From positions 1 to 47,866 of the IMG/VR virus record IMGVR_UViG_3300035698_018606: a DNA stretch of 47,866 nucleotides; one strand, given 5' to 3'. The position numbers were made by a program, and so were the translations under genes. Numbering within the stretch: position 1 is the first letter of the stretch; each line of letters opens with the position of its first letter. The DNA comes from a virus. This document shows positions 1-47,866 of this stretch, one piece after another. The notes under the pieces were generated by a model. It saw nothing but the letters and a program-made list of their open reading frames with translations, made no database searches and was not told the origin of the DNA.

Positions 1-956
1 ATAGTAAAAATGTATATATCACTGAAGATTTTGGCGAGTCCATTTCATTACTTAGTGCATTTGAGAGTGGCACTACTGAGTATGTTATTGCAGGTAAAAA
101 CGGATCCATTAAAATTAATGATTTAATAATTGTAGTAGGAGCGAAAGGGCGTATACAGAAAACAATAAACGGCGGAATAACTTGGGTTAATAAACAGTCT
201 ATGTTATCAAGCCAATGGATTGCTGTTATTACTGATTGTGGTTTAGGTAGTTCTATGATAGTATTGTCCGTAGTATCTGGAGTATGGACAACCTCCTCTT
301 CTAGATTATACACATCAACTGATTATGGTGAGACTTGGACAAGTAAAGGATTTATGAGTACTACTTATCTGCCACGGTCTAGTGTATATGTAGGCTCAGA
401 TGTAACTTTAGTTATTGTGGGTGGAAATCGGAATTATGATGCCACAGCATATTTAAGAATTTGTAATAATACCTTTACCGCTTCACCGTCCTTTTCTTCT
501 CACTCAATTGTATTAGGTACTAAAGGAGCAGGGTCAATTTTAGTTTCAAATAGTTTATATGATGGATCATGTTGGATTCTTGGTGATTCAATATATCATA
601 CAGTTAATGGTGGAATAGATTGGACAGATAAAACACCAACGTTTTCAGGTGGGTATGAAACGGTTAATACTGTTTTGGATGATTGTATTTCTGGAAAATT
701 TATATCTGACAAAATATATTTTAATGGTAATGTTAAGTATGATGGCGTTATCGTAGTAAGAAGTTGGTGTGTGTATGATATTAGTACAAATGTTATAAGT
801 GCTTACCCTATCAATACTCCACCAGTAATAGAGTATGGTACTGGATCATTAACTGGTGAGTGGGGAGAAAATGATGGAAAAATATTAGGTGCAGGTATTT
901 TAAGCGAAATTCCATATACTTCTGGAATGATAAGACACCCGGACTTAGGAATATAA
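1..956 (+). CDS. Asp-box (BNR) repeat tail fibre/adhesin protein, 5' truncated
   Basis: The reading frame is open from base 3 to the TAA at 954-956, so the N-terminus lies outside the window; the ATG at 201 is internal. Several Asp-box motifs (S/T-x-D-x-G-x-T/S-W type) are visible: ITEDFGESIS near base 20, TINGGITW near 165, TSTDYGETW near 320 and TVNGGIDW near 605. Such motifs mark blades of sialidase-like beta-propellers. No catalytic sialidase residues are recognisable, so a binding role in a tail fibre or adhesin is more likely than enzymatic cleavage. It lies upstream of other virion genes on the same strand. The propeller fold is well supported; the fibre role is inferred from context. 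Confidence 0.6.
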   Translation, partial: SKNVYITEDFGESISLLSAFESGTTEYVIAGKNGSIKINDLIIVVGAKGRIQKTINGGITWVNKQSMLSSQWIAVITDCGLGSSMIVLSVVSGVWTTSSSRLYTSTDYGETWTSKGFMSTTYLPRSSVYVGSDVTLVIVGGNRNYDATAYLRICNNTFTASPSFSSHSIVLGTKGAGSILVSNSLYDGSCWILGDSIYHTVNGGIDWTDKTPTFSGGYETVNTVLDDCISGKFISDKIYFNGNVKYDGVIVVRSWCVYDISTNVISAYPINTPPVIEYGTGSLTGEWGENDGKILGAGILSEIPYTSGMIRHPDLGI

Positions 957-969
957 TAAAGGATTTATT

Positions 970-1326
970 ATGAGTGATGTGATTATTGAGTTCAAGTTAA
1001 ATGATTTATCTTTTGGGGAAACCACTATTGTAGTGACTAATCCTGTTAAGTTAAAAGAGAAGATCAGGAATCTTACAGTGCTTAAATCTAAAGGACATAA
1101 CCCAGATGATGAGGAATGGTATCAAATACCTAATTCTAAAGTGTATTCTTTTATAAAACAACTGATACAAAAGATTCCATATGCTAAATATAGTAGGGCA
1201 GAATTGCTAGATATCTTTAGGTATGCTAGTACTTTTAAGGAAGTCAGCTTTAAAATGTCTTCTGCTTCTCAAAAAATATACACAGAATTTCTTGATTTGT
1301 ATAAAAATTTAAAAAAATCTCCATAA
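970..1326 (+). CDS. hypothetical protein, 118 aa
   Basis: Starts at ATG with an AAAGGA ribosome binding site a few bases upstream, 13 bp after the fibre gene. The N-terminal 30 residues look beta-rich (VIIEFKLNDL, TTIVVTNPVKL); the rest is predicted helical and lysine-rich, ending in KNLKKSP. No signal peptide, membrane segment or known catalytic motif is visible. It sits at the end of the fibre transcription unit, with a hairpin candidate downstream at 1398. It could be a fibre-associated chaperone or a small structural protein, but this is only position-based; I do not recognise the family. Confidence 0.7.
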   Translation: MSDVIIEFKLNDLSFGETTIVVTNPVKLKEKIRNLTVLKSKGHNPDDEEWYQIPNSKVYSFIKQLIQKIPYAKYSRAELLDIFRYASTFKEVSFKMSSASQKIYTEFLDLYKNLKKSP

Positions 1327-1397
1327 TTGTACTTCTTAGTTTGTTCTATAGTATACGATTCTTAGTCTAGTATTCTATTTTCTTTAAGTTTAACTTA

Positions 1398-1420
1398 GAT
1401 CTACTATGTAGATCCTTTTT
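1398..1420 (+). terminator. candidate rho-independent terminator
   Basis: A perfect 7-bp inverted repeat (GATCTAC / GTAGATC, 3-base loop) is followed by CTTTTTG. The stem is short and only moderately stable, so this is a candidate. It lies in the 109-bp gap between the 118-aa gene and the SWIM-type gene, where a transcription boundary would fit. The rest of that gap is A+T-rich and shows no other clear signal. Confidence 0.45.
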
Positions 1421-1435
1421 GAATTGGGGAAATAG

Positions 1436-1963
1436 ATGGCTAAAGCAGGTAAAAAACCTAAATATGATTTAGATGGTCTATTAGCACTCACCAAGGAATA
1501 TTTCCCTAAAAGATTCAGATCAGCCACACAAACCCTTCCTAGAGTTCCTAGATTGACATATTCCCCATTTGTAGGTGTTAAATTCCTAGCTATTAGAGCT
1601 GATGTTCAAGGAAAAGCAGAAGAAAAGGTCTATAAAGTAGTCATAGTTTTTTACGATGTTAGCTATTCAGAGACTAAAGATAAAGTACATACTGTTAAAA
1701 TGAAGGTTGATAAAAATTTAATAGTGTACATGAAACCTTTAGATTCTTCAAATAAAGTAAGAGTGAGATGTGGCTGTGCTGATGCCTACTACCGATCACT
1801 TTACTACCTTTGGCAAAGTCAAAATCTATATGGTGTTAAACCTCGTGCATACACAAGAAAAACAACAACATGGCCAAGTGTTAACCCCGACAAAATTCCA
1901 TTTTTTTGTAAACATTTATTGGGAGTCTATTTTAAGATCAGAAGATCTAATAAATTTAAATAA
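1436..1963 (+). CDS. SWIM-type zinc finger protein, 175 aa
   Basis: The C-terminal half has C112-x-C114 followed after 43 residues by C158-x-H160, matching the SWIM zinc-binding pattern CxC...CxH. The region before it is beta-rich and basic, and the N-terminus is lysine-rich (AKAGKKPKY). SWIM domains bind DNA or protein in many systems. In this position, among late virion genes, a head or tail assembly role is possible but not shown. RBS GGGGA lies just upstream of the ATG. The next gene starts 17 bp after the stop, suggesting an operon running to about 3380. The zinc pattern is seen directly; the function is unknown. Confidence 0.6.
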   Translation: MAKAGKKPKYDLDGLLALTKEYFPKRFRSATQTLPRVPRLTYSPFVGVKFLAIRADVQGKAEEKVYKVVIVFYDVSYSETKDKVHTVKMKVDKNLIVYMKPLDSSNKVRVRCGCADAYYRSLYYLWQSQNLYGVKPRAYTRKTTTWPSVNPDKIPFFCKHLLGVYFKIRRSNKFK

Positions 1964-1980
1964 TTTTGATAGGAGTTTTT

Positions 1981-2289
1981 ATGAGTAAGTCTATTGATGA
2001 TTTTTATGGGGATGGTTCTGCTCCTAAGAAGAGACAAGAAGAGAATGAAACTCCTTGTAGAATCCCTAATGAGAAAGAGATTGTTAAAGAATACGAACTG
2101 CCTAAAGATGTGGATCCTGTTGAAATGACTGAAGAGATAGTGGATCAAACTATAAGTCAATTGGAATCAGATGGATTAGAAGAGGGTATTGATTTCCTTA
2201 TATGGGACGAAGGTAAGATTCTTTGCACAAATAGAGTAGACAGAGCAGGATTGCTTTCTAAGGGATTGAAGGTTGGAGATTTGAAATAA
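1981..2289 (+). CDS. hypothetical acidic protein, 102 aa
   Basis: The start is placed at the ATG at 1981 because AGGAG at 1971-1975 lies 5 bases upstream; an in-frame TTG at 1966 would leave the RBS inside the gene. The protein is acidic, with a proline- and charge-rich N-terminus and a small C-terminal domain (GIDFLIWDEGKILCTNRVD). No motif is recognised. Its TAA overlaps the ATG of the following gene by one base (TAATG), implying translational coupling with the 68-aa protein. Confidence 0.65.
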   Translation: MSKSIDDFYGDGSAPKKRQEENETPCRIPNEKEIVKEYELPKDVDPVEMTEEIVDQTISQLESDGLEEGIDFLIWDEGKILCTNRVDRAGLLSKGLKVGDLK

Positions 2290-2495
2290 TGCCATCACCT
2301 ATTATTCAAAAATTTTCTAAGGAGTATAAAGTTCCTGTTAAAAAGGTAGAGGATCTTTGGAAGATAAGCAAAGAAGCTGCTAAACAATACAAAGATCCAA
2401 AAGACCCTGAATATTATGCAATCGTAGTTGGTTTATTAAAAAAGATGCTTAGTAAAACTAAGAAAGAATCCTTAGATAAGATTCTATCTAAATAG
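2289..2495 (+). CDS. small conserved-type phage protein, 68 aa
   Basis: A short basic helical protein whose layout (MPSPIIQKFSKEYKVP, then KKVEDLWKISKEA, then a DPEYYAIVVGLLKKML segment) resembles small proteins often found among phage structural genes. The resemblance is from memory of the pattern and has not been tested by a search. It is translationally coupled to the upstream gene by a one-base overlap and followed after 13 bp by a membrane protein gene. No catalytic residues are visible; function unknown. Confidence 0.65.
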   Translation: MPSPIIQKFSKEYKVPVKKVEDLWKISKEAAKQYKDPKDPEYYAIVVGLLKKMLSKTKKESLDKILSK

Positions 2496-2508
2496 AGGGA
2501 GGTTCGTT

Positions 2509-2760
2509 TTGCAGTTACCTGAAGAACTATCTCAAGGAAGTATAGGTTGGATTATATCTTCTTTAATTGCTGTGATTGTTTCTTTGATCATAGTGATTAA
2601 GATTCTATATAAACAAACTCTCAAACAACAAAATCAAGTAGAAGAACTTTTATCGGAAACAAAAGAATTAATGGGTGGTGTAGCTGAATTGATACGAAAT
2701 TCTAACACTTTGATGGTGGAAGTCAAAGACACTATGCTATTATGCAAGAAAAGAGAATAA
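2509..2760 (+). CDS. small single-pass membrane protein, TTG start
   Basis: Starts at TTG 2509, six bases after a strong GAGGGAGG ribosome binding site (2495-2502); no ATG is suitably placed. Residues about 11-33 form one hydrophobic segment (IGWIISSLIAVIVSLIIVIKI), followed by a positively charged stretch and a C-terminal amphipathic helix with coiled-coil character (about 35-78). This topology suits an inner-membrane phage protein such as an unclassified holin accessory or i-spanin-like protein. Lysis function is speculation: no endolysin is seen nearby. Confidence 0.65.
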   Translation: MQLPEELSQGSIGWIISSLIAVIVSLIIVIKILYKQTLKQQNQVEELLSETKELMGGVAELIRNSNTLMVEVKDTMLLCKKRE

Positions 2761-2763
2761 TAA

Positions 2764-3204
2764 ATGCCAATGTCCAAAAGTGCTAAATCTTATATTAATA
2801 TTTCTCAGAAGATACGGACTGTTATACGGCATGTGATAAATGGAGGGTATTGTTTGGTTATTGCAACTGATCCTAGTTGTTTTTCTTTTGTCAAACCTAT
2901 ACTAGAAAACAATGGAATAGATGCTAGATTAGCTAATTTTACATACAGTTCCGTTTTCTTAGATAAAGACGCTTCTCATATAATTAGTATAGTTATTGAT
3001 ATTAAGAGGGATGATTTTTTAAAAGGAATTGATATCATAAACACTCTTGAAAAAGAACATTCAGAAATTCCATATGTAGTTTCGACGGACAGTAAAGAAG
3101 TATCAAAATGGATATCAAACCAATATCCAAAAGTCAATATTCTAACAAAGACAGATGATATGCATAATCTAGTGGATGCTTTGGGGGTAAGTCATTGCGC
3201 ATAG
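2764..3204 (+). CDS. hypothetical protein, Rossmann-like pattern, 146 aa
   Basis: Four bases separate its start from the preceding stop. Alternating hydrophobic strands and helices (YCLVIATDP, HIISIVIDI, IPYVVSTDS, KVNILTK) suggest a compact alpha/beta fold resembling a receiver-like or Rossmann-like domain, without a recognisable nucleotide-binding loop or conserved phospho-acceptor arrangement. It lies inside a run of small late genes. Function is not assigned. Confidence 0.6.
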   Translation: MPMSKSAKSYINISQKIRTVIRHVINGGYCLVIATDPSCFSFVKPILENNGIDARLANFTYSSVFLDKDASHIISIVIDIKRDDFLKGIDIINTLEKEHSEIPYVVSTDSKEVSKWISNQYPKVNILTKTDDMHNLVDALGVSHCA

Positions 3205-3214
3205 TTAGGATAAA

Positions 3215-3382
3215 ATGGGTAGAAAAACATGTCATGTTTGTAGGGAATATAAAATGGGGCATATGATTTGGATAGGAGATGAAAGAGAAATTGCAGGTGG
3301 TAAATTTGTTTGCATATGTAAAACGTGCCAAGAAGAGATAGAAAAAGTAAATAGGTATTTAAAAGACAAGAAGGATGATTAA
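3215..3382 (+). CDS. small zinc-ribbon-like protein, 55 aa
   Basis: A 55-codon gene begins at ATG 3215 with AGGA at 3207-3210, and ends in TAA at 3380-3382, overlapping the next ATG by one base. The protein carries C6-x-x-C9 near the N-terminus and a C33-x-C35-x-x-C38 cluster, the spacing of a small treble-clef or zinc-ribbon domain, then a basic-acidic helical tail ending KDKKDD. The RBS and tight TAATG junction support it as a real gene. The zinc fold is inferred from cysteines only. Confidence 0.6.
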   Translation: MGRKTCHVCREYKMGHMIWIGDEREIAGGKFVCICKTCQEEIEKVNRYLKDKKDD

Positions 3383-5877
3383 TGGCTGGTGGAGCTGGGA
3401 CATATCTTGTAAATGGGATTGCTTATACTAAGATAAGTGATGCAATTACACAATTGATTGCAGATGAGGATGGCAATGCAACTACTGAAATTCAAAATAT
3501 AGTAGTATCTACCAATGTCACAGAAACTGCTATAGTAACTCTTCCTACCCAAGCTGAAGTACTAGCTTTAGATCCTTACCCTATTGTGATAAAGTCAGAA
3601 GATCCTGATAGTCATAATTCAGTAACATGTTCGGCTAATGTTGATTTATTTAATATGGGTGCAGGTAGTTTGCCTTCCATAGAATTTAGAGATTTAGATT
3701 TATCCTGTAATACAACTTCTTATGATGTATTGAATATACCTAGTAGTTATCTTGATAATATACCAGTTTTGTTTAATAGATGTAATATTACAAGTGCTAA
3801 AAATGTGATCAATGGAAGATATGGACTTCCTTTTAGCATGGTAGATTGCACAGTTGATTTATCAGGTAGGGTAAGAGGTGGTTCAAGTTCTTACTTTGGG
3901 GGTCTTGATCTTTGTCGTTCAAAAATAAGTTGCACAGGATTAGTTGGTATTATATTTGATAGTTCAATTAGAATAGATAGTTGTGCTATTCTTTGTAGTT
4001 CTTATTTAATTGACGCTTCTTATTATGACTTACCAGATTTTACAATGGTTAATTCTACTGTTAGATTCTCATCCCCTGAATATATGTTCCAAGGAATAAT
4101 TTGGTTTGCTCAGACTAATTCATGGCCTGTGATAAAAGGCTGTATAATTGACAATGCTAAAGGATTGTATTACATAGATAGATTAGGGACTACTTCCCCT
4201 AGATATGAATCAATTATTAATAAGTCCTATGCTGGTAATGTTTGGTCTAATATAGACGCAGCAGGAAATGATTTTATCTATGCTACTAATGAAGTTGCTA
4301 CCTTTGCAGATTACCAGACTTTAGGATATGAAGTTGATTCTGTAAATGAAGATGTTGCATTCACTTCAACTGATATTACTAATGATGATTTTCTTAAACC
4401 CACTACCACAAACCAAATAAGAAATGTATGCTCTTATAAAGGAGTTGATGGGAATGATAGATTAAATTGGTTGGTAGAAGCTGGGGCTTATCAACAAACA
4501 TCTGCTAATTATGACGCTGCAAAAGTTCTTATAGATGCCGCTCCTCCTGGAACCTTCGATGAAGCAGCTAGGAATATAGGAGTACCAGCAGATGAACTCC
4601 TCCTCGGTAGCACTATTAAAATACAGGATGTTGACACAGCAGGATCATTTGATGAAGCAGCTCGAAATATTGGGGTTGCTGCTGATCAATTATTATTAGG
4701 TAATACTATTAAAATACAGGATGTTGACACAGTAGGATCTTTCAATGAAGCTACTAGAAATGTTGGAGTTGCTGCTGATAAGATCCTTACAGGAAGTACT
4801 ATTAAGATTCAAAATGTTGATACAGCAGGTTCCTTTGATGAAGCTGCTAGAAATGTAGGGGTAGCTGGGGATAAAATTTTACTAGGTTATTCTATAAAAA
4901 TACAAAATGTCGTTACTGTTGGGTCTTTCAATGAAGCTGCTAGAAATGTAGGGATTGAAGGAACACAGATCCTTATAGGTAATACTATTAAGATTCAAGA
5001 TGTTGACACAGCAGGATCATTTGATGAAGCAGCTCGAAATATTGATCCTGGAACAGATAAAGTAGAATTAGGATCTGTTTATAAAATATTAAATGTGGCA
5101 AAGACAGGTATTTTTTCTCCTTCTGTTACTTTACCAGATGTTCCTACATTAGAAGTTTCTCAGGTAGGGTATGAGCCTACTATTACTATCAATGTAAATG
5201 ATGCTTCTGTTGGCACTGAGAACGTTCTACAGGTTTGGGGTTTATTAAGTGGTCAATGGCAAGTGATAGACATAGAAACCCAAACAGAGGTTGAAGAAAC
5301 CCTTACTTATACGGTTGACTACACAGGAAAGTTGATTGATAAGGAAGGTTATTGGGCTGTTATTATATCTAAATATCCTAGTCAGGGCGGGATTGTCAGT
5401 AGAATAATAAGATTTTCTGTAAAAGCTGATCCTGAAAGCTTCCCAGGGAGTGTTCTTAATACAGGTTCTTCTGTTCTGATAGAGACTTTAAGGAAGAATG
5501 TTCATAATGTATTGAGCAATTATGTTGGTGTAGAAGTGGCTCATTATAGAAAAATACCTGATACTTCTGATTTTTATAAAGACAGTACCAATGATGATCC
5601 TCAATTCTTAGCAGTAGATTTGGTTCAATTAAGTTCACAAGATTATGAAGTACTGAAAAATGGAATAGCTCATGTAGAGAACTTATTGCCTATACCTGTA
5701 TTCCTTGATCCTGGAACTGATTGGAAAAATGGGGATGAAATCTTAGTGGATATCAATACAGAAGGTCAATTATATAGTAGAAGATTTGAATTGGTTCAAG
5801 TAACAGCAAATAGCCATTCGGGAGTAACAATATATAGAAAAGCACATATTGCACCTGTAAGAGGATTAAGAGAATGA
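3382..5877 (+). CDS. large repeat-containing fibre-like virion protein, 831 aa
   Basis: The N-terminal ~390 residues are beta-rich with short imperfect rungs (for example CNITSAKNVINGRYG, VDCTVDLSGRVRGG) suggesting a right-handed beta-helix, as in tail spikes and fibres. Residues 390-575 are six 31-residue repeats with the core F-D/N-E-A-A/T-R-N and G-x-T-I-K-I-Q. These resemble the bead-like repeats in several phage appendage proteins that end in a short TGT/TGS turn. An Ig-like region (about 585-690) and a 140-residue alpha/beta C-terminal domain follow. It overlaps the next gene by ATGA. Most likely a fibre, whisker or baseplate-attached spike; the specific position on the virion is unknown. 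Confidence 0.6.
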   Translation: MAGGAGTYLVNGIAYTKISDAITQLIADEDGNATTEIQNIVVSTNVTETAIVTLPTQAEVLALDPYPIVIKSEDPDSHNSVTCSANVDLFNMGAGSLPSIEFRDLDLSCNTTSYDVLNIPSSYLDNIPVLFNRCNITSAKNVINGRYGLPFSMVDCTVDLSGRVRGGSSSYFGGLDLCRSKISCTGLVGIIFDSSIRIDSCAILCSSYLIDASYYDLPDFTMVNSTVRFSSPEYMFQGIIWFAQTNSWPVIKGCIIDNAKGLYYIDRLGTTSPRYESIINKSYAGNVWSNIDAAGNDFIYATNEVATFADYQTLGYEVDSVNEDVAFTSTDITNDDFLKPTTTNQIRNVCSYKGVDGNDRLNWLVEAGAYQQTSANYDAAKVLIDAAPPGTFDEAARNIGVPADELLLGSTIKIQDVDTAGSFDEAARNIGVAADQLLLGNTIKIQDVDTVGSFNEATRNVGVAADKILTGSTIKIQNVDTAGSFDEAARNVGVAGDKILLGYSIKIQNVVTVGSFNEAARNVGIEGTQILIGNTIKIQDVDTAGSFDEAARNIDPGTDKVELGSVYKILNVAKTGIFSPSVTLPDVPTLEVSQVGYEPTITINVNDASVGTENVLQVWGLLSGQWQVIDIETQTEVEETLTYTVDYTGKLIDKEGYWAVIISKYPSQGGIVSRIIRFSVKADPESFPGSVLNTGSSVLIETLRKNVHNVLSNYVGVEVAHYRKIPDTSDFYKDSTNDDPQFLAVDLVQLSSQDYEVLKNGIAHVENLLPIPVFLDPGTDWKNGDEILVDINTEGQLYSRRFELVQVTANSHSGVTIYRKAHIAPVRGLRE
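4549..5106 (+). repeat. six tandem 93-bp repeats inside the fibre-like gene
   Basis: Six consecutive units of exactly 31 codons. Units 2 and 6 share an identical 45-base stretch (4627-4671 and 4999-5043) although units 3-5 between them differ, which points to recombination or gene conversion between units. The sixth unit is the most divergent in its second half. Confidence 0.85.
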
Positions 5878-6563
5878 TAGCACTAACTGATTATGCTTTA
5901 TTTAATACTATTATGAGTGAGTTAAATATTGAGAATGGAGTTTTTTCTCCAGCAGATAGAGCATTTAAGGATTATGAAAAAAGATTTGATACAGATTTGA
6001 ATCTTCCTTTATTTAGTTTGTTTTGGACTACTATTTCCAGAGATTCTACTCAATGGAATTTACCACAAGCTAGGTTTGGGGATTTGTCTCAAAAATTAGC
6101 TACTTTGAATAGTGGAAGAAAAGTAAAGGTTATTCCTGTTAGAGTTGAATACATTTTAGGTATTTGGACTCTTGGTCAGATGGAATTGATAGAAAAATTA
6201 AGAGATGTATTCTTCTTTTCTAGTAGAGAGGGAGGAAATGGGGCAACTGTTTCTTTTAGAGATATTCCCGAATCCCAATTAAGTTCTGCTGATAGTATAG
6301 TAATAGAAGCTTTAGAAGGGTTTAGTTTTGATTTAGAAATAAATATGGATGGAGTCACCTTAGAGAAATCAGATCCAACTACAGATGTTGGTAAACATTA
6401 TAAATCAGAGGTTACTATTACAGCAAACACATTTATGACAAAAGGATTGCAATTGCCGTTAGTAAGAAAGATTGTTTTAGATTTGTATGCTTCTAATAGT
6501 TCTACTATAGGAGATTATACAGACACAGAACTAATCACTACCATTACAAGGGAAGCAGAGTAA
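5874..6563 (+). CDS. virion/tail-neck candidate protein, 229 aa
   Basis: The start overlaps the previous stop (ATGA), so it is coupled to the fibre-like gene. The protein is mixed alpha/beta with an N-terminal helix, a beta-rich core (KVKVIPVRVEYILG, SFDLEINMDG, KSEVTITANTF) and no Cys cluster or catalytic motif. Its size and position before the sheath would fit a tail terminator or completion protein (T4 gp15 and gp3 are of comparable size), but I cannot see a diagnostic motif. A hairpin overlaps its stop codon. Confidence 0.55.
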   Translation: MIALTDYALFNTIMSELNIENGVFSPADRAFKDYEKRFDTDLNLPLFSLFWTTISRDSTQWNLPQARFGDLSQKLATLNSGRKVKVIPVRVEYILGIWTLGQMELIEKLRDVFFFSSREGGNGATVSFRDIPESQLSSADSIVIEALEGFSFDLEINMDGVTLEKSDPTTDVGKHYKSEVTITANTFMTKGLQLPLVRKIVLDLYASNSSTIGDYTDTELITTITREAE

Positions 6564-6575
6564 TTACTTCCCTTT
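6548..6575 (+). terminator. hairpin, possible weak terminator
   Basis: An 8-bp perfect inverted repeat (AAGGGAAG / CTTCCCTT) with an 11-base loop spans the stop codon of the 229-aa gene and is followed by only TTTAAAT. The loop is long and the T tract short, so it may be an attenuator or an mRNA-stabilising hairpin rather than a full terminator. Confidence 0.4.
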
Positions 6576-6590
6576 AAATAAGGAGAATTT

Positions 6591-6929
6591 ATGAGTGTAA
6601 CAGTTGTAATTGATGGACAAGTTTTAGTAACAACGTCCACACAAACAGATCAAATTTTACTAGAATCTGAGCAATCTTTCTCGGTAGAAGAGTACAACTC
6701 TATCAGAAATGATTTAGTGACAGCAGGAACATATACTTTTACAGGAGGAGAACAAGGAACAGTAATAGCATCAAATTTAAGTACTGGGAATACCATTACC
6801 ATAACTTTCGGAGGCAATAGCTATACTTTAGGATCATTCTTAGCTTTGCCAGGAAATGTAGGAGAGGTGATTATTACTAATACTGAAAGTACCACTGTTT
6901 CTTTACAAATCTTTGTCATTGATGATTAA
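6591..6929 (+). CDS. small beta-rich virion candidate, 112 aa
   Basis: AAGGAG upstream of ATG 6591. The sequence is almost all short beta strands with Gly/Thr/Ser turns (for example GTYTFTGGEQGTVIAS, NTITITFGGNSYTLG), with no Cys and few charged residues, like small capsid decoration or fibre-tip proteins. It is a stand-alone gene between two gaps in the virion block. Decoration function is a guess from composition and context. Confidence 0.55.
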   Translation: MSVTVVIDGQVLVTTSTQTDQILLESEQSFSVEEYNSIRNDLVTAGTYTFTGGEQGTVIASNLSTGNTITITFGGNSYTLGSFLALPGNVGEVIITNTESTTVSLQIFVIDD

Positions 6930-6988
6930 CGATATTTTAATATGGATTGATTTTGTATTGTTTTTGTTTTTGTTTTTAGGAGATCAAA

Positions 6989-7447
6989 ATGGGTATCAAT
7001 TGTAATGAAGCATTGAAGAAAGTGTTGGCAGGTGAGAGTCTTCGTGATGTTGTGGCTGATATTGAATTGGAAAGTGATGAATATAAACTTCCTTTCGGTA
7101 TTACCTTTGATGAAGATGCTGATGGTGAAGATATCACTGATGAAGAATTCAGCGAAATCCTCACTGGTTTAGGTTATGAAGAAGATATGACTGATGAAGA
7201 ATATGAAGATCTTCTTGAAGAACTTGAAATGACGGACGAAGAGTATGAAGAAGCTATGAAAGCTGCTTTGGAAGCGGGTCAAGTTGTTCGTAGTGCTAGT
7301 GGCAAGAAACATAAGGTCAAGAAGGGTTCGCCAGCTCAGATAGCTGCTGGTAAGAAACGTAGGGGCAAGAAAATCAAGATGAGTGCTTCTGACAAAAAGA
7401 AACGGGCTGCAAAGGCTGCTAAAACTCGTAAAAGACGGGGAACGTGA
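6989..7447 (+). CDS. bipolar acidic/basic protein, possible DNA-packaging or scaffold protein, 152 aa
   Basis: Residues about 25-95 are strongly acidic with repeated D-E-E-F/Y segments (DITDEEFSEIL, DMTDEEYEDLL, EMTDEEYEEAM); residues about 100-152 are Lys/Arg-rich, with KKHKVKKGSPAQ, KKRRGKK and an Ala-Lys-Arg tail. A histone-like basic tail on an acidic helical domain is seen in some large-phage virion proteins thought to contact DNA. The RBS is AGGAG at 6979-6983, just before ATG 6989. The acidic half could shield or regulate the basic tail, or act as a scaffold. Function is inferred from charge only. Confidence 0.6.
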   Translation: MGINCNEALKKVLAGESLRDVVADIELESDEYKLPFGITFDEDADGEDITDEEFSEILTGLGYEEDMTDEEYEDLLEELEMTDEEYEEAMKAALEAGQVVRSASGKKHKVKKGSPAQIAAGKKRRGKKIKMSASDKKKRAAKAAKTRKRRGT

Positions 7448-7486
7448 TCTTAATGAATTGTTTTATCTTAGACGGAGGAATAAGAG

Positions 7487-7651
7487 ATGATTATTGAAGT
7501 AACAAATAAAGTCGCTCGAACCCTCGAAATTCGTACTAAGGACAAGGAAGAATATTATATTCCTCCTCGTGTACACAATTTGAGAGTTGAATTAAAAAAC
7601 AATGATATTGTTTATAGTTCACCTGATCTCGTTATTAAAAGAATAGATTAA
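7487..7651 (+). CDS. small protein upstream of sheath, 54 aa
   Basis: A 54-residue reading frame with a strong GGAGG (7474-7478) eight bases before ATG 7487, ending 12 bp before the sheath start. It is predicted to be all beta (MIIEVTNKVARTLEIRT, VELKNNDIVYSS). Small genes of this kind often sit just before tail sheath genes. No function can be assigned. Confidence 0.6.
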   Translation: MIIEVTNKVARTLEIRTKDKEEYYIPPRVHNLRVELKNNDIVYSSPDLVIKRID

Positions 7652-7663
7652 AGGAGATTTAAA

Positions 7664-9553
7664 ATGGCATTTGCACTTTCTCCGGGAGTCTATTCTAAAG
7701 AGGTGGATCAATCTACTATTATAAGCTCTGTACAAACATCAATTGGAGCAGTAGTAGGTTATAGTCCTAGAGGTCCTTTGGGTAGACGACTGATTACGAA
7801 TAATAAAGAGTTCGTTGATTTATATGGTATTCCTGTTCCAGGAAACTATCTCCATTATACTGCTTTAGGTTTTCTTACTAAAGGTGGTAATTTGTATGTT
7901 AATCGAGTAACTAATGGAGCTTTGTATGGTGGTGTAGAAATAAAAAGAGGGGATTCTCAGTATGATAATGCAGCATTAGATACTGGAGTTTCTGATCCTT
8001 CTGCTTATTCTACTTCTCCAGGTTTTGGAACAGATGGTTTGCTAGCTATATTCCCAGGCAATCCTGGGGTATGGAATAATGATTGTTCTGTTAGAATTAC
8101 CAACATAACTAATCCGACAGGAGCATGGAGTTCGGCTAGTTCGAGTTCTTCTAATAGTTCAAATAGTAGTGTGAGTTCTTCAAGTTCTTTGAACAGTTCA
8201 CAAAGTAGCGTAAGTAGTTCTAAAAGTTCTGTGTCTTCAAGTAACAGTTCACAGAGTTCTGTTTCTTCGGTTAGCAGTTCGAACAGCAGCACTAGCTCAA
8301 GTAGTTCTTTACGATCTAGTAGCAGTTCTTTAAGTTCTTCTAATTCAAGTAGCAGTTCTAGTAAAAGTTCCAATAGTTCCAATTCCAGCAATAGTAGCTC
8401 TTCTAGCTCAAACAGTAGTTCTGCTGCTGCAGTAGGTCTTTATGAATTTGACGTTGAATTCTATGAAAAAGATGATAATGACATTTATCAACTTAAGATG
8501 AAGAAAACAGTGTCCCGTAAAGATCAGAAGAATGGTTTTGGACAAGATGAGTATGTTGGAGATGTTTTTGCTCCTGGTGAAAATGACTATGTAATAGTAA
8601 TGGACAACACTACGGTAGATGATACTATCTCACCTAAGCCTCAGTTGGTTGATTTAGCGGTTGCTGGTGGTAGTGATGGTTCTGCTATTACTAATTCTCT
8701 AATTGTGAATGGATGGGATGAATTTATTAATCCCGAAGAAGTTACTGTTAATATTCTGATGTCGGGGGGTTATACAAATCAGGCAGTACTTCGAAAGATT
8801 GATGAAATAGCAGGTACTTATCGTAAGGATTGTATCGGAGTTTTAGATGTCCCTTATGGTTATACAAGTGCCAATGATTTAGTAACTTGGAGACAAGATA
8901 CCTTATCTGTTAATTCGTCTTATTCTGCTCTATACTCTTCTTGGTTGGAAGTTTATGATTCTTATAATGATAAGACCTTGTTCATTCCTCCAAGTGGCTA
9001 TATAGGTGCTTCTTTTGCTTATACTGATCTTGTGAGCGAACCTTGGTTCCCTAACGCTGGACTCAATAGAGGTTTATTGAATGTCAGTGGGATTGAAAAG
9101 AATTGGAGTCAGGCTGAAAGAGATGTTCTTTATCCTGCTCAGATCAATCCTATTAGGAATCATCCAAGTGGAGGCACTGTCATTTGGGGCCAAAAGACTC
9201 TCCAGACTAAAGATTCTGCGTTATCAAGTGTTAATGTTCGTAGGTTGATGATTGTTCTGGAAGTAGCAATGACCAGATCACTTGAGTATTATGATTTTGA
9301 ACCTAATGACAGATTCACAAGAATTTTGATAACAAATATGATCGATAGTTATTTGAGAGGAATTGAAGCTAAAAGAGGTGTGTATGATTATAGTGTGGTG
9401 TGTGATGACACTAATAACACCCCCGATATAATAGATCGTAGAGAATTGAATGTAGATGTTTATGTTCAACCTGCTAAAGCTGCTGAATCTATTCAACTGC
9501 AAGCTATTATAACCAGAACAGGTGTTAGCTTTGATGAAGTGATAGGCACGTAG
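7664..9553 (+). CDS. contractile tail sheath protein with inserted serine-rich tract, 629 aa
   Basis: The N-terminus (LSPGVYSKEVDQS, GAVVGYSPRGPLG, NLYVNRVTNG) and the C-terminal part (TRSLEYYDFEPNDRFTRILI, YDYSVVCDDTNN, VDVYVQPAKAAESIQ) match the phage tail sheath family. Sheath subunits form the contractile cylinder round the tube. Residues 156-253 are a Ser-rich tract with scattered Asn, Lys, Val and Leu, inserted in the variable middle of the protein, where other sheaths carry surface-exposed extra domains. After the tract comes a beta domain (YEFDVEFYEKDDN). RBS AAGGAG is present. A strong terminator follows at 9568. Confidence 0.93.
   Translation: MAFALSPGVYSKEVDQSTIISSVQTSIGAVVGYSPRGPLGRRLITNNKEFVDLYGIPVPGNYLHYTALGFLTKGGNLYVNRVTNGALYGGVEIKRGDSQYDNAALDTGVSDPSAYSTSPGFGTDGLLAIFPGNPGVWNNDCSVRITNITNPTGAWSSASSSSSNSSNSSVSSSSSLNSSQSSVSSSKSSVSSSNSSQSSVSSVSSSNSSTSSSSSLRSSSSSLSSSNSSSSSSKSSNSSNSSNSSSSSSNSSSAAAVGLYEFDVEFYEKDDNDIYQLKMKKTVSRKDQKNGFGQDEYVGDVFAPGENDYVIVMDNTTVDDTISPKPQLVDLAVAGGSDGSAITNSLIVNGWDEFINPEEVTVNILMSGGYTNQAVLRKIDEIAGTYRKDCIGVLDVPYGYTSANDLVTWRQDTLSVNSSYSALYSSWLEVYDSYNDKTLFIPPSGYIGASFAYTDLVSEPWFPNAGLNRGLLNVSGIEKNWSQAERDVLYPAQINPIRNHPSGGTVIWGQKTLQTKDSALSSVNVRRLMIVLEVAMTRSLEYYDFEPNDRFTRILITNMIDSYLRGIEAKRGVYDYSVVCDDTNNTPDIIDRRELNVDVYVQPAKAAESIQLQAIITRTGVSFDEVIGT
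8129..8422 (+). repeat. serine-rich tract in the sheath gene
   Basis: Ninety-eight codons, mostly serine, using mixed TCT, TCA, AGT, AGC, TCG and TCC codons with Asn, Val, Lys, Leu, Gln, Thr and Arg interruptions. The mixture of the TCN and AGY families avoids a pure trinucleotide repeat. It is probably an extended, disordered, surface-exposed linker and a candidate O-glycosylation substrate. Confidence 0.9.
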
Positions 9554-9567
9554 TATTAATTCGTTGA

Positions 9568-9601
9568 GGGACGCCTGTTTAGGCAGGTGTCCCTTTTCTT
9601 T
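9568..9601 (+). terminator. strong rho-independent terminator after the sheath gene
   Basis: GGGACGCCTG pairs with CAGGTGTCCC (10-bp stem, one G-T wobble, 6-base loop TTTAGG), followed by TTTTCTTT. It lies between the sheath stop and the tube RBS. Partial termination here would separate sheath expression from the downstream tail genes. Confidence 0.88.
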
Positions 9602-9614
9602 AAGGAGATTTGAA

Positions 9615-10127
9615 ATGGCTAGTCAACATGTTACCCAATTAAGAAGTATCGGGGAACCTGCAAGACAGTATTTATGGGAAATTATAATCCCTGGTAGTTT
9701 ACCGGGCGGTTCAGGTGGTGGTGGGAATGACAATCAATTGTTTACTTACAGAGCAATGTCTACCACTATTCCTGATGATGCTATTGAAGCTTATGAGCAT
9801 CAATTTAAGAGTGAAAAGATTAGTTTTGCAGGTAGAAATGCTTCTGCTAAGACTTTTGATGTTACTTTTATTGATGCTACTGATGCATTTGTTATAAAGA
9901 ATTTAAAGGCATGGAGTCAGTATTGTAAGGTCAATAATAAAGTAGATTATACTATTGATGTGTCAATGCGTTTATTGGGAAGAACAGAAGATGAACCTAT
10001 TCTTTTGACTGTTACCCTTATCCAGTGTTGGCCTGAAAGTGTCCAAGCTGTTAATTTAGATTATGCATCAAATGATCCTGTTAATGTTCCAGTCACTTTT
10101 AGATTTGATGATACGGAAATAAGCTAA
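9615..10127 (+). CDS. tail tube protein (T4 gp19-like)
   Basis: The start is ATG 9615 with AAGGAG at 9602-9607; the upstream in-frame extension would run through the terminator hairpin and is rejected. The 170-residue protein follows the sheath gene, as tube genes normally do. Its layout fits the gp19/Hcp-like tube fold: an N-terminal arm, a Gly-rich loop (about residues 29-38), beta strands, a central helix (VIKNLKAWSQYC) and the closing strand NLDYASNDPVNVPVTFRFDD. It forms the inner tube of the tail. A second tube-like gene follows immediately. Confidence 0.85.
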   Translation: MASQHVTQLRSIGEPARQYLWEIIIPGSLPGGSGGGGNDNQLFTYRAMSTTIPDDAIEAYEHQFKSEKISFAGRNASAKTFDVTFIDATDAFVIKNLKAWSQYCKVNNKVDYTIDVSMRLLGRTEDEPILLTVTLIQCWPESVQAVNLDYASNDPVNVPVTFRFDDTEIS

Positions 10128-10137
10128 GGATCAATTA

Positions 10138-10638
10138 ATGGCTAATGATTTAATACAAAGAATTAATAGTTTAGGAACTCCACAATTCAAATATAGGTTT
10201 GGGGTGGAGCTTCCTGCTATTGATGGTTTTGATGTTAAATTGATACAAGATCGAATTATAAGTATAGCTCCTGTTTTAGAAATAGTGAATGCTGTTCAAA
10301 ATGCTCCAAGTGCTAATAGTTATTGGTATTTTTTCAATGATGATGATGTTTCTTCATTTACTATAACATCAACAGAATGGCAAGATTTTCTATGCATTAG
10401 ATATTTTTTAGCTTGGAATAGTTTACAGGTGAATGATGATGGAACTTATAATGTTCCTGATTATTGGAAAAAGACTATTAATGTAAATTTTTTATCACCC
10501 GATGATAAGCCTTTATTCACAATACAATTAATAGATGCCTTTCCAATTAGAAAGACTATTCCTGATTTGAGTTATGATAGTTCTGATCCTGTAAACATAG
10601 AAGTAGAGTTTGCATATGATTCATTTAAAATTAAATAG
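10138..10638 (+). CDS. second tail tube-like protein (tube paralogue), 166 aa
   Basis: The C-terminus DLSYDSSDPVNIEVEFAYDS parallels the tube protein's NLDYASNDPVNVPVTFRFDD, and the overall length is nearly the same, so it is a diverged paralogue. Tandem tube-like genes are known in T4-type tails, where gp19-fold proteins also form the baseplate-proximal ring (gp54 and gp48). It could be the tube initiator or a second tube subunit. The gap to the first tube gene is 10 bp and the RBS (AAGGA) overlaps the upstream stop. Confidence 0.72.
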   Translation: MANDLIQRINSLGTPQFKYRFGVELPAIDGFDVKLIQDRIISIAPVLEIVNAVQNAPSANSYWYFFNDDDVSSFTITSTEWQDFLCIRYFLAWNSLQVNDDGTYNVPDYWKKTINVNFLSPDDKPLFTIQLIDAFPIRKTIPDLSYDSSDPVNIEVEFAYDSFKIK

Positions 10639-10665
10639 ATTCTATAATTTTTGAAGGAGAACCGG

Positions 10666-11415
10666 ATGGCTAAGATAAGAGATATGGAAGATAAGAAAGT
10701 TGTTCCTAATAATCAATATGCTATGTGTATTGATCTAGTAACATGTGATGCTAAGATGAAAGAGAACTATCCAAAAAAGGTAAAAGTAAATCCTTATAAC
10801 GTATGTCAGATGAAAAAAATGGTATATGGCAAAGGGGACAATTACTCAAGCATGTTAGCAGACATTGTTGATTCTTTGATCGACGTAGATGTCAGACAAT
10901 TAACTCTTATTGACTATGATAAAATTCTTTTGTTCTTAAGGATAAATTCCTGTGGTTCTTCCATACTAGAATACAATGTTAAATGTGATAAATGCGAAAA
11001 GTATTCTCCATTTAAAATTGATCTATCTACATTGGATATAAAAGCAGTTCCTAGTGCTTTCTCGGAACCTCAAGAGATGAATAATGAGTTGTCCCTTATC
11101 TTGCCTAGATTGGGAGCTAAACTTGAATTTGATGAAATGTCTGAAAAATTGGATTTGATTGATTATCAAGCTTTGTACATAGAACAAGGGAACACTTTCA
11201 AAGAGAAATTAGAGATATACAATAGTCTTTCTCCTCAATTTGTTACAAAAGAATTTCACACCTTTATTTCATCTGTGAATTCTTATGGGATTGATACAGA
11301 TACTAAGCATGTTTGTTCTGTTATTTTGAATCATGAGACGGTTGAGAAATGTGGAGCCGAGGAGGTGCTCCATATTCCCTTTCGCAGAAAGTTCTTTTTT
11401 CCCAACTACATATGA
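10666..11415 (+). CDS. T4 gp26-like baseplate/tail assembly protein, zero-frame product, 249 aa
   Basis: Start at ATG 10666, five bases after AAGGAGA; the upstream in-frame TTG would sit on the RBS. The middle (DIVDSLIDVDVRQLTLIDYD, LLFLRINSCGSS, YNVKCDKCEKYSPFKIDLS) resembles the T4 baseplate gp26-type family: a helical region followed by a treble-clef-like CxxC segment and a beta strand. It lies between the tube and tape-measure genes, where tail assembly chaperones are encoded. The frame ends in TGA 11413-11415, just after T6CCC, and the +1 frame remains open to 11548, so an extended form is likely. Confidence 0.65.
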   Translation: MAKIRDMEDKKVVPNNQYAMCIDLVTCDAKMKENYPKKVKVNPYNVCQMKKMVYGKGDNYSSMLADIVDSLIDVDVRQLTLIDYDKILLFLRINSCGSSILEYNVKCDKCEKYSPFKIDLSTLDIKAVPSAFSEPQEMNNELSLILPRLGAKLEFDEMSEKLDLIDYQALYIEQGNTFKEKLEIYNSLSPQFVTKEFHTFISSVNSYGIDTDTKHVCSVILNHETVEKCGAEEVLHIPFRRKFFFPNYI

Positions 11416-11548
11416 GACCATAATGAAGAAACAATTTAATCTATGGTTCTATTTACAAGGGTTGTCCGATTCAACTGAAACTATGTTTTATGATGAATTT
11501 TTAAGATATCATATAATGTTGAAAGATAAATTAGAGGATAATAAATGA
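11401..11548 (+). CDS. +1-frame extension of the gp26-like gene (probable frameshift product)
   Basis: The +1 frame continues with TTYETIMKKQFNLWFYLQ and LSDSTETMFYDEFLRYHIML. This is coherent protein, but no start with a convincing ribosome binding site precedes it; the only ATG, at 11423, has a weak leader and would give 41 residues. A +1 slip at CCC-A (11401-11404) lets a proline tRNA re-pair with CCA and yields about 246 + 47 residues. The stop overlaps the tape-measure ATG (ATGA). Alternatives are a separately initiated mini-protein or a one-base sequence error. Confidence 0.55.
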
Positions 11549-13242
11549 CCCCTTCTTTAAAAGACATTGCTTCTAGTAAAATTCAAATCATTGAGATGTC
11601 TAATGATATTGAATATAATATGAAGAAGTTGAAACAAATGAGGACCGAAGGGGAATGGGATTCTTCTGTAAAATCAGTTGAATCTTTGATTGTCAAAAAA
11701 TTAGTAGTAAATTCAATGGACAATATAGGAAGCCTTCCTTCTGAAAATCAGAATACTATTAATACGCCTGACACATCAGATAAGGTAAAAGATATTCAAG
11801 CTTCAGATTCTCCTGCTATAAATGAATTATCTGATAAGATAGATGATGTTAAAGATGTCAATGAAGATCAATTAGATGAGACTAAGAACTCTAATGAGGA
11901 AGCAAAGAAAAGAAGTCTACTAGATAGAGCTTCAGATAAATCAAAACAGTTAGCAGAAAAAGCAATAGAAACAACAGCAGGAAAAGAATTCTCTACTTTA
12001 GGGATTCGAATGTTGGCAGATACTGCTGGTTTAGGGTTTCTCCCTGATATCATAGCGGAAGCTGTGGGAACAGATATCCCTACTGCCTTGTCTACTTCTT
12101 TTAAGAAATTAACTTCTAGTGATGATAAAAAGGAAGAAAAAGAATTAGTAGACACTGAAAAATCTAGTTTAAAAAATGAAGAAGAACAAAAAGAGATATC
12201 TAAGAAAGCAATGGAATCTTTAGATGAGAATAACAAATTACTGGAGAAATCTAATGATGTCGAAAAGTTAAAAGTAAAGACAGATATAGAATACCAAGAA
12301 GATGCTGTATACGAACTTAAGAAAATGAATGAGACTTTGGAAGATGTGGAAGGAATGGGGGACGGAGGTGGAGGGTTTACAAGTGGTTTGGCAGGTGCTT
12401 TAGGAGGTTCTATCGCTGGCATATTTACAGGGACTGTTTTCCCATACATATCAAAAACATTTTTATCTATAGGAGCTAAGATTCTTCCTGCTTTAGGATC
12501 AGTAGCTCAAATAGCAGGACCAGTAATCGCTTTAGGTGCTTCTCTTTGGACATTAAAAGAATCTATAGATCTTGTTAGAACAAGGGCTGATGTAGAGAAA
12601 AGTAAGATTCGATTAGCAAACAAGAGAGCTGAAAATATGCAGATTTCAGCTCAAATAGATGCAGAAAGAGTGGGTTTAGATTTAAGAGAAGTTCAAAGTG
12701 CTAGAGTGGAAACCCCAGAAGGAAAACAATTCACAGAAGATCAATTGGAAACAAAAAGAACTTTTCAAGAAAAAAGAATGAAGTCATTAGATGTTAAAAT
12801 AGGGGATTTAGATAAAGAAAGAAAAAAATCTGAAGAAGCAATAGGAGGTTCTTGGCGAGGAGATTGGTTAGGTGGATGGACTAAAGAACGCCAAGAAGAT
12901 CTTAATAAACTTCAACAACAAAGAGCAGAAATAGCGGGGGATATTGGTAGTATCGATGCTAAATCTTTTTCTATGAAGAAAGAAATACAAGTAATAGAGA
13001 AAAAAGAAATTGTAAAAGAAAAGATCCAATCAATCAAAGAAGCTCCTACTGTTATAAAAACCACTGGAGGAATTGAATCAGTAACAGAAGAATTGAAAAA
13101 GAACAATAAACAAATTGAAGAATTAACTAAGGTAACAGCGCAAAACAAAGCTCCTATAATTAAGTACTCAAATTCTGGTTTAAATATGCAAGCTGATTTG
13201 ATAAATGACGGTCCTGTTCTTTTAAGAGCGATGGGGTTATAA
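11545..13242 (+). CDS. tape measure protein (T4 gp29-like length), 565 aa
   Basis: Overlaps the upstream frame by ATGA. Residues about 1-260 are charged and helical with strong coiled-coil character. Residues about 272-345 contain glycine-rich hydrophobic helices (GLAGALGGSIAGIFTGTVF, GSVAQIAGPVIALGASLW) that could insert in a membrane. Residues 350-520 are again coiled coil. Helical termini around a hydrophobic centre, in the position between the assembly-chaperone-like and hub genes, are typical of tape measure proteins. The length is close to T4 gp29 (590 aa) and implies a short to medium tail. Confidence 0.8.
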   Translation: MTPSLKDIASSKIQIIEMSNDIEYNMKKLKQMRTEGEWDSSVKSVESLIVKKLVVNSMDNIGSLPSENQNTINTPDTSDKVKDIQASDSPAINELSDKIDDVKDVNEDQLDETKNSNEEAKKRSLLDRASDKSKQLAEKAIETTAGKEFSTLGIRMLADTAGLGFLPDIIAEAVGTDIPTALSTSFKKLTSSDDKKEEKELVDTEKSSLKNEEEQKEISKKAMESLDENNKLLEKSNDVEKLKVKTDIEYQEDAVYELKKMNETLEDVEGMGDGGGGFTSGLAGALGGSIAGIFTGTVFPYISKTFLSIGAKILPALGSVAQIAGPVIALGASLWTLKESIDLVRTRADVEKSKIRLANKRAENMQISAQIDAERVGLDLREVQSARVETPEGKQFTEDQLETKRTFQEKRMKSLDVKIGDLDKERKKSEEAIGGSWRGDWLGGWTKERQEDLNKLQQQRAEIAGDIGSIDAKSFSMKKEIQVIEKKEIVKEKIQSIKEAPTVIKTTGGIESVTEELKKNNKQIEELTKVTAQNKAPIIKYSNSGLNMQADLINDGPVLLRAMGL

Positions 13243-13243
13243 A

Positions 13244-13858
13244 ATGGCTGATAATCATGACCAATATACTTTGTATATCCAGCAAAAACCTGTCAAAGGA
13301 ACTGGAGGACAGACTATAAATGTAGAGGCAAGGGTGTCAGAATCAGTAGCTTTGAGTATAGCTAATGATTATGGAGCTTTATTTGATTCTGATAGTAGTG
13401 ATATTTTGAACAAATTAGGATATGGTGCTCAAAAATTAGCTAAAGCATTAGGACAAGACATTCAAAAATATACAGGTTCTATTCATCAAGGAACTGAGCA
13501 ATTATGGAAAAGTAGTTCAAGTGGTGGTTTCTCTTTTGAGATTAAATTAGTAGCTAGATATGATCCCGGTTCGGAAGTAAGAGATCAATTAAAAGCATTG
13601 TATGAAATGTGTTTACCCACTTTAGGGAAATTAAATTTATTGATAGCTCCTCAACCTGTGTCTTTAGAAATACCGGGGGTTCTTAGTTTGGTTGATTATT
13701 ACATTACTAATGTTAATTTTGTTCAATCTATGAAGTTAATGAGAACCAATCCAGGAACTAAAGCACTTCCAATGTCTGCTGAAGGTGTTATTGAAGTTAT
13801 TCCTAAAATTGCTATCTTGAAAAGTACTGTTGATGACATATTCCCATCCATATCTTAA
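13244..13858 (+). CDS. baseplate tube-junction-like protein, 204 aa
   Basis: Starts one base after the tape-measure stop. The C-terminal half (YDPGSEVRDQLKALYEMCLP, VSLEIPGVLSLVDYYITNV, MSAEGVIEVIPKIAILKS) has the strand-helix-strand pattern of tube-like or baseplate tube-cap proteins. By position between tape measure and gp53/gp27-like genes it may match T4 gp48 or gp54, although it is shorter. No enzymatic motif is seen. Assignment to the baseplate is fairly secure; assignment to a specific T4 counterpart is tentative. Confidence 0.6.
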   Translation: MADNHDQYTLYIQQKPVKGTGGQTINVEARVSESVALSIANDYGALFDSDSSDILNKLGYGAQKLAKALGQDIQKYTGSIHQGTEQLWKSSSSGGFSFEIKLVARYDPGSEVRDQLKALYEMCLPTLGKLNLLIAPQPVSLEIPGVLSLVDYYITNVNFVQSMKLMRTNPGTKALPMSAEGVIEVIPKIAILKSTVDDIFPSIS

Positions 13859-13867
13859 AGGTTTATT

Positions 13868-14194
13868 ATGGAATTGACTAGAGATTATTATAATATAGTT
13901 CAAGTAGGAACTGAGAATGAATTTGATTTTTTAAATAGTAATATTTCTAATTTCAAAGACTACATTATTCGTACCCCTACTCACGTTACATTTAAAGCGG
14001 GATATGTAGGAAGATTAGATTTAGCTTCTTATGATGCTTATGGAACCCCCATCCTTTGGTGGGTGATTGCTTTAGCTAATGACATTATAGATCCTTTTGA
14101 TTCTTCTTTTGTCAATACCTTATTACAAATCCCAGATGTTTTAGATATTTATGATTTTTATGATGCTAATTATATTTCAACTGTAGGATTCTAA
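13868..14194 (+). CDS. gp53-like baseplate wedge protein, 108 aa
   Basis: The segment YDAYGTPILWWVIALANDII-DPF followed by LLQIPDVLDIYDFY is characteristic of gp53-type baseplate wedge proteins, which carry a LysM-like core. The aromatic pair and the 'IPD' strand are visible. T4 gp53 closes the ring of wedges round the hub. The gene is directly adjacent to the hub gene on its right, with the stop touching the next ATG. The small size is typical of stand-alone versions. Confidence 0.78.
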   Translation: MELTRDYYNIVQVGTENEFDFLNSNISNFKDYIIRTPTHVTFKAGYVGRLDLASYDAYGTPILWWVIALANDIIDPFDSSFVNTLLQIPDVLDIYDFYDANYISTVGF

Positions 14195-15397
14195 ATGATA
14201 GCTATTAAAGATAAACTATATCTTTTATTGATAATAGACAATGAGATTCAAGTTAATCTCACGGCTGGGATTACAACTAAATTTCTCATAAAAGAAGCTA
14301 CTAATTTATTCTGTCCAATAGGGCAAGTTGTTTTTACCGATGATACAGGGTTGGTAGTTGATAATTTTAGTAGATTAGCAGCAGGTTCTTTGGAGTTCAA
14401 GGTAGGTAATGCGGGTGAAAGTGGAGTTGAAAATGTAACAACTCATAATCATGTTTTGTTTTCTCAAAAACCTTCTCAATTATTTTCTGGATTGTCCACC
14501 AATTCATTGACAATGGATATTATTACTTGGAGTAATATTGGTGCTAAATTAACCTACGGAGATCATGTTAGATATTTTGATGAAGGATCTGCTTCTGATG
14601 TGATCACTAAATTATGTGAAGAAGAAGATATAGAAACAGGAATAATAGAACCGGGGGAAGACAAACAATTCTATATACAGGCACAATGGACTAATGCTCA
14701 ATTTATTCGTTATTTGTCTAAGAAAGCTGTTTCTTCGAGTAATGGGCAAAGAGGTTTTTTATATTTCACAGATCGAGAAGGTAAGCTTACTTTTGCTTCC
14801 CCTAAATACTTATATGATCAGAATGTTGGTGATAGTATTAAATTAGCATTTACTAATAATCCAGAATATTTCACAGATCATAGAGATAGTGCCATTTTAT
14901 CATGGGCTATAAAATCCAATGCTCAATTATATATAAGCAATACTTCTTATGGCACTAACTTTAAATATTATGACCCCGAGAACTATAAGTATGATGAGGT
15001 TTTAAAGCAAATAAGTGAAGAAGTTTCAAAGTTTAATATAGCTTCTTTTTCCTTATTGAATACCCAAAATAGCGAATATTCAATGAGTGATTATATGGGA
15101 ACTAAACTAGAAGACGAAGTTACTTTGAATACAAGATCTATGTCATCATTAATAGATTTGACAGTATTGATAAATTACAATGATAATGTCAAATTAGGAT
15201 CAGTAGTAGAATTTTATATGCCAAGTTCAGAACAAGGAGGAACTGCTTCTAAAATTGTTTTGGATGCTATTTCTTCTAAATGGGTTGTGTGCGAAATAAA
15301 CCATAGAACAGACGGAGTTTCAAATAATTATTACACTTTATTAACAGTAACTAGATCAGGAATTAACAGTAAAAAATCTGTAAATTTAATGGAATAG
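14195..15397 (+). CDS. baseplate hub protein (gp27/gpD-like), 400 aa
   Basis: The start codon follows the previous stop directly. N-terminal beta barrel (SLEFKVGNAGESG, LTYGDHVRYF), a central helical region (FIRYLSKKAV), a beta segment (GFLYFTDREGKLTFASPKYL), and a C-terminal barrel (LTVLINYNDNVKLGSVVEFY) ending SKWVVCEINHR...YYTLLTVTRSG. This arrangement matches the hub protein that caps the tube and holds the spike (T4 gp27, P2 gpD). The next gene encodes the spike, as in those systems. Confidence 0.75.
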   Translation: MIAIKDKLYLLLIIDNEIQVNLTAGITTKFLIKEATNLFCPIGQVVFTDDTGLVVDNFSRLAAGSLEFKVGNAGESGVENVTTHNHVLFSQKPSQLFSGLSTNSLTMDIITWSNIGAKLTYGDHVRYFDEGSASDVITKLCEEEDIETGIIEPGEDKQFYIQAQWTNAQFIRYLSKKAVSSSNGQRGFLYFTDREGKLTFASPKYLYDQNVGDSIKLAFTNNPEYFTDHRDSAILSWAIKSNAQLYISNTSYGTNFKYYDPENYKYDEVLKQISEEVSKFNIASFSLLNTQNSEYSMSDYMGTKLEDEVTLNTRSMSSLIDLTVLINYNDNVKLGSVVEFYMPSSEQGGTASKIVLDAISSKWVVCEINHRTDGVSNNYYTLLTVTRSGINSKKSVNLME

Positions 15398-15408
15398 GAT
15401 GATTAAAA

Positions 15409-16143
15409 ATGGGACATGAAAGTCCTTTAGAAGATATTAAAACTAAAAAAGAGACTTACGATTCTACTTATCAAGGAATTGTAAGGAATTCTAATGATCC
15501 TGATAAATTAGGTAGGGTGAAAGTGGAAGTTTTACCAATGATGAAGGAAGTCCCTACATTGAATTTGCCATGGGCATTACCAAAATGGGCAAGTTTAAAC
15601 AGATCTCAAGTGCCACAAGAAGGAACGACTGTTTGGGTATTCTTTTTAGAAGGAGACCCCTTAAAACCTGTTTATGAGTCAAATGGACTACCTATAAAGA
15701 CAATACAAAGTACACCTACAACCCCCAATCCTAGCCCTGAAGGAGATCCACATGAATATGAAGATCATGATTTGGGGGATCCTGTTTTTCACCAAGAAGA
15801 ATCTGACAGGATAAAAGAAGAGCAAGATGCTTCCAAAATTGAAGGTAATGAACCTAGCATGGGGAATAATGCGGTATATCCTTACAATGATATATTCATA
15901 AGTCCTGGCGGGATAATGATAGAATTTGATGACACTCCTGGAAGTAGAAGATACCATTTGTATCATCCTTCAGGAAGTTTTCAAGAGATAGATGAGGATG
16001 GAAACGTTCATAATAGAGCCGAAGGTAATTTAGTTGATTACATAAAAGGGACTTCTCTTAGGTATTCAAAAGGAGAGTTAATAGTTCAATCAGAGACTAA
16101 GGTTAAAATAATTGCTCCTAATATTGAATTAAATACTGTTTAA
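15409..16143 (+). CDS. central spike protein with OB-fold (gp5/gpV-like), 244 aa
   Basis: Residues about 20-100 (YQGIVRNSNDPDKLGRVKVE, then a PWALPKWAS loop and GTTVWVFFLEGDPLKPVY) are the OB-fold of gp5/VgrG-type spike proteins. A proline- and acid-rich linker (about 105-150) is followed by a short beta-helix-like end (GSFQEIDEDGNVHNRAEGN, KGELIVQSETKVKIIAPN). There is no lysozyme domain between OB fold and spike, unlike T4 gp5, so peptidoglycan digestion must come from elsewhere. It directly precedes the gp25-like gene. Confidence 0.82.
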   Translation: MGHESPLEDIKTKKETYDSTYQGIVRNSNDPDKLGRVKVEVLPMMKEVPTLNLPWALPKWASLNRSQVPQEGTTVWVFFLEGDPLKPVYESNGLPIKTIQSTPTTPNPSPEGDPHEYEDHDLGDPVFHQEESDRIKEEQDASKIEGNEPSMGNNAVYPYNDIFISPGGIMIEFDDTPGSRRYHLYHPSGSFQEIDEDGNVHNRAEGNLVDYIKGTSLRYSKGELIVQSETKVKIIAPNIELNTV

Positions 16144-16152
16144 GGAAATAAC

Positions 16153-17802
16153 ATGGTCGATTTGACTAGAGATTCAACTTACAGTGATTTAGATTTTGGA
16201 TTAAGAAGAGATCTAGGCAATAATTTAAAAATTGTTAAGGATCTTGAAGCTGTTATTCAATCCATTGAGACAATATTTTTGACACCTGTTCGAAGTAGGA
16301 AATTTCTTCCTGAATTTGGATGTTTTGCAGGTGATACTACAATAAGACTTTTATCAAGCGAACAAGTAAGAATACAGGATCTTGTAGGGGAACAGGCTTG
16401 GACGTATGGATGTACTGCAGAAGGTCTTATCATACCAACAAAATCATCTGGTGCTGTTTGTAAAGGATATCGTGAAGTAGTAGTCGTTGAAATTGATTCA
16501 GGAGAGGAGTTTATATGCACGCCTGATCATCGGTTTATGATGAGAAATGGACTATATCAAGAAGCTCAATATCTTATCCCAGGAACCTCTTTGATGCCTT
16601 TGTACACTAAATATTCTGATCGTGGTTATGAAATGGTGTACGTCCCTAGAGATCATGATTATCAATTCACTCATAAATTGTCTTGTCAGACTGACTGTTT
16701 AGAAGGATCAGTCATTCATCATCTCGATTTTAGAAAATGGAATAATGAACCAAGCAATTTACAAATACTTGGATTTGATGATCATATTGAGTTGCATTCA
16801 TCACATGTAAGTAAAATGTTTGAGAAAGGTAATCCGTTATATAATTATTGGAATTCTGATGATCCTGAAATTGTTTATAGAAGAAATGCCCAAATTGCTA
16901 TTATGACTGATACTATTATGAGACATAATCAACGTTTACAAGATGATCCAAAATATCGAAAAGCTTGTAGGATCAAAAGAAATAACACACTCGATAGTAA
17001 TGGGACAAGAGATGTTTTAGTATCTACTGGGAAAAAGAATGCTGAAAAAATTGGTTATGAAATTTTAAGTCAAAGGATGTCTCTAACAATCACTAAGTGG
17101 TGGAGTTCACTTACTAACAAAGAAAGAAATGATCGTATTACTAACTGGATTTCAGCAATGCGTACTGGTCTTGGTCAATGGAAAGTACATCATCCTGATA
17201 AATACGAAGAAGTACTTCAAGCTAATGGTCAAAGATTAGTTAAATGGCACACTTCGTTATCTGAAGATCATCCTGAACGAAAGCGTAGAAGTGATCATTA
17301 TCATACTATAGGATTAGCTAATAGAAAAGATGTTACATTTGAAGATATTCTTAAGTATGCATCTGTTTTAGATTATCCTACTCGTACAGAGTTGATGAAA
17401 GACATTCAAGATCATTTTGGAATTTCTAGGTCAACCATGAAAAGACGAGTTAATTTGAGTGAGATTAAGAATCACAAAGTAGTGAAAGTTACTAGGTTGA
17501 ATAAAAAGGTAAAAGTTTATGATCTAGTTGATTCAATGACTCGGAACTTTCCTATTGGGTCAGGTGTTTTTGTTCATAATTCTAATTTAGACTACCAATT
17601 ATTTGAGCCTATGTCAACAGCAACTTCCATTGCCATTAAAAATGAAGTAAGAACAACCATTAATAGGTGGGATTCCCGATTGATACTAACAAACATAAAA
17701 GTAATCCCTGATTATGATGCCAATGAATATCAACTAAGCATTGAAGGTTACGTTGAGGGATTAGAAGAATTTAGTTATTCGAAAGCAATTTCGGCTGGAT
17801 AG
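16153..17802 (+). CDS. gp25-like baseplate wedge protein interrupted by an HNH intein, 549 aa precursor
   Basis: Removing residues 57-476 leaves a 129-residue protein, close to T4 gp25 (132 aa). The N-extein ends RSRKFLPEFG and the C-extein starts SNLDYQLFEP, rebuilding the most conserved motif of the gp25 wedge family. Gp25 nucleates wedge assembly and contacts the sheath. The intein supplies Cys57, a TPDHRF block-B motif and a C-terminal VHN before Ser+1. The C-extein continues to the stop with INRWDSRLILTNIKVIPDYD and a closing beta region. The precursor must splice to yield a functional wedge. Confidence 0.92.
   Translation: MVDLTRDSTYSDLDFGLRRDLGNNLKIVKDLEAVIQSIETIFLTPVRSRKFLPEFGCFAGDTTIRLLSSEQVRIQDLVGEQAWTYGCTAEGLIIPTKSSGAVCKGYREVVVVEIDSGEEFICTPDHRFMMRNGLYQEAQYLIPGTSLMPLYTKYSDRGYEMVYVPRDHDYQFTHKLSCQTDCLEGSVIHHLDFRKWNNEPSNLQILGFDDHIELHSSHVSKMFEKGNPLYNYWNSDDPEIVYRRNAQIAIMTDTIMRHNQRLQDDPKYRKACRIKRNNTLDSNGTRDVLVSTGKKNAEKIGYEILSQRMSLTITKWWSSLTNKERNDRITNWISAMRTGLGQWKVHHPDKYEEVLQANGQRLVKWHTSLSEDHPERKRRSDHYHTIGLANRKDVTFEDILKYASVLDYPTRTELMKDIQDHFGISRSTMKRRVNLSEIKNHKVVKVTRLNKKVKVYDLVDSMTRNFPIGSGVFVHNSNLDYQLFEPMSTATSIAIKNEVRTTINRWDSRLILTNIKVIPDYDANEYQLSIEGYVEGLEEFSYSKAISAG
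16321..17580 (+). mobile_element. intein with HNH homing endonuclease, 420 residues, in the gp25-like gene
   Basis: Begins with Cys57 in CFAGDTTIRLL, has the block-B TPDHRFM, and ends YDLVDSMTRNF...GVFVHN, giving His-Asn before Ser+1; these are the standard splicing residues. The inserted endonuclease is HNH type: His189-His190 (VIHHLDF), Asn202 in EPSNLQIL and His211/His215 in DDHIELHSSH. A helix-turn-helix (DHFGISRSTMKRRV), near residues 445-460 and typical of DNA-recognition modules in homing enzymes, precedes the splicing C-terminus. All expected residues are intact, so splicing and homing may be active. Confidence 0.93.
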
Positions 17803-17810
17803 GATTATAA

Positions 17811-20800
17811 ATGGCAGGTAATGATAGTTATACAAAATTACTTCTTCATTGCAATGGAATTGATGGTGCTACTACTTTTCCTGATGATTCAGTAAGTGGG
17901 GATGCCCATTCAGTTTCAGCTCAAGGTGATGCTCAAGTTGATACTGCTCAAAGTAAATTTGGCGGGGCTTCTGCTTTATTGGACGGGACAGGAGACTATT
18001 TACTTGTCCCTAATAGTAATGACTTTAATTTTGGATCAGATAATTTTACTATTGATTTTTGGGTTCGGCATACTTCCGTAGCTCTTATTTCTTATTTTCA
18101 GAAATTTTCAGATACAAGTAATAGAATAGGGATGTCAGGTGATTCTACTTCTGTGTCCTTTTACTGTGTGTCTGCAGGTTCCTCAGTAGTTAATGTTAAA
18201 GCTACAGGATTATCTTTATTAGTAGATCAGTGGTATCATTATGCTATTGTTAGAAATGTAAATGATTGGCGAATTTATATTGATGGTGTTAATGTAACTA
18301 CTGATGGAGGAACAGATTCTGACACCATTCCTGATTTAGCTGTTGATTTTCTTATAGGGTATTATAATGCAGGAGCTCCAACTTATTTAATAGGTCATAT
18401 AGATGAATTTAGAGTATCTAAAGGAATTGCTAGATGGACAACTGCTTTTACTCCTCCTACGGAACCATACACATCTGAAAATTCTTCAAGTAGTTCGAGT
18501 GTGTCAAGCAGTAAAAGTAGTTCTAAAAGCTCAGTAAGTTCGGTGAGTTCAAGTGGAAGTTCGGTGAGTTCAAGTGGAAGTTCTAACAGCTCTAATAGCT
18601 CCAGTGGTAGTTCGGTGAGTTCAAGTGGAAGTTCTAACAGCTCTAATAGCTCCAGTGGTAGTTCAGTTAGCTCATCTAACTCAAGCAGTAGTTCTAAAAG
18701 TTCAGTAAGTTCTAGTAGTAGTTCAGTTAGTTCATCTAACTCAAGCAGTAGAAGCAGTTCTAGTAGCAGTAAAAGTTCATCAAATTCAAGTTCTAGTAGT
18801 TTTTTAAGTTCATCTAGCTCAGTGAGTTCCACAAGTAGTAGTTCTAAAAGTTCAGTAAGTTCTAGTTCCTCGGTAAGTAGTTCTAGTTCCATTTCTAGTA
18901 GTTCTTCAAGTTCAAAAAGTTCAATCAGTTCTTCTAATTCTAGTGCAAGTTCAGTGAGTTCATCAAGCTCAAGTAAATCTAGTGAGTCTAGTCAAAGTAG
19001 CAGCAGTAGTTCAATAAGTAGCAGTAGTAGTAAATCTAGTTCAAGTAGTAGTTCAGTTAGTTCTTCTAGCTCTAGTAAATCTTCTGTAAGTTCATCTAAT
19101 TCAAGTAGCAGTTCAAATAGTTCAAGCAGTTCTTCAAAATCAAGTAGCAGTTCAAATAGTCGATCATCAAGTAGTTCCAGTGATAGTAGTTCTAAAAGTT
19201 CTGTGTCAAGTAGTAATTCAAGCAATAGTAGTTCCAGTAGCAGTTCTTTGTCGAGTGTGAGTTCAAGTAGTAGTTCAAAATCTAGTGTAAGTTCTGTTAG
19301 TTCTTCAAGTTCTAATAGTTCCTCGTCTAGCTCGGATAGCTCAAGTAGTAGTTCAAAAAGCTCCAGTTCAAGCAGCTCTTTAAGTTCAAGAAGCTCTTCC
19401 AGTTTAAGCAGTAGTAATTTTAGTTCTTCTAGCTCAGAAAGTTCTGTCAGTAGTCTTAGTTCATCATGGTCTTCATTTACATGGGAAGATACTCATGTTA
19501 TGGATGAGGTTAAAACATGGCTTGTCCCTGAAAGATATTATACAGATGATGTGCAATATGTGATAGCTGCTTTAGCTGAAGAGTCCCAATCAATATATGA
19601 TGATATCACAGAATTACCAGCACAAAGATCAGTCACTCAAGTGCCTAGTGATCATCTTTCAAACATAGAATACTTCTTAGGATTATCACAAGAGCCTGAT
19701 TGGGATGACGAAAGAAGAAGACGAAGATTACTTATCAACTCTGATTTAATTAGAATGAAAGGAACTACGGACTCATTCAATTATTGGTTCTATCTTTATT
19801 ATATGGATGTGGACATAAATACATTATGGACAGATAAGTATTTTTACTTTATATCAACCCCACCTTCAGGGGATATGAAGTATTATCCTACTCCTCATTT
19901 TGCTTTGAATGTTCATGTAGATAGCTCTAATCAATATCTTATCAGTGAGATTTTAAATTTAGAAGAGACTTTAATTAGATTTGAAGTGATTGATACAGGA
20001 ACTGGCACTCCTATTGTAGACGGAACGATAACAAATACTCCATTAGTAGAAGGATCTGTCTATGTTCATACTACTGTTTTGGGGTCTGAAGAAATAGTCA
20101 AAGATAATAATAATGGTGGGTTTGAAGACTTAGATGGTAATCCTGCAGTAGGTTCTATTAGTTATACCACAGGTATTATTGCAGGATTGAATTTCTCAGG
20201 ACCGGTTGGTTTAGGTACAGATGTTACTTGTAATTATAAATACGATAATTCAACAGCAGTACCATCAAATCGTCATAGTTTAGAGTCAGTATTGTCCCAA
20301 ATAAATACTTACGTTAAACCAGCAGAAACTACCATGGAGTATTCTTGGTTTGATGAAGAGTTGGTTGATCCTTACCATTTTGATATTGAAGATGCTTCTT
20401 TCTCCATAACAGTTGATGAGAAAGGGAGTTCTTCAAGCAGTAAGAGTTCATCAAGTTCTTCAAGTTCAAGTAAATCTTCTGTATCAAGTTCATTATCAAG
20501 CACATCTTCTGTAAGTTCAAGAAGTAGTGGATCAGAATCTTCTAGCAGTTCAAGCACAGGTGATTTGAACCTTAATATACTAAGACCCGAATATATTGGG
20601 GAAGAGACTATTAAATTTGATAAATTCAAATTGAAGTGGAAAATAGGGGAAAAGCCATACGACCAAGAGATGCCAGACGGTAAGAAGGTTGTTATCGTAT
20701 ACCATACTTATACAGAGATAGTAGACACCGATAAGAAAGGAACTATTAAATCTAATATAGGAAAAGTCAATACTTCATTATGGGAAGGCATGTCTGCTCG

Positions 20801-21017
20801 AAAATTAAGATATATGGGTGCTCAAAGCACTGTAAAAATGGTGGTTGGCGAAGATATAAGATACAAAATAACTCATCTATTCAAAGAAAGACCAGAAGCT
20901 AGATGGAATGAATATTTCAATCCAGTAACTAAAGAATGGGATTCAGTATTAAATGCTGAAGATGATGTGGAATACAAACCATATGAAGACACTAATTTCC
21001 AAAATATTGTTGAATAG
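17811..21017 (+). CDS. LamG domain + serine-rich tract + gpI-like baseplate wedge protein, 1068 aa
   Basis: Residues 1-220 form a LamG/concanavalin-like sugar-binding domain (LLLHCNGIDGATTF, GDYLLVPNSNDFNFG, FTIDFWVRHTS, WRIYIDGVNV, GHIDEFRVSKGIARW). Residues 225-552 are a 328-residue Ser-rich tract. Residues about 556-830 resemble P2 gpI-type tail proteins (LSNIEYFLGLSQEPDWDDER, LIRMKGTTDSFNYWFYL), which link wedges to fibres. A second Ser-rich stretch (873-915) leads to a C-terminal beta/alpha domain. A lectin-like module on a baseplate wedge protein is unusual and suggests glycan binding near the host surface. Confidence 0.8.
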   Translation: MAGNDSYTKLLLHCNGIDGATTFPDDSVSGDAHSVSAQGDAQVDTAQSKFGGASALLDGTGDYLLVPNSNDFNFGSDNFTIDFWVRHTSVALISYFQKFSDTSNRIGMSGDSTSVSFYCVSAGSSVVNVKATGLSLLVDQWYHYAIVRNVNDWRIYIDGVNVTTDGGTDSDTIPDLAVDFLIGYYNAGAPTYLIGHIDEFRVSKGIARWTTAFTPPTEPYTSENSSSSSSVSSSKSSSKSSVSSVSSSGSSVSSSGSSNSSNSSSGSSVSSSGSSNSSNSSSGSSVSSSNSSSSSKSSVSSSSSSVSSSNSSSRSSSSSSKSSSNSSSSSFLSSSSSVSSTSSSSKSSVSSSSSVSSSSSISSSSSSSKSSISSSNSSASSVSSSSSSKSSESSQSSSSSSISSSSSKSSSSSSSVSSSSSSKSSVSSSNSSSSSNSSSSSSKSSSSSNSRSSSSSSDSSSKSSVSSSNSSNSSSSSSSLSSVSSSSSSKSSVSSVSSSSSNSSSSSSDSSSSSSKSSSSSSSLSSRSSSSLSSSNFSSSSSESSVSSLSSSWSSFTWEDTHVMDEVKTWLVPERYYTDDVQYVIAALAEESQSIYDDITELPAQRSVTQVPSDHLSNIEYFLGLSQEPDWDDERRRRRLLINSDLIRMKGTTDSFNYWFYLYYMDVDINTLWTDKYFYFISTPPSGDMKYYPTPHFALNVHVDSSNQYLISEILNLEETLIRFEVIDTGTGTPIVDGTITNTPLVEGSVYVHTTVLGSEEIVKDNNNGGFEDLDGNPAVGSISYTTGIIAGLNFSGPVGLGTDVTCNYKYDNSTAVPSNRHSLESVLSQINTYVKPAETTMEYSWFDEELVDPYHFDIEDASFSITVDEKGSSSSSKSSSSSSSSSKSSVSSSLSSTSSVSSRSSGSESSSSSSTGDLNLNILRPEYIGEETIKFDKFKLKWKIGEKPYDQEMPDGKKVVIVYHTYTEIVDTDKKGTIKSNIGKVNTSLWEGMSARKLRYMGAQSTVKMVVGEDIRYKITHLFKERPEARWNEYFNPVTKEWDSVLNAEDDVEYKPYEDTNFQNIVE
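18483..19466 (+). repeat. 328-codon serine-rich tract in the LamG/gpI-like gene
   Basis: By far the longest of the serine-rich tracts. Serine dominates, interrupted at short intervals mostly by Val, Lys, Asn, Gly, Asp, Glu or Leu. The codons mix TCN and AGY types. It separates a lectin-like domain from a wedge domain and should be extended, flexible and surface-exposed. Confidence 0.92.
18560..18661 (+). repeat. perfect 51-bp tandem duplication in the serine tract
   Basis: Two identical 51-base units (18560-18610 and 18611-18661), each 17 codons, with a partial third copy just upstream (about 18539-18559). A looser repeat with 60-base period follows (18662 and 18722). This is direct evidence that the tract grows and shrinks by unequal exchange or slippage. 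Confidence 0.9.
20427..20555 (+). repeat. second serine-rich tract in the LamG/gpI-like gene
   Basis: Forty-three codons, mainly Ser with Lys, Val, Leu, Thr, Arg, Gly and Glu interruptions, between the gpI-like core and the C-terminal domain. Same composition and codon mixture as the longer tract upstream. Confidence 0.88.
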
Positions 21018-21025
21018 GAGATAGA

Positions 21026-21538
21026 ATGCCTTGGATAAAAAATAAGACAGATGAAGATTTAGATCTTTATAGCATTGTGGGAATAGGAACATCTATCTTT
21101 GACCCTAATGAAGATCCTACTCAGTTTAAAGAAGAGTTTCTTATTAATGGGGAAAAGCCTAGTAATGATTATGTTGGTAAATTTGGGATATTATTAGCTG
21201 AATGTTCTCAAGATGCTTATGCACCTGTTTGCACTAGCGGGATGTGTAGATGCAAAGTAAATGTCACAGACGAGAACCATAAATATGCTGATATAAAAGA
21301 TGATGATGCTACCATGTTAGAAAGTAATATGTGTGGTATGGCTAAGATCATATCTAAGGAAGATTCAGAAGAAGTGACAGGTGAATTCACATGTGTAGTA
21401 GAATTGACTATGAAACCTTGTCCACCAATATATGAAGCTGTAACAGATGAAGTTGCCGGGGAAGTTAATATTCAGGCTATTGAAGTAGATGGAACATTAG
21501 TAGGTCCTATTTATACAGTCAAAACTTTAGCAGACTAA
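21026..21538 (+). CDS. tail/baseplate-associated protein with Cys cluster, 170 aa
   Basis: RBS AGGAGAT upstream of ATG 21026. Beta-rich, with Cys residues grouped as VCTSGMCRCKV and further single Cys in SNMCGMAK, FTCVV and KPCPP. The core (GKFGILLAECSQDAYAPVC, VNVTDENHKYADIKDDDATM) recalls small beta-barrel structural proteins often encoded near tail fibre genes. It lies between two wedge genes, so a baseplate accessory or fibre connector role is plausible. Whether the cysteines bind metal or form disulfides is unknown. Confidence 0.55.
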   Translation: MPWIKNKTDEDLDLYSIVGIGTSIFDPNEDPTQFKEEFLINGEKPSNDYVGKFGILLAECSQDAYAPVCTSGMCRCKVNVTDENHKYADIKDDDATMLESNMCGMAKIISKEDSEEVTGEFTCVVELTMKPCPPIYEAVTDEVAGEVNIQAIEVDGTLVGPIYTVKTLAD

Positions 21539-21549
21539 AAGGAAATAAT

Positions 21550-22053
21550 ATGAAAGTACAAGAAGCAGATCGATTTAATTTTTGTCCAAAAGGTCATTTA
21601 TTAGTGTTCTCTACTAAGTTTAATGCCGATGGAACAAAAGATATGGAGTTAGTATTAGATCATCCTAATGTTGTTGTTAATAATGCTAAATTAGCGATGC
21701 CTATAGGGATATCAGATCCTGATGATAGTAGTTATATAGTCAAATATTTAGGAATGGGAACAGGACACCATGCGGTAGGTGATCCCGATACGCCTATTCA
21801 ACCTGTAGTTACAGAATCTGCTTTAGAGACTGAGACATACAGGAAAAGTATTACCAGTGTTTCTTACCCAACAAGCACTTCAGTTTCATTTTATACTTTG
21901 ATTGCTAGATCAGAAGGTAATGTGTCAGATTGGTATACCGAATTTGGATTGTTTTCTGATTCTGCCATGTTTGCTATAAGAGCTTCAGATAGCGGTAGAG
22001 TTCTTAAGAATGATAATATTCAGTTAGAAGTATATTGGAGAATTAATTTTTAA
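21550..22053 (+). CDS. tail fibre/collar-like structural protein, 167 aa
   Basis: RBS AAAGGAA precedes ATG 21550. The protein has a beta-rich C-terminal half (SITSVSYPTSTSVSFYTLIA, WYTEFGLFSDSAMFAIRA, NIQLEVYWRINF) that resembles terminal domains of P2-type tail-collar fibre proteins, where similar short strands precede the tip. A conserved-looking GTGHHAVGDPDTP loop lies in the middle. It lies between two wedge genes and may form the fibre attachment. Family assignment is tentative. Confidence 0.5.
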   Translation: MKVQEADRFNFCPKGHLLVFSTKFNADGTKDMELVLDHPNVVVNNAKLAMPIGISDPDDSSYIVKYLGMGTGHHAVGDPDTPIQPVVTESALETETYRKSITSVSYPTSTSVSFYTLIARSEGNVSDWYTEFGLFSDSAMFAIRASDSGRVLKNDNIQLEVYWRINF

Positions 22054-22065
22054 GGGAGTTTATAG

Positions 22066-24696
22066 ATGAAGCAATACGATTTTGAATCCACTAAAACTAG
22101 ATTACTTGAAAGAATAACAGCTCAAGTAAGTGAAAATGATCCAGCTTATCCTGCATGGAAAGATAAGTGGGAGTCAAGTTCTGGGACTGTTTTTGTTGAA
22201 CTTATGGCTGCTTCGATCGACCATTTAGGGTATTATTTGGAGAGAAGAGTAATTGAAAATTATATGAACACAGCTATTTTTAAGTCATCTATATATAATT
22301 TAGGTGCTGAGTTAGGATACACACCTACTAGGAAAAAAGCTGCTTCAGGTACTTCTACTTTAGTGTTTGATTCCCCGGTTGATACTACCCAATATATAGA
22401 TGCAGGGACTACTTTAAAAGGTGATTATGATATAACTACTAAGGATGAATTTATTATAGCTCCTGGAGGGACTGCTATTGGAACAGGGAACGCCATAGCA
22501 ACTTCCTTTGAGATCACCTTTAGTAATAAGATATCAACTTCTTCTTTAAACATCTATAGAGCAGGAATTCTTGTTGCTTCTGATGACGGGGCAGGTTTGA
22601 TTTCAGGCACTAACAACACTGTTTCAGGAACAGTTGATTATGATACGGGTAATATAATTGTTACTTTTTCCATCGCCCCCGCTTCTGGTGTTGCTATAAC
22701 TGCTGATTATAACAGAGAATATGATTTCACAGTATACCAAGGTGAACTACAAACTTTCACTAAAGACATAGATGAGACAGTATCCTATATAGAATTGACA
22801 GATTCTTTTATAAATATCAGTGAATCGTACATAACAGTTTTTGTAGAAGATGAATCAACCGGAACAGTTACCGAATACACTAAGGCAACTGTTGGAATGC
22901 CGAGAGCCAGAGATAATGATAGATGGTATTGGTTTAGATATAGTTTTGATGATAAATTAAGATTGTATTTTGGGGATGGGACTTATGGAAAGAATCCCTT
23001 TAGTGATGGCACTAAAATAACTGTAACTTATCTAACCACCGATGGGTTAGCAGGGAATACAACCGCTTTCTTTAATAGTAAATTCTCGTCAAATGCTCCT
23101 ACGACTTCTGGCGGATCTGTTTATGATACTGCTAAATATGCTTTAACAGTAGGTACTTTGTCCGATGGGTTAGATTCGGAAAGCTTAGACCAATCAAGAA
23201 CCAATTCTATAAACTTATATGCTTCTGGTTTGAGAGCTGTTACTAAGTTGGATTATAAGTATTGGGTAGAATCAGTTAGTGGGATATCCAAATCAAATGC
23301 ATGGGGGGAAGAAGAAGTAACTCCTGCCAATATTGAAATGAGAAACACTATTAGATTCACTGCTGTTGATTCTGATTGTGTAGATATTGACAATTCAATA
23401 GTTTACGGAACTGCTACCATCACTGAAAATCTTCCAGGATCAGGTGATTTTAATAAAGTAACTGATCTAAGCACTAATTTCTCTACTTCTGGAATAGCGG
23501 TAGGTAATACAGTTATAATAGCAAGAGAATTAAAAATAGTTGATCAAGTAGCTCCTGGAGGAGATAACTTTTCCATATTAATAAGATCAGCTTTTGTGGC
23601 GGGTAGTTTGACTAGAACACCTTACCACATAACCGCCGATGCTACTCCTTTGTCGGAAACAGTAAAAACTACTATGGAAGATTACAAGACTATTACCAAC
23701 ACCTTAGTTTATATTCCTCCTATCGTATTAAATGTTGATCTATTAGTGGATGTGGAAGTATCGAGTGGGTATTCTTCAAGCACTGTTTTGTCAAATATAG
23801 AAACAGCTTTAAATGATTTGTATGTTCCTACTTATTTTGATTTTGATGAGGCTGTTGCCAAGAGTTATTTTTGGAATACTATAACGGAAGTGGCTGGAGT
23901 AAAAACATGTTCAATAACATGGTCTGTTGATGATGAGTATTCTATTAATAATTATTTTGAAGTTACTGGAACAGATTCATTTAGAAAGATTGCTAAATTA
24001 AATAGTTCTGATATTAAGGTAAAAGGACAAAGAACAGTTTACTTCTCTTCTAGCTCAAGCAGTTCTATGTCCAGTACATCTAGTGAGAACAGTTCGGTAT
24101 CAAGCTCTTCTGTTAGTAGTCAATCAAGCGTATCTTCTAGTAAGAGTTCGGTTAGTTCAAGTTCCTCTAATAGTAGTTCTTCAAGTTCTAAGAGTTCTTC
24201 AAGTTCTAGCAAGAGTTCAAGCTCTTCTGTAAGTAGCTCTTCAAGCAGTAAAAGTTCTGTAAGTTCAAGTAAATCGAGTAGTTCCAGTAATTCTAGTTCT
24301 GATAGTAGCTCAAGTGTCCAGTCGAGCAGTTCCAGTAGTGTCAGTAGTAGTAGCTCGAATTCATCAAGCAGTTCTTCTTCGGGGAGTGTAGGAACTATAA
24401 TTGAGACAGGAGATACTTATGGTCAATTATCTGGGTTCTATAAAATAACAGGATATGCTGATAATCTTGATGTGAATAATAAATTGTACTTTGTATTCAA
24501 TGCTCTAGGTCATGTTAATATTTATTCAGACTCCACTTTATTGCATATGATAGGATACACTAATGATGTTGTTGATACTACTGTGAATGTCCCAATCTTT
24601 GAGGAAGACACTTCTGGCTTAGGTGGTTATATTGACATAACTAAACCAGCAATAGGATTCCAAAATGATATTGACATTGCAGCACAATGGATATAG
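22066..24696 (+). CDS. baseplate J-like wedge protein with serine-rich tract, 876 aa
   Basis: The N-terminal half follows the gpJ/gp6 wedge pattern: a helical start with FVELMAASIDHLGYYLERRV, then TTQYIDAGTTLKGDYDITTK and a beta domain. The C-terminal part of the wedge core shows KTTMEDYKTITNTLVYIPPI followed by LNVDLLVDVEVSSGYSSSTV, a standard J-type ending. Residues 661-774 are a Ser-rich tract, followed by a roughly 100-residue beta domain (LYFVFNALGHVNIYSDSTLL) that would be displayed at the end of the linker. It closes the tail module; the sugar cluster begins 92 bp later. Confidence 0.82.
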   Translation: MKQYDFESTKTRLLERITAQVSENDPAYPAWKDKWESSSGTVFVELMAASIDHLGYYLERRVIENYMNTAIFKSSIYNLGAELGYTPTRKKAASGTSTLVFDSPVDTTQYIDAGTTLKGDYDITTKDEFIIAPGGTAIGTGNAIATSFEITFSNKISTSSLNIYRAGILVASDDGAGLISGTNNTVSGTVDYDTGNIIVTFSIAPASGVAITADYNREYDFTVYQGELQTFTKDIDETVSYIELTDSFINISESYITVFVEDESTGTVTEYTKATVGMPRARDNDRWYWFRYSFDDKLRLYFGDGTYGKNPFSDGTKITVTYLTTDGLAGNTTAFFNSKFSSNAPTTSGGSVYDTAKYALTVGTLSDGLDSESLDQSRTNSINLYASGLRAVTKLDYKYWVESVSGISKSNAWGEEEVTPANIEMRNTIRFTAVDSDCVDIDNSIVYGTATITENLPGSGDFNKVTDLSTNFSTSGIAVGNTVIIARELKIVDQVAPGGDNFSILIRSAFVAGSLTRTPYHITADATPLSETVKTTMEDYKTITNTLVYIPPIVLNVDLLVDVEVSSGYSSSTVLSNIETALNDLYVPTYFDFDEAVAKSYFWNTITEVAGVKTCSITWSVDDEYSINNYFEVTGTDSFRKIAKLNSSDIKVKGQRTVYFSSSSSSSMSSTSSENSSVSSSSVSSQSSVSSSKSSVSSSSSNSSSSSSKSSSSSSKSSSSSVSSSSSSKSSVSSSKSSSSSNSSSDSSSSVQSSSSSSVSSSSSNSSSSSSSGSVGTIIETGDTYGQLSGFYKITGYADNLDVNNKLYFVFNALGHVNIYSDSTLLHMIGYTNDVVDTTVNVPIFEEDTSGLGGYIDITKPAIGFQNDIDIAAQWI
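24046..24387 (+). repeat. serine-rich tract in the baseplate J-like gene
   Basis: 114 codons, mostly serine, with Met, Thr, Glu, Asn, Val, Gln, Lys and Asp interruptions, joining the wedge core to a C-terminal beta domain. Codons mix TCT, TCA, AGT, AGC and TCG. Confidence 0.9.
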
Positions 24697-24730
24697 AATA
24701 AAATTTATTAAAATAAAGCAATAAAAAGTT

Positions 24731-24759
24731 TTGATAAAATGTTATATAAGTAAGATTAT
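24731..24759 (+). promoter_or_regulatory. possible sigma70-type promoter before the sugar cluster
   Basis: TTGATA (24731-24736) lies 17 bp before GATTAT (24754-24759), in the 92-bp A+T-rich gap between the last tail gene and the first glycosyltransferase gene. The -10 matches only 4 of 6 consensus positions and A+T-rich spacers give chance matches, so confidence is low. No terminator is visible in this gap, so readthrough from the tail genes is also possible. Confidence 0.3.
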
Positions 24760-24788
24760 ATTTCTAACATACTTTACAAGGAGGAGCA

Positions 24789-26246
24789 ATGGCAGCAAAT
24801 AAGAAAGCTAAAAATTCAAGGGAACAAAAAAAGAGAGAAAGAGCAGTCCAAAGGAAGAAACAAAAACAAGCAAATAATCTTCAAACAAACCAAAACAATC
24901 AATCTTCGAAGGCTATTAGAACTCCTTTTCTGATCAAATCCACTAAAAAGATTGACAACCAGCTGTATGATATACGAGGAATGAAACCCCCTATCAAATT
25001 GATATTAGAACATCAATTGTCTCCTGGGGATGTGGTCACAGTAACAGCAGCCCTTCGTGATCTTCATTATCATTATCCTAATTTATTTATAACAGATGTA
25101 AGAACTTCCTGTGATGCTATATTTGAAGCCCACCCTAATATCACTAAAATATCAGATGGAGATCCTAGAGCTATTCGTATCAAATTAGATTATCCTTTAA
25201 TCCACGAATCGAATGAGGGAGGATTTCATTTTACACATGGGTGTATAGATGATTTAAACCAAAAATTAGGATTGAACATCTCTTTAACCAAGCTAAAAGG
25301 TGATATTCATATTAGTGATGTTGAAAAGTCTTGGTTTAGTCAGATCAAAGAATTGACTGGAAAAGAGCTTCCTTACTGGGTTATAGATGCTGGTTGTAAA
25401 ACAGATTATACCTGTAAATTATGGGAATTTGGAAGATATCAAGATGTGGTTAGTTCCCTTCCAGACATTACATTTGTTCAAATAGGATCTAAAGACGAAA
25501 ACCATATTCATAAGGATTTAAGAGGTGACAATGTCATTAATCTGATTGGTAAGACCGATATGAGGCAATTAATCCGTCTTATATACCATTCTTTCGGTGT
25601 TGTTACTCCTATTTCTTTACCAATGCATCTCGCTGCAGCTATTCCAATGCCTGATAAATATGGTAGAAATACTCGACCTTGCGTTGTTTTAGCAGGTGGA
25701 AGGGAACCTGCTGTTTGGGAAATGTACACAAATCATGCTTATCTACATTCTTGTGGTAAATTGCCTTGTTGTTCTGGGGGAGGTTGTTGGAAGAGTAGAA
25801 TTGAACCTATTGGGGACAAAGATCATAAAGATGCCGATTTATGTGTATATCCTGTTACTACAGATAGTGGTCAAGTTATACCTAAGTGCTTAGATATGAT
25901 AACAGTAGAAGATGTGGTTAGGTCAATAAAAGAATATTCTAATCCTGATTTACCTCCTGAAAGAGTTACAAAGCCTACCGAAAAAGACATTTTAGGCTGG
26001 GATGATGATCAATTAAAATCTTTATCTAGTAAGTACGGGATGTCCGATGAAGACAAGGAAAAACAGGGTAGAGATGCTTTAATTAACTTTTTAAGAGAAA
26101 AAAACGCATTTTCTTTTGAAGAAACTAAAAAAGAAACAGATAATAAGATAGAAGAAACGAAACAAGAGGACCAAGAGAAGAATATTCCTCATTTGCGATT
26201 GGTAAAGCCGGAAGATAATGAAATTCCTAAAGGAGAGGGAAAATAG
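24789..26246 (+). CDS. GT9 heptosyltransferase-like glycosyltransferase, 485 aa
   Basis: RBS AAGGAGGAG precedes the ATG. The basic N-terminus (about 1-45, NSREQKKRERAVQRKKQKQ) is followed by a GT-B core resembling the ADP-heptose:LPS heptosyltransferase family: SPGDVVTVTAALRDLHYHYP near residue 78, WVIDAGCKTDYTCKLWEFGR, and a C-terminal ISLPMHLAAAIPMP nucleotide-sugar loop. A Cys-rich insertion (SCGKLPCCSGGGC) and an acidic tail of about 90 residues are unusual. It starts the sugar cluster. The substrate is not proven; a heptose donor is suggested by the heptose kinase-like gene at 45304. Confidence 0.75.
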   Translation: MAANKKAKNSREQKKRERAVQRKKQKQANNLQTNQNNQSSKAIRTPFLIKSTKKIDNQLYDIRGMKPPIKLILEHQLSPGDVVTVTAALRDLHYHYPNLFITDVRTSCDAIFEAHPNITKISDGDPRAIRIKLDYPLIHESNEGGFHFTHGCIDDLNQKLGLNISLTKLKGDIHISDVEKSWFSQIKELTGKELPYWVIDAGCKTDYTCKLWEFGRYQDVVSSLPDITFVQIGSKDENHIHKDLRGDNVINLIGKTDMRQLIRLIYHSFGVVTPISLPMHLAAAIPMPDKYGRNTRPCVVLAGGREPAVWEMYTNHAYLHSCGKLPCCSGGGCWKSRIEPIGDKDHKDADLCVYPVTTDSGQVIPKCLDMITVEDVVRSIKEYSNPDLPPERVTKPTEKDILGWDDDQLKSLSSKYGMSDEDKEKQGRDALINFLREKNAFSFEETKKETDNKIEETKQEDQEKNIPHLRLVKPEDNEIPKGEGK

Positions 26247-27305
26247 ATGAAGATAGGTATCTTTTCTAAATTTGAAATGGCAGGTGGATCAGAGTTTAGA
26301 TGTGTAGAATTAGCAAATGGTTTAGTTGAATATTCTGATCATGAAGTTTATTTTCTGGTAGAGAAAACAAGGGTGTCCGATAAAATCCTTGAGAAATTAG
26401 ATCCTAAAGTTCATATCAGCATGGATTCAATGAATAATCCAGATATTTTCTATCATATGGATCATATCTTGGTAGTGAATACAGACAGTAAATATTTCAC
26501 TACGGTAGATTATTGGGAAGGTAAGTCAGATAGACATAGTAGTTTCATTGATTTGACTAAGATTAAAAGCATGTCTTTTTTATTCAATTTCATAGTAAGT
26601 CCTGCCCGTCATTTAGAACATGTCCAGCAAAAATGTAAAGATCTCAGATTACTTCCTACCAATGAACGTTTTTTCAAAGAGATAGACAAAAAAGACAAGC
26701 ATGAAAAGATTAAGCATTTTAATAAAATGATATTAGAAAGTCCTATAAATCCTGATACTGTTTCTGAATATAAATCTCCTTCTGATATTGTTAGAATAGG
26801 AAAGCATTCTAAAGGGTTGGGAAGTAAGTGGAACAAAGAACATCGAGATTTGATATTAGAGATCAATAAGAAATATGGGGAAGATAAGATTCAATGGGAT
26901 TTCATGGGTGGTGGTAAAGATTTTGTTAAATCAGTTCAAGATATTCCTAATGTTATATTGAGGAAAGAATTTTCTATTCCTGTTAAGGTTTATTTGTATG
27001 GTATTGACATATTCTTGTTTTATCCTGATTGGAAGAGGCAAGAACCTTGGTCTAGGGCAGTAGCAGAAGGTGTCATGAGTGGTTGTCCTGTACTGGCTAC
27101 CGATGCCGATGGTGGTAATAGGATGCAAGTAGAAAATTCATGCAATGGTTATTTGTGCAAGAATAATGATGACTTCATTGAAAAATTATCTTTGTTAATT
27201 GAAGACTCTGTACTATTAGATGGTATGAGAAGGCAATCAATAATAGATTCAAAGTGGTTTACTACAGAAAAGATAATAGAACGATTTTTGAATTTCATAA
27301 AGTAA
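26247..27305 (+). CDS. GT4-like glycosyltransferase (GT-B fold), 352 aa
   Basis: Starts directly after the previous stop. The N-terminus IGIFSKFEMAGGSEFRCVEL is a typical GT-B opening with a Gly-rich loop. The C-terminal half holds the donor site: WSRAVAEGVMSGCPVLATDA, with the E-x7-E-like arrangement and the G-x-P-V-L-A-T segment of GT4 enzymes, then GGNRMQVENSCNGYLCKN. Retaining GT4 enzymes transfer sugars from NDP donors to glycans, lipids or proteins. No membrane segment is visible. Acceptor unknown. Confidence 0.82.
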   Translation: MKIGIFSKFEMAGGSEFRCVELANGLVEYSDHEVYFLVEKTRVSDKILEKLDPKVHISMDSMNNPDIFYHMDHILVVNTDSKYFTTVDYWEGKSDRHSSFIDLTKIKSMSFLFNFIVSPARHLEHVQQKCKDLRLLPTNERFFKEIDKKDKHEKIKHFNKMILESPINPDTVSEYKSPSDIVRIGKHSKGLGSKWNKEHRDLILEINKKYGEDKIQWDFMGGGKDFVKSVQDIPNVILRKEFSIPVKVYLYGIDIFLFYPDWKRQEPWSRAVAEGVMSGCPVLATDADGGNRMQVENSCNGYLCKNNDDFIEKLSLLIEDSVLLDGMRRQSIIDSKWFTTEKIIERFLNFIK

Positions 27306-27322
27306 ATATTCTAGGAGAAATA

Positions 27323-27754
27323 ATGAAAACGATTTTTGAGTGCTTGGAGAATGGTGGCAGAGCGTGGTGCAAGGACAAGGAGCAAATTTTAACTGGCGAA
27401 GCAATAAGGAACAAGGCTTATGAAAGAAGGCTTGTTTTCACTAAAGACACAACCGACCTATCCAACTGGCGGCTTGAGCCAAAGGAAGAGCTTGGTTATG
27501 TGGACGCAAAACCATATGTGGACTGTGGTACGTGGTGGGTTGACTGCCCACAGTATGGGGCAATAAAGCTGTCCTACGCAACCGATCAAGCTAACTTCTC
27601 CGGCTACGTGTGGGAGGATGGCGAAGGCAAGGAGTACAAAGACAACAATTGCGTTAAATGGCGCGATAAGGATGGGTGCTTACGTCACTATGACTATGAT
27701 GCCGATTGCACTATCGAGCGTCCGAAGGCTGTGAGGTTTAAGAAATGCAAATAA
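27323..27754 (+). CDS. hypothetical protein, GC-richer gene, 143 aa
   Basis: The start is ATG 27323 with AGGAG at 27313-27317; a longer upstream frame would overlap the glycosyltransferase gene. The protein has many Trp and Cys residues (CGTWWVDCPQYGA, DNNCVKWRDKDGCLRHY). Its third-codon bases are visibly richer in G and C than those of its neighbours (AAG, GAG, GGC and TGC recur), which suggests recent acquisition. No family is recognised. It overlaps the next small gene by 10 bp. Confidence 0.65.
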   Translation: MKTIFECLENGGRAWCKDKEQILTGEAIRNKAYERRLVFTKDTTDLSNWRLEPKEELGYVDAKPYVDCGTWWVDCPQYGAIKLSYATDQANFSGYVWEDGEGKEYKDNNCVKWRDKDGCLRHYDYDADCTIERPKAVRFKKCK

Positions 27755-27939
27755 TAAGAGATTATATATGGGTTATACAAGTAAACCGTGGGGAAAGCTG
27801 GAGCATTTATGAGAGGGTAGATTCTAGATCAGAAGGAAGATTTTTTATTAGAAGAGCAAAATCACTTACAGAACAAGACTGTGGTTATTATGGTGATGGA
27901 GTTAAATTTAGACTGGTAAAATACATTGCCGAAAAGTGA
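27745..27939 (+). CDS. small hypothetical protein, 64 aa
   Basis: Overlaps the GC-richer gene by 10 bp; GAGG lies nine bases before the ATG. Predicted beta-rich (YIWVIQVNRGESWSIYERVD, KFRLVKYIAEK) with no metal or catalytic motif. It returns to the A+T-rich codon use of the phage, so it may be an original resident next to an acquired gene. The following 122 bp carry no gene. Confidence 0.5.
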   Translation: MQIIRDYIWVIQVNRGESWSIYERVDSRSEGRFFIRRAKSLTEQDCGYYGDGVKFRLVKYIAEK

Positions 27940-28061
27940 TTAAAAGATTTTAATTTTTACAATGAGCGATATACTAATATATGTTACAGCTTTTTATTTT
28001 TGTTATAAAGCTTCCTATTATCTAAAGGAAAAAAATTAGATTTTTTGAAAGGAGAAATAAA

Positions 28062-28538
28062 ATGAGTTGTCCAAGTAATTTATCAGAATTTGAACAACGT
28101 ATATGGTCATGGTCTATGAAAGCTCCTATCTATGAAAAAGGAGATATTATAGAGCATGAACGCCTTAATAAAGAGAATAGTGTTCTAAAATATGTTAAAG
28201 ATAATATGTACGTATATAGTGTTATGGAGTATGATAAATATTATGAAGAGATATTAGGAGATTGTGCATATGCTCATAATAGTACAAAAGTAAGATCGTT
28301 AGATACTGGAAAAGAAGATTATCAAACTCAGTATGCTCATGGGCTTATAGCAAGAGTTATTTTATTTCTTAAAAAAGAAGGTGCATTTAGTAAATTTAAT
28401 CCTCAATTAACTGATGCTGCTAAAGCTATATCATCATTAAGTGATGAGATATCACGCAGAGTAGAAGAACAAGAATTAGAAGAACAAGAGAGACTTCAAA
28501 GAGTAGATGACGCTAAACATGACCAAGAGGAAGAATAA
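28062..28538 (+). CDS. hypothetical helical protein, 158 aa
   Basis: Strong AAAGGAG before ATG 28062. Residues about 1-75 are mixed, with many Tyr; residues 90-115 are helical (LIARVILFLKKEGAFSKFN), and residues 120-158 form an acidic coiled coil (SSLSDEISRRVEEQELEEQE). The stop overlaps the next ATG by one base (TAATG), so it is coupled to the GT2-like gene. No family recognised. Confidence 0.62.
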   Translation: MSCPSNLSEFEQRIWSWSMKAPIYEKGDIIEHERLNKENSVLKYVKDNMYVYSVMEYDKYYEEILGDCAYAHNSTKVRSLDTGKEDYQTQYAHGLIARVILFLKKEGAFSKFNPQLTDAAKAISSLSDEISRRVEEQELEEQERLQRVDDAKHDQEEE

Positions 28539-29362
28539 TGGCTATATGGAATGATTGGAATTGGGACTTCTGGGATCCTGCTAATGATCCTGTTCCTGAT
28601 TCAGCTTCTAAGATGATTAAATTTAGGAAAATCTCACTTTGTACTACATGCATGAATCGACTGCATGACTTGATGATAACTTTACCTAAGAACATAATGG
28701 ATAATCAAGACTATCCTAATGTAGAATTTGTTTTACTCAATTATAACAGTCAAGACAAAATGGATAATTGGGTAAAAGACTATATGATGCCTCATATTGA
28801 AAGTGGTAAATTGGTATATTATTGCACTCGTGAACCTAAGTTTTATACTATGAGCCATTCTAGGAATGTTGCTTTTAAATTAGCTAGTGGAGATATTGTC
28901 AATAATTTAGATGCTGATAATTTCACTGGTAAAGGATTTGCTTCAACACTTAATAAAATGGCGGAAATAAGAACTAAAAAAGCAGCATTCAGTAAGGGCA
29001 AACGAATGATGCATGGTAGGATAGGATTCTACAAAGATGAATTTATGGAGTTAGGAGGATATGATGAGGATTTAGATAGTTATGGATTTGATGATCATAA
29101 TCTCTTATATAGGGCAATGGCTACAGGATGTAAATTGATGTGGTGGGGTTATTGGCAGAACCAATTTAGTGAAAGGATAGTTACTCCTCGTCAAGATAAG
29201 ATAAAGAACATGAAGAATAAAAATCGTAAAGAAACAGAAGAAGGCAACAAAAAAATAACATTTGATAAATTAGATAAAAAACAATTCATAGCTAATCAAG
29301 ATATTCATTGGGGACAAGCTTCCGTTGTTAAAAACTTTGGCGAAGAATTGATTTCAATATAA
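28538..29362 (+). CDS. GT2/GT7-like glycosyltransferase (GT-A fold), 274 aa
   Basis: Opens with a GT-A-like strand and loop (KISLCTTCMNRLHDLMITLP), followed by VEFVLLNYNSQDKM. A DxD metal-binding motif lies at residues 125-127 (NNLDADN). The acceptor-side motif GGYDEDLDSYGFDDHNLLYR at about 168-187 resembles galactosyltransferase-type (GT7) C-terminal segments. It would transfer a sugar from an NDP donor using Mn2+ or Mg2+. Coupled to the preceding gene by TAATG; followed by two small genes. Confidence 0.8.
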   Translation: MAIWNDWNWDFWDPANDPVPDSASKMIKFRKISLCTTCMNRLHDLMITLPKNIMDNQDYPNVEFVLLNYNSQDKMDNWVKDYMMPHIESGKLVYYCTREPKFYTMSHSRNVAFKLASGDIVNNLDADNFTGKGFASTLNKMAEIRTKKAAFSKGKRMMHGRIGFYKDEFMELGGYDEDLDSYGFDDHNLLYRAMATGCKLMWWGYWQNQFSERIVTPRQDKIKNMKNKNRKETEEGNKKITFDKLDKKQFIANQDIHWGQASVVKNFGEELISI

Positions 29363-29370
29363 GGAAATAC

Positions 29371-29700
29371 ATGCTACTCTTAGGGAATTCAGATATTAAT
29401 ATATTCAAAGATGGGATAGAAACAGAAGAATCTATCTCTTTTCAATTGTTTTATATGTTTAAAAATAATTCTTATTTGTGGATTCAATTCCCTCATAATA
29501 GATATCCAATTCCCATGGATCAAATTAATCCTCAAAAAAATCTTTATATTATAGATCCTTTGGGTCGTCATTTTAGATGTGAAGGAATAAGCGTAGCAGT
29601 TCATTTTGAAACTTTAGTTGATAAATGTAATGAAATTTTGAACCATTTTAATTCCAAAGGAGAAGTAAATGAAAATGAAGAAAGAAGTAGTAACACTTAA
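29371..29700 (+). CDS. hypothetical protein, 109 aa
   Basis: ATG 29371 with AAGGAAA upstream. Beta-rich first half (LLLGNSDINIFKDGIE, YLWIQFPHNRYPIPM) and a short helical C-terminus (FETLVDKCNEILNHFNSKGE). The last 32 bases overlap the start of the co-chaperonin gene in another frame, and that gene's RBS lies within this reading frame. No known motif. Confidence 0.55.
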   Translation: MLLLGNSDINIFKDGIETEESISFQLFYMFKNNSYLWIQFPHNRYPIPMDQINPQKNLYIIDPLGRHFRCEGISVAVHFETLVDKCNEILNHFNSKGEVNENEERSSNT

Positions 29701-29956
29701 GCCACGTAATGATATGGTAGTATTAGAAGTCCAAGAATTGAAAACTACTACACTTGAACTCCCCGAAGGAGTTAAGAAAAATTCAGCAGACACAAAGACT
29801 TTTGTAGTCGAAGTTGGGAAAATGGTTAAAGATTTAAATGCAGGGGATGAAGTCATTGTAGTGACCGATGCCAGAATTAGGGAATATACTATTTACGGTG
29901 GTAAATTTATAGTGGCTCCTCAGTCTTGTATTATAGGCATTGTTAATCGTAAGTGA
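29669..29956 (+). CDS. GroES-like co-chaperonin (Cpn10), 95 aa
   Basis: VTLKPRNDMVVLEVQELKTT, an LELPEGVKK mobile-loop region, and VGKMVKDLNAGDEVIVV follow the Cpn10 layout: an N-terminal barrel strand, a mobile loop that binds GroEL, and a barrel core. The length (95 aa) is that of bacterial GroES. T4 gp31 and RB49 CocO are functional precedents: phage co-chaperonins that adapt host GroEL to fold the large capsid protein. Its place inside a sugar cluster is odd. RBS AAAGGAGA. Confidence 0.8.
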   Translation: MKMKKEVVTLKPRNDMVVLEVQELKTTTLELPEGVKKNSADTKTFVVEVGKMVKDLNAGDEVIVVTDARIREYTIYGGKFIVAPQSCIIGIVNRK

Positions 29957-29965
29957 GGAGTTCAA

Positions 29966-30607
29966 ATGGATCTTTATAATGTCTTATGTGATTACCATAT
30001 TTGTTACTATAAACCTGATTTCTTTGATTATGTATTAGATGTAGGAGCTAGTAGAGGTTAATTTACTGCTCCTTTTTTGAAAGAACATCCTAATACAAAA
30101 TCTTATTGTTTTGAACCTTGCAAAGAGAACTATGAAGCTCTATGTTCTGCTTTTCCTGATTCTTCTATTCATAATTATTGTTTAGGTGATAATACTCCTC
30201 TTTACATGAATCTTAGAAGTATTGATTCTCATTACTTTACAGAAGCTGCTGTGGACGGTAGTTATGCAGTAGAATCAAAAAGATTAAATGAATTGGTTGA
30301 TTTAATCGATGTGGATATGAACAAGAAAACATTATTTATTATTGATACCGAGGGAGGGGAACGATTTCTTATAGACCATAAACCAAGTGAAGAAATAATG
30401 AAGCAAAGCACTCATCTAGGTTTAGAAATTCATTACCCTAATAACAGTAGAAAGTTTAAGCATTTTAACGAGTTCCCTTCTCTCGTTACTTATTTAGAAT
30501 GGATGAGAGATACTTTTTCAGAAACTCATCATGTTCATTTTAATAACTTCTGTCCCACAAGTGGACTAGGAATTTTTGTATTAGCTAGAAAGGTCGAGAA
30601 TGTTTGA
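29966..30607 (+). pseudogene. FkbM-type methyltransferase interrupted by an in-frame TAA
   Basis: A gene with a good RBS (GAGGAG) begins at ATG 29966 and reads YVLDVGASRG, then hits TAA at 30059-30061. The same frame then continues FTAPFLKEHPNTKSYCFEP and DTEGGERFL to the stop at 30607, with no further interruption. The S-adenosylmethionine loop is therefore split exactly after its Gly. One substitution (for example TAT to TAA) explains it. FkbM enzymes O-methylate sugars. Restart at the internal TTG 30077 would lack the SAM loop. It may be inactive, read through, or a sequencing error. Confidence 0.75.
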
Positions 30608-31226
30608 TAAAGAACATTACATGAAGTGCCTCCATCCAAACGAAAAGGATAATGAGTTTTGGAAATCTGATGAAACATACACAGCATTCCAAGAAAATTA
30701 TGACATATGTAAGGAGTTTAATCCTCAATCTATTGTAGAAATAGGTGTAAGGTATGGATACTCTGCTTATGCTTATCTAAGTGCTTGCCCTACAGCCCAT
30801 TACTATGGGTTTGATTTAACTACAGGAAATCGTCGTAGTGGTGGAGTGCGATCAACGGACACATTACCTTATGTCAAAGAAACTTTAAAAAAGCATTTCC
30901 CAAAATCACAAGTCAAATTGTTCTATAAAAATTCCCAGCTTTGTACTTTGTTAAAAGAATTTGATGAGCCTATTGACTTTTTCCATGTTGATGGTAATCA
31001 TAGTGTAAATGGATGTTTCCATGATCTAGTTGTAGCTCTTTACACTGTCAAAGAAGGTGGAATCATTCTTGTAGATGACATTACAAATCATTTAGTTAAA
31101 CAAGGGACTAAACTATTTTGTGATATATTCCAGTATAATCTGAAGGATGTTGACTTCAGAGATACTAAAAAAGGTGACTGCATCATCACTACTGGGAACA
31201 CTCCATATGAAGGAGCTACTTGTTAA
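30600..31226 (+). CDS. class I SAM-dependent methyltransferase, 208 aa
   Basis: Overlaps the interrupted gene by 8 bp. Motif I appears as SIVEIGVRYGYSAYAYLS, followed by HYYGFDLTTG (motif II acidic residue) and IDFFHVDGNHSVNGCFHD, with GGIILVDDI ending the Rossmann core. This resembles the methyltransferase-24/TylF group, which acts on sugars or small polyketide-sugar substrates. It would methylate a hydroxyl of a transferred sugar. Acceptor not determined. Confidence 0.78.
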   Translation: MFDKEHYMKCLHPNEKDNEFWKSDETYTAFQENYDICKEFNPQSIVEIGVRYGYSAYAYLSACPTAHYYGFDLTTGNRRSGGVRSTDTLPYVKETLKKHFPKSQVKLFYKNSQLCTLLKEFDEPIDFFHVDGNHSVNGCFHDLVVALYTVKEGGIILVDDITNHLVKQGTKLFCDIFQYNLKDVDFRDTKKGDCIITTGNTPYEGATC

Positions 31227-31411
31227 TGCATACTTTTACAGCAGAATTGAAATTTAAAATAGGGCAGGAAATTTGTTTATATGATGACATTAAATCTTGG
31301 GTAACTGGGATTCATATCACAAAAGAAGATGTTAAATATGAATGTGCTTGGTTTCATAATGGAGATAGAAAAACTGCGTATGTAAGTGAGTTCGAGATAA
31401 AGGATAAATAA
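31226..31411 (+). CDS. small SH3-like protein, 61 aa
   Basis: AGGAG (31211-31215) can serve either TTG 31220 or ATG 31226; ATG is preferred because it gives the usual TAATG overlap with the upstream stop. All-beta pattern (FKIGQEICLYDD, SWVTGIHITKEDVKYECAWF, KTAYVSEFEIKDK) suggests a small SH3-like barrel. The next ATG follows its stop directly. Function unknown. Confidence 0.6.
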   Translation: MHTFTAELKFKIGQEICLYDDIKSWVTGIHITKEDVKYECAWFHNGDRKTAYVSEFEIKDK

Positions 31412-32944
31412 ATGAAGAATGTCATGGTGGCTAATTTTCAAGATAAGAAAACTAATAGTGCTAAGCAGTATTCTCTTGATAAATTACAACTAGAACTTAA
31501 AGCTCAGATAGAGAATAGCATTAACATGGGGTGGAATCATAAGGATATATGGGTTGTTACTAACTTCCCATTTTCTTTTATGGGAGTTAATGCTTTCTAT
31601 CTTCCACTTAATCAAGATTGCTTGACTGGTAGTAAGAGTTTTGTTGTAAGAGAATTATTCCGCCATGACATGATGAAAGAAACTGTTTGGATACATGATT
31701 TAGATGCTTGGCAATGTTCTCCTTTTCATTTTCCTGAGATTAAACATGTTGGTGCTGCTCAATATAGTAGACCTAAATTTAATGGTGGGAGCATGTTTTA
31801 TAGTCCTGAATCTCAATATATAATTGAAGAAGTATGTGATAGGTTAGAACGAAACAGAGAAGCTAGGGAAGAACCTACAATTGATTATGTGTTCAAAGAG
31901 TTGTTTAAAGATGGAGTCACTATTCTTAATCCTACTTGGAATCTAGGGTGTTCGGGTTATGCTAAAAGATGGATACACAGTGAAAAACCTATTAAAGTAG
32001 TTCACTTCCATCCATTAAATCGGATAGCATGGGACACTCATACCAGGAATAGGAATAACATTAGTAATGAAGCTTCCATTTCTAATGAACTGCAAAATCT
32101 GTTCATTAAATATTTTGGGGATAGTATTAAGAAATACACTTATGAAGATAAAGGAGATCCTTTCCAGTTAAGAACAAACTGGACAGGGACAAGGTATGAA
32201 GATATTGATTATGATTATAAGGAAGAAAAGAAGGAAACAATAATGGAAAAATCTCAGCATAAAAAATGCATGAACACCGAATTATATGATCTATTTAATA
32301 ACTTTCCTATGTCTAAATTATTCGATAGACATTTATTATCAGAATTGATAAATGATAGCATAGGATTAAGTCTGAATGTAAGGACTTTAAAAATAGATGA
32401 TAAGAAGGTAGTTGATTGCTGGGGTGGGGTTAGATGCAAACAATACCCTCAAGAACTTGCTGGATTACTTTCCTTTATGTATACTGTCAAAGATCAAATA
32501 GATTCTTACTTAGAAATAGGAACAGAAAGAGGAGGAACTTTCTTTACAGTGGACAGCTTCCTTAGACGAATCAATTCTAAATTTAAATACAGCTACGGAA
32601 TTGACATAAGCGATAAGATAATCACTAAACATAATTACCATGGGTACACTTCTAAATTCCCTACTTGTGTATTTGAAAAGATAGATTCTAAGAATTTAGA
32701 AGTAGGAAAAGGATTTGATTTCTGCCTTATTGATGGGGATCATTCTTATGAAGGTGTGAAAAGAGATTATGAAAAAGTAAAAGATCACTGTAAATTTATT
32801 GCTTTCCATGATCTTCAATTAAAAGGTTGTGGGGTAAGTCAATTGTGGGGAGAAATAAAACAAGAATATCATCATACAGAATTTATTAATGAAGATTTGG
32901 AAAGGTTCCCCGAACCGATTGGAATAGGAGTTATTTGGAAATGA
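31412..32944 (+). CDS. fusion: GT-A-like N-terminal domain + SAM methyltransferase, 510 aa
   Basis: Residues about 1-270 resemble a nucleotide-sugar transferase: KDIWVVTNFPFSFMG, a D-x-D motif in VWIHDLDAWQ, then GGSMFYSPESQYIIEE. Residues about 290-510 form a class I methyltransferase: YLEIGTERGGTFF (SAM loop), YSYGIDIS, FDFCLIDGDHSYEGVKRDYE and KFIAFHDLQL. The MEKSQHKKC stretch at about 281 could be the linker or an internal start. Linking transferase and methyltransferase suggests immediate capping of the added sugar. The first assignment is weaker than the second. Confidence 0.65.
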   Translation: MKNVMVANFQDKKTNSAKQYSLDKLQLELKAQIENSINMGWNHKDIWVVTNFPFSFMGVNAFYLPLNQDCLTGSKSFVVRELFRHDMMKETVWIHDLDAWQCSPFHFPEIKHVGAAQYSRPKFNGGSMFYSPESQYIIEEVCDRLERNREAREEPTIDYVFKELFKDGVTILNPTWNLGCSGYAKRWIHSEKPIKVVHFHPLNRIAWDTHTRNRNNISNEASISNELQNLFIKYFGDSIKKYTYEDKGDPFQLRTNWTGTRYEDIDYDYKEEKKETIMEKSQHKKCMNTELYDLFNNFPMSKLFDRHLLSELINDSIGLSLNVRTLKIDDKKVVDCWGGVRCKQYPQELAGLLSFMYTVKDQIDSYLEIGTERGGTFFTVDSFLRRINSKFKYSYGIDISDKIITKHNYHGYTSKFPTCVFEKIDSKNLEVGKGFDFCLIDGDHSYEGVKRDYEKVKDHCKFIAFHDLQLKGCGVSQLWGEIKQEYHHTEFINEDLERFPEPIGIGVIWK

Positions 32945-33531
32945 GAAAAATATTTATAGATGCTGGTTGTAATAATGGGGACACAATAAAACTTTTCCTT
33001 AGCGGTGGAATGCTTCCTGATATTAAGAATCCTTCTGAGTATGAGATTTTTGCTTTTGATGTGAATGAAGATTTTAGATTTCCTGTTCATGATATGCTTA
33101 ATAAATATGGGGCTAAAGGAGAGTTTTTCCATAAAGCAGTTTATGTTCATAATGGTTCTATTAATTGTATGATGACCCATGATAATTCTGTGTCTTCTTC
33201 TATCATAACAAGAGATAATAAGACTTCTAAATACTATTTTGATCATGATGAAAATGTTGCTTGTATTGATTTTAGTAAATGGATAGAAGATACTTTTGAT
33301 AAGAATGATGAGATTATTCTTAAGATGGACATTGAAGGTGCAGAATTCCATGTATTACCAAAGATGATGGAAGAATCTACTATGTTATATGTGAATCAAT
33401 TAGTAATTGAATTTCACCATGGATGGAAGAAATATGGTTTAAAATCTACTCGTTATTGGTACTCATTATTAAAAGATACTATTGTAACTTATTGTAATTA
33501 CTTTAAAATCAAAGTTAAGGAATATGTATAA
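32941..33531 (+). CDS. FkbM family methyltransferase, 196 aa
   Basis: The start is ATG 32941, overlapping the preceding TGA (ATGA). SAM loop IFIDAGCNNGDTIKLF, acidic residue in FAFDVNEDF, and the diagnostic FkbM signature LKMDIEGAEFHVLPKM near residue 125, then QLVIEFHHGWK. FkbM enzymes transfer methyl groups to sugar hydroxyls. It is an intact counterpart to the interrupted FkbM gene at 29966. It overlaps the next gene by one base. Confidence 0.85.
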   Translation: MRKIFIDAGCNNGDTIKLFLSGGMLPDIKNPSEYEIFAFDVNEDFRFPVHDMLNKYGAKGEFFHKAVYVHNGSINCMMTHDNSVSSSIITRDNKTSKYYFDHDENVACIDFSKWIEDTFDKNDEIILKMDIEGAEFHVLPKMMEESTMLYVNQLVIEFHHGWKKYGLKSTRYWYSLLKDTIVTYCNYFKIKVKEYV

Positions 33532-34473
33532 TGAGATTTCATATATATGCGTATGATAATTGGGATAAATATTTTGCTAAGGACATTGAATGTTATCTAA
33601 GACGAGAACTTAAACAAGAAGTAGAATTACTAGATAAATCTACCTTAAAAATATTAGACAATAAAGGGAAGTGGATTGAGGAAGATGTTGCTTACAAATA
33701 TTTCAAAAGATCTATTGTTTTACATGATTTAGAGAAAAAAGAATATCACGTTTTATGTCATCATGATAAAAATTACAGTTTTCTTGATTTTATAAAATTC
33801 TTAAATAGACCTGATTTCAAAACTTGTCTGCAATGTCAATACAGACCTAGTATGAACAGTGCAAGTAAAGGATATTGGGATTATTCAGACAAAATAAGAC
33901 CTTACGTTTACACAGAACAAGATCCTTGGTTGTTTAGAAAAATTAGAAGTAAATTACTTAATGACAATTCAAATAGAAACACCTTAGATAAATTGCATTT
34001 TAGAGCTAACACTACAGCTAGAGATGCTCGTAGAAACAGGCATTCAGTGGTAATGGAGTTGATGAATAGTGGTGTTGTCATAGAGGATTGGAATAAAAGA
34101 ATTCCGGAAGAAGTTTATTTTAAAGAATTGATATCAGCAAAGATAGCATTAAGTTTACCAGGCAATGGTAATTTCTGTCATAGAGAAATAGAATGCTTTG
34201 GTTTAGGTGTTCCTGTATTAATGCCTAGACTATTAAATTCAATGTATAATGATCTTATTCCTGATTACCATTATGTCTCAGTAAATATTGACTGGGAAAA
34301 TGATTCTAATGATCATAGATATATGATGATTAAATCTAAATATGAAGCTATAAAAAATTGTACCAGACTACTTAAAATTCATAGCAGATAATGCTAGTAA
34401 ATGGTATGAAGATAATGTTAGATATCCTGCCAATGCTAAACTTGCAGTTGATATATTAGGATTAGAAATATGA
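33531..34473 (+). pseudogene. GT-B (exostosin-like) glycosyltransferase with 1-base frameshift
   Basis: The main frame ends at TAA 34389-34391 after CTRLLKIHSR. Skipping one A in the run 34374-34377 continues the protein as LLKFIADNASKWYEDNV...DILGLEI and ends at TGA 34471-34473, overlapping the next ATG by ATGA, as elsewhere in this cluster. The donor-site-like segment CHREIECFGLGVPVLMPRLL fits GT-B enzymes related to exostosin. The truncated form lacks only about 31 C-terminal residues. This may be a phase-variable A run, a real mutation, or a homopolymer sequencing error. Confidence 0.75.
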
Positions 34474-35174
34474 AAAAATCAGATGAAATATATAGATGTA
34501 TAGGCACAGGATTAGGTGACATAATAGGTAGTGTAATGCTTTATTTGAGATGGAGCATAGAACGAAATGAAATAATAAGAGTGTCCACTTGGTATCCTAG
34601 AGGTAGTAAAATTAAGGATTACAAGGGAAAGATAAATGAAGTTTTACCTTTAATTGATTCTTTAGGTTCAATTGAATTAACGGACGAAACTCCTACTTCT
34701 GCTCATCTTCCTAGTGAAGACATAGTACATTCCTTTTATAGAACTCACAAAAAATGGAATATAAATAATACAAGTAAAATAGTAGCTTATCAGTTTGATG
34801 GTAAATCTCATGGGGAGAAAAACTTCTCTTCTTTTAGTGATTGGGATTATATAACTGATTTTATTTTGTCTTTGGATTTTATTCCTGTTAGACTAGGTAG
34901 TCATTTATCTATAGCAGAATGTGCTTCTATTTTATCTAATAGTCATGCTTTTGTAGGAGTGCCTTCTGGTATGGGGGTGCTTAATTTCGCAGTCGGAGCT
35001 CCTCATTTTATGATCAGAAATGAACTTGGAGAAGACTGGTTAAAATCAATTAAGTATGGTCCTTTTATGATAATGAAAACAAAAGAAGATTTTAAAGATT
35101 TATTCACTGCTTACATTTCTCAAGGATACCCATATTTCAAAGAGAATTGTATTAATTCTCATTTATGCCAATAG
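34470..35174 (+). CDS. GT9-like glycosyltransferase, compact, 234 aa
   Basis: Starts by ATGA overlap with the frameshifted gene. YRCIGTGLGDIIGSVMLYLR gives the N-terminal Gly loop, and LSIAECASILSNSHAFVGVPSGMGVLNFAVGA matches the nucleotide-binding half of heptosyltransferase-like GT-B enzymes (residues about 148-180). The protein is shorter than a typical GT9 enzyme (over 300 aa), so the first Rossmann domain is reduced. It may accept an ADP- or NDP-heptose or another sugar. No signal peptide. Confidence 0.65.
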   Translation: MKKSDEIYRCIGTGLGDIIGSVMLYLRWSIERNEIIRVSTWYPRGSKIKDYKGKINEVLPLIDSLGSIELTDETPTSAHLPSEDIVHSFYRTHKKWNINNTSKIVAYQFDGKSHGEKNFSSFSDWDYITDFILSLDFIPVRLGSHLSIAECASILSNSHAFVGVPSGMGVLNFAVGAPHFMIRNELGEDWLKSIKYGPFMIMKTKEDFKDLFTAYISQGYPYFKENCINSHLCQ

Positions 35175-35182
35175 GAATAGAT

Positions 35183-35623
35183 ATGAAAATTAGATCTATT
35201 GTATTAGAAACCCACCGACAAGATGTGGAAAAATTCATAGAAAATGCAGGAACCTCCCTCCAATCCTTCCGGTACTTTGAAAATAGAGGAATAGACAGTT
35301 TAGAAAAACATGCTTTGACATTGTTGGGATATGATGGAGATAATCCTGTAACTTATGGTCATTTAGATGTGGATGAAGAATTTCAAATATGGTTAGGGGT
35401 TTGTGTAGCAGAATCTTATTTAGGAAAAGGATACGGAAGAAAGATAGTAGAATCTCTATTAAATTATGCTACCATAAACGGGTATCCTTGTATATATCTA
35501 TCCGTTGACTCCTCTAATGAACATGCAAAGGAATTATATAAGAGTTTGGGATTTAGTTGGTTTAAAGCATTAAAAACTACTGAAATTCAATTATGGAAGC
35601 CTGAAAACTATTGTATTCGGTAA
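35183..35623 (+). CDS. GNAT N-acetyltransferase, 146 aa
   Basis: ATG 35183, six bases after AGGA; the upstream ATG at 35165 has no RBS. The acetyl-CoA loop is seen as VCVAESYLGKGYGRKIVESL (Q/R-x-x-G-x-G/A type), followed by CIYLSVDSSNEHAKELYKSLGF, the hallmark of GNAT motifs A and B. In a cluster with a sugar aminotransferase, acetylation of the amino sugar (4-amino group) is the likely reaction, as in N-acetylperosamine formation. Substrate is inferred. Confidence 0.82.
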   Translation: MKIRSIVLETHRQDVEKFIENAGTSLQSFRYFENRGIDSLEKHALTLLGYDGDNPVTYGHLDVDEEFQIWLGVCVAESYLGKGYGRKIVESLLNYATINGYPCIYLSVDSSNEHAKELYKSLGFSWFKALKTTEIQLWKPENYCIR

Positions 35624-35752
35624 TATTAGCTATATACTGCCCATTTAACAAGGTCTAATTCAAAAAGGTAATGATTATACCACTTTACTTTTAAAGTCGC
35701 TTAGAAAGCTAGAGAATAGCCATTTAACCGTATTATATCAGAAAGGATTACC

Positions 35753-36061
35753 ATGGGAGAGACATTAGGAGCATTAGTTGACAGATTGCAGGGCGTTAAT
35801 CTTAAAATGTGGAACAATCAAGAATTATTGTATGAATTGAGAAGGATGGACTTTAATGAATTTAAGGACAAATACTTTAATTCAGAAGAGGGGGCTAAAA
35901 ATTTATGGGCTTGTCTTAAGAAAGCTTGTGATCTAAATGTTCAAAGAAACAATCTAATTGATGATATAGATACTAAATTTGTACAGGGGTTAGAATTAAC
36001 TGCTTATGAAGATGAAAATAAATTTGATAGTCTTATCCAAAAGAAGCACAAAACTTACTAG
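35753..36061 (+). CDS. DUF4254-like small helical protein, 102 aa
   Basis: AAAGGA upstream of ATG 35753, after a 129-bp gap. The N-terminus TLGALVDRLQGVNLKMWNNQ and the C-terminal LNVQRNNLIDDIDTKF resemble the DUF4254 family, whose genes often sit in surface-polysaccharide loci. Its function is unknown. All-helical, no membrane segment. It lies directly before the aminotransferase gene. Confidence 0.6.
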   Translation: MGETLGALVDRLQGVNLKMWNNQELLYELRRMDFNEFKDKYFNSEEGAKNLWACLKKACDLNVQRNNLIDDIDTKFVQGLELTAYEDENKFDSLIQKKHKTY

Positions 36062-36070
36062 AAAGAACAT

Positions 36071-37192
36071 ATGATTCCTGTATACAAACCTTACCTGAAT
36101 GACCAAACATTAACACATGCTCATGATGCTTTAGACAGTACTTGGATTTCTTCTACAGGAGATTATCTTGATTTTGCAGAAGAAAAATTAGAAGAACTAT
36201 TAGGGGTGAAGCATGTTCTTCTTACCAATAACGGAACTTCAGCAACGCATCTAGTTGTAAAGAGTTTGAAACATAAGTATCCCAATATCAAAACTATTAT
36301 TGCTCCTAATAATGCTTATGTAGCAGCTTGGAATACTTTATTCTATGATGAAAATAATTGGGATGTTGTTCTTCTTGACACAGATATAGCTACTTGGAAT
36401 GCAAATTATGAAAATTTAAATTTAGATAATGAAGAGAATACTGCTTTTTTAATTGTTCATAATCTAGGAAATATTGTGGATGTTCCTAAGTTGAAGAAAA
36501 GATTCCCTAAAGCTGTTTTTATAGAAGATAATTGCGAAGGATTTTTAGGTCGATATGACAATTATAAATCTTATTCCGGTACTTCTTGTTTGTGTTCTGC
36601 TTTATCTTTCTACAGTAATAAAACCATAACATGTGGAGAAGGAGGAGCTTTAGTAACAAACGATGAAGATGTTTATAATTTTGCTTTAAAATCAAGGAAT
36701 CAAGGGCAGACTAGCAGAAAATATCTTCATGATATTATGGGGTATAATTACAGGATGACTAATGTTCAAGCAGCAATTCTTCTAGGTCAATTACTTTCCC
36801 TCGATGAAATATTAGAGAAAAAATTAAACATATTCGATAGATATAAAACTGAATTTATAGAAGATCCTATTTACTATCAAAGCATAGAACCCGGCACAAT
36901 GCCTGCTAATTGGATGATGGGCATAGGAATGTTTGGACTTCATAATTATAAGAGGACTGAAAAGCATTTTAAATCTAAGGGGATAGAGATAAGACCTATG
37001 TTCTATTCTGCTTCTAAGCATAAACATTTATCTGATAAAGTTATTTGTGATTCATATCAAATATCAGATATACTATCTTATGAATGTTTTATGTTGCCTA
37101 GTTATCCAGGATTGACAGAAGATGAACAGACATACATAATCAAAGAAGTTAAAGAATATGCTTCTATTATTGAGGAGAGCACTCGTGAATAA
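36071..37192 (+). CDS. DegT/DnrJ/EryC1 sugar aminotransferase (perosamine synthase-like)
   Basis: A PLP fold type I aminotransferase of 373 residues. Visible are the TNNGTSATHLVV phosphate-binding segment (about 52-64), Asp153 in IEDNCEGFLG (replacing the usual EDAAQA-like box), and the Schiff-base Lys184 in SFYSNKTITCGEGGAL. These enzymes convert 4-keto sugars to 4-amino sugars with glutamate as donor. Next to GDP-mannose 4,6-dehydratase, GDP-4-keto-6-deoxymannose to GDP-perosamine is the most economical assignment. It overlaps the dehydratase gene by 8 bp. Confidence 0.85.
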   Translation: MIPVYKPYLNDQTLTHAHDALDSTWISSTGDYLDFAEEKLEELLGVKHVLLTNNGTSATHLVVKSLKHKYPNIKTIIAPNNAYVAAWNTLFYDENNWDVVLLDTDIATWNANYENLNLDNEENTAFLIVHNLGNIVDVPKLKKRFPKAVFIEDNCEGFLGRYDNYKSYSGTSCLCSALSFYSNKTITCGEGGALVTNDEDVYNFALKSRNQGQTSRKYLHDIMGYNYRMTNVQAAILLGQLLSLDEILEKKLNIFDRYKTEFIEDPIYYQSIEPGTMPANWMMGIGMFGLHNYKRTEKHFKSKGIEIRPMFYSASKHKHLSDKVICDSYQISDILSYECFMLPSYPGLTEDEQTYIIKEVKEYASIIEESTRE

Positions 37193-38198
37193 AGCTTTGA
37201 TAACAGGAGTAACTGGCCAAGATGGATCTTATCTTACTGAATTGCTTTTAGATAAGGGACATCAAGTCTATGGGTTAATAAGAAGTTCTTCTACTCCTAA
37301 TACTTCTAGAATAGATCATTTATTATCACATCCTAATTTCTATAGTGTAAATGGGGATTTGACAGATCCTCTTTGTATTGATAGTTTGGTAGGAAAAATT
37401 CTTCCAGATGAAGTTTACAATTTAGCAGCTCAATCCCACGTTAGAACTTCCTTTGATATTCCTCTATACACTGCTCAGGTAGATGCTTTAGGAACTCTTA
37501 ATTTATTAGAAGCATTGAGAAAACATAATCCTAATTGTAAAATATACCAAGCTAGCACAAGTGAATTGTTTGGTGGACTTGCTTATAATCAACCAGAAAA
37601 AGGATATAATGAAAACAGTCCTTTCCATCCTAGAAGTCCTTATGGGGTGGCTAAACTATACTCATATTGGATAGCTAGAAATTACAGAGAATCTTATGAT
37701 ATGTTTGTTTCTAACGGGATTCTTTTTAACCATGAGAGTCCTAGAAGGACAGAAACGTTTGTCACAAAGAAGGTTGTGGAATGGATTAAGAACTATAGGG
37801 AAACAAGAAAAGGAGTTTTATTACTAGGTAATCTTGATTCTAAAAGAGATTGGGGACATGCTAAAGATTACGTTGATTCTATGTGGTTAATACTTCAGCA
37901 CGATAAGCCGGACGATTGGGTTGTTGCTACCGGGCATAGTTATTCTATTCGAGAATTTGTGTCTAGGTGCTTTAACCATGTAGGAATTGGAATAGAATGG
38001 TGCTGTACTGTTATAGATAGTGATGCTTATGAAGTTGGTATGTATGATGGGAAAGTAATAATTAGTCAAGATAATAATTTGTTTAGACCTGCAGAAGTGC
38101 CTGTATTAAGAGGTGATAGTTCTAAAATTAGATCTGAATTAGGATGGAAACCAGAGTATGATTTGGATAAATTGATAGAAGATATGTTTGAAAATTAA
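37185..38198 (+). CDS. gmd: GDP-mannose 4,6-dehydratase
   Basis: The start is GTG 37185, with GAGGAG at 37172-37177; an upstream in-frame start would extend into the aminotransferase gene without an RBS. The NAD(P)-binding motif is ALITGVTGQDGSYLTELL, followed by the Gmd-like GLIRSSSTPNTSRIDHL. Catalytic residues appear as T125, E127, Y153 and K157 (QASTSELFGG and SPYGVAKLYSYW). The family turns GDP-mannose into GDP-4-keto-6-deoxymannose, the precursor of perosamine, rhamnose and fucose donors. The protein is slightly shorter than bacterial Gmd (about 370). Confidence 0.88.
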   Translation: MNKALITGVTGQDGSYLTELLLDKGHQVYGLIRSSSTPNTSRIDHLLSHPNFYSVNGDLTDPLCIDSLVGKILPDEVYNLAAQSHVRTSFDIPLYTAQVDALGTLNLLEALRKHNPNCKIYQASTSELFGGLAYNQPEKGYNENSPFHPRSPYGVAKLYSYWIARNYRESYDMFVSNGILFNHESPRRTETFVTKKVVEWIKNYRETRKGVLLLGNLDSKRDWGHAKDYVDSMWLILQHDKPDDWVVATGHSYSIREFVSRCFNHVGIGIEWCCTVIDSDAYEVGMYDGKVIISQDNNLFRPAEVPVLRGDSSKIRSELGWKPEYDLDKLIEDMFEN

Positions 38199-38232
38199 TA
38201 AGAGAATAGTCTCTTATTCTAAAGGAGAAAGT

Positions 38233-38460
38233 ATGGTTATTATCACAACAAGACCAAGTAAGTTAGTAACAAAGAAATTTGAGGATTTAGTAATAAATGA
38301 TATTTTTGTAGACACCAATAGTAATTATTGTATAAAAATATCAAATGATTTAGGTGTTGTAAATGGTCAAGTTCTTGAAACTGGTCAGCAGCAGCAGTAT
38401 AGTGCAACTTCTAGTGTTAAATTAGACACTAATGTTGAGATGATTGTTAGCCGTTCTTAA
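38233..38460 (+). CDS. small hypothetical protein, 75 aa
   Basis: AAAGGAGA precedes ATG 38233. Beta-rich (VIITTRPSKLVTKKF, NYCIKISNDLGVVNG, VKLDTNVEMIVSRS) with a Gln-rich turn. It is the last gene of the rightward block and is followed within 20 bp by a strong terminator. No family recognised. Confidence 0.6.
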   Translation: MVIITTRPSKLVTKKFEDLVINDIFVDTNSNYCIKISNDLGVVNGQVLETGQQQQYSATSSVKLDTNVEMIVSRS

Positions 38461-38479
38461 TTATTAAATAGTCAATATA

Positions 38480-38509
38480 AAAACCCTCTATGTCAAAATA
38501 GAGGGTTTT
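38480..38509. terminator. bidirectional terminator at the convergent junction
   Basis: AAAACCCTCTAT pairs with ATAGAGGGTTTT over 12 bp with a 6-base loop (GTCAAA). T runs occur on both strands, so it can stop rightward transcription from the sugar cluster and leftward transcription of the minus-strand block. Confidence 0.9.
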
Positions 38510-38527
38510 ATTATGTGATGTTTCTAT

Positions 38528-38857
38528 CTATTGTTTTTCTCCCTCCCCATTAAATCCTTCCAAGTCCTTTGTGTTTGTGTTTGTATCGCATGTAACTCTA
38601 TTATCATAAAAAGGGTCTAATGGCTGTGGTTGAGGATTTGTAAGAGGAACGTATATTTGCTCTTTCTTGCTTTCCTGGATAGCCTCTGCTATCTTTAACA
38701 TACCATTTTCGATAGACTTTGCAGATTCAATTAATGATACGGCAATCGCCGTATTACCTGCATTACCTCCATGGAAAATACCACTAGGGCTATTAGTTCT
38801 ACCATATATTTCTTCATATGCATTCTTCAGTATCTCGCCGATTTCTTCACCGTTCAT
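38528..38857 (-). CDS. hypothetical protein, 109 aa
   Basis: GGAGA lies seven bases before the ATG, and the gene overlaps its upstream neighbour. The N-terminal half is helical (NGEEIGEILKNAYEEIYG, SLIESAKSIENGMLKIAEAI); the C-terminal third is Pro/Gln/Asn-rich and probably disordered. Last gene of the leftward block. No motif recognised. Confidence 0.6.
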   Translation of the reverse strand: MNGEEIGEILKNAYEEIYGRTNSPSGIFHGGNAGNTAIAVSLIESAKSIENGMLKIAEAIQESKKEQIYVPLTNPQPQPLDPFYDNRVTCDTNTNTKDLEGFNGEGEKQ

Positions 38858-39044
38858 TGTGTTTCTCCATTTTTTCTATTGTTGATTTAAGTGTTATTAT
38901 TTCCTTCCTATATTGTTCTAGTCTATTAGCAGCTTCAAGTATAGCTACATTTGCTACACCATCATAAGATTCTATATTGTTTGATAATATCACCATAGCT
39001 TCTATTAGTGTTTCGATGTCAGTTTCATGTTCAGGTTTATTCAT
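38847..39044 (-). CDS. small coiled-coil protein, 65 aa
   Basis: The start is set at ATG 39044 because AAGGAAG lies about four bases upstream; longer in-frame starts run into the upstream gene. The protein is almost entirely helical with heptad spacing (ILEAANRLEQYRKEII, LKSTIEKMEKHNER). It overlaps the genes on both sides by a few bases. Function unknown; possibly a regulator of the membrane protein upstream. Confidence 0.6.
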   Translation of the reverse strand: MNKPEHETDIETLIEAMVILSNNIESYDGVANVAILEAANRLEQYRKEIITLKSTIEKMEKHNER

Positions 39045-39507
39045 TAGCTTCCTTATTAATACGGATTTTAGTATCAAAACACAATTGAGCTTCAACAAGA
39101 GCTACCAAACGTTCTCTAGCAACCGCTGGCAATTTAGATCCTTTCAATTCCGCTGTTATAAAACCTACTGCTGTTTGCAATTTAGTTTGTTTTAAAGGCT
39201 TTTCTGTCTGTAGCTTTGCCCAAGCATCTGCCCAGTTGACCCCTTTTTTCACTAATCCATTTAGAATAATTTCATGGGATTCTGTTAGTTCTACGTCCCA
39301 TTTAGCAGCTAATTTTTTAGCAACATAAACAGACACCATTAGAAATATAGGAGTGCATACTTGAAAAACCAAGGATAATATTTGCTTGATGACAGGCAAC
39401 CATGAGGAATCTGCTCCTTGTTCTACTAATGAAAGGTCTTCTGCCCCAAAAGCTACTGTTCCTGTAAACAAACTCAATAAACAAATACTGAATAAAAAAC
39501 ACTTCAT
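39037..39507 (-). CDS. signal peptide and membrane protein, possible LL-H type holin, 156 aa
   Basis: An AGGAG site precedes the ATG. A clear N-terminal signal-like segment (FLFSICLLSLFTGTVAFGAE) is followed by one hydrophobic helix (about 36-64). The C-terminal half is amphipathic, with KKGVNWADAWAKLQ, LQTAVGFITAEL and ERLVALVEAQL. This resembles the LL-H holin superfamily layout, in which a membrane helix precedes a soluble helical region. No endolysin is adjacent, so lysis function is unproven. A membrane-anchored assembly factor is the alternative. Confidence 0.5.
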   Translation of the reverse strand: MKCFLFSICLLSLFTGTVAFGAEDLSLVEQGADSSWLPVIKQILSLVFQVCTPIFLMVSVYVAKKLAAKWDVELTESHEIILNGLVKKGVNWADAWAKLQTEKPLKQTKLQTAVGFITAELKGSKLPAVARERLVALVEAQLCFDTKIRINKEANE

Positions 39508-39523
39508 AATAATCTCCTAAAAA

Positions 39524-40834
39524 TTAGTCAACAAAAGGTCTTCCAATAGACCTGTATTCTATACCATGTTTTTTCATAACATCAAGATCATACATATTTC
39601 TACCATCAATAATTAAAGGTGTTCTCATTTTCTTCTTTATCTTTTTGAAATTAACATGTTTAAATTCATCCCATTCAGTGCATATTATTAGAGCATCTGC
39701 CTTTTTTAAGATTTTATATTTGTCCGTATGAAAAGAAACTCCTTCAATAGGTTTTATTCTGTTTTCTACTATCATAGGATCATAAGCTTTAATCTTACTG
39801 TGTGTTGTTCTTTTAATTCTATTAGAAAGCTCTTGAATAATAGTTAAAGAAGGAGCTTTTCTCATATCATCTGTATTTGGCTTGAATGTCAATCCCCATA
39901 TAGCTATATTCCCTAAAGGATTTGGGGAATGACATAAAGCATTCAGTCCAAGATTTAGGCAATGATGTGTATTAGAACGATCTATTGCAGAACACATAAT
40001 AGGAAGTATTCCCTTTTCTCTTGCTATTGCTTTTAGTGCAATTACATCTTTAGGGAAACAAGACCCTCCATATCCTATCCCTGCTTTTAGAAAATGAGGT
40101 CCTATCCTTTGATCACAAGACATTCCCAATGAGACTTCTTCCACATCTGCTCTTGTCCTAGAACATATACAAGCCATTTCATTCATGAAAGAAATCCGAC
40201 TAGCCAACATAGCATTAGCAGCATACTTAGATAATTCTGCACTTTCTGGGCTCATCTCTAAAATAGGACATGCTTCTATGTCATGATATACTTTTTTCAT
40301 CGTTTTTATAGCAGAAGGAGAACCAGATCCTAGTATAATTCTGTCAGGGTACATAAAATCATCTATTGCATCTCCTTCTTTTAGAAATTCAGGATTAGAG
40401 ACAACATCAATTTTTTGATCTGTGTGTTTTTTCATCAATTTCTTTATTTCTTTATTTGTTCCTACAGGCACTGTGCTTTTGATGACAATAATAGTTTTTT
40501 CTTTAAGAGTTTTAGCAACATTTACAGCAGCAGCTTTAATAAAACTAAGATCTGCTGCTCCATCATCACCAGAAGGAGTTCCTACAGCTAGATAAATAAC
40601 TTTATTCCCATTAGTTATGTCTCGTGTGTCTGTAGTAAAGAACAAAGTTTGATTTACTGAACCCATATCTATAAGATCTTTTAATCCAGGTTCATATATG
40701 GGAATAATCCCATTATCAAGCGATTCTATCTTCAAAGAATCAATATCCATTATAGTTACTGTATGTCCTGAATCAGCTAGACAAGCTCCTGTTACAAGCC
40801 CAACATATCCTGCCCCTACTATTCCTATCTTCAT
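39524..40834 (-). CDS. ugd: UDP-glucose 6-dehydrogenase
   Basis: Residues 1-12 carry the NAD loop (KIGIVGAGYVGL). The signature NPEFLKEGDAIDDF (147-160), the catalytic region ELSKYAANAML and catalytic Cys259 in GIGYGGSCFPKD are all intact. The enzyme oxidises UDP-glucose twice to UDP-glucuronate, using two NAD+. The length (436) matches bacterial Ugd. It lies on the strand opposite to the main sugar cluster, among small genes, so it is probably expressed at a different time; the product is a donor or precursor for the glycosyltransferases. Confidence 0.93.
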   Translation of the reverse strand: MKIGIVGAGYVGLVTGACLADSGHTVTIMDIDSLKIESLDNGIIPIYEPGLKDLIDMGSVNQTLFFTTDTRDITNGNKVIYLAVGTPSGDDGAADLSFIKAAAVNVAKTLKEKTIIVIKSTVPVGTNKEIKKLMKKHTDQKIDVVSNPEFLKEGDAIDDFMYPDRIILGSGSPSAIKTMKKVYHDIEACPILEMSPESAELSKYAANAMLASRISFMNEMACICSRTRADVEEVSLGMSCDQRIGPHFLKAGIGYGGSCFPKDVIALKAIAREKGILPIMCSAIDRSNTHHCLNLGLNALCHSPNPLGNIAIWGLTFKPNTDDMRKAPSLTIIQELSNRIKRTTHSKIKAYDPMIVENRIKPIEGVSFHTDKYKILKKADALIICTEWDEFKHVNFKKIKKKMRTPLIIDGRNMYDLDVMKKHGIEYRSIGRPFVD

Positions 40835-40853
40835 ATCATTTCCTTTTTATTGA

Positions 40854-41339
40854 TTACAGTGGGATACTAAATTGTTTACCCTCTTTTACCACATTAATTC
40901 CTTTTTCTCTTATCAATCTATTGGGAACTTGAGCATTGATAGTAATCTTCATACCACTAGCTTTTCGTTCTGGAAAAAGGACAACAAGCTTTTCTAATAT
41001 TCCTGCTTTATTAATAGGCTGGTGTTCTTTGATAATATTAACAATAGAAAGAATAACTCCAGGCTTTTTAATAGGTTTCTTTTTACTCTTTTTTGTTTCG
41101 CATTCTTCCACTTTGTTTTCTTCATAGATTTCAATTTTTTTTCCTTGATCTATGATTTGAAGCATGGGGATTAAGATGTCTTCTATTCCATCTTCTATTT
41201 CCTCTTTAAAATTAGGTTGTTTAAGGATTCTATTCAATTTTATTTGTAGCTTTTCTGTACCCCATTCTGAAGCTTTGTTGTAACCTAAAGATTTAAATAC
41301 TTGAATAACTTCTTCTTTCTTAACTTCGTTGTCTTTCAT
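40854..41339 (-). CDS. winged-helix-like protein, 161 aa
   Basis: AAGGAG before the ATG. The N-terminal part (SLGYNKASEWGTEKLQIKLN) and a lysine-rich linker (about 82-92, KKSKKKPIKKPG) precede a C-terminal winged-helix-like domain: ILSIVNIIKEHQPINKAGIL then ITINAQVPNRLIREKG and INVVKEGKQFSI. This could bind DNA in transcription or replication control, or be a protein-interaction module. It overlaps the upstream gene by a few bases. Confidence 0.55.
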   Translation of the reverse strand: MKDNEVKKEEVIQVFKSLGYNKASEWGTEKLQIKLNRILKQPNFKEEIEDGIEDILIPMLQIIDQGKKIEIYEENKVEECETKKSKKKPIKKPGVILSIVNIIKEHQPINKAGILEKLVVLFPERKASGMKITINAQVPNRLIREKGINVVKEGKQFSIPL

Positions 41340-41364
41340 TTGATTCTCCTTAAAATAGATAAAT
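41336..41364 (-). repeat. 29-bp direct repeat, copy 1 (RBS and start region)
   Basis: Matches 41638-41666 at 28 of 29 positions. Both copies include the ATG, the Shine-Dalgarno stretch and upstream A+T bases of adjacent minus-strand genes, as if a start region had been duplicated. Confidence 0.75.
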
Positions 41365-41641
41365 GTAAATCCATATCACCAATACCCTTTTTTACTTCAT
41401 AATAATCTAAAATATTCTTAATAAAATTTTTAGAAATATCACAATTTTTAATGATTATAGATTCAAGATCACCTTTAGCAGTCCATTTGTGTGTTACCTT
41501 GTCTTTCCATTCTCTCTCTTCTAAATTCTGTGCTATTCCCACAACCTCTTTTTCAACATCATAAAAATTTTTAATACTACATTCAAATTCTAAATTATAA
41601 TATGAATCTGGATGTACAACTGAACAAGCTGTTGGCTTCAT
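41336..41641 (-). CDS. hypothetical protein, 101 aa
   Basis: The RBS lies in a 29-base leader nearly identical to that of the next gene downstream. Mixed alpha/beta; AKGDLESIIIKNCDISKNFI is the main helical stretch. No family recognised. It overlaps the winged-helix gene by ATGA. Confidence 0.55.
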   Translation of the reverse strand: MKPTACSVVHPDSYYNLEFECSIKNFYDVEKEVVGIAQNLEEREWKDKVTHKWTAKGDLESIIIKNCDISKNFIKNILDYYEVKKGIGDMDLHLSILRRIK

Positions 41642-41666
41642 TTGATTCCCCTTAAAATAGATAAAT
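41638..41666 (-). repeat. 29-bp direct repeat, copy 2 (RBS and start region)
   Basis: Second copy of the repeat at 41336-41364, with one base difference inside the Shine-Dalgarno stretch (AAGGGGAA instead of AAGGAGAA). Confidence 0.75.
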
Positions 41667-41926
41667 TATTTTTTTGATCTGTATCCTAATTTCCATAATA
41701 CTTGTGACAAATCATAGGCAGATTCTTCTATCGGACTTTCTGCCAAATCATTAAAACAAGCATGTAATATTTCATGTAATTCTGTTTCTAGCTTCACTCT
41801 TCCTGCTAGATTAGATTTAATCCTTATGGTCTTATCTGTATAATCACAATGGCCATCCGTGCCACTATCTAGTTCTTTCGTGTATTTTAATTTCCATATG
41901 TTGCCACGAATTTTAATTTTTCTCAT
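41666..41926 (-). CDS. mini metallopeptidase-like protein, 86 aa
   Basis: The motif LETELHEILHACF gives His51-Glu52-x-x-His55, the zinc-protease HExxH signature, in the second half of an 86-residue protein with an N-terminal beta hairpin (NIWKLKYTKELD). This is close to small phage proteins with a metallopeptidase-like fold (ImmA/IrrE or SprT-like). A third zinc ligand may be the nearby Glu or Asp (DLAESPIEES). Function could be cleavage of a host regulator, or structural. Confidence 0.65.
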   Translation of the reverse strand: MRKIKIRGNIWKLKYTKELDSGTDGHCDYTDKTIRIKSNLAGRVKLETELHEILHACFNDLAESPIEESAYDLSQVLWKLGYRSKK

Positions 41927-41976
41927 AGTTTTGTTCTTTTAAAAGATCAGAGAAAGGATTCCAAATAATAAAGAGA

Positions 41977-42216
41977 TTAAGAAGAAGAGCTTCCACTCCA
42001 TCTTTTTATTGCCCTATTTTTATTTTCCTCATGCCATGTATTCCATGCTTTTATTGCACTACTTTTCTTTTTCCATTGAAGAATCATAGGCTCTTGACAA
42101 TAGATACAAAAAACATGCCATGCCCCTTTTATTCCTTTAGAAACATTTTTATTTTGACATATATTAGCTATTGCACCACACTTAGAGCATCGTACTGCTT
42201 TAGATTTTTTAGCCAT
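41977..42216 (-). CDS. Lar-like zinc-ribbon protein, 79 aa
   Basis: AAAGGA before ATG. C9-x-x-C12 (VRCSKCGA) and C37-x-x-C40 (HVFCIYCQEP) frame a zinc ribbon, followed by SSAIKAWNTWH. This order (CxxC, W-x-V-x-C-x-x-C, A-I-x-x-W-N) is the plan of the Lar restriction-alleviation family found in phages and prophages. Lar modulates type I restriction. The call is by pattern; function in this phage is unproven. Confidence 0.6.
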   Translation of the reverse strand: MAKKSKAVRCSKCGAIANICQNKNVSKGIKGAWHVFCIYCQEPMILQWKKKSSAIKAWNTWHEENKNRAIKRWSGSSSS

Positions 42217-42224
42217 TTTTTCCT

Positions 42225-42332
42225 TTAAAAAAATTCATAAGGACATAAATCATAAGTCTTCCCACCATATTTTGCTCCTCCTATTATTCCTTCATGGGAG
42301 CTTAGATTTTTCCATAATTTATCTCTTTCAAG
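42225..42332 (-). other. 36-codon coherent reading frame without a start (possible gene remnant)
   Basis: The frame reads ERDKLWKNLSSHEGIIGG and then GGKTYDLCPYEFF to a TAA at 42225. It has a convincing protein-like composition and ends just before the next gene's RBS. There is no ATG, GTG or TTG in frame, and an upstream stop closes it. It could be the tail of a degraded gene, or a product of readthrough or frameshift from the upstream gene. Confidence 0.35.
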
Positions 42333-42555
42333 TATTATTTGTCATTTCTTTTTGTGGCACTTCTTCATTGTATTCATCAAAAATTTTATAATCTTTCCAT
42401 CTAATAATCCAATCTCCAAGATTATATATACCTTTTGTTTTATAAATATGAAGTGAAAATTTCCACCTCATACTTGATTTCCCTATATGGATTCGTTCCA
42501 TAACTCTTCCACAATGTTTGCAAGCAGGAACATCTAGGTAATAATTTGTACTCAT
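42328..42555 (-). CDS. small CxxC protein, 75 aa
   Basis: Start at ATG 42555 with AAAGGA upstream; a longer start would overlap the next gene. An N-terminal PACKHCGRVMERIHIGKSS knuckle (C11, C14) is followed by basic, aromatic residues (MRWKFSLHIYKTKGIYNLGD). Only one CxxC pair is present, so zinc binding would need other ligands (such as His). No family recognised. Confidence 0.55.
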   Translation of the reverse strand: MSTNYYLDVPACKHCGRVMERIHIGKSSMRWKFSLHIYKTKGIYNLGDWIIRWKDYKIFDEYNEEVPQKEMTNNT

Positions 42556-42566
42556 ATTGTTCCTTT

Positions 42567-42824
42567 TTAAGAGTTCACTAAAGACAAATCTGTCCCTATT
42601 ATTTGACAATATTTATTATGTCTCCAAGCAAAAGCACTACCGTAATGGCAACTAAAATAAAATTTATTTTCATATTCTGTTACAACATCTCTCATTCTAG
42701 TGTATTTTTTATCAGGTTCCATACTATATCCTAAATTTTCATCAAAATAGAATTCAACAACATCTCCTGTTTGGATTTCTGTCCCATTTTTATCACATAG
42801 TCCTATGGGTTTTTTTATGTTCAT
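42567..42824 (-). CDS. YopX-like phage protein, 85 aa
   Basis: The N-terminus GLCDKNGTEIQTGDVVEFYF is the YopX family hallmark (D-K-N-G-x-E-I-x-x-G-D-x-V). Small beta-barrel proteins of this type are widespread in phages and of uncertain function. The start overlaps the sliding-clamp-like stop by 4 bp. RBS AAAGGGA. Confidence 0.72.
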   Translation of the reverse strand: MNIKKPIGLCDKNGTEIQTGDVVEFYFDENLGYSMEPDKKYTRMRDVVTEYENKFYFSCHYGSAFAWRHNKYCQIIGTDLSLVNS

Positions 42825-43456
42825 TTTATCCCTTTAATTTTTGAATAATCATATTTTCCAGTAGCGAGAGGCATCATCACATGTGTTATATGTTCTTGAT
42901 TTGTATTTGTTATTCCAGTAAATGTTTGCGTTGTTTTAAAAATGAATGGCTCATTGTCACCTTCGCAAACTCGAATGTCTAAAACACCGCTTTGCTTTTT
43001 AACATATTTCAAAACGACATTTAACAAATCAATATTAAAGAAAACAGGTTTGAATATTCTCATACAACTGGTCGCGTCTAGGCTGATGATTGTGAATGCA
43101 TCCTCATAATTAGGAATATATTCCTCATATTTCGGAAATTGTCCGTCAACCATTGGAAGGCTGAAAAGTATATCAATATCAAGTATATGATTTTTACCTG
43201 ATGTTACTCCTGACAAATATCCTTTAAATGCTTTTGTGTTTATAATTCTCTCCCGGATTATTTTGCCTTTAACCTTTTCTTCTGACTCTGAAAGTTCTAT
43301 TTTTGTCAGTCGATGTGTGTCGCTTGATACTAATACGAGACCGTTTTCATATTCTTGAACGAGAATCCCCGTAAGAGCAAAACGAATACCAGATTTTGCC
43401 GCTGAATCTATGAGCAAAGTTGCTGCTTGTTTTGTAATTGTGTAATTTGTATTCAT
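42821..43456 (-). CDS. short DNA sliding clamp homologue (DnaN-like), 211 aa
   Basis: AALTGI-type strands (FALTGILVQEYENGLVLVSS), DTHRLTKIELSESE, a VDGQFPKYEEYIP loop (compare V-E-G-x-F-P-x-Y-x-x-v-I-P of bacterial beta clamps) and a C-terminal HVMMPLATG are recognisable. Bacterial beta clamps are about 366 aa with three domains; this protein is 211 aa, so one domain is missing and the ring would need more subunits or a different stoichiometry. Alternatively it acts as a transcription or processivity partner, as T4 gp45 does. Replication genes are not seen nearby. Confidence 0.7.
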   Translation of the reverse strand: MNTNYTITKQAATLLIDSAAKSGIRFALTGILVQEYENGLVLVSSDTHRLTKIELSESEEKVKGKIIRERIINTKAFKGYLSGVTSGKNHILDIDILFSLPMVDGQFPKYEEYIPNYEDAFTIISLDATSCMRIFKPVFFNIDLLNVVLKYVKKQSGVLDIRVCEGDNEPFIFKTTQTFTGITNTNQEHITHVMMPLATGKYDYSKIKGIK

Positions 43457-43659
43457 TTTATCCCCGCCTTTTCAAGTTCTTTTTTAAAATTTTCTGCACA
43501 AACAGAACAATAAGTATGTGTTATCAAAGCATCTGGATCAGGATTTTCTTCAATCCATTCATTGTTTTTATCTCTATATTTTTTACAAACGCAACATTGA
43601 GCCATAAAAGGTTTTTTGGATTTAGGCATTCCTTTTTCAATCCATTCTATCATATTCAT
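43453..43659 (-). CDS. small zinc-binding protein, 68 aa
   Basis: ATG 43659 is chosen, seven bases after AAAGGA; the upstream GTG is too close to the RBS. CCVCKKYRDKN and THTYCSVCAENF supply two CxxC pairs 30 residues apart, a zinc-ribbon pattern. It overlaps the clamp gene by 4 bp. Function unknown; possibly a regulator. Confidence 0.6.
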   Translation of the reverse strand: MNMIEWIEKGMPKSKKPFMAQCCVCKKYRDKNNEWIEENPDPDALITHTYCSVCAENFKKELEKAGIK

Positions 43660-43670
43660 TTTCACATCCT

Positions 43671-43988
43671 TTACAATTCAAAATAAGAATTTTCAAAGGC
43701 GGCTGTTATAAATTTTATTGTGTCTGTCAAATCTGCTTTAGAAGGTTTTTTTGATAAATTCTTTATATGTGTATCTATTATTTCAAGAAGATCTCTTGCA
43801 AAACCTAAATTTTCTTCATTTTGTTCATATATTGAATACAAGGAATCATAATCCTCTTCATCATAATCCTCTTCATCATAATCCTCTTTCAATTTAGATT
43901 TTATCTTGTTTTTTAAATCATATTCATCCATATGACCATAAGGACTTTTGATAGTTATTTCATTATTTTCAAATTCAAAAGATTCCAT
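43671..43988 (-). CDS. acidic protein with DYDEE repeat, 105 aa
   Basis: Start placed at the ATG at 43988, five bases after GGAGA; the first ATG at 44003 has no RBS. A DYDEE repeat (about residues 40-51) is encoded by three 15-base units; helical regions before (KNKIKSKLKEDY) and after (ARDLLEIIDTHIKNLSK) flank it. It is acidic and may be a DNA mimic or an adaptor, but no specific family is recognised. Confidence 0.6.
   Translation of the reverse strand: MESFEFENNEITIKSPYGHMDEYDLKNKIKSKLKEDYDEEDYDEEDYDSLYSIYEQNEENLGFARDLLEIIDTHIKNLSKKPSKADLTDTIKFITAAFENSYFEL
43846..43890 (-). repeat. three 15-bp tandem repeats (DYDEE)
   Basis: Units 43846-43860 and 43861-43875 are identical; 43876-43890 differs at its last base. 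The repeat is in frame, five codons per unit, so slippage would change repeat number without breaking the gene. Confidence 0.85.
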
Positions 43989-44003
43989 TTGTTCTCCATC
44001 CAT

Positions 44004-44189
44004 TTAACCATTAATAGAATTTTTAATATGTGATAAAATCTTTGCATCGAGCGCGGTTGGTATCCCAAATATAATTTCTTTTGCTTGAGTTGCGCCACGA
44101 TAAATTTGAGTAATGAACCACCCGGAGGAACATCGCTCAACTATAATAACAGTGGACGCAGGTATTCCGTTATAGCAACTTGGGAATGA
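44004..44189 (-). other. open frame continuing after the stop of the upstream gene, no start codon
   Basis: After the TAA of the 200-aa membrane protein (44190-44192), the same frame is open for 61 codons to TAA 44004-44006, reading NGIPASTVIIVERCSSGWFI and KEIIFGIPTALDAKILSHI. No ATG, GTG or TTG lies in frame. It may be a remnant of a fused or degraded gene, or be made by stop readthrough. The protein-like hydrophobic pattern and codon use (GC-richer than its neighbours) argue that it was coding. Confidence 0.45.
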
Positions 44190-44792
44190 TTAAGCGTTGA
44201 AGTCAATTCTTGCCCTGATTCCCTTCCAGAATGTTTTAGGTAATATTGTGGACAGCCGTTTTTCAATTTCTTTAATTACGTCATCGAGTGGGGCTGCATC
44301 GTCGATTGTGCGTGCTCTTGCCTTCATTTCTATCGTTTTTATTTTTTCGTTAATTTTCTCGATATTGTTAATGTTAATTTTCATTTTCTCGTTAATTTTC
44401 TCGATATTGTTAATGTTAATTTTCATTTTCTCCGTTATTGGTGTTAGTTCAAAAGAATCAAACCAATCTACTTTATAGGAGCTCCCTGGTCGTTGTGTCA
44501 TCGGTGTCTCTGCAAATACACCATTGCACCCATGTTGCTCTTCGACGAAATCACATCTATACCGCACCTTTATTCCTACCCAATTACTAAATACAACTTG
44601 CCCGCGCTGCCCACTTAACTTGATAGTTACCATCTGCCCAATAGGGAATGGATTAACAGCCTTCATCGTAGCTTTAGTTTTTTGTCCATCATATGAAGGA
44701 AAACAGTAACCTAGGAACATGTAACAAGCAACAAGTGCGACTATCACTGCAAGACAACTATGCCCTTTACCTTTTTCATTAGCTTCGTTCAT
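44190..44792 (-). CDS. membrane-anchored coiled-coil protein, 200 aa
   Basis: AGGAG six bases before ATG. An N-terminal signal-anchor (SCLAVIVALVACYMFLGYCF, about residues 11-31) is followed by a beta domain (MVTIKLSGQRGQVVFSNW, KVRYRCDFVEEQHGCNG). Then comes a coiled coil formed by a perfect 14-residue (42-bp) duplication (KMKININNIEKINE twice), and an amphipathic C-terminal region. The coding sequence is richer in G and C than its surroundings. Regulated by the consensus promoter at 44836-44864. Extracytoplasmic function is inferred. Confidence 0.65.
   Translation of the reverse strand: MNEANEKGKGHSCLAVIVALVACYMFLGYCFPSYDGQKTKATMKAVNPFPIGQMVTIKLSGQRGQVVFSNWVGIKVRYRCDFVEEQHGCNGVFAETPMTQRPGSSYKVDWFDSFELTPITEKMKININNIEKINEKMKININNIEKINEKIKTIEMKARARTIDDAAPLDDVIKEIEKRLSTILPKTFWKGIRARIDFNA
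44348..44431 (-). repeat. perfect 42-bp tandem duplication (two heptads)
   Basis: 44348-44389 and 44390-44431 are identical. Forty-two bases equal 14 codons, two coiled-coil heptads, so a duplication keeps both frame and coiled-coil register. Confidence 0.88.
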
Positions 44793-44816
44793 CTCATTCT
44801 CCTAGAATAGTAAATA

Positions 44817-44854
44817 AACTAATACTTATATTATTAATATAACTTATATTAGTT
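44817..44854 (-). promoter_or_regulatory. possible operator dyad over the sigma70 promoter
   Basis: AACTAATA (44817-44824) and TATTAGTT (44847-44854) are 8-bp inverted repeats whose centre spans the -10 box and the right part of the spacer. A repressor dimer bound here would block the promoter. The spacing is plausible but the binding factor is unknown, and A+T-rich dyads occur by chance. Confidence 0.4.
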
Positions 44855-44864
44855 CACTTGTCAA
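44836..44864 (-). promoter_or_regulatory. consensus sigma70-type promoter driving the leftward genes
   Basis: On the minus strand, TTGACA (44859-44864) and TATATT (44836-44841) are separated by exactly 17 bp, with A+T-rich DNA (44866-44884) upstream that could act as an UP element. All six -35 bases match consensus and the -10 matches five of six. It reads into the 200-aa membrane protein and the genes beyond. Confidence 0.85.
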
Positions 44865-44885
44865 GAATAAAATAATTATTTTTTA

Positions 44886-45302
44886 TTACATCCCTTCATA
44901 CGTGTATTCAAGTATATTTTGTGTGTTCCCCAAAGGAATTCTAATCTTTTTTCGTCTGTTTGAAGGAATACAAAATATCAATAAAAACACCCTATTATCA
45001 TTTTTTATGTCTGTCAATTTAGCTATTATATCTTCATGTTCTTCTAATTCTAAATCTTTATCCAATCCAACAGCACTTATAGGGATCAATATGTCTATCA
45101 CATTTTTCTTTTCCTCTTCATCTTCCACCTTTTCAACCTCTAATGTGATTTTATGAGATTCTAATACATAGGTTGTTAGTCTTACAACATCTCCTTTTCT
45201 AAAATCCCCTTGGATTCTAAAATTTAAAGTGTCCACCCAAAAGCATACTGAATTCCCTAAAGAATTATCATATGCAATAAACTTTTTTCCTACTTCAAAC
45301 AT
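44886..45302 (-). CDS. hypothetical protein, 138 aa
   Basis: AGGAG with a CTAGGAGAATGA-type leader shared with the gene at 44792. All-beta N-terminal half (FIAYDNSLGNSVCFWVDTLN, RLTTYVLESHKITLEVEKVE), acidic middle, and a basic beta C-terminus (FCIPSNRRKKIRIPLGNTQN). Possibly a small barrel protein. No family recognised. It precedes the promoter region at 44836, so it belongs to an upstream transcript. Confidence 0.6.
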   Translation of the reverse strand: MFEVGKKFIAYDNSLGNSVCFWVDTLNFRIQGDFRKGDVVRLTTYVLESHKITLEVEKVEDEEEKKNVIDILIPISAVGLDKDLELEEHEDIIAKLTDIKNDNRVFLLIFCIPSNRRKKIRIPLGNTQNILEYTYEGM

Positions 45303-45303
45303 T

Positions 45304-46236
45304 TCATTCTCCTAGTAATTCATCTATAGTGATATAGGAAGTCCCTATATGGCTCACCACAATACCTGCTGCTTTATTAGCTAATTGACAAGCTACGGCT
45401 ATGTCAATTCCTGCTCCTATACATAATGCTATAATACTAATGACAGTGTCTCCTGCTCCTGTAACATCAAAAACTTCCTGGGCTTGTGCTTTAAATTGAC
45501 AAGTAGTGCCTGGAATAGTACGAGCATATATACCATTTGCTCCTAATGTAATAACCACATTTGTATTCAATTCTTCTACTAATTTTTTACTTATGTCAAA
45601 ATAATCTATTCCTTCTGAACACATTTGCTTTGCTTCTTTGTGATTAGGGGTAATCAAATGGACTTTGTTGTATAATTTTTTATTGACAGGCTTAGGGTCT
45701 ACTATAACAGGAACACCTGCTAATTTAGCTGCATTGATAGTTTCTTCTGTTATAACACCTTTTCCATAATCACTAATAACTATAACATCATAATCAATTT
45801 CATGAGTCAATTTAAATATTTGATCTGCTATATGCTCTGTAGTAGAAAAACAAATATCTGTATCTTCTTTGTCTATTCTTATAATTTGTTGGTCTTTAGA
45901 AATTACTCTTGTTTTACAAATAGTTCTATCCAAAGATTTTTCAATATGCAATTTAACATTTCTTTCAGATGCTAGTATTTCTAAAACACCACTTTCCATG
46001 TCATTTCCTGTTACACCAACAAGATCAACTTTATTTTTACTAAGAGATGAAATATTGGCAGCAACATTAGCCGCTCCTCCCAACTTACTAATTTCTTCAG
46101 TCTTCAATAAAATAGGAACAGGAGCTTCAGGAGATATTCTATCAACTGTCCCTATTAAATATTTATCTAATATGATATCACCTATCACTAATACTTGTTG
46201 ATCAATAAAGGATTCTATTTCTTGTTCCGACAACAT
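45304..46236 (-). CDS. heptose-7-phosphate kinase-like PfkB enzyme (HldE/RfaE1 N-domain-like), 310 aa
   Basis: The ribokinase-like fold shows GDIILDKYLIGTVDRISPEA (33-41 RISPEAPVP, the RfaE1 signature), LGGAANVAANIS, VISDYGKGVIT, VDPKP and the anion-hole/catalytic Asp263 in DVTGAGDTVI. Family members phosphorylate D-glycero-manno-heptose 7-phosphate at C1, an ADP-heptose pathway step. The cytidylyl/adenylyl-transferase domain of bifunctional HldE is absent. Together with two GT9-like genes it suggests a heptose-based surface glycan. Starts 11 bp after the terminase stop. Confidence 0.8.
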   Translation of the reverse strand: MLSEQEIESFIDQQVLVIGDIILDKYLIGTVDRISPEAPVPILLKTEEISKLGGAANVAANISSLSKNKVDLVGVTGNDMESGVLEILASERNVKLHIEKSLDRTICKTRVISKDQQIIRIDKEDTDICFSTTEHIADQIFKLTHEIDYDVIVISDYGKGVITEETINAAKLAGVPVIVDPKPVNKKLYNKVHLITPNHKEAKQMCSEGIDYFDISKKLVEELNTNVVITLGANGIYARTIPGTTCQFKAQAQEVFDVTGAGDTVISIIALCIGAGIDIAVACQLANKAAGIVVSHIGTSYITIDELLGE

Positions 46237-46247
46237 AAATTTCCTTT

Positions 46248-47866
46248 CTATATCTGTTCTAAATCTTCTTTTTTAATAGTGTTCTTTAGTTCTATAGACG
46301 AAGAATTCTCATGGAAAAACGAATACATAGGTTCTGCTTTCACATCATTGACAGCATTATATATAGACCCCACAAAAGAGTCTAACATGTCTTTTCTTAA
46401 TCTTGTTGTTAATTTACTCTTTTTAGGATCTTTTTTCAGCTTGTCTTTTATCCCCATTGTTTCTTTGATAGCTTTTGCTTGTTTGAAAAGAGTAGGGCAA
46501 TTTCCTATTCTTACCGCATTATTATGGACAGTGGCAGCTACTCTATAATAAGCTTCTAAAGAACGGTCCACCGATAATCTTCCAGCAGGTAATTTCATTT
46601 TTTGCAGGTTTTGAAGCATTTGAGAAGATTGGTATTGGTCAGCCGTTATTGTGCCAAAACTAACATTGTATTTTGTTTTTAATGTTTCCATTAAATCTTG
46701 AACAGCAGAAATCTCAATCCTATTAGGTGATGTTATCTTCATCACAAAATCAACCACATACAAAACCTTATTCTCTTCCCCCAATTCTTTATGACACAAA
46801 GTAACTCCGGCTTCTGTTGCCTCGGCCAAATCGATGTGACAATTAGACACCACCACTCCTGCATCTAATGCAAAATTATGATTATTATGAGGATTGTCTA
46901 TAGTTAAATCATATACATTAGTATTTTTTGCTTCTATGATTTCTATATTAATTATTTTATGATTTTTATAATTAATCATATCATACAATTTATCAATTCC
47001 GCCTATTTTATTTATCATATTATCATACGACATAAGACCGTTATATTTATTATCATCCCATAAAATTTTAGTAATAGCACTATTATTAAGTAATAATTTA
47101 GATGCAAAATTACATAATTTTGATAATTCTCGTTTCTTAATAATTTTAGGATCAGAATTAAGTCTCTTGCATAAAGTACTAGCTTGTTGTTTTTTCTTCT
47201 TTTTGCACTCATTAAATTTATTAATGTATTCCTCAGAGAGTGATTGTTTTATTTTAGATGATAATTCATTTATATCTATTCTATTATTAATAATTGTATT
47301 TATCATGCAATATTCAGTTAAAAAATAAGATAATGCAGTATCATAAGCCATTGCCCAGCATAAATAATATTTATGATAATTCCAATTTTCTTTAGTTATT
47401 TTTCCATAATTATACAATAAATCACTACCAAATGCTATTATTTTGCCTATATTACGTTTATAAATAATTTTAGGATTGCTATTAGTTAATTTAGCGATTA
47501 TTTTGCCATTTCTAGATTGATTGTCTTTAAAAATTTGACTATATTTAGGATTTTTGTGCAATGCACTAAGTGTAATACTCGCAAGTTTTCGATGAACATC
47601 ACTTTTATTATAATCAATTAATGCTTGTCTCCCTGATTTTCGTTGGATAGGTTTCATTTTCTTTCTAAATTTTTCAGAATCAATCCCATGCCAATTATTA
47701 TACATATTAATTGGACCATTAATTTTCCCCGAATTACTGTTTACTATTTTCATTTTTTCTCTAAAATCAGGGTTTTTCCATTGATTAGCCCATCCACATT
47801 TATCTGCATGATTAGAATGTAACGTAATATGAGAGATATTTCCTAATAAATGTATATTACTAGGAT
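46248..47866 (-). CDS. terminase large subunit, intein-interrupted, N-terminal part outside window
   Basis: The frame is open to the window edge (base 47864); the ATG at 47753 is internal. Residues after the intein (46248-46841) are the RNase H-like nuclease domain: HIDLAEATEAGVTLCH holds the first metal-binding Asp, then VDFVMKITSPNR, GTITADQYQSSQMLQNLQKM, LSVDRSLEAYYR and VRIGNCPTLF, matching terminase large subunit C-termini. It cuts and packages concatemeric DNA. The intein must splice before the nuclease works. Both the ATPase domain and the N-extein lie beyond the window. Confidence 0.82.
   Translation of the reverse strand, partial: PSNIHLLGNISHITLHSNHADKCGWANQWKNPDFREKMKIVNSNSGKINGPINMYNNWHGIDSEKFRKKMKPIQRKSGRQALIDYNKSDVHRKLASITLSALHKNPKYSQIFKDNQSRNGKIIAKLTNSNPKIIYKRNIGKIIAFGSDLLYNYGKITKENWNYHKYYLCWAMAYDTALSYFLTEYCMINTIINNRIDINELSSKIKQSLSEEYINKFNECKKKKKQQASTLCKRLNSDPKIIKKRELSKLCNFASKLLLNNSAITKILWDDNKYNGLMSYDNMINKIGGIDKLYDMINYKNHKIINIEIIEAKNTNVYDLTIDNPHNNHNFALDAGVVVSNCHIDLAEATEAGVTLCHKELGEENKVLYVVDFVMKITSPNRIEISAVQDLMETLKTKYNVSFGTITADQYQSSQMLQNLQKMKLPAGRLSVDRSLEAYYRVAATVHNNAVRIGNCPTLFKQAKAIKETMGIKDKLKKDPKKSKLTTRLRKDMLDSFVGSIYNAVNDVKAEPMYSFFHENSSSIELKNTIKKEDLEQI
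46842..47866 (-). mobile_element. HNH intein in the terminase large subunit gene (5' end outside window)
   Basis: The C-terminal splicing region is VYDLTIDNPHNNHNFALDAG-VVVSN followed by Cys+1 (46839-46841). The penultimate residue is Ser rather than the usual His. At the open 5' end, PSNIHLLGNISHITLHSNH resembles EPSNLQIL...HIELHSSH of the other intein's HNH domain. Between them lie two related blocks (NSNPKIIYKRNIGKIIAFGS and NSDPKIIKKRELSKLCNFAS) that may be DNA-recognition repeats. At least 341 residues are visible. Confidence 0.85.

Follow-up and report, generated by a model that had tools for sequence, protein, structure and literature searches.

The lambda-type tail-assembly chaperones G and GT (Xu, Hendrix and Duda, 2004, as cited in PMC6316719 and PMC5009743) come from a gene located between the tube and tape-measure genes, in a short form and a frameshifted long form, with the slip near the 3' end of the gene. 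The slip is mostly -1, in line with the remark of the first-pass annotation that chaperone frameshifts in phages are usually of this type. T4 is listed in a 2016 review as an exception to conserved chaperone frameshifting (PMC5009743). As reported in papers citing Vladimirov, Gautam and Davidson (2022), T4-like phages have a short form and a fused long form, and polyT -1 slippery sites are found in some of them. Cyanophage gp51 is only about 20% as long as other gp51 proteins, and the similarity lies at the C terminus (Sullivan et al., 2010; PMC3037559). Published work, with Vladimirov et al. (2022) represented by its citing papers, describes T4-like chaperones as -1 or frameshift-free. The locus analyzed here has the lambda layout, but its protein belongs to PF12322, not to lambda G, and its predicted shift is +1. 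The best reading of the sequence, with a probability of about 0.87, is one gene in which a programmed +1 frameshift yields short and long tail-assembly chaperones, as the first-pass annotation had proposed for this gp26-like gene.

The window, i.e., the whole stretch of DNA analyzed, is a virus record of 47,866 bp with 52 genes (14,449 codons) and contains a T4-type contractile tail module. The sheath gene (7664-9553) is present together with two tube paralogues, one of which (10138-10638) lies upstream of the gp26-like gene (10666-11415; this and the following features of the locus are on the plus strand). A predicted Shine-Dalgarno sequence, AAGGAG (10654-10659), lies 6 nt before the ATG at 10666. 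The gene is followed by a 565-aa ORF (11545-13242) with the Shine-Dalgarno sequence AGAGG (11533-11537). Because this ORF had no family match among Pfam and PHROG profiles, it is assigned as the putative tape measure by position only. On its 3' side are, in order, a PmgG-like gene, a short baseplate-wedge-like gene, a gp5-like hub gene, gp25, and a gp6-like wedge gene. Long serine-rich low-complexity stretches (SSSSKSSVSSSNSS..) were observed inside three tail genes, in the sheath gene at about 8100-8400, in the 17811 gene at about 18490-19500, and in the gp6-like wedge gene at about 24060-24420, and also in the sheath gene of a related contig, L003. In addition, the gp25-like wedge gene (16153-17802) contains an intein (Pfam Intein_splicing, E=8e-14; the HNH match is weak), and a minus-strand ORF running off the end of the window (46248-47864) appears, judging only from its translation, to be an intein-containing gene with a terminase-like C-terminal part.

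The gp26-like identity claimed for the 249-aa product was borne out. The protein scored 44.6 bits against PF12322, the T4 gp26/gp51 chaperone family (curated cut-off 24.5), and matched phrog_150 (E=5e-11). Its AlphaFold model, made with an alignment of 29 relatives, had a pLDDT of 83, and in fold comparison it resembled the predicted structures of SP-15 and T4-like hub proteins; sequence and fold searches of the PDB returned nothing usable. The position of the gene between the tube gene and the ORF in the tape-measure position, and a C-terminal part in another frame that reaches this ORF, are both features of two-isoform chaperone genes.

The zero frame from the ATG at 10666 ends TTC (11392) TTT TTT CCC (11401) AAC TAC ATA TGA (11413-11415). 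After a slip, the +1 frame would read TTC CCA ACT ACA TAT and remains open for 47 codons past CCC-A until the TGA at 11546-11548, which overlaps the ATG at 11545 as ATGA. The coherent +1 extension ending at the start of the next gene (TTYETIMKKQ..EDNK, 11405-11548) is therefore present as first described, and the zero-frame stop is indeed close behind T6CCC-A, although it ends 11 nt after CCC-A and not at the 10 bp given earlier. The sequence TTTTTTCCC was found once in the window when both strands were scanned and holds the only in-frame TTT_CCC among all codons of the window genes, where CCC makes up 5.5% of the Pro codons. The -1 frame shuts right after the zero-frame stop, in contrast to what is typical of tail chaperones with a -1 shift, and a -1 shift in the window was therefore rejected. 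CCC is followed in the A site by AAC or ATT and not by a stop codon. A search for downstream RNA structure at the slip site found none (z 0.19 and 0.17), and no upstream Shine-Dalgarno-like stimulator was conserved between the window and L003. Several other gene ends in the window have longer open alternative frames, so that the mere presence of about 45 open codons in the +1 frame is unremarkable. The evidential weight lies with the conservation and coding selection of the extension and not with the length of the frame.

The comparison with L003 provides this evidence. L003 is an independent 6.5-kb contig and the only close relative found, through a search of IMG/VR with the tube protein. When the fused chaperone, the protein in the tape-measure position, and the 13244 protein were each searched against IMG/VR, no match was obtained; searches of genome contigs and of plasmids found no relatives, and scanning DNA for the pattern of the slip context returned only L003 once more. 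L003 keeps TTCTTTTTTCCCA, an aligned +1 extension, its own zero-frame stop at the same place (TAA for TGA), and the ATGA overlap. Over the last ~460 nt, the two sequences have only three exact matches of at least 9 nt, and the 13-nt site TTC-TTT-TTT-CCC-A (11392-11404) is among them. In the +1 frame, pS between the two extensions was 0.76 and pN was 0.23, and the mismatches by codon position were 11/8/25 (p=0.0036), indicating that the extension evolves as a +1-frame protein and is under purifying selection in that frame. A 21-nt segment at 11483-11503 (ATGTTTTATGATGAATTTTTA, MFYDEFL) was also identical in L003 despite otherwise saturated synonymous sites, an identity that may be fortuitous or reflect a second RNA element.

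The same comparison bears on whether the frame is real. A homopolymer in a metagenomic contig might suggest that a sequencing or assembly error split one continuous gene, an outcome that the first-pass annotation expected to show itself as an uninterrupted frame in relatives. L003 is broken likewise at saturated synonymous divergence, which makes such an error very unlikely, and since about 45 clusters of relatives also break at the homologous site, its probability is negligible. The extension might instead be a separate small gp51-like protein, produced by termination-reinitiation just past the gp26 stop. The window has a candidate ATG (11423-11425) 8 nt past the stop, and a small separate ORF is annotated here in PhiXhv-12, KVP40, P-SSM2, S-SM2, and others; in the last three it is labeled gp51-like and lies between gp26 and the tape measure, and the KVP40 record describes it as similar to the C-terminal 40 residues of T4 gp51. 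However, this ATG is ATC in L003, where the first half of the extension has no ATG and the first in-frame one comes 70 nt beyond the stop, so that conservation does not extend to a separate ATG start close to the gp26 stop. The clear ribosome-binding site anticipated for a separately initiated gene was not seen either, GAG being the only possible Shine-Dalgarno sequence. Moreover, the extensions of six relatives (L076, L080, L081, L094, L101, and L108) contain no ATG at all, and in the T4/cyanophage branch, loci with an annotated separate ORF also have U_UUU_UUC and an open -1 frame. A separate start is thus improbable, and a programmed +1 shift accounts better for the conserved site, frames, and selection.

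The survey of the family extended these results. Two profile scans of IMG/VR gave 92 loci, whose PF12322 gene ends were read and proved to be of two kinds, either without a short extension or with one, mostly in the +1 frame. Several copies of the first kind continue into a second gene whose start motif is similar. The short +1 extensions are preceded by (E/D)-TTT-TTT-CGT-CCT or TTT-TTT-TGG-CCT, while the site is TTC-TTT-CCC-TAA in phiXF1 and QdP_Psa3 and TTC-TTT-CCC-TCT in BcepSauron. At 70% identity, the loci with a +1 extension formed 45 clusters, 40 of which had the FF motif in the inspected tail; LR756511 and LR756508 (L018, L019) were left out of the tally. Vibrio phage GR7B (L009), which has an open +1 frame, was excluded as its gene has neither a PF12322 match nor an FF site. 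The last Phe codon was UUU in 40/40 FF clusters, the base after it was C or U in 39/40, and an Arg following FF was encoded by CGN in 24/24, though AGR dominates in most of these loci. Without a slip, nothing would keep the first base of CGN from being A, so this constraint points to a slip. The survey codon probabilities of 10^-9 and 10^-17 assume independence, and the clusters are related, though far diverged. Together with the 13-nt identity between the window and L003, these counts show that the re-pairing codon is conserved beyond coding need, as expected of a +1 slip.

Two further explanations can be weighed against the same counts. RNA polymerase slippage on the T6 run could give a fraction of transcripts with a frame-joining indel, and the run is indeed present in the window, L003, and many relatives. 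Six T residues are short for transcriptional slippage, and several relatives with only TTC-TTT (three T) still have the +1 extension. Slipped transcripts also leave the CGN constraint unexplained, and this origin is highly unlikely. A -2 ribosomal shift on the T6 run, which would reach the same frame with one extra Phe (KFFFFPTTYE), has a similarly small chance. The TTT at 11398 could re-pair at 11396-11398, and -2 shifting is known in phage Mu. However, 10 of the 40 FF clusters have TTC-TTT, which offers poor -2 re-pairing, and yet keep UUU and then C; the constrained base after UUU is what a +1 slip requires.

A programmed +1 shift could occur in the window at any of three codons, 11395 (UUU_U), 11398 (UUU_C), or 11401 (CCC_A). 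All three give KFFFPTTYET, and the protein therefore cannot tell whether Phe-tRNA on UUU or Pro-tRNA on CCC slips. The earlier suggestion that CCC-A allows re-pairing of Pro-tRNA to CCA is tenable, and tRNA-Pro(UGG) shifts +1 in vitro, fastest on CCC-A (PMC4519876). Four relatives without FF (L102, L105, L107, and L111) end in ELFNPS (AAT CCC AGT) followed by an open +1 extension; CCC_AGT is their only obvious slip point, and they count toward CCC_A. Across the family, it is the UUU codon and the next base that are constrained, which counts toward UUU. CCC-A as the sole slip point was set aside, as the slipping UUU of the family aligns with 11395-11397 and the three points give one product. 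We lean slightly toward a slip on UUU while the A site holds the rare CCC. In three other relatives (L037, L077, and L032), GGGGTGGA(G/C) lies directly before TTT_TTT_C, with a spacing like that of the Shine-Dalgarno stimulator of RF2 frameshifting.

Under a programmed +1 shift, most ribosomes would terminate at the TGA at 11413 and produce the 249-aa short form (TAC-N). A fraction would slip +1 on the run TTTTTTCCCA while the next codon is awaited, the rare CCC possibly supplying the pause, with peptidyl-tRNA-Phe re-pairing from UUU to UUU or UUC, or peptidyl-tRNA-Pro from CCC to CCA. The shifted ribosomes would read to 11548 and produce a 293-aa long form (TAC-NC) ending ..KFFFPTTYETIMKKQ..EDNK. 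By analogy with lambda G/GT, this minor long form might connect tube subunits with the tape measure while the tail is being assembled and depart afterward.

In P-SSM2, S-SM2, KVP40, and Atu_ph07, U_UUU_UUC is located two codons before the gp26 stop and is followed by an open -1 frame, i.e., the T4/cyanophage branch has a putative -1 heptamer at the homologous place. A tree built without the slip columns required at least two changes between +1 and -1. In this tree, the window and L003 grouped with the UUU_CCC phages phiXF1, QdP_Psa3, and BcepSauron (weak support, long branches). Open -1 extensions behind T_TTT_TTT or T_TTT_TTC were also observed in L078, L115, L116, and L117, and the tree places L078 amid +1 relatives. 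Of six group profiles of the extension, the case for homology to other groups depends on one, that of the SP-15 group, with which the extensions of the window and of L003 took the top two places among 922 segments (E=0.0036 and 0.0039, respectively); a pooled profile of 52 relatives gave no significant match. The +1 extension corresponds to an unannotated intergenic gap in phiXF1 (L005:9733-9882), QdP_Psa3 (L011:2167-2319), and LIS04 (L017:2230-2460), and is annotated as a fragment ORF in SP-15. On balance, we think it rather probable that the gp26/gp51 chaperones are an ancient frameshift family with a homologous Phe-Phe slip position, in which the shift is +1 at UUU_Y (UUU_CGN, UUU_UGG, UUU_CCC) in most branches and -1 at U_UUU_UUC in the T4/cyanophage branch, and in which the two separate genes of T4 are a derived condition. 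If so, the T4 chaperone family uses frameshifting widely, often +1, at sites missed by annotation, and it provides a natural case of a recoding site switching direction in evolution.

The design of a short and a long chaperone is already known, and the variant in the lineage of the window is therefore the +1 direction, which is unusual among chaperones of this family and seems to be widespread but overlooked. Similar to the window gene, T4 gp26/gp51 belong to PF12322 and comprise a short form and a form with an extra C-terminal part, but in T4 these come from separate genes, in contrast to the single gene with a +1 site in the window. Among +1 systems, the Listeria phages PSA, A118, and A500 use CCC_UGA, and SPP1 gene 17.1 uses CCCUAA (PMC5009743, PMC6316719). 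The window shares with them the rare Pro codon CCC, but those sites lie in capsid or tail tube genes and mostly have a stop in the A site, whereas in the window the site belongs to a chaperone gene and the stop comes four codons after CCC. The chaperone shift of the haloarchaeal myovirus HSTV-2 is described as very likely +1 (PMC5009743); this predicted shift, too, lies in a myovirus tail chaperone gene, but the virus is archaeal. The influenza A PA-X site is UCC_UUU_CGU (PMC8310308). The homologous site is UUU_CGN in most relatives of the window gene, where re-pairing would likewise be from UUU to UUC, and the UUU_Y sites, if functional, would be examples of a PA-X-like shift tractable in bacteria. 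Influenza A, however, is an animal RNA virus, and the window itself has UUU_UUU_CCC.
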